A stretch of DNA of 20,095 nucleotides. It comes from a virus. The position numbers and the translations under genes are program-made. The stretch covers positions 1 to 20,095 of the IMG/VR virus record IMGVR_UViG_3300038424_000035, one strand, 5' to 3'. Below, in pieces: positions 1-20,095 of the stretch. The notes under the pieces are model-generated. The model ran no database searches, had not been told where the DNA came from, and saw only the letters and a program-made list of their open reading frames with translations. Every line of letters starts with the position of its first letter. The first letter of the stretch is position 1.

Positions 1-254
1 ACCGTCGAGAATTGACCGGCCGTAGCATTTGGCACAACGGTCGTGTTAATCGTCGCAGAGATTGACGGGGCTACCGTCGAGAATTGACCGGCCGTAGCAT
101 TTGGCACAACGGTCGTGTTAATCGTCGCAGAGATTGACGGGGCTACCGTCGAGAATTGACCGGCCGTAGCATTTGGCACAACGGTCGTGTTAATCGTCGC
201 AGAGATTGACGGGGCTACCGTCGAGAATTGACCAGCCGTAGCATTCGGCACAAC
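1..254. repeat. 72-bp tandem direct repeat, three identical copies plus a divergent partial copy
   Basis: Copies at 1-72, 73-144 and 145-216 are identical base for base. A fourth, partial copy at 217-254 matches the first 38 bases with two substitutions and then diverges. The array starts at the window edge, so more copies may lie outside. Read on the minus strand each unit codes 24 residues in the frame of the gene at 1-602. Perfect identity beside degenerate copies suggests recent expansion by slippage or recombination. The copy number could also be affected by assembly. Confidence 0.97.
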
Positions 255-602
255 AACTGCTGACGCTCCCCCTGTCTGTGCCGGTTGACCGAACTGGCCG
301 GCGATAGCAGGAGCGGCAACGAGCGATGCCGCCAATACCGTGACGGCGATGGTCGAGAATAAATTAGCAATTGCGTTGACGGAGGCCTGTACCCAAACGG
401 AGGCTGTCGCCGCCACCGTCGAAAATAAACCCGCGACTGCAGCGGGCGTTATGGTCGTGCTGATAGCGAGCGACGGGTCAACAGTTAAGAACTGCCCATC
501 GACATCGGCTGGCGTGTACCATTCAGCGGCCGTTGTGGACGGGCTGTTCGGGGCCGCAAGCGCCCCGGCGACAGCGTTTGGCGTAATCGTAGCGTCTGCC
601 AT
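1..602 (-). CDS. Ala/Thr/Val-rich repeat protein, probable virion structural protein (partial, C-terminus off window)
   Basis: An open minus-strand frame starts at ATG 602-600 and stays open to the window edge (200 codons), so the C-terminus is missing. It begins MADATITPNAVAG and is poor in charged residues. It is built from loose repeats around P-x-A-x-A-G-x-F-S-T-V, which become three exact 24-residue copies (APSISATINTTV...) coded by the 72-bp DNA repeat at 1-216. The start lies 13 bases after the stop of the beta-helix gene at 616-1725, with only a weak AGG upstream. The frame is continuous with the repeat period (72 is a multiple of 3), which supports translation. I recognise no catalytic domain. 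Its low complexity and its place after two beta-helix proteins suggest a fibre, stalk or adhesin-like virion part. That role is inference. Confidence 0.75.
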   Translation of the reverse strand, partial: MADATITPNAVAGALAAPNSPSTTAAEWYTPADVDGQFLTVDPSLAISTTITPAAVAGLFSTVAATASVWVQASVNAIANLFSTIAVTVLAASLVAAPAIAGQFGQPAQTGGASAVVVPNATAGQFSTVAPSISATINTTVVPNATAGQFSTVAPSISATINTTVVPNATAGQFSTVAPSISATINTTVVPNATAGQFST

Positions 603-615
603 TGATTGCCTATGC

Positions 616-1725
616 TTAGAAGTTCATCGTCACCACAGTGGCGAGATGGGGGCCGACAGATAGATTCTGAGTTGCCACGACGGTTTGGGTGACCGGAAAG
701 TATGCCCCGGCAAGTGCGGCGAGGGCAACGGTGACGGGGCTGCTGGCCGCAACGTACTCGCTTGCCCCGATTGAGGGCGGGTTGTCGTAGGCCGTGCCGA
801 TAATGTCCGTCGTGAAATTCATCGGAGCCGCGTCGCCCTGCGTATATGTTCCCGTGTGGTAGAGCCCCGAGCCGGTGCCCGCGATGCGGAAGTCTTCGGA
901 GCCCGGCGTGACGTTCTGGAATTGTGTCGTATTCTTGGCCATACTCGTCAGCCCGCTTGAGCCGGTCGTGTCGGACGAGGCACAGGTCGTCATGGAGTTG
1001 ACGGTGGTATAGGCGGCATGCGACCCGGAGGCGTAGCAGTTCTTCATCGTCAGGGCTGTGCCCGATCCGATGACCCCGTTGTAATTGCCCGCAAAAACGG
1101 AGTTGTAGCAGTAGACGGGTTGTGCCGTCGCTAGATATAGTCCAGCATTATTCGAGGTGGCGTATGTTCCGTGACCGCAGTCGATGTGATTCCAGATATA
1201 GACCGTCAGGTTCGCGGCAGTCGCGCCAAAGGTTAACCCAGGTTCCGAGTATGAATTATTGGCGGCTCCTTGCGTCAGGCAGTCGGAGAGTATCAGGACT
1301 GAACCGGACTGGGCTGCGTTTACGTAGAAATTGTACTGGGCCGCGCTGACGGACGAATGACCGAATTGAAGGCCATCTATGATGACGTAGAACTGGACGT
1401 TTGAGGATGGATGAAAGCTCGCGGCATTAGTGACATAAACCCCATAGGCAGCCGTGGTCTGGTGTCCCAGATGCCGAGCCGCTGCCGTGGTGTGAATCCA
1501 GAGCCAGTTTGTGATCTTCGATTTCGGGAGATTTGCCGTTACCGCAGTCGTGTCCCATGCTGACCACGAATTGTCTACTTTTATCTCTGCGGTGTAGCCG
1601 CTAGACGCAGTGAGGTCGGGATAAGTTCCGTAGAGAGCGGCAAGAGCGCCCTGGAGAGTTGTCCAACTTGTACCGGAGTTCGAACCTGTCGGAGTGACGG
1701 TATAGACCAAAGGTGAAATAGCCAT
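616..1725 (-). CDS. Parallel beta-helix-like virion protein (tail spike or fibre candidate)
   Basis: 369 residues, starting at ATG 1725-1723 behind a good Shine-Dalgarno (GTGAGGTAACGC) and 3 bases after the upstream stop. The N-terminus (VYTVTPTGSNSGTSW) resembles the Y-x-V-S-P-T-G opening common in right-handed parallel beta-helix proteins. The middle is rich in Asn, Gly, Ser, Thr and short hydrophobic strands (for example YVIIDGLQFG, YCYNSVFAGNYNG, MKNCYASGS), as in pectate-lyase-like solenoids. The last 45 residues (VTVALAALAGAYF...) resemble the repeat units of the gene at 1-602. No signal peptide is visible. It follows a larger beta-helix gene, so the two may form successive layers of one spike or alternative receptor-binding proteins. 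Family assignment rests on composition and strand pattern, not on catalytic residues. Confidence 0.72.
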   Translation of the reverse strand: MAISPLVYTVTPTGSNSGTSWTTLQGALAALYGTYPDLTASSGYTAEIKVDNSWSAWDTTAVTANLPKSKITNWLWIHTTAAARHLGHQTTAAYGVYVTNAASFHPSSNVQFYVIIDGLQFGHSSVSAAQYNFYVNAAQSGSVLILSDCLTQGAANNSYSEPGLTFGATAANLTVYIWNHIDCGHGTYATSNNAGLYLATAQPVYCYNSVFAGNYNGVIGSGTALTMKNCYASGSHAAYTTVNSMTTCASSDTTGSSGLTSMAKNTTQFQNVTPGSEDFRIAGTGSGLYHTGTYTQGDAAPMNFTTDIIGTAYDNPPSIGASEYVAASSPVTVALAALAGAYFPVTQTVVATQNLSVGPHLATVVTMNF

Positions 1726-1728
1726 GCG

Positions 1729-3600
1729 TTACCTCACTACCGGGTGCGCCCCGAGGTCCGGCGCCGTGCCGTAAAGGACGCGCACCCCATCTGAATTGCT
1801 GTAGAGCCAAATCGACGCCCCGTCATTCCACGTCATCGGCGAGGCGAGCGTGATGACGTTATTCACATAATCTACCGCCTGAATCTGGACGATGTTTCCG
1901 ACCGTTCCGATCGCTATCCAGTCCGGGAACAACGTCACGCCGTGAGTCAGCGCAGATCCCCACGTTCCGTCCTGGAAGAATAGGGCATCGGGAGTTCCAT
2001 TCGGGTAGCCGTAAGCCGCCGATGGAGCGCCAACGCCAACAACCAGCGTGGTCGAACCGGCACCCGCTCCGACGGCGTGCGTCAGCGGTTCCGCTGCGCC
2101 GATGCAGGGCGACCCGGCTTGTAGGGTCAGGTCCGGGAGTAGCGCGTTAGTCGGGTCGAGGACTGTCTTTTCCGGATTCGTGAACTCCGGGTCGCCGTTC
2201 GCTGTTAGCCAGTTGCTCTCAATCCTATTTGTTCCGGCATAGGCCGGATAAACGTCCGTTCCTCCGCCAGACTGATAAACGATGTTGTTAATGATGGCGT
2301 TTCCGTCGAACTGGTAGCCGCCATACCAGCGTATCCCGCACCCCTCCCATTGGTTAGCCAAGTAGGGAGCCCCGATGTTGTTATAGCGCCCGCTATTGAA
2401 GATGGTGTTGTTGAACACCCGATTGGCGTTGGCGACGCCGTAGGCAGGGGCGGGCGATTGGTACTTCATCAGGATTCCGTTGTTCTGGGCGTGGTAGATA
2501 TCGTTATAGCGGACGATGTTCCCAGAGGTTGTTAGGCATAGACAGTCGCCCCCATCATCCTCCGAGGGAGGGCCAGCATATCCAAGGCGATTGCTTTCGA
2601 TTAGCGCATATTGGTGCGGGGCCTGATAGCAGTCCATGCTTAGTACGCGATGACCCCAGAGCGGAGTAGAAACAGCAGGCGGCACGGAATCGGGGCCATA
2701 AAGAGGCTGTACGCCCGACCAGGGTTCGTTCCCCTCGTTGTGCATATAATTGTGTTTAAAGACGTTGTACTGGGAGAACACCTCTATACAATGATGCCCG
2801 GCGTTGTAGATAACGCCATTCTCTACCGTGTTGTTGCCGCTAACCCAGTCGTATCCAGGGATGCCGATCTGTAGGCCCATCGTCGCGGCAACCTCCGTAG
2901 GAGACACCTCGTAGAGATGTCCTGTGTTCCGAAGGACGTAGTGATGGAGCCAGTTGTGGACGTTCGGCGTAATCGGGGCGTTCGATGTCCACCAGCCCGT
3001 ATATCCGTTTCGGTTAGCGTTGATATCCGTATAGGCGATTTCATTATAGGACGCGCCCCCGACCAAGACGAGCGGACGCCCGTAGTCCTGTGTTATTTCG
3101 GTGTTAGGTGGGCTATCTACATTGATACCCCAAATCTTATGCCAACTCACTGCGGACAGCAGGATACCGTAATAATACCAATACACCGGGGCCGCATGGC
3201 CGGGAATGCCGGTATCCTTGAAATGGATGACGGGCGTTTCGCCCGTGTAGTTTATCCAGGTGATTTTCGCAGACTGCGTGCCCGAGTGGACCGGAGCAAG
3301 CGGGCAGTTGTATGTCCCGCCCCGCAGAATAACCGTGTCTCCGGCGGCGGCGTTGGCGTTGGCCGTGGCCAGCGAACAGCAGGCCACGCTCGTGAGCGGG
3401 GTCGTGCCGTAGGCGCTGGCCCAGGACGCCGTCCCGGTGGGGCTCACCCAATAACCGGGCCCCCCCGACCCACCCCCGCCGATCGTCGTAAATATTGTCG
3501 GTATCGGCTGAAACATCGACCCGGCAAGGAACGCGGGCGACGGCGAGATGGAAAGGCCCGCTATGATGCGGACATTTCCGGTCGATAACGCGGGTGACAT
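1729..3600 (-). CDS. Right-handed parallel beta-helix protein, candidate tail spike / polysaccharide depolymerase
   Basis: 623 residues from ATG 3600-3598, six bases after the radical SAM stop, with AGAGGA upstream. Residues 1-40 could be a virion-attachment region, followed by a Gly-rich linker (GGGGSGGPG). Next comes YWVSPTGTASW with an AAGDTVILRGGTY segment, the classic start of secreted or phage right-handed beta-helix (pectate-lyase-like) domains. Repeating N-x-I/V strands follow (VENGVIYNAG, IRYNDIYHAQNNGILMK, VFNNTIFNSG, NAIINNIVYQSGG). The C-terminal 130 residues look like a separate beta-rich domain. Proteins of this type bind or cleave surface polysaccharide in phage tail spikes. 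I cannot point to catalytic residues, so enzymatic activity is inference. The plus-strand frames over it are shadows. Confidence 0.8.
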   Translation of the reverse strand: MSPALSTGNVRIIAGLSISPSPAFLAGSMFQPIPTIFTTIGGGGSGGPGYWVSPTGTASWASAYGTTPLTSVACCSLATANANAAAGDTVILRGGTYNCPLAPVHSGTQSAKITWINYTGETPVIHFKDTGIPGHAAPVYWYYYGILLSAVSWHKIWGINVDSPPNTEITQDYGRPLVLVGGASYNEIAYTDINANRNGYTGWWTSNAPITPNVHNWLHHYVLRNTGHLYEVSPTEVAATMGLQIGIPGYDWVSGNNTVENGVIYNAGHHCIEVFSQYNVFKHNYMHNEGNEPWSGVQPLYGPDSVPPAVSTPLWGHRVLSMDCYQAPHQYALIESNRLGYAGPPSEDDGGDCLCLTTSGNIVRYNDIYHAQNNGILMKYQSPAPAYGVANANRVFNNTIFNSGRYNNIGAPYLANQWEGCGIRWYGGYQFDGNAIINNIVYQSGGGTDVYPAYAGTNRIESNWLTANGDPEFTNPEKTVLDPTNALLPDLTLQAGSPCIGAAEPLTHAVGAGAGSTTLVVGVGAPSAAYGYPNGTPDALFFQDGTWGSALTHGVTLFPDWIAIGTVGNIVQIQAVDYVNNVITLASPMTWNDGASIWLYSNSDGVRVLYGTAPDLGAHPVVR

Positions 3601-3606
3601 CTTCGT

Positions 3607-4305
3607 TCATCCTCTTCCGGAATTCGGGCACGTCTCGCACGGCAGTTCAATCTCCGCGAGATGCGCCCGCCAATCTGCTGTGAGTGGAATGCCTTTGCCG
3701 GGGTTCTTCAGGCCCCATGCAATACAGCACCCGTAGAGCGTGCTGTTGAAGCAGGAAACCATGTCCGACTCATACCACCAGCACGGCGTCCCTGGATAGG
3801 GTGGCGCGGCGTAGGGGAAGTGGTAGGAAATCTCATTCCATCGCAGACCGATGTGGCCTTGCTCCGCCATGTACTTGCCGACCGCGACACACGCTTCGGT
3901 GTTCGTGCGGGTGCCGTAGCGCATGACAAACTCATCCGTGTAGTGGGAAAGATAGACGCGGTGGTACTTCATCAACAGCGGCAATGCCTCGGGATGCTCC
4001 TTGAACAGCCAGCCGTTCGTCACGAGCATCACGTCGTCGCATTGAAAGATATCGGCGAGGCGGTTCGATATCTCCGCGAACTGTGAGTGCATCGTCGGCT
4101 CGCCGCCCGTGATTTCGAGCGTCTTGATAGGCCCGATGAGCGACCCGATGCGCCGCAACTCGTCGAGCGGCAGTTCCCGCCATTCGATGCGCGGGTCATA
4201 CCACGCCAACTGCTCGCGCACGATACAGTTCGGGCACCGCCGATGGCAGACCCGTGTTATCGGAATCTGTATCCGCTCGACCGTGCGCGTCTCTGAGAAC
4301 TTCAT
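3607..4305 (-). CDS. Radical SAM enzyme with short Cys-rich tail
   Basis: 232 residues, with its ATG at 4305-4303 overlapping the upstream stop as ATGA. The radical SAM signature is CHRRCPNC: Cys20, Cys24 and Cys27 (CX3CX2C) should bind a [4Fe-4S] cluster that cleaves S-adenosylmethionine. It is followed by the SAM-binding GGEP motif at 67-70. The C-terminus holds further cysteines (185, 193, 194, 223, 226, ending CETC), which could hold an auxiliary cluster in the manner of a short SPASM/twitch tail. The protein is short for the family, so the barrel is probably partial. Substrate is unknown. It is translationally coupled to a glycosyltransferase/methyltransferase gene and sits in a sugar-modification cluster, so a sugar, glycan or peptide substrate in virion or host surface modification is the best guess. 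Confidence 0.88.
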   Translation of the reverse strand: MKFSETRTVERIQIPITRVCHRRCPNCIVREQLAWYDPRIEWRELPLDELRRIGSLIGPIKTLEITGGEPTMHSQFAEISNRLADIFQCDDVMLVTNGWLFKEHPEALPLLMKYHRVYLSHYTDEFVMRYGTRTNTEACVAVGKYMAEQGHIGLRWNEISYHFPYAAPPYPGTPCWWYESDMVSCFNSTLYGCCIAWGLKNPGKGIPLTADWRAHLAEIELPCETCPNSGRG

Positions 4306-5489
4306 CGCTCGTCAACTTTTACGACCCAGATTGTCTCCGCAGTGTCGGGCTCTCCGAATCGCTCTGTCACCGCTTCCTGCACGCTATGCCAATGCCAGTC
4401 ATGGCCGCAGAGTATCCGCTTCGCCTTCGGGAGCCAGGCCTCGATGTCCGCCTTCACGGATTCATAGCCGTGATTGCCGTCGATGAACACCATGTCCACC
4501 GACTTGTCGGGGAACAGCGCCGCCGCCTCAAGGCTCGTCATGCGCTTCACCTCAAGGTTCGGGAACTCGCCGACGTTCACTATGAACTCGTCATACACAT
4601 CGTGGTCCGGCACTTCAACGGTCGGACTCCGCACTTCGTTCGGCGAGCCCAGCCAGGTGTCGACCGCCGTGACTTTGCCCTTGCACCCGGACAGCAGAGC
4701 GTGCGTCGAGCGGCCTTTCCAACTGCCGACCTCGACGATGCTCTCCATCCGCTTCGCAGTCTCGAAGAGCCAGTTCAACTCCGGCACGGTCATCCACCCG
4801 CCGATTTCGTTTGTATAGAGTTCATGCTCCTCGCGCATCTTGACCAACATCGCCGCCGCCTCGTAGTCGCTTCGCCCGTATGACCACTTCCCGATATGCG
4901 AGAGAGGGATTGACGGGTCGGCCCAGACCTTGAAGCCGAGTTTGCGGACGCGACGGCAGAACGATAAATCCTCGCCCTCTTCCTTGCCGTTTGCGTCGAG
5001 CCCGATGCCGAACGGCGTGCCGATGTTCAGCACGACCTCCGGCGTGAACTGCTCCAGCACCCGGCGCTTGACGAGCAGGAAGCCCGCGCCCATCGCGTCG
5101 ACCTCAAACAGTCCGGTGCGGGGGATGTCCCAGCGCGTGTGGAACATATTCTTCTCGTCCAGTTTCATGATGAGCGGCCGCGCCTCGCGCTCCTTGCGGA
5201 AATAGACGCCGCCCACAACGTCGAGGTCGTGTTTCATCAGCCGATAAATGCCATATGGCGGGAACGAGATATCGCTATCCAGCCACATCAGAAAGTCGGC
5301 ATTCGTGACGTTCAGGAATGACATCGCCATGTCGTTCCGCGATGCGGAGATAAGCGAGCATTCGTTCGTCAGCACCTTGTGCCCGATGCCGCGCTCATCA
5401 AAATACGAGCGCGCCGCGAGCAACGAGTGTAGGCACTCCGGCTCCAGTTGGCCCCGCATGACCGGGACCGCCAGTAAGACAGTCGGCAT
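4302..5489 (-). CDS. Fusion of GT-A glycosyltransferase (GT2-like) and class I SAM methyltransferase
   Basis: 395 residues, with a strong Shine-Dalgarno (GAGGAGGG) before ATG 5489-5487. The N-terminal half (about 1-205) is a GT-A glycosyltransferase: VLLAVPV strand, SASRNDM segment, metal/nucleotide-sugar motif DSD at 71-73 (FLMWLDSDISF), a GEDLSFC acceptor-side motif near 172-178, and a late His (LSH198). The C-terminal half (about 235-395) is a class I methyltransferase of the Methyltransf_24 type: EVGSWKG at 253-259 as the SAM glycine loop, Asp277 in VTAVDTW, and FIDGNHGY at 335-342. A single chain could add a sugar and then methylate it or a neighbouring group. It overlaps the radical SAM gene by ATGA, implying coordinated synthesis. 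Donor and acceptor cannot be told from the sequence. No membrane segment is visible. Confidence 0.88.
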   Translation of the reverse strand: MPTVLLAVPVMRGQLEPECLHSLLAARSYFDERGIGHKVLTNECSLISASRNDMAMSFLNVTNADFLMWLDSDISFPPYGIYRLMKHDLDVVGGVYFRKEREARPLIMKLDEKNMFHTRWDIPRTGLFEVDAMGAGFLLVKRRVLEQFTPEVVLNIGTPFGIGLDANGKEEGEDLSFCRRVRKLGFKVWADPSIPLSHIGKWSYGRSDYEAAAMLVKMREEHELYTNEIGGWMTVPELNWLFETAKRMESIVEVGSWKGRSTHALLSGCKGKVTAVDTWLGSPNEVRSPTVEVPDHDVYDEFIVNVGEFPNLEVKRMTSLEAAALFPDKSVDMVFIDGNHGYESVKADIEAWLPKAKRILCGHDWHWHSVQEAVTERFGEPDTAETIWVVKVDER

Positions 5490-5506
5490 ATAGCCCTCCT
5501 CGAAAG

Positions 5507-6055
5507 TTATTTGGTCACCGAGCCTCCGACGCCGAGTGGCGCAGGTGTGACAGTCACGCTCACCGAGTCCGCCGTGACTGTCTTATGCACAACCGTGCCG
5601 ACGGGCGCGGCACTCAGATTCTGGCCCTCCAACGCATTGTCTTTTTTAACCTTGACCTTTGTTTCCGGAACGCGAGATTTGTCCATTGCTGGCTCTCCTA
5701 TTCTGACCCCGATGCGGGCCATTATCGTGTTCAACGCAGACGGGTGCGTCATCACCTGACCCGTTGCCGGGTCGATCGTGATAGCCAAATCATCCAAGAG
5801 CGCCGCCATCGAAAAGTCCTTGCGGTCAGTGATGGCAACGTCGGATAGCCCATGTTCAATGAGCCACCCTTGAACGATGGCGCGGGAGCCGTCGTTGCCT
5901 GCTCGGGCGGAGAATATCCTCACTTCAATGCCGGACTGCTTCAGCGTGCGGAGGAATGAGACGACTTCTTCGTTGTCCGCCCCGTAGGTCTTGCCGTTCC
6001 CGGAGGGGAACTTCACGAGAGCCCCGTCGAAATCAAACCCAACCCACCCGTTCAT
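5507..6055 (-). CDS. HAD-superfamily phosphatase with low-complexity C-terminal tail
   Basis: 182 residues starting at ATG 6055-6053, nine bases after the upstream stop, with a short AGGG Shine-Dalgarno. HAD motif I is GFDFDGALV, with Asp8 as nucleophile and Asp10 as acid/base. Motif II is Ser49 in RIFSAR, a probable motif III Lys79 lies in DRKDF, and motif IV is the acidic pair in LLDDLA (Asp88/Asp89). This is the small HAD type often found in phages. The last 70 residues (VKVKKDNALEG..., then Thr/Val-rich TADSVSVTVTPAPLGVGG) lie outside the HAD core and resemble the Ala/Thr/Val-rich tails of the nearby structural proteins. They may be a virion-binding tail. A sugar-phosphate or nucleotide substrate fits the neighbouring glycosyltransferases, but this is inference. 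Confidence 0.82.
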   Translation of the reverse strand: MNGWVGFDFDGALVKFPSGNGKTYGADNEEVVSFLRTLKQSGIEVRIFSARAGNDGSRAIVQGWLIEHGLSDVAITDRKDFSMAALLDDLAITIDPATGQVMTHPSALNTIMARIGVRIGEPAMDKSRVPETKVKVKKDNALEGQNLSAAPVGTVVHKTVTADSVSVTVTPAPLGVGGSVTK

Positions 6056-6064
6056 GACCCTATG

Positions 6065-6481
6065 TCAGGACAGGTGGATGATGCCGGCCGTGGACCATTG
6101 AACCGTGAACGTGCCGTTCGTGGCTGTCTGCGCTCCGCCGAAATCGAAGTAGCAGATGAGGTTGTCGGTCGAGGCCGCCCCGGTGGACTTGTACACGACA
6201 GCGCCCGTTGCGGTCAGCGTAACGCTGGACCACGCGACGTTCGCCCCACCCCATTGACCCCAATGGTTCGTGGTGTCGGTCGTGACGGTGAGGGTCGTGA
6301 TAGAGACTCCGCCCGTGGTGTAGTTGGTCGTGCTGACTTCGCTCGTGACGCTGGACCGGAACTGGTGCGACGAGAGGGCTGTGTAGCCGTTAACGAGCAG
6401 ACAGTACACGGTCGCGGTCGTGAGGTTGATAGCCGCATCCATCACCGAGGACTTGAAATAATCATACAGAAGGGATGCCAT
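6065..6481 (-). CDS. Small phage virion-associated protein (conserved beta-rich type)
   Basis: 138 residues from ATG 6481-6479 behind an ideal Shine-Dalgarno (GGAGGTAAAAA). The layout is one I recognise from many tailed-phage proteins: an N-terminal YDYFKSSVMDAAINL followed by TVYCLLVNGYTAL, a TTGG segment, an NHWGQWGGANVAWSSVTLTATGAVVYK core, then LICYFDFGGAQTATNG and a final WSTAGIIHL. Proteins of this kind are annotated as structural or tail-associated, without a firm biochemical role. No catalytic residues are evident. It has the strongest ribosome binding site in this part of the window, which fits a protein needed in many copies. Confidence 0.72.
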   Translation of the reverse strand: MASLLYDYFKSSVMDAAINLTTATVYCLLVNGYTALSSHQFRSSVTSEVSTTNYTTGGVSITTLTVTTDTTNHWGQWGGANVAWSSVTLTATGAVVYKSTGAASTDNLICYFDFGGAQTATNGTFTVQWSTAGIIHLS

Positions 6482-6484
6482 TTT

Positions 6485-6561
6485 TTACCTCCATGTGGTA
6501 ATGGTCTGTATCGCAAGGGTCATGGTAACATGACCGTCTTGTCGTCGAATGTTTCTTCTTT
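6485..6561 (-). promoter_or_regulatory. Leader before the 138-residue virion protein with a short inverted repeat and a possible 12-codon ORF
   Basis: This is one of only two gaps of about 80 bases between minus-strand genes. It contains the inverted repeat GGTCATGGTAACATGACC at 6518-6535 (7-bp arms, 4-base loop). A 12-codon ORF (ATG 6523-6521, MTLAIQTITTWR) starts inside it, and its TAA at 6487-6485 overlaps the Shine-Dalgarno of the next gene. An upstream ORF ending on the ribosome binding site could couple translation, or the repeat could bind a protein. No -10/-35 pair is convincing. Regulatory function is inference. Confidence 0.3.
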
Positions 6562-6738
6562 TCATTTTGCCAGCGGTGGGTTCTCCACCATCTTGTTCAT
6601 CGGCGGCACGCTGACGAACTTCGCGATGCCCTGCGAGACCCAGACGGCGGCGCAGTCCGCCGTGACGCTCCGCCGCTCGCCGCGATGGGCGCACTTCCAA
6701 TCGACGAGGAACTCGACCTCAATCGTTGTGGGTGACAA
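6562..6738 (-). CDS. Small conserved phage protein, probable TTG start
   Basis: The frame ends at TGA 6564-6562. Its core (VEFLVDWKCAHRGERRSVTADCAAVWV, then SQGIAKFV) matches a short protein layout common in tailed phages: a strand-forming opening, a G-E region, and a late GIA-x-x-V. The recognisable part begins only after 6730. An ATG exists at 6795, but that start would place 19 extra codons inside the HNH gene in another frame. TTG 6738-6736, preceded by GGAGAGG, gives 58 residues and overlaps the HNH stop by 20 bases. Its original start may have been displaced when the HNH gene arrived. Function unknown; similar proteins are encoded among head and head-tail genes. Confidence 0.6.
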   Translation of the reverse strand: MSPTTIEVEFLVDWKCAHRGERRSVTADCAAVWVSQGIAKFVSVPPMNKMVENPPLAK

Positions 6739-7501
6739 TGCGCCTCTCCACGATCTTAAGAGAGTGTAACAGTCGAAGTTCTTGATAAGTCTCATAAAAG
6801 AACTGCCACTTTTGCCGAGTTTCTGGCTTACCGTAGGTTAGGGAATGGCAAGAATCGCACAGAGCAATGAGGTTGATCTGGTCTTCGTTTTTCTTATCTC
6901 CGTCAATATGGTGAACGGGCAATGCTCGCCAAGTAGCCACCGCCCCGCAAAATTGGCACAAATGCTTATCGCGCTGGCGAACTTCATATCTAGTGCGTCT
7001 CACAAATGCGCTCGTATAGGGTTCATAGGAGGCGCCTCCATTCCATGTCGGACTCTTCTCCCCGCTTCGCCCATACATCGGATTTCCTGGACCAGTACAC
7101 CCGAGACGGAAGCAAGAGCGAGAACAATAGATACGCTTCTGGTCAGGGGTTTGTGTTGCGGGAACAAAAATCAACCTCCCGCAATGGGTGCAAGGAATAG
7201 CGACTTTCTCCTCCCAGCGATAGTTATTCGCCCCGCATAGCCATAGGTGATAGCAACGACTAGAACAAAAATTCCTTGCGTTGTTTGTTCGATATTGCTT
7301 ACCCATGAACACTCGTCCGCATTGCTTACAGGCATATTCCCTGGTCTTGCCCTTCCAGCGCGGCGCACCTTTGCCGGATTGAAAAACGCCTAAGCATTTC
7401 TTAGAGCAACAGATTGCGGGGCGTTTGTTGATGAAATAATTGCTCACATAAAACGGCTCCCCGCAAACAACGCACATAATAATGACGCCTTTTTTGCTCA
7501 T
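6719..7501 (-). CDS. Free-standing HNH homing endonuclease with zinc-knuckle array
   Basis: 260 residues from ATG 7501-7499, which overlaps the glycosyltransferase stop as ATGA. A start at 7546 would run further into that gene and is less likely. Three CxxC...CxxxC zinc-binding modules come first (Cys10/13 with a pair near 32-36; Cys58/61/79/83; Cys104/107/126/130). A NUMOD3-like stretch follows (GNPMYGRSGEKSPTWNGG, 139-156), then an HNH nuclease: Cys182/Cys185, His197-His198 in LPVHHIDGD, Asn210 in NLIALC, and CDSCH at 215-219. HNH proteins cut DNA using one metal ion. In phages they often act as homing endonucleases that copy their own gene into related genomes. No intron features flank it. 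The region looks more A+T-rich than its neighbours, which fits transfer. It lacks a strong Shine-Dalgarno and probably relies on coupling. Confidence 0.92.
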   Translation of the reverse strand: MSKKGVIIMCVVCGEPFYVSNYFINKRPAICCSKKCLGVFQSGKGAPRWKGKTREYACKQCGRVFMGKQYRTNNARNFCSSRCYHLWLCGANNYRWEEKVAIPCTHCGRLIFVPATQTPDQKRIYCSRSCFRLGCTGPGNPMYGRSGEKSPTWNGGASYEPYTSAFVRRTRYEVRQRDKHLCQFCGAVATWRALPVHHIDGDKKNEDQINLIALCDSCHSLTYGKPETRQKWQFFYETYQELRLLHSLKIVERRIVTHND

Positions 7502-8748
7502 GCTTTTGATATCTTGCGTTCCATATCTACAAATAGTGGCTCCCAAAACTTTGGGAATACGTTGTCCCAGTCATACTCCAGAATGCCGCTTCGGACCTTC
7601 TGCGCTATCGCGCCGCGGTCGCACGGCTTCACGGCCGCGTAGCCTTCTTCGAGCGCATCCAGCACGGCCCCGGCGTCACAGCGGAGGCGGAAGCCTTCCG
7701 TACCGAGCCACTCGCGGTCGGCGAACTTGTCCGTCTTGATGAGCCAGCCGGTCTTGCAGAGTTCCGGCCCGCTGGTCGTATCGGTCACGACGACGGGAAC
7801 GCCGCACGCCTGAGCCTCGATGATGGGAACGCCGAAGCCTTCGCCGCGTGTCGGGAGCGCGAATAGGTCGAACCCGTTGTAGATATTCGCCATCATCGTC
7901 GCGTCGATCCGGCCCATCCACATCGCGCCCTGGTCCGGCCATAGCACCCAATCGTTGATGCCGATGTTCTTGGCGATTTGCTGATAGTTGAGCGTCTCGG
8001 CGAGAATCCCGCCAGCGTGTGAGTGCAGATAGAGCCGCGCTTCTTCGTGCCGCTCGTGGAACACTTTGAACGCCTGCATGAGCGGGATGTAGCCCTTGCG
8101 GTCATCGCCGTAGTTAAGCCCGACGGCACCGATGAGGAACTCGCCGCCCTTGAGCCCGACGGCCTTGCGGAACGCCTCGCGCCCGGCTGGGCGGATCGTG
8201 AACACCGACGCGTCCATGCCGAGCGGCGCGTAGATAGGCCTTAGCCCCATCGCCTCAAGTTCTCGGATAGCGTGCCGCGTCGGGCCGATGACGATTCCCG
8301 GCTCGACGAATATCTCTTTCATGCGCTCCGATATCCATTCGGAGTCGATGTACGCGACGGCCGCCCATTGCTCTTTCGGGAACAGACGGTGGCCGCACAT
8401 CGTCCAGATGTCCCACGACGTGAAAACGTAATCGAACTTCTCTTGCTCCATCATCTTGTTGATGTAGTAGCCGTTCGTGCCGTCGAACACATCGATGCCC
8501 TGGACTTCCTCGTAGAGTTTGCCGAGCAGGGTGGACGGGTCTTGATGCGCGTCAACCGCCGTGCCAACCTCATCGACCAACTCCATCATCCGGGCGCGGT
8601 CATACCAATAATGCCACCCGGTCGTCTGATGCTTCGTGGCGATTCGGACGTAGTGACCCGCGTCCGTCAGCCGCCGCACCGCTTCAGCGGTGACGATGCC
8701 GTATGCGGTCTTGCAGTCCGGCTCGCTCGAACTCCAAATAATTCTCAT
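7498..8748 (-). CDS. Glycosyltransferase family 4 (GT-B fold)
   Basis: 416 residues from ATG 8748-8746 with AGGAG upstream; another ATG four bases earlier is out of frame. The N-terminal Rossmann-like half starts MRIIWSSSEPDCKTAYGIVT. The domain linker carries APLGMDASVF (GxDxxxF, near 175-183), and the C-terminal half has DRKG at 216-219. The EX7E motif of GT4 enzymes is GEGFGVPIIE with Glu303 and Glu311, followed by ACGVPVVVTDTTSGPEL. The enzyme should be retaining and use a nucleotide-diphospho sugar. It lies between capsid genes and a glycosyltransferase/methyltransferase, HAD and radical SAM group. Glycosylation of virion proteins or of the host surface is therefore plausible. No membrane segment is visible. 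Confidence 0.93.
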   Translation of the reverse strand: MRIIWSSSEPDCKTAYGIVTAEAVRRLTDAGHYVRIATKHQTTGWHYWYDRARMMELVDEVGTAVDAHQDPSTLLGKLYEEVQGIDVFDGTNGYYINKMMEQEKFDYVFTSWDIWTMCGHRLFPKEQWAAVAYIDSEWISERMKEIFVEPGIVIGPTRHAIRELEAMGLRPIYAPLGMDASVFTIRPAGREAFRKAVGLKGGEFLIGAVGLNYGDDRKGYIPLMQAFKVFHERHEEARLYLHSHAGGILAETLNYQQIAKNIGINDWVLWPDQGAMWMGRIDATMMANIYNGFDLFALPTRGEGFGVPIIEAQACGVPVVVTDTTSGPELCKTGWLIKTDKFADREWLGTEGFRLRCDAGAVLDALEEGYAAVKPCDRGAIAQKVRSGILEYDWDNVFPKFWEPLFVDMERKISKA

Positions 8749-8770
8749 TCATGCTCCTGGTCGGAAGGGC

Positions 8771-8792
8771 GGGGGGCCGTTGCCGACCCCCC
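8771..8792 (-). promoter_or_regulatory. GC-rich RNA hairpin with GCAA tetraloop between head and glycosyltransferase genes
   Basis: On the minus-strand transcript 8792-8771 reads GGGGGGUCG-GCAA-CGGCCCCCC, a 9-bp stem with one G-U pair closing on a GNRA tetraloop. The U-G pair is a mismatch on the plus strand, so the hairpin is best formed by the operon mRNA. It sits in the 86-base gap after the decoration gene and about 20 bases before the glycosyltransferase start. No U-run follows, so it is not a standard intrinsic terminator. It could protect the 3' end of the capsid mRNA, mark a processing site or pause polymerase to lower downstream expression. Confidence 0.6.
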
Positions 8793-8834
8793 GACTTCCT
8801 GATATCGCTTCTGAGTTTGCACTCCTGCTTCTGC

Positions 8835-9263
8835 TTACATTGAGGGGACGGTGGACTGTTTGTAGCGTGCCCGCCCGCCGATGAGAGTGACGATGCCGAG
8901 TTCGGTTCCCGAGCCGTTGTTCGTCGTTCCGAGGAACGAAACGTACTGGAAGCCGTTGCCGGCGTCGAGGTCCTGACCTCTGACCTGGCAAACGAGCGCG
9001 AACGTGCTGGCCGTCCCGCCGACCACGGTGGCCGTCGCACCCGTGACCGTCTTGGAGCCGGACCCCGTGGAGGTCGAGGCCTGATACGCCTTCAGCGTCA
9101 GCGTCGAGCCGGAGGCGAGGGCCGAGCCGGAGAGAACGCCGACCAGAAGGTCATAGTTGGCCATGTTGGCGTAGGTGGTCGTGATGGTGCTTTGACCGAT
9201 GGAGACGTGATAGCCTCCGTACAGCACGTCGTATTGCTGTGTGAAATAGTGAATGTTGCCCAT
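8835..9263 (-). CDS. Probable capsid decoration / minor head protein
   Basis: 142 residues from ATG 9263-9261 with a strong Shine-Dalgarno (AAGGAGACCCAAAT), 15 bases after the second capsid gene. The sequence is beta-rich and of the type ...LTLKAYQASTSTGSG... then TVTGATATVV, CQVRGQDLDAGNGFQYVSF, and a final IVTLIGGRARYKQ. I recognise this layout (a quasi-duplicated strand pattern with an L/A-x-GF-x-Y/W-V motif) from small phage structural proteins encoded right after the major capsid gene. Such proteins cement or decorate HK97-fold shells. The assignment rests mainly on size, position and pattern. A strong hairpin follows its stop, as might be expected for an abundant virion protein mRNA. 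Confidence 0.68.
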   Translation of the reverse strand: MGNIHYFTQQYDVLYGGYHVSIGQSTITTTYANMANYDLLVGVLSGSALASGSTLTLKAYQASTSTGSGSKTVTGATATVVGGTASTFALVCQVRGQDLDAGNGFQYVSFLGTTNNGSGTELGIVTLIGGRARYKQSTVPSM

Positions 9264-9278
9264 ATTTGGGTCTCCTTG

Positions 9279-10316
9279 TTAACTGTGTGTGGCGATCGTG
9301 ACAAACGGGCTCACGGTTGTGGACCCGTTCTTCGGCGTGATTGCCGAGGACAGCATCGGCTGTCCGTCCACGCGGAACGTGATTCGCCAGAACGTCTCAT
9401 CTGTGACGTAGCCGTAAGAACCGGGAACGTGCTGAGACGCATCGATGATGATTGACCTGTCGGCTATCAGGTAGTGGGCGAAATCGGCGAGAATCAAATC
9501 GCCGAACGTGCCGAGTGCCGTGGCTTGCTCGGTAACGATAAATGGCCGCCCGAGGATTGTGTTCTGCCCCATGTCGATGTGATTGGCGAGCGCCGTGTCG
9601 CTGCGCTTGAGTTTGATGAGGGAGGCGAGCGCGCCGGGGCTGACGAGCCACACGGCCCGCTTCCAACTGTCGGGGAGGAAACGAGCCGCTACACCGGCGA
9701 TGTCCTCGTAGTAGATATCGGTGGATGTCCCAGCGGCACGGACTGTCTTGATGAGCGCGGGGCAATTGAGAATCCCGAGCGGTTGGCCGGCGCCGGAGCC
9801 GCGAATGAACGCGGCGTCCTCGACAAACGCCAGAGCGCGGCCGATGAAGGTGCGCATGAGGTTGCCGAAGTTGTCAACGTCGGCCATGAGTTCGTTCGCC
9901 GTGAAGAACCCGCCCCCGAGTTTGTGTGGCGTCATTTCAACATCTCCGAACTTGATGCCGGAGATGACGCTCGCGCCGCTGATGGCGGTCGCCGGGGCCA
10001 TCCATGTGAACGTCACCCCACCGTAGATGTAGGTGGAGCGGTCGCTTTCAACGATGGTCCGCACGTGGAGCGAATCGGTGTGCGCTTTCAGCACCACCGC
10101 CCGAGGCCGGACGATGGCATCCTCCAGCGCAACCGCCATGATTTGAGAGGCCCATTCCTCAGGGATGAGGAAACCGCCGAGAGAATCATCCGACATAGCA
10201 AGGTGCCCAGTCTTGACGAGCCGACTGTCGGACGCTTGACCAATGCTGACGGCGCGGGCGCGGACTAGAAATTCACCGAGACTCTTGAAGCCGCCCGTCT
10301 TTGTATCGTAATCCAT
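9279..10316 (-). CDS. HK97-fold major capsid protein, second paralogue lacking the N-terminal scaffold domain
   Basis: 345 residues from ATG 10316-10314 behind TAGGAGCAGAAA. It is clearly homologous to the capsid protein immediately upstream. Shared blocks include DDSxGGFLxPE (43-53), xEMTPHKLGG, RGSGAGQPLGILNC, a TILGRPFIVTE segment and DLILADFxxYLIADRxxIIDAS. These are typical of HK97-family (phage_capsid) proteins. It starts almost directly with the N-arm (FKSLGEFLVRAR near residues 10-21), so it lacks the roughly 65-residue charged coiled-coil region that serves as an internal scaffold in its neighbour. It is full length for a mature subunit and has no frameshift. It may co-assemble with the first capsid protein, form vertices or a variant shell, or have been recruited from another phage. 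Confidence 0.92.
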   Translation of the reverse strand: MDYDTKTGGFKSLGEFLVRARAVSIGQASDSRLVKTGHLAMSDDSLGGFLIPEEWASQIMAVALEDAIVRPRAVVLKAHTDSLHVRTIVESDRSTYIYGGVTFTWMAPATAISGASVISGIKFGDVEMTPHKLGGGFFTANELMADVDNFGNLMRTFIGRALAFVEDAAFIRGSGAGQPLGILNCPALIKTVRAAGTSTDIYYEDIAGVAARFLPDSWKRAVWLVSPGALASLIKLKRSDTALANHIDMGQNTILGRPFIVTEQATALGTFGDLILADFAHYLIADRSIIIDASQHVPGSYGYVTDETFWRITFRVDGQPMLSSAITPKNGSTTVSPFVTIATHS

Positions 10317-10331
10317 TTTCTGCTCCTAGCG

Positions 10332-11582
10332 TCAGGACGTGGTCGAGGCGAGTCCGACGAACGGGGAATAGGTGGCGGAGTTGTCCTTCAAGGTCAACTT
10401 CGTCTGGGGCCAGCATTGCCCAGCGACGCGCAGAACGAACCGCCATGCGGTCTCGTCGTAGTCGAATCTGATGTGCGTGGAGGCGTCGATGGTGATGGCC
10501 TGGCGATCGCCGATGAGGTAGTAGGAGAAGTCGGCGAAGATAATGTCGTTTGCGGTTGCGAGATGGGGCAGTTTTTCCGTGATGAACACGGGCCGGCCCA
10601 GGAGCGTCCAGTTGATGCCGAGGTGTGCATCCGGCTGAAAGACCAGGATGCGGGTATACTCGGTCGAGAGATACTTGGTGCCCATCGTGATGAGTTCGGG
10701 AATGAGGCTCGGGTTGATGACCCAGACCGCTCGATTGAGCGACGTGGGGAGCATGGCCGCATACATCTTGGCGATGTCGTCATAGGAGATGTGCGACACG
10801 ACGGCCCGATAGACGGAAGAGAGACAGCCGCAGTTCAGGACGCCCAGGGGCATACCGGCACCGGAGCCACGCAGGAAAGCGTAGTCCTCGTTCCACGCCC
10901 ACGCCTTCGCGAACTGCCGCTTGAGCATCGGCTCCAGCGCGATGGCGCTGTCGGCGAGCAATTCGTTCGAGGCATAGGTGATGCCGGCCAATTTGTGCGG
11001 CGTCAATTCCATCTGACCGAACAGCGGTGCGGTCCCAGACTTCTGGGCCGCTTCTGCCGTCCAGTAGGCGATGATGCCGCCGAACAGGGACGAGACGTGG
11101 CTCGTGTCGGCGACATAGGGGATTTTCAGCGAGTCGGTCGTCATCGGAATGACGGTCGGCCCGCACCGGCGCACGATTTCATCTTCGATTGCCAGTTCCT
11201 GCAGGTCTGCCCTATAGACCTCAGGGACGAGGAAACCGCCCATTGAGTCGTCGGCGATTTCCGAGTGTCCCGTCGTGCCGGCCCCGCCTTTCTCCTCGAC
11301 GTAGAGTTTGGCGAGACGCGGGTCGAGAGTGCCCGACTTGCGGGACCGATAGATGGAGTCCAAGAAATACCGGAAGCCCTTGAACTCCTTGGCGGCTTCA
11401 TTCGCCGCTTTTTGCTTTTCCTCGGGGATGAGGAATTTCTTATCGGCTTCCTTGATTTTGGCCTCTGCGTCGGCGCGCTGTTCCTTCATAGCGTCGGCGA
11501 CGTACTTGCCCACCGCCTCGTTGACGGCGAGTTTGACGGCCTCGTCGATTTGAGCATTAGCCTGTTTGGTTTCGTCGCTCAT
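10332..11582 (-). CDS. HK97-fold major capsid protein with N-terminal scaffolding (delta) domain
   Basis: 416 residues from ATG 11582-11580; the Shine-Dalgarno is weak, so coupling to the preceding small gene is possible. Residues 1-65 are charged and helical (Ala/Glu/Lys heptad-like), as expected of the delta domain that scaffolds the prohead and is removed by the protease. The capsid core begins near FKGFRYFLDSI and DDSMGGFLVPE (111-121), followed by MELTPHKLAG, RGSGAGMPLGVLNC, NWTLLGRPVFITE and IIFADFSYYLIGDR. These blocks match HK97-type major capsid proteins. It is the first of two tandem capsid genes and the only one with a scaffold domain, so it is the likelier assembly driver. The prohead protease is encoded three small genes upstream. 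Confidence 0.94.
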   Translation of the reverse strand: MSDETKQANAQIDEAVKLAVNEAVGKYVADAMKEQRADAEAKIKEADKKFLIPEEKQKAANEAAKEFKGFRYFLDSIYRSRKSGTLDPRLAKLYVEEKGGAGTTGHSEIADDSMGGFLVPEVYRADLQELAIEDEIVRRCGPTVIPMTTDSLKIPYVADTSHVSSLFGGIIAYWTAEAAQKSGTAPLFGQMELTPHKLAGITYASNELLADSAIALEPMLKRQFAKAWAWNEDYAFLRGSGAGMPLGVLNCGCLSSVYRAVVSHISYDDIAKMYAAMLPTSLNRAVWVINPSLIPELITMGTKYLSTEYTRILVFQPDAHLGINWTLLGRPVFITEKLPHLATANDIIFADFSYYLIGDRQAITIDASTHIRFDYDETAWRFVLRVAGQCWPQTKLTLKDNSATYSPFVGLASTTS

Positions 11583-11586
11583 AAAA

Positions 11587-11784
11587 TTATCCGATGCTGG
11601 CTTTGGATTTCGGCGTGTCGTGCCGCCCGCCGCGCTTCGTGCGTCCTGACATCTCCAGCCGCCTGTTCACCGGCTGACACTTCTCACGGAGTGTCTCCAC
11701 CGGGTACTGGTGCGGCCTGATGTCTCTAGAGCCGGAGCGGGGTGCTTGCCGAATGAGAGCCGAGGCCAGCAGATGTATCGTCAT
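11587..11784 (-). CDS. Small basic hypothetical protein
   Basis: 65 residues, starting at ATG 11784-11782, which overlaps the zinc-ribbon gene stop as ATGA and ends four bases before the capsid ATG. It is rich in Arg, Lys and Ser and has no domain I recognise. Support comes mainly from its exact fit in the chain of overlapping genes. It may act as a coupling ORF that delivers ribosomes to the capsid start, which has a poor Shine-Dalgarno of its own. Confidence 0.5.
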   Translation of the reverse strand: MTIHLLASALIRQAPRSGSRDIRPHQYPVETLREKCQPVNRRLEMSGRTKRGGRHDTPKSKASIG

Positions 11785-11987
11785 AGTAAAACGCTGTCGT
11801 CGGGGATGTCCTCGGCGACCTGAAATTTATGTTCCATGTCTTTATTGCCCAGCGGATGCGTGAGCCGGAACTTCGTTTGGCACTTCGCGCACTTCACAAC
11901 GGCGGTGCGGCGTCCGAGTTCATCGAATGCATCACGCGCTTTTCCGACGAAGCCGCATCCGGGGCATACGATTTCGATTTGGCTCAT
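11781..11987 (-). CDS. Small zinc-ribbon protein
   Basis: 68 residues from ATG 11987-11985, overlapping the upstream stop as ATGA. Two CxxC pairs, Cys8/Cys11 (CPGCG) and Cys33/Cys36 (CAKC), spaced by 21 residues, form a zinc-ribbon knuckle of the kind seen in transcription-factor-like and MJ0042-type proteins. The rest is short and mixed in charge. In this position, between protease and capsid genes, it could be a minor head component or a nucleic-acid-binding accessory. Function is not determined by the sequence. Confidence 0.72.
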   Translation of the reverse strand: MSQIEIVCPGCGFVGKARDAFDELGRRTAVVKCAKCQTKFRLTHPLGNKDMEHKFQVAEDIPDDSVLL

Positions 11988-12244
11988 GTCAATGTGTATT
12001 GAGGCATCCCGTTGTTTGAATCAACGGACTGGGTGCCGTTGCCTATGGTCCCGCCTCCCCAATAAGGAGTCGTTATCGGATCCCAATGAGGCCAGTATCC
12101 CGGCCATTGATAAGGCGGATATGACGGCCAATGCTCGATGACCCGGATGATGGTCGTCGGAGGCTGTGTCGTCAGCGCCTCGACCTGTTTCTTCAGGGCT
12201 TCGAGTTCGCGGAGCAGGTCCGCATGTGTCGGTTGCTTTTTCAT
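11984..12244 (-). CDS. Small coiled-coil protein with Trp/Pro/Tyr-rich tail
   Basis: 86 residues from ATG 12244-12242, overlapping the protease stop as ATGA. Residues 7-25 (ADLLRELEALKKQVEALTT) form a short coiled coil. The C-terminal half is strikingly rich in Trp, Pro, Tyr and Gly (EHWPSYPPYQWPGYWPHW then WGGG). It is not a family I recognise. A helical oligomerisation segment joined to an aromatic, probably flexible tail suits a small virion or scaffold-binding part. Codon phase and the ATGA overlaps on both sides support a real gene. Confidence 0.68.
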   Translation of the reverse strand: MKKQPTHADLLRELEALKKQVEALTTQPPTTIIRVIEHWPSYPPYQWPGYWPHWDPITTPYWGGGTIGNGTQSVDSNNGMPQYTLT

Positions 12245-13527
12245 CTGACCTTACCTCTCAGTTTATCAACGGCGAGAGCGATGCCCTCGTTGATTTGCTT
12301 CCGCAGTTCTTCGGGCGGGATGGCCTTCAGAATATCGAGCGCCACCTGTTTCACCATCTCCTTGTCGAGCGGGATGGCGGCTGGCGGGTTCAACTTTTCG
12401 GGCTGTTCAACTTTCGTGAACACTTGCTTTTCTTGAACAACAGCGGGTAGAGCGCGAATCATGTCCTGTGTATCAAGAATCTCGCCCAGGATGTTCTCGT
12501 ACATCCCGATGGTCTCGTCGTGCATGGCGTCGCGAAGAGCATCAGAGCGAGACAAGTTTACCACAAACGGAATCATCGTGTCCTCATACACCGCTTGAGC
12601 GATGGTATCGTGGATTTCCTTGTGGTCGTTGACCCAGGCGCGCGCCGTCTCCATCGTCCACTTGTCTTTGTCGAACAGGTAGGTGATGATTTTCTTGCAG
12701 TCAACGCAGTACAGCGATTTGATGCCCTTCGCGTCGGACAACGACATCGTGCGAATTTTGTGACCGCTATGGTCGCCCTTGTCCACGGGGATGCGGATGT
12801 AGTTCTCCGTCACCTCGGGCTTGCCGACCGCCTCGTCGAGTGCCTTCTCGACAACGGGTTCGACGGCCTCTTTCGCCATCTCGACAGTCGCGGACGAGTC
12901 CGGCGCGTCGGGGTTGAATTCTTTCGCCGTCGCGGCGGAGATGATACCCTTGCCGACAGCCAGAGTCAGCGCCTCGGGGCATGACGGGATAGGCACGGCG
13001 CTGTATTCCAACAGTTCCCACTTCTTGTAGATGCGTCGCGGTGTGTCATCGCCCGCCTTCTGCACCGGCTCTTCCCACTCGATCGGGATGAAGCCGATAG
13101 ACCATGCGCGGCAGAGCGGTCCGCTCCCGCCGATGTCCTCCGTATAGGCGCGATAGACCTCTTCGGCCTTCGCGGAGTTGGCAAACACCGTCTTGGCGAG
13201 GATACCCTTGCCGTCTTTGCGGAGCCACATATTCTTCGCCACCGGCAGGGAGTGGTAATCATGCCCGAACGGCACGACCGGGTTCTCGCGGAAGTGCTTC
13301 TCCTGCAGACCGTCCGGCAGGATGACCTCGCCGTCGCGGTCCTTGACGCCGGTCGTGATGTATGACACCACGGACCGCTCGGAGGGGTTCGACTCGACCG
13401 TCTCGGAGGTGCCGTACTTGACGACAATCTCCAGGTCGTCTTTCTTGATTTTCAGTCGCTGGGCAACCTCGGCGGCCTTGTCGGGATATACATCGACGAA
13501 TTTCTTTCTCTCGGTAACAAAATCCAT
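12241..13527 (-). CDS. Prohead serine protease (HK97 gp4 / peptidase U35 family) with long C-terminal extension
   Basis: 428 residues from ATG 13527-13525 with AAGGAGACAGGCA upstream. The protease domain occupies about 35-190: catalytic His89 in FGHDYHSLP, Ser143 in AWSIGF, and the LLEYSAVPIPS strand with Glu174, all typical of caudoviral prohead proteases. Family members are usually near 200 residues, so more than half of this chain is extra. Residues about 240-310 include YCVDCKK (a CxxC pair) and FDKDKWTMETARAWVNDHK, a segment seen fused to phage head proteases. The last 80 residues are helical and charged and may act as an internal scaffold, as in protease-scaffold fusions. It should cleave the delta domain of the capsid protein during maturation. 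Confidence 0.92.
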   Translation of the reverse strand: MDFVTERKKFVDVYPDKAAEVAQRLKIKKDDLEIVVKYGTSETVESNPSERSVVSYITTGVKDRDGEVILPDGLQEKHFRENPVVPFGHDYHSLPVAKNMWLRKDGKGILAKTVFANSAKAEEVYRAYTEDIGGSGPLCRAWSIGFIPIEWEEPVQKAGDDTPRRIYKKWELLEYSAVPIPSCPEALTLAVGKGIISAATAKEFNPDAPDSSATVEMAKEAVEPVVEKALDEAVGKPEVTENYIRIPVDKGDHSGHKIRTMSLSDAKGIKSLYCVDCKKIITYLFDKDKWTMETARAWVNDHKEIHDTIAQAVYEDTMIPFVVNLSRSDALRDAMHDETIGMYENILGEILDTQDMIRALPAVVQEKQVFTKVEQPEKLNPPAAIPLDKEMVKQVALDILKAIPPEELRKQINEGIALAVDKLRGKVR

Positions 13528-13540
13528 TGCCTGTCTCCTT

Positions 13541-13981
13541 TTACTTCAGCGAGAATTCTCCTCGCTTGTGGGCCTGCTTCAAGGCCGCGTTTATCTCCGG
13601 GAGGTGCTTCCCGTACCAGATGCGGAACACCTCGGGGTTCACTTTCAATATTTTTGCCATCTTGTCCATGTCATAGACCTGGGCGTTCAGGAACTCGACG
13701 ACCTTCTTCAAGTCGATGTCCGGCAATGCGTCCGGCGACACGACGCTCGACGGATACGTCTCCATCAGCGTGCGCAGTATCGCCTTGACCTTGCCCTGCT
13801 GTTGGTCCATGATGCGGTTCATGGTGTGCGCGCCGGCGTTGACCCACTTCAGCAACCGCTCCAGGTTCAGGTCGAGTTCAAGAGCGATTTTCTCGCCCGT
13901 CCAGGAGAGCGTCTCGGTCATGTACTTCCATGCGACCCAGCGCTCCAATGCCTCTAGCGTGTCATACTTCCAATCGGTCAT
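13541..13981 (-). CDS. Helical phage protein with two helix-turn-helix-like segments
   Basis: 146 residues from ATG 13981-13979, which overlaps the head morphogenesis stop as ATGA and has GAGGAGGAAAC as Shine-Dalgarno. A start at 14047 is not needed and lies within the upstream gene. The protein is almost wholly helical. Two stretches look like helix-turn-helix motifs: 27-46 (WTGEKIALELDLNLERLLKW) and 103-123 (DMDKMAKILKVNPEVFRIWY). It could be a DNA-binding packaging helper or a head assembly factor. I do not recognise the family, and the motif calls are by eye. Confidence 0.68.
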   Translation of the reverse strand: MTDWKYDTLEALERWVAWKYMTETLSWTGEKIALELDLNLERLLKWVNAGAHTMNRIMDQQQGKVKAILRTLMETYPSSVVSPDALPDIDLKKVVEFLNAQVYDMDKMAKILKVNPEVFRIWYGKHLPEINAALKQAHKRGEFSLK

Positions 13982-16900
13982 GTTTCCTCCTCTTCGCTTT
14001 CGCTTTCCGCCTCTTCGATCTCCGGCACGATGGGTAGAATACAGCACCGGCAGTTCGGATGGTCGGGCGGCTCGTTCTCGCCGTCAGAGAAGTCCTCATC
14101 GAGCGCGACGACCTCGCCATCGAGTACGGCGCAATCTTCGCAGTTGTGGACAAGGATGCCGTTAGCAAAATATGTATGTGCGCCCTCAACTTCCAGATTG
14201 AACACAAAGAATGGTTGACTTCCGAGGACGAGAGTGGTATAATAACTATAGATACCATGTATATATGTGCTTATTGCCACAAGCAATTTATCCCAGCTTA
14301 TCAATTGCAAACTCGCTCTCGCCCTAAGTATTGTTCTCGGACGTGTTACCATCGAGCCACGAAATTTGGGCAAACCAAGACGTGCCCAGTTTGTGGCAAA
14401 GCGTTCTATGCCTACCCCTCCCATAGGGACAAAACGCATTGCTCGCGGGCTTGCTTGGCCGCTTCGGCTCCGATCATTACGAAGACCTGCCCGGTCTGCG
14501 GGAAGAATTTTGAGGTTCATAAGTCTATCGCTCATCGCTATAAGGTTTGCAGTTGGGCCTGCCGGACAAAGTTCCTCGTGCGGAAAATATGCCCCCGATG
14601 TGGGAAACAATTCGTCGCATATACGCCTCGGATGAAGCATTGCTCGGAAGCCTGCCGTCGCCCACCAGTATTCGTTGACTGCTTGAACTGCGGCAAGAGA
14701 TTTAGAACGACACCATCGACAAACGCAGAGCGAAGATTCTGTTGCTTCTCGTGTTGCCGCAAATATCACGGCGAGACTTCGATTGAGCGTGCGGTTCGTG
14801 AAGCCCTGGAGCGTTTGCGTATTCCTTTCAGCCCAGAGCATCCCGTCGGGAGACTCAGCGTTGACTTTTATCTGCCTCAGCAGAACGCGTGCCTTGAGAT
14901 AGATGGAACGTATTGGCATTCTGACCTGGCGAAAGATGCCAAGCGCGACGCGAGGTTGCGTGAACTTGGCTATCTTGTTTTCCACATTGCCGAGAGTGAA
15001 ATAAAAAACGCGAGTGACCTGGACGACTTGATTGTCACTCGTCTTCAGTCGGCTCCCATGTCGTAGGGCTTGAATTTCCCGCCAGCCATAGCCAACTTCA
15101 TACACCGGATGCTCGGCAGTTGCCGTCAGCCGTCGCCCATCGGATGTCTCTATCTCGATCATCTTGCCAGCATATCTGCGCCGCATAGTCCGCGAGACCC
15201 GTCGCCAGCCCGCATGAGTAAGAACTTCGTCGCCCTTCTGGATATCCTGGATATGCGTCTCTCCGCTTCTGGTGATGACATTCGTGTTCGCCGGAAAACA
15301 GGTCAAATCATCCTCACTCGCCATCCATTCCTTTGATTCCAGCCCGCTCTGCTTGTACGTCTCGACCGCCGCGGCGTTCGATGCGCGCAACGTCTCGGTG
15401 CGCGCTATGCGCTCGGCGCGATATCGGTCCCACGACTGGAACATCTCCGTGATGCGCCGCGTGAGGTCCGGAATGCCTTCTCCGGCTATCATCCCGGCGC
15501 GCAACGTGTCGGTGAGCATCTCCTGGCTGGTCGTCTGCAACTGGTCAGCGAGTTTGATGGTGTACGTGCGAAGATACTCCACGAGCGCAGGAGAGGTCAT
15601 ATCGAAGTCAATGCCGAGTCCGTAGTTGTCGTTTAGAGCGTCGCCCTCGGCGTCCAGTATCGCTTTGAATATGGGTCGCAGTTCCTCGGCTGTCAAGTTC
15701 TTCATCGCGCTGGAGCCGGCTAACCACCGCTCGATGAGGTCGGGGCGGTAGTCTTTGCCGGAGCCTCGACAAACAAGGCAAGGCGTGTTGATGAGCCCCA
15801 CGTCCGTAGAGATGTGAGCGTAGCCTGTTCCCTTGCAGTCTGGGCAATCTTTCTGGTGGCCGGAGTGCTTCATGTGCGCGAGCATGATTTTCCGCTCATG
15901 CGCCCAGACGCGCCGCATCGCGGCAGAGATGCGATGCTCGAACCGTTTGAGCCGTCGATTCAGAGCGAGAATGACGCGCCGGCGTTCCGTCATACTGATT
16001 TTGCGCCCGCGGGGCCGTTTCACGACAGCCAGGACTGCGGCCTGGCTGTCAAAATGGCTCCTAGACCCTCCCAGCGGGGTTTCCGGGGCGATTAGAGCGT
16101 GAGCCGTGGCGTGTTCGTTCGCCTTGAGCGCCTCGGCGAGTTTCGCCGTGAGCGTTTCCGGATGCAGGCGCGCCTCCAACTCTACGCGGCTCGCTTCATG
16201 ATGCGCTCGGTCATACGGTATCCCCGTCAGCATCAGCCCGCGCTCCGTCAATTCGTGAAGCGCGAAGAACGGCATCTCGGGCGGCTCATCCTCATCGTCG
16301 AGCCACATCTCGCCGGGCGGGATGAATGTCGCATAGACGAGGTCGTGGCCGCCTTCCGTGAAGTCGTCATCGTAGTCCTTGCGGATGAGGTCGCCGTCCA
16401 CGAGCCAGCACATGACGTAGGCGTTGCTGTACGCGTCGATTTGCTCGAGGTGAACGCGCTCGGCGGCGTCCGGCGCATCCATCGGGCCACGATAGACACC
16501 GCCGGCCGACTGGCGCTCGTCGCGCTCTTTGCGGTCGGCGTATTCCAGCGCGTGGTCGTAATCGTCACCGCCGACCATCAGGCGGTACTCCGTCGCCATG
16601 TGGTCGATATAGAAGCCGTATTCATACGCGAACACGGAGTTGTCAATCCAGAACTCTTTCTCCGGAATGAAGAAGAACCGGTAGTGCTGGCCGAAGTTCG
16701 TGAAGTCCGTGTCTATCTCGCGACGGATGTAGTCGCCGTGGACAAGCCAGACTTGGAACTCGCCGCGTGTTTCGTAGAGATGGTCATGCGCCAACATGAT
16801 TTCGTCCGGCGTGACCGTCTCCTCACCCGTGTCACCGGCGGCCCGAACAACCGCGTTGTCCACATGAACAACACCGTTGCCCACCCGTGCGGCTATCGTC

Positions 16901-16992
16901 TCGGCCAGACGTTCGGCGATACCGTCACGCGCCGCTTCCGCCAGAAAGCGGTCGGCCACCGTGACGGCGAGGTCAGCACGACGTTGTTTCAT
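13978..16992 (-). CDS. Phage Mu F / SPP1 gp7-like head morphogenesis protein, interrupted by an intein
   Basis: 1004 residues before splicing. The start at ATG 16992-16990 overlaps the stop of the 28-residue ORF as ATGA; an ATG at 17019 lies inside that ORF. Residues 78-150 and 194-272 are two related copies of a V/W-LVxGDxIR...F/MWxD domain, the second ending HELTE (246-250) and the first a degenerate HMATE (131-135). CxxC pairs at 383/386 and 405/408, in a CxxCxGxG setting, resemble a DnaJ-type zinc site. The Mu-F core covers about 455-564 (ERIARTETLRASNAAAVETY) and continues at 951-1004 (CEDCAVLDG...PPDHPNCRCC). The intein (565-950) sits between DDLT and CEDC. The spliced product would be 618 residues. 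Relatives sit at the portal and help DNA packaging or ejection. Confidence 0.9.
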   Translation of the reverse strand: MKQRRADLAVTVADRFLAEAARDGIAERLAETIAARVGNGVVHVDNAVVRAAGDTGEETVTPDEIMLAHDHLYETRGEFQVWLVHGDYIRREIDTDFTNFGQHYRFFFIPEKEFWIDNSVFAYEYGFYIDHMATEYRLMVGGDDYDHALEYADRKERDERQSAGGVYRGPMDAPDAAERVHLEQIDAYSNAYVMCWLVDGDLIRKDYDDDFTEGGHDLVYATFIPPGEMWLDDEDEPPEMPFFALHELTERGLMLTGIPYDRAHHEASRVELEARLHPETLTAKLAEALKANEHATAHALIAPETPLGGSRSHFDSQAAVLAVVKRPRGRKISMTERRRVILALNRRLKRFEHRISAAMRRVWAHERKIMLAHMKHSGHQKDCPDCKGTGYAHISTDVGLINTPCLVCRGSGKDYRPDLIERWLAGSSAMKNLTAEELRPIFKAILDAEGDALNDNYGLGIDFDMTSPALVEYLRTYTIKLADQLQTTSQEMLTDTLRAGMIAGEGIPDLTRRITEMFQSWDRYRAERIARTETLRASNAAAVETYKQSGLESKEWMASEDDLTCFPANTNVITRSGETHIQDIQKGDEVLTHAGWRRVSRTMRRRYAGKMIEIETSDGRRLTATAEHPVYEVGYGWREIQALRHGSRLKTSDNQVVQVTRVFYFTLGNVENKIAKFTQPRVALGIFRQVRMPIRSIYLKARVLLRQIKVNAESPDGMLWAERNTQTLQGFTNRTLNRSLAVIFAATREATESSLCVCRWCRSKSLAAVQAVNEYWWATAGFRAMLHPRRICDELFPTSGAYFPHEELCPAGPTANLIAMSDRLMNLKILPADRAGLRNDRSRSGQASPRAMRFVPMGGVGIERFATNWARLGLPKFRGSMVTRPRTILRARASLQLISWDKLLVAISTYIHGIYSYYTTLVLGSQPFFVFNLEVEGAHTYFANGILVHNCEDCAVLDGEVVALDEDFSDGENEPPDHPNCRCCILPIVPEIEEAESESEEEET
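14215..14243 (+). promoter_or_regulatory. Near-consensus sigma70 promoter for the antisense endonuclease
   Basis: The -35 box TTGACT (14215-14220, five of six consensus bases), a 17-bp spacer, and the -10 box TATAAT (14238-14243, all six) with an extended TGG just before it. The predicted transcription start is near 14250, about seven bases before ATG 14257. The promoter is wholly inside the C-terminal intein coding sequence, antisense to its residues 353-362. It is the best promoter match I found in the window and points at the only plus-strand gene. Confidence 0.85.
14257..15066 (+). CDS. Zinc-knuckle array / Vsr-EDxHD-like homing endonuclease encoded antisense within the intein
   Basis: 269 residues, ATG 14257 to TAG 15064-15066, the only plus-strand gene. 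Residues 1-167 are five zinc modules of form CxxC-x(13-18)-CxxxC: Cys4/7/26/30, 43/46/62/66, 78/81/98/102, 112/115/129/133 and 142/145/162/166. Residues 174-250 are a PD-(D/E)XK-type nuclease: Glu177 (SIERAV), Asp203 (SVDFYLP), LEIDG (214-217), Trp220-His221 and a late LGYLVFHIAESEI. The 26- and 18-residue spacing of Glu177, Asp203 and His221 resembles Vsr endonuclease as I remember it, and the EDxHD homing endonucleases known from phage introns and split inteins. The start was chosen because the promoter at 14215-14243 puts the transcript start some seven bases upstream. There is no Shine-Dalgarno, so the mRNA would be almost leaderless. It probably cuts intein-less copies of the head gene. 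Confidence 0.9.
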   Translation: MYICAYCHKQFIPAYQLQTRSRPKYCSRTCYHRATKFGQTKTCPVCGKAFYAYPSHRDKTHCSRACLAASAPIITKTCPVCGKNFEVHKSIAHRYKVCSWACRTKFLVRKICPRCGKQFVAYTPRMKHCSEACRRPPVFVDCLNCGKRFRTTPSTNAERRFCCFSCCRKYHGETSIERAVREALERLRIPFSPEHPVGRLSVDFYLPQQNACLEIDGTYWHSDLAKDAKRDARLRELGYLVFHIAESEIKNASDLDDLIVTRLQSAPMS

Positions 16993-17075
16993 TGTTTCTT
17001 CCGTCCCCAGATGAACCACGTCAGCCCCATGATGATGGTGAACAGCAGAATGACGATGACTTTGACGAGACTCAT
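16989..17075 (-). CDS. 28-residue single-span membrane peptide
   Basis: The reading frame begins at ATG 17075-17073, overlapping the portal stop as ATGA, and ends at TGA 16991-16989, overlapping the next start as ATGA. A strong Shine-Dalgarno (TTGGAGGCGAG) precedes it inside the portal gene. The product is MSLVK, then about 17 hydrophobic residues (VIVILLFTIIMGLTWFI), then WGRKKQ: one membrane span with a positively charged end. Without it the 80 bases between portal and head protein would be the only unexplained gap in this tight cluster. It could be a small membrane-anchoring, holin-like or superinfection factor. The function is unknown. Confidence 0.7.
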   Translation of the reverse strand: MSLVKVIVILLFTIIMGLTWFIWGRKKQ

Positions 17076-18562
17076 CTCGCCTCCAATCGTTCCTTGATAA
17101 TATCCATCGCGCTCCGCGCCAGGTTCTCGGCGAGCGTCTCTTCCTCTTCCTGCGCCATCTCCGGGTTCGGCACCGCGTTCGCGGTGATGGAACTCAGCGG
17201 CACCATCAGATTGCTCACGAGCGGGTCGTCGCCGCCGTCAACGGGTTCTTCGCCCAAGTCGGCGCGGGCCTCGTTGATGGCCAGGATGCCGGCGGCTGTG
17301 TAGGTCTTGCGCTCGTTCATCTCCAACTCTCGGTTCGCCGGCACCGGGTCTGAGAATGACAGGAATATCTTCTCGTCAAACAGCGGACAGAGCGATTGAT
17401 TGATTTTTTCTTCCAGTTTCCGCAGACGGGGCAGAATGCCGTTCTTCGCGTGTCGGTAGTCGCCGACCTCGGCGTTAGAGCGCGAAACGCCTTGCGCCGT
17501 CAACACGGAAATGTTGACATCCAACGCCGCGCAGATTTCTTCTCTATTCAGTTTCCGCCAATCGACGTTCGCCATCTCCTGCATCGTCATCGTCGTCTTG
17601 ACGAACTTAACGTCTGGCGGCAGGATGGCGGTCTTGCCCGCCTTGGCGTTGCCCTGATAGCGCTGGGAGAAGGTCTCCGCCAGCCGGTCACGCTCTACGG
17701 CGCTCACGTTCTCGCCGAGTTCCAGCACGCCGCCGACGTTGGCGCGGTTCGCAAATAACGCCTCCTCCAACTCGTACAACTCGCGGTTCGTGTAAATGGC
17801 ATCGGAGATGCCTTGAACCGGGCCGAAGCCGGAGAAGAAGTTGCGCGGATTCGGGCGCCGGAAGTAGATGATTTCCTCTGGCGGGAACTCATGCTTCGCC
17901 CGCCCGCGCTCGTAGATGTAGCCCTTGATGAACGCGCTGGCGTCGGGTATCGGGTTGATGTACTGCGCGCAAACGGGCCATATCTCCGTCGGCACGCCGA
18001 GCGTCTTGTCGGGCGGTATCCACCAGTACGCCTCTCCGGTCAGGTCCATATCGACGATGGTCATGTACCACAGGTCCGACGCTTCAATCCACGGGTTCGG
18101 GTTGATGAGCAGGTCGATGAGCGGATGGTCCGTGATTTCATCGACATCGTCGGAGTTCTCCATCTTGACGACGAGGTTTGGGTTCGACTCCAGCCATTTA
18201 CGGCGCGGGCGGTTGATGGATTTCGTGCGGCAGGTCGTGAACTTCTGGCCTGTCGTCTCTTTCGTCGTGTAGAGGTGCCACGGCACGGCGGCGCAGGTGT
18301 TGCCGTTCAGATTGACGCAGGTGTAAACCCACGACGTGAACTCATTCTGAATGAAGTCCTCTTTCGTCTTGGACTTCATGTTCATCAGGTCCGTGCCCCA
18401 ATAGCGCCCCACGTTCCACGCGCTATTGTCAGTGTAATCGGGGCGGGCGCCACCGCCGCGGATGGCGGTGGAGATGCCGACGGAGTACATCTGCTTAATC
18501 CGCCCGGCTCGGTAGGCGAGCCATTCTAACCGACTGACGGTCGGTTTATCATTCGCGTTCAT
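17072..18562 (-). CDS. Phage portal protein (HK97 family)
   Basis: 496 residues from ATG 18562-18560 with AAGGGGATATCACC upstream, 12 bases after the terminase stop. The region 77-98 (SWVYTCVNLNGNTCAAVPWHLY) is the typical entry of HK97-type portals, followed by a LLINPNPWIEASDLW segment, a DLTGEAYWWI strand, EIIYFRRPNPRNFFSG and the long stem/crown helices with NFWR-like NVDWRKLNREEICAALDVN. The portal forms the dodecameric ring at one capsid vertex through which DNA is pumped and to which the tail attaches. Its place between large terminase and the Mu-F-like gene is the canonical order. Length is slightly above the usual 400-450 residues. Confidence 0.93.
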   Translation of the reverse strand: MNANDKPTVSRLEWLAYRAGRIKQMYSVGISTAIRGGGARPDYTDNSAWNVGRYWGTDLMNMKSKTKEDFIQNEFTSWVYTCVNLNGNTCAAVPWHLYTTKETTGQKFTTCRTKSINRPRRKWLESNPNLVVKMENSDDVDEITDHPLIDLLINPNPWIEASDLWYMTIVDMDLTGEAYWWIPPDKTLGVPTEIWPVCAQYINPIPDASAFIKGYIYERGRAKHEFPPEEIIYFRRPNPRNFFSGFGPVQGISDAIYTNRELYELEEALFANRANVGGVLELGENVSAVERDRLAETFSQRYQGNAKAGKTAILPPDVKFVKTTMTMQEMANVDWRKLNREEICAALDVNISVLTAQGVSRSNAEVGDYRHAKNGILPRLRKLEEKINQSLCPLFDEKIFLSFSDPVPANRELEMNERKTYTAAGILAINEARADLGEEPVDGGDDPLVSNLMVPLSSITANAVPNPEMAQEEEETLAENLARSAMDIIKERLEAR

Positions 18563-18574
18563 GGTGATATCCCC

Positions 18575-19837
18575 TTATGCGAACACGACGCTGAATTCCG
18601 GCGCATTGAGCCGCCGCCGCAAGTGCGTATAGATAGCGTAGCGTGCCGCGTCACACGTGTGATCGTCGAACTTGACCGGCTCGTCCAGCACCCGCTCGTC
18701 TTTGTCGGTTTTCCAACTGTAATGCTCGAACTCGCGGATGAGATTGACGCTCTGCGGGCCGGTCATGCGACGGAATCGCTTGACGAAGTCGATGCCATCG
18801 ACCACGTCCTTCTCGGCGGGGTGGGCGTTGAACCCGGCGCGGTGTATCTCAACGATGCGGGCCGGTTCGGCGGCGTCGCAGTATATCTCCGGATTCTGGC
18901 CGATGTTCTGCGTCTCCATCCAGCGGATGAGATCGCCATTGGTCATCTGCTTCGCGTACAACCGCTCCGTCAGATAGACAGTCGGACGGTGGTCCGCGCC
19001 GAAGTCGGTCTTGTAATCCACCTGCACGACGGCGGTCTCGTTGTTGAAGCCGAAGTCGTTGCCGTAGATTGTCTCGTCCGGCGTGAACGGGCACCCGCCA
19101 TCCACGACTTCGAGCGGGCCATAGATGCTCTCGACGCGCCCGCAGTATTCGCCGAGCGCGAAGATTTTGTACAGTCGGACATCCATCTTCTCCAGAGCGT
19201 TCAGTTCGTGGATATACGCGGCGTCTAAGAACGGGTTGTCTTTGTAGGTGGAGCGAATCCAGGTGACGTTGTCCGCCAGGCGCAACCGCTCGTTAATCCA
19301 TCCATGCTCGTCCGACGGGTTGAGAGACAGGAATATCTGATTCACCTCGCCCGGCCCGTGCGGTCGGTTCATTCTGATGCGGAGTTCAATGAAGTCGTCC
19401 CACGTGAACTCGTTCGCTTCTTCGATGTGGACGTAGTTCCACTCCTCCGACCGGATGCGCTCCGGCATATCGACGGAAATGAAGCGCCAGACGTTGCCGT
19501 TCGACGGGTTCAGGATTGTGTGGGTTGATTTCTCGTAGATGAGATGGTCGAGCAATCCGTATTCACGCAACAGCGGCAACACCTTGAGTTCCAGCACCGA
19601 CGAGCGCAGAGCGGGAAACGTCTTGCGCGTCGTCAGGAACCGGCGGTCCGGGCCTTCCTCCATGAAGCGCAGGATGAACAGTTGGATGATGCTATGCGAT
19701 TTCGAAGAACGCGAGCCGCCGACGTTCACGACATACGGTGCGCGGCAAGCCGCGTTCCGCTTATAGACGGTCGTGACTTTCTTGATGAGGTCGCCGGCTC
19801 TCGGGCCTACGCTCATTTCGGCTACGCTGGTGCTCAT
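18575..19837 (-). CDS. terL: Terminase large subunit
   Basis: 420 residues from ATG 19837-19835, five bases after the stop of the small basic gene; its Shine-Dalgarno is weak. The ATPase domain has a Walker A loop GGSRSSKS at 40-47 and Walker B YVHIEEA near 135-141 followed by NEF, with the motif III region SLNP (FLSLNPSDEHGW). The nuclease domain contains GNDFGFNNETAVV, a YCDAAEPARIVEI segment and a final DDHTCDAARYAIY, supplying the acidic residues of the RNase H-like fold. This is the PBSX/Terminase_3 or Terminase_6 type. It pumps DNA into proheads through the portal and cuts concatemers. The small subunit is probably further right, outside the window. Confidence 0.95.
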   Translation of the reverse strand: MSTSVAEMSVGPRAGDLIKKVTTVYKRNAACRAPYVVNVGGSRSSKSHSIIQLFILRFMEEGPDRRFLTTRKTFPALRSSVLELKVLPLLREYGLLDHLIYEKSTHTILNPSNGNVWRFISVDMPERIRSEEWNYVHIEEANEFTWDDFIELRIRMNRPHGPGEVNQIFLSLNPSDEHGWINERLRLADNVTWIRSTYKDNPFLDAAYIHELNALEKMDVRLYKIFALGEYCGRVESIYGPLEVVDGGCPFTPDETIYGNDFGFNNETAVVQVDYKTDFGADHRPTVYLTERLYAKQMTNGDLIRWMETQNIGQNPEIYCDAAEPARIVEIHRAGFNAHPAEKDVVDGIDFVKRFRRMTGPQSVNLIREFEHYSWKTDKDERVLDEPVKFDDHTCDAARYAIYTHLRRRLNAPEFSVVFA

Positions 19838-19842
19838 TCTGG

Positions 19843-20034
19843 TTACAGCCCTAGCAGTTGACGCACACGCGGCAATGCGGTCGGAGCGACCGCGTCATTC
19901 GGGTGCTGGGCAATATGGCGTTGCAGGCAGGCATAGCGCCGTTTCCAGCCGCGCTTGGAGGCGACATGTCGCCGACGCTTCGGCTGGTCCGCCTTGCTTG
20001 ACTTCTTGTTTCCGCCAGACGCGCTCTTGCCCAT
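19843..20034 (-). CDS. Small basic hypothetical protein upstream of terminase
   Basis: 63 residues from ATG 20034-20032, which shares one base with the upstream stop (TGATG), to TAA 19845-19843. The first 35 residues are very rich in Lys, Arg and Ser (MGKSASGGNKKSSKADQPKR..., then WKRRYACLQRHI). This suggests nucleic-acid binding or a disordered tail. No family is recognised. The tight fit between flanking genes is the main support. It is too short for a usual small terminase subunit, though it could be a remnant or accessory of one. Confidence 0.55.
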   Translation of the reverse strand: MGKSASGGNKKSSKADQPKRRRHVASKRGWKRRYACLQRHIAQHPNDAVAPTALPRVRQLLGL

Positions 20035-20095
20035 CAGTCGCCTCGTTTGCCTTCGTTGCCATTTCCGCCGTCGCCGTTGCCACCTTCGGGCGGCT
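20034..20095 (-). CDS. C-terminal end of an upstream gene (partial), Gly/Asn-rich tail
   Basis: Nineteen codons are visible before TGA 20036-20034, ending PPEGGNGDGGNGNEGKRGD. The stop overlaps the next start as TGATG. A Gly/Asn/Glu-rich tail says little about function. By position it could be the small terminase subunit or another gene before terL. The rest lies outside the window. Confidence 0.5.
   Translation of the reverse strand, partial: PPEGGNGDGGNGNEGKRGD

What the first reader, a model, noticed from the sequence alone, without database searches (positions are those of the whole stretch)
14143..15300. Homing endonuclease gene nested antisense inside a contiguous intein
Intein endonucleases are normally translated as part of the intein. 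Here the intein linker on the minus strand has no endonuclease motif, while the opposite strand carries a complete 269-residue zinc-knuckle/Vsr-like endonuclease. It fills the space between the two splicing halves almost exactly (intein residues 79-348). The intein frame stays open throughout. Related EDxHD endonucleases are known as free genes between halves of split inteins ('fractured genes') and in introns. I know of no case of one antisense within an unbroken intein. If it splices, one locus makes two proteins from two strands, with the endonuclease uncoupled from host-gene expression.
Basis: partly seen in the sequence, partly recalled or inferred. Interest (0 to 1): 0.95.

Follow-up and report, generated by a model that had tools for sequence, protein, structure and literature searches.

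The report
Endonuclease gene written backwards inside intein
In this phage the self-excising segment (intein) of a head protein is read straight through DNA that, on the opposite strand, encodes a DNA-cutting homing enzyme; relatives show that evolution keeps both readings open, in this orientation and in a same-strand version, in dozens of unrelated phages.

Summary
Confirmed and extended. The minus-strand MuF/SPP1-gp7 gene (13978-17019) carries a 386-residue intein (14143-15300) with intact N- and C-terminal splicing blocks. The plus strand carries a 269-aa zinc-knuckle EDxHD homing endonuclease (14257-15066; top solved relative I-Bth0305I), in codon register with the intein frame. Several other contigs carry it, so it is no sequencing error. 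The HEG frame is under purifying selection (dN/dS 0.15). The intein-frame linker is not (1.02) and is predicted disordered, yet never contains a stop. The HEG has its own conserved sigma-70-like promoter (14215-14243). The arrangement recurs in ten divergent lineages, all in register, with 0 stops against about 40 expected; relatives outside inteins show about the expected number. A same-strand analogue is larger: 59 distinct phage inteins (terminases where examined) carry an out-of-frame HNH gene, all in one frame offset, with 0 stops against about 296 expected. Best reading: inteins whose endonuclease is overprinted, with selection keeping the linker translatable. Splicing, transcription and cleavage were not tested. 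Closest prior art is a 2025 'hidden HNH' insertion lacking splicing domains; a related intein preprint could not be read, so priority for the same-strand class is uncertain.

The parts
13978..17019 (-). Intein-containing precursor of a MuF/SPP1-gp7-like minor head protein, 1013 aa (GTG start; an ATG lies at residue 10)
15301..17019 (-). N-extein (residues 1-573)
   Evidence: Phage_Mu_F and phageSPP1_gp7 matches up to residue 574
14143..15300 (-). Intein, 386 aa, C1 ... H385 N386 then +1 Cys
   Evidence: intein_Nterm and intein_Cterm; invariant C1, T61, H64, H385, N386 across 11 inteins
14989..15300 (-). N-terminal Hint part of the intein (residues 1-104)
   Evidence: AlphaFold2 pLDDT about 90; Foldseek top hit gp41-1 intein 4.2e-9
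14215..14988 (-). Linker of the intein (residues 105-362): open frame, no endonuclease motif, predicted disordered (pLDDT about 28)
   Evidence: dN/dS 1.02 in this frame
14143..14214 (-). C-terminal Hint part (residues 363-386)
13978..14142 (-). C-extein (Cys960 onward, CxxC and HPNCRC motif of MuF)
   Evidence: phrog_595/phrog_4728 matches at residues 958-1010
14257..15066 (+). Antisense homing endonuclease gene, 269 aa: zinc-knuckle array then EDxHD/Vsr-like nuclease domain; codons in register with the intein frame
   Evidence: profile match to 3r3p (I-Bth0305I) 1.5e-17; AF2 pLDDT 86.4; Foldseek 3r3p 5e-6; dN/dS 0.147
14215..14243 (+). Sigma-70-like promoter TTGACT-17-TATAAT with TG before the -10, 13 nt upstream of the HEG ATG
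   Evidence: 11 of 12 consensus matches; none of 500 shuffles as good; 29-nt block identical in both HEG alleles

Best explanation
This is an intein whose homing endonuclease is overprinted on the opposite strand. The minus strand is translated as one precursor: N-extein, Hint N-part, a roughly 258-residue structureless linker, Hint C-part, C-extein. The two Hint parts fold together and splice, discarding the linker (inferred). The plus strand of the same DNA carries an EDxHD endonuclease transcribed from its own promoter (promoter seen, transcription inferred). It would cut intein-less alleles and drive copying of the whole block (inferred). Because the HEG sits inside a head gene that the phage needs, the host-gene frame must stay readable, so Leu/Ser codons TTA, CTA and TCA are purged from the HEG while the linker's residues are otherwise free to change (shown by comparison). 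The same solution on the same strand, with an HNH gene in another frame, occurs in many phage inteins.
For: Both gene products identified. HEG frame purifying (0.147), intein linker neutral (1.02). Ten distinct antisense lineages, all in register: 0 intein-frame stops against 40.4 expected; 19 EDxHD genes without detected intein halves have 125 against 135.6. Hosts are MuF, portal-MuF fusions and one likely prohead protease. Same-strand class: 80 loci chosen by HEG similarity only; 67 nested, all one offset, all with 0 stops, GC 28-67%; 12 free-standing have 2-9 stops; 59 distinct nested 0 against 296 expected. HEG frame dN/dS 0.09-0.30, intein frame 0.6-4.6. A supported clade holds nested L063 with free L172 and L062, so openness follows nesting. 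Promoter. Mobility of the sister system: the terminase intein is present in L019/L017 and absent from the 97% identical window terminase.
Against: No splicing, transcription or cleavage data. No intein-free MuF allele was found in this phage group, so mobility of this particular intein is not shown directly. Clear promoters were not found in most other antisense lineages. L173 has the halves flanking an antisense HEG with 9 stops, so a broken (split) form also exists. Three EDxHD genes without detected intein halves (L183, L191, L194) are also open and were counted on neither side, and three counted as free (L188, L193, L224) have fewer stops than expected; these may be in inteins my profiles missed.
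Confidence: 0.86

Rival explanations
1. The open minus frame is an accident of composition: an endonuclease gene landed between intein halves and its antisense frame happens to lack stops.
For: In-register antisense frames in this GC-rich phage are often open; P = 0.05 for this gene with phage codon usage; other genes here have runs of 250-340 codons.
Against: 0 stops against about 40 expected in ten lineages and 0 against about 296 in 59 same-strand cases; free-standing relatives show the expected stops.
Confidence: 0.03
2. It is a split (fractured) intein: the two halves are made as separate proteins and trans-splice, and frame continuity is incidental.
For: EDxHD genes are known between split-intein halves (Dassa et al. 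2009, cited in PMC10448857; content from my own knowledge). L173 and isolates CL2, 1.238.A and BL3 have stops between halves. The closest structure is the gp41-1 intein, known as a split intein.
Against: One uninterrupted ORF in every full-length contig; selection against stops would be unexplained if the linker were not translated.
Confidence: 0.06
3. The block is a self-splicing intron removed from RNA.
For: EDxHD enzymes such as I-Bth0305I are intron-encoded.
Against: No Rfam match at E up to 1 in 13900-15500; complete Hint blocks flank the HEG; introns need no open host frame.
Confidence: 0.01
4. The plus ORF is a dead remnant and only the intein matters.
For: Many intein endonucleases decay; no expression data.
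Against: dN/dS 0.147 with 52.5 synonymous and 32.5 nonsynonymous changes; zinc-ligand and catalytic-core residues kept among homologues; promoter kept identical.
Confidence: 0.04

Closest known systems
[quoted passage not shown]
   Same: Phage HEG in a frame other than the host gene, host frame open through it, mobile distribution, HNH plus zinc fingers; resembles the same-strand class found here.
   Different: It has no detectable intein splicing domains and is thought to stay in the protein; same strand only. Here the insertion is a recognisable intein, and in the window the HEG is antisense and of the EDxHD family.
Fractured genes: split inteins with a free HEG between the halves (Dassa et al. 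2009, not held here; cited in PMC10448857)
   Same: EDxHD-type endonuclease located between intein halves in phage-type genes.
   Different: There the host gene is broken into two ORFs; here it is one continuous frame overlapping the HEG.
Classical bifunctional inteins (e.g. PI-SceI)
   Same: Hint domain with an endonuclease carried between its halves.
   Different: The classical endonuclease is translated in frame as part of the intein; here that frame yields a linker predicted to be disordered.
I-Bth0305I (PDB 3r3p), EDxHD homing endonuclease
   Same: Same catalytic domain by profile (1.5e-17) and fold (Foldseek 5e-6).
   Different: I-Bth0305I is a mobile intron protein in the PDB record; here the gene lies antisense in an intein.
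Ambigrammatic narnaviruses (PMC6884476)
   Same: Aligned (-0) antisense frame kept open by avoiding TTA, CTA and TCA codons; all ten antisense cases here use that frame, the one antisense frame where stops can always be removed synonymously.
   Different: Those are RNA viruses with an antisense frame of unknown function; here both frames have an assignable role.
Actinobacteriophage Inteins: ... Non-Canonical Architecture (bioRxiv 10.1101/2025.01.02.630785)
   Same: Title, and its citation in PMC11855218, suggest that overlapping-frame endonucleases in actinophage inteins may be reported there.
   Different: Could not be read; whether it covers same-strand or antisense cases is unknown to me.

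Membership tests
Intein (Hint-type, canonical class 1) | N-terminal Cys, block-B TxxH, C-terminal HN and +1 Cys | tested here: met
   C1, T61, H64, H385, N386 invariant in 11 inteins; +1 Cys present
Intein (Hint-type, canonical class 1) | Hint fold | tested here: met
   AF2 halves pLDDT about 90, Foldseek to gp41-1 and DnaB inteins
Intein (Hint-type, canonical class 1) | Protein splicing activity | not testable with these tools
   needs expression
EDxHD homing endonuclease (I-Bth0305I family) | Vsr-like catalytic core with conserved acidic residues and His | tested here: met
   E177, D203, E214, D216, H221, D227 invariant in 18 homologues; 3r3p 1.5e-17; Foldseek
EDxHD homing endonuclease (I-Bth0305I family) | Site-specific cleavage of the empty allele | not testable with these tools
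   needs purified protein
Fractured gene / split intein with intervening HEG | Intein halves in two separate ORFs | tested here: not met
   one ORF of 1013 codons, conserved in relatives
Classical bifunctional intein | Endonuclease encoded in the intein frame | tested here: not met
   No endonuclease family in the linker of the minus frame; linker predicted disordered
ShiLan-type hidden HNH insertion | Out-of-frame HNH on the same strand, no splicing domain | tested here: not met
   antisense EDxHD; splicing blocks present
Ambigrammatic (aligned antisense) dual frame | Codon-aligned antisense frame without TTA/CTA/TCA | tested here: met
   phase 0; 0 of 16 Leu and 18 Ser codons

The most novel reading that the evidence does not exclude
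Overprinted inteins are a general, recurrent class. Selection maintains a linker of 200 or more codons that is translated, structureless and almost free in sequence, solely so that ribosomes can read the host gene through an endonuclease gene in another frame or on the other strand. In the antisense form the endonuclease has its own promoter and is uncoupled from late structural-gene expression, and its transcript may also act on the host gene.
Probability: 0.7. Interest if true: 0.9.

Novelty: new variant of a known kind. Interest (0 to 1): 0.84.

Why it matters
It shows a third way, besides in-frame fusion and split inteins, for an endonuclease to ride in an intein, and it suggests how a free HEG could invade a mini-intein without killing the host gene. 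It gives a clear natural case of long dual coding with identifiable roles for both frames, testable in cultured phages: isolates Acinetobacter phage Highwayman and Tetrasphaera phage TJE1 carry the same-strand form. It also exposes an annotation gap, since in the records examined only one of the two genes is called.

Tried and rejected
Chance open frame: tested by synonymous resampling and free-standing controls, rejected for the class. Sequencing error: rejected by other contigs. RNA intron: no Rfam match. Conserved linker motif: an apparent 'MPV' motif in the intein frame is the mirror of the HEG's YWH active site, so it is no evidence of linker function (inferred). Empty MuF site: scanned with the joined exteins, no intein-free site found. 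Phages collection: no hit for the window HEG itself, weak hits for the L047 homologue. Genome contigs: one free-standing relative and weak hits. Promoters in the other antisense lineages: nothing convincing except a weak extended -10 in L047. Literature: ten full-text searches found no antisense HEG in an intein; the Dassa paper and the Gogarten-group intein preprint are not held.

Full report
OBSERVATION. The minus-strand ORF 13978-17019 is open for 1013 codons. It matches phage Mu F / SPP1 gp7 minor head proteins and has intein N- and C-terminal splicing regions. The intein is residues 574-959, that is 14143-15300, beginning with Cys and ending His-Asn before a +1 Cys. The plus strand encodes, from ATG 14257 to the stop at 15066, a 269-residue protein with a zinc-knuckle array and a DUF559/Vsr-like C-terminal nuclease domain. 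The two frames are in codon register. A near-identical contig from another record and several about 96% identical contigs carry the same arrangement, including a 6-bp indel that respects both frames, so it is not an assembly artefact.

WHAT THE TWO FRAMES ARE. Homologue profiles place the plus protein with the EDxHD homing endonuclease I-Bth0305I (3r3p, 1.5e-17) and more distantly Vsr; Foldseek on the AlphaFold model agrees (3r3p 5e-6). The model of the HEG is confident (mean pLDDT 86.4). The model of the intein is confident only for residues 1-104 and 363-386 (about 90), which give a Hint fold closest to the phage gp41-1 intein (4.2e-9), while residues 105-362 are predicted disordered (about 28). 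So, in the middle, the frame that has structure is the antisense one.

SELECTION WITHIN THE PHAGE GROUP. Against L019, exteins and splicing blocks differ by about 1%, but the HEG block by about 11%: two HEG alleles sit in one intein. In that block the HEG frame has dN/dS 0.147 and the intein frame 1.02. The endonuclease is therefore maintained as a protein; the linker is not constrained in sequence. Stops in the intein frame could arise only from TTA, CTA or TCA in the HEG; none of its 16 Leu and 18 Ser codons is one of these, and the L019 allele has none either. For this gene alone the probability is 0.05 to 0.0035 depending on the null, which is only suggestive.

RECURRENCE, ANTISENSE. A profile search with the HEG and a frame-independent search for splicing blocks found antisense, in-register EDxHD genes inside unbroken inteins in ten distinct lineages: the window group, L047, L063, L168, L170, L176, L177, L178, L179 and L192 (GC 0.48-0.68; translations). 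Hosts are MuF proteins, portal-MuF fusions and, for L192, a likely HK97 prohead protease (the MuF assignment of L170 and L063 rests on their C-extein motifs). Observed intein-frame stops are 0 against 40.4 expected under synonymous resampling; 19 EDxHD genes without detected intein halves have 125 against 135.6. L063 groups with free-standing L172 and L062 with strong support (99/98), and those two have stops where L063 has none. L173 shows the halves flanking an antisense HEG with nine stops, which is best read as a split version.

RECURRENCE, SAME STRAND. Relatives of this very phage carry a terminase intein that the window lacks; its linker is overlapped by an HNH zinc-knuckle gene on the same strand in another frame. 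From 80 contigs chosen only by similarity to such HNH genes, 67 lie in inteins. All 67 have the same frame offset and no stop in the intein frame at GC 28 to 67% (mean 17.7 stops in the third frame); the 12 free-standing relatives have 2 to 9 stops, and the one remaining locus is cut at a contig edge. After removal of near-copies, 59 nested genes show 0 stops against 296 expected, and 7 free ones 36 against 38. dN/dS is 0.09-0.30 in the HNH frame and 0.6-4.6 in the intein frame. The HNH starts lie about 220-300 nt into the intein and have Shine-Dalgarno-like sites (5 or more bases) in 20 of 67 cases against 12 of 194 internal controls. Isolates show all states: unbroken overlap in Acinetobacter phage Highwayman and Tetrasphaera phage TJE1, where only the terminase is annotated; stops between halves in Lactobacillus CL2, Vibrio 1.238.A and Brochothrix BL3; free HNH in Acinetobacter BP10, Pseudomonas PAE1 and Exiguobacterium EauM-23.

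HOW IT PROBABLY WORKS. Shown: two frames, two protein identities, purifying selection on one, stop-avoidance in the other, and a promoter-like site TTGACT-17-TATAAT 13 nt before the HEG start that is identical in both alleles and not matched in any of 500 shuffles. Inferred: the precursor is translated through the linker and the two Hint parts splice it out; the HEG is made from plus-strand RNA and cuts intein-free alleles. The aligned antisense frame is the one in which synonymous changes can always remove stops (PMC6884476), which fits all ten antisense cases using it.

RELATION TO KNOWN THINGS. It works like a homing intein and meets the sequence tests of one, but not the classical layout (endonuclease in frame) nor the fractured-gene layout (two ORFs). 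The nearest published analogue read here is the ShiLan insertion, an out-of-frame HNH in a methylase with no splicing domain (PMC11855218). That paper cites a preprint on non-canonical actinophage inteins which I could not read; the same-strand class may be partly reported there. I found nothing on antisense endonucleases in inteins.

LIMITS. Splicing, expression and cleavage are untested. The A2 query was built from unbroken cases, so the share of split forms is probably underestimated. A few EDxHD genes without detected halves are also open (L183, L191, L194) or poor in stops (L188, L193, L224) and are unexplained. The floors used in the resampling (1/600 and 1/2000) make the summed log probabilities (-137 and -18.9) conservative, but related sequences are not independent events. 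E-values from locus searches refer to candidate stretches only.

Noticed in passing
[quoted passage not shown] the window terminase is intein-free. A presence/absence polymorphism that suggests recent homing.
   Followed up: yes
window 14203-15037: The HEG block is about 11% diverged between phages whose flanks differ by about 1%, so the HEG segment has a separate history or has been replaced by recombination.
   Followed up: partly
window 6719-7546 (-): Free-standing HNH gene with zinc-knuckle repeats (Pfam HNH 3e-4), low GC3, overlapping the end of a glycosyltransferase gene (7498-8748) by 49 nt.
   Followed up: no
L183:3360-4427, L191:1-840, L194:2343-3128: EDxHD genes whose in-register antisense frame is open for 262-356 codons although no intein halves were detected nearby; L188, L193 and L224 have far fewer antisense stops than expected. 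Possibly highly divergent or split inteins.
   Followed up: partly
L173:3342-4502: MuF intein halves on the minus strand flank an antisense EDxHD gene, but the intein frame has nine stops: apparently a split intein with an antisense endonuclease.
   Followed up: partly
window 9279-10316 and 10332-11582 (-): Two adjacent genes with similar sequences that look like tandem copies of a major capsid-like protein.
   Followed up: no
L152, L155, L151 (phages CL2, Vibrio 1.238.A, BL3): Cultured phages with a terminase broken into intein halves around the HNH gene, annotated as separate genes: likely split inteins not recognised in the records.
   Followed up: partly
L181:3213-4378: Intein N-half fused in frame to an EDxHD endonuclease, with the C-half in another frame downstream: another intermediate arrangement or a frameshift.
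   Followed up: no
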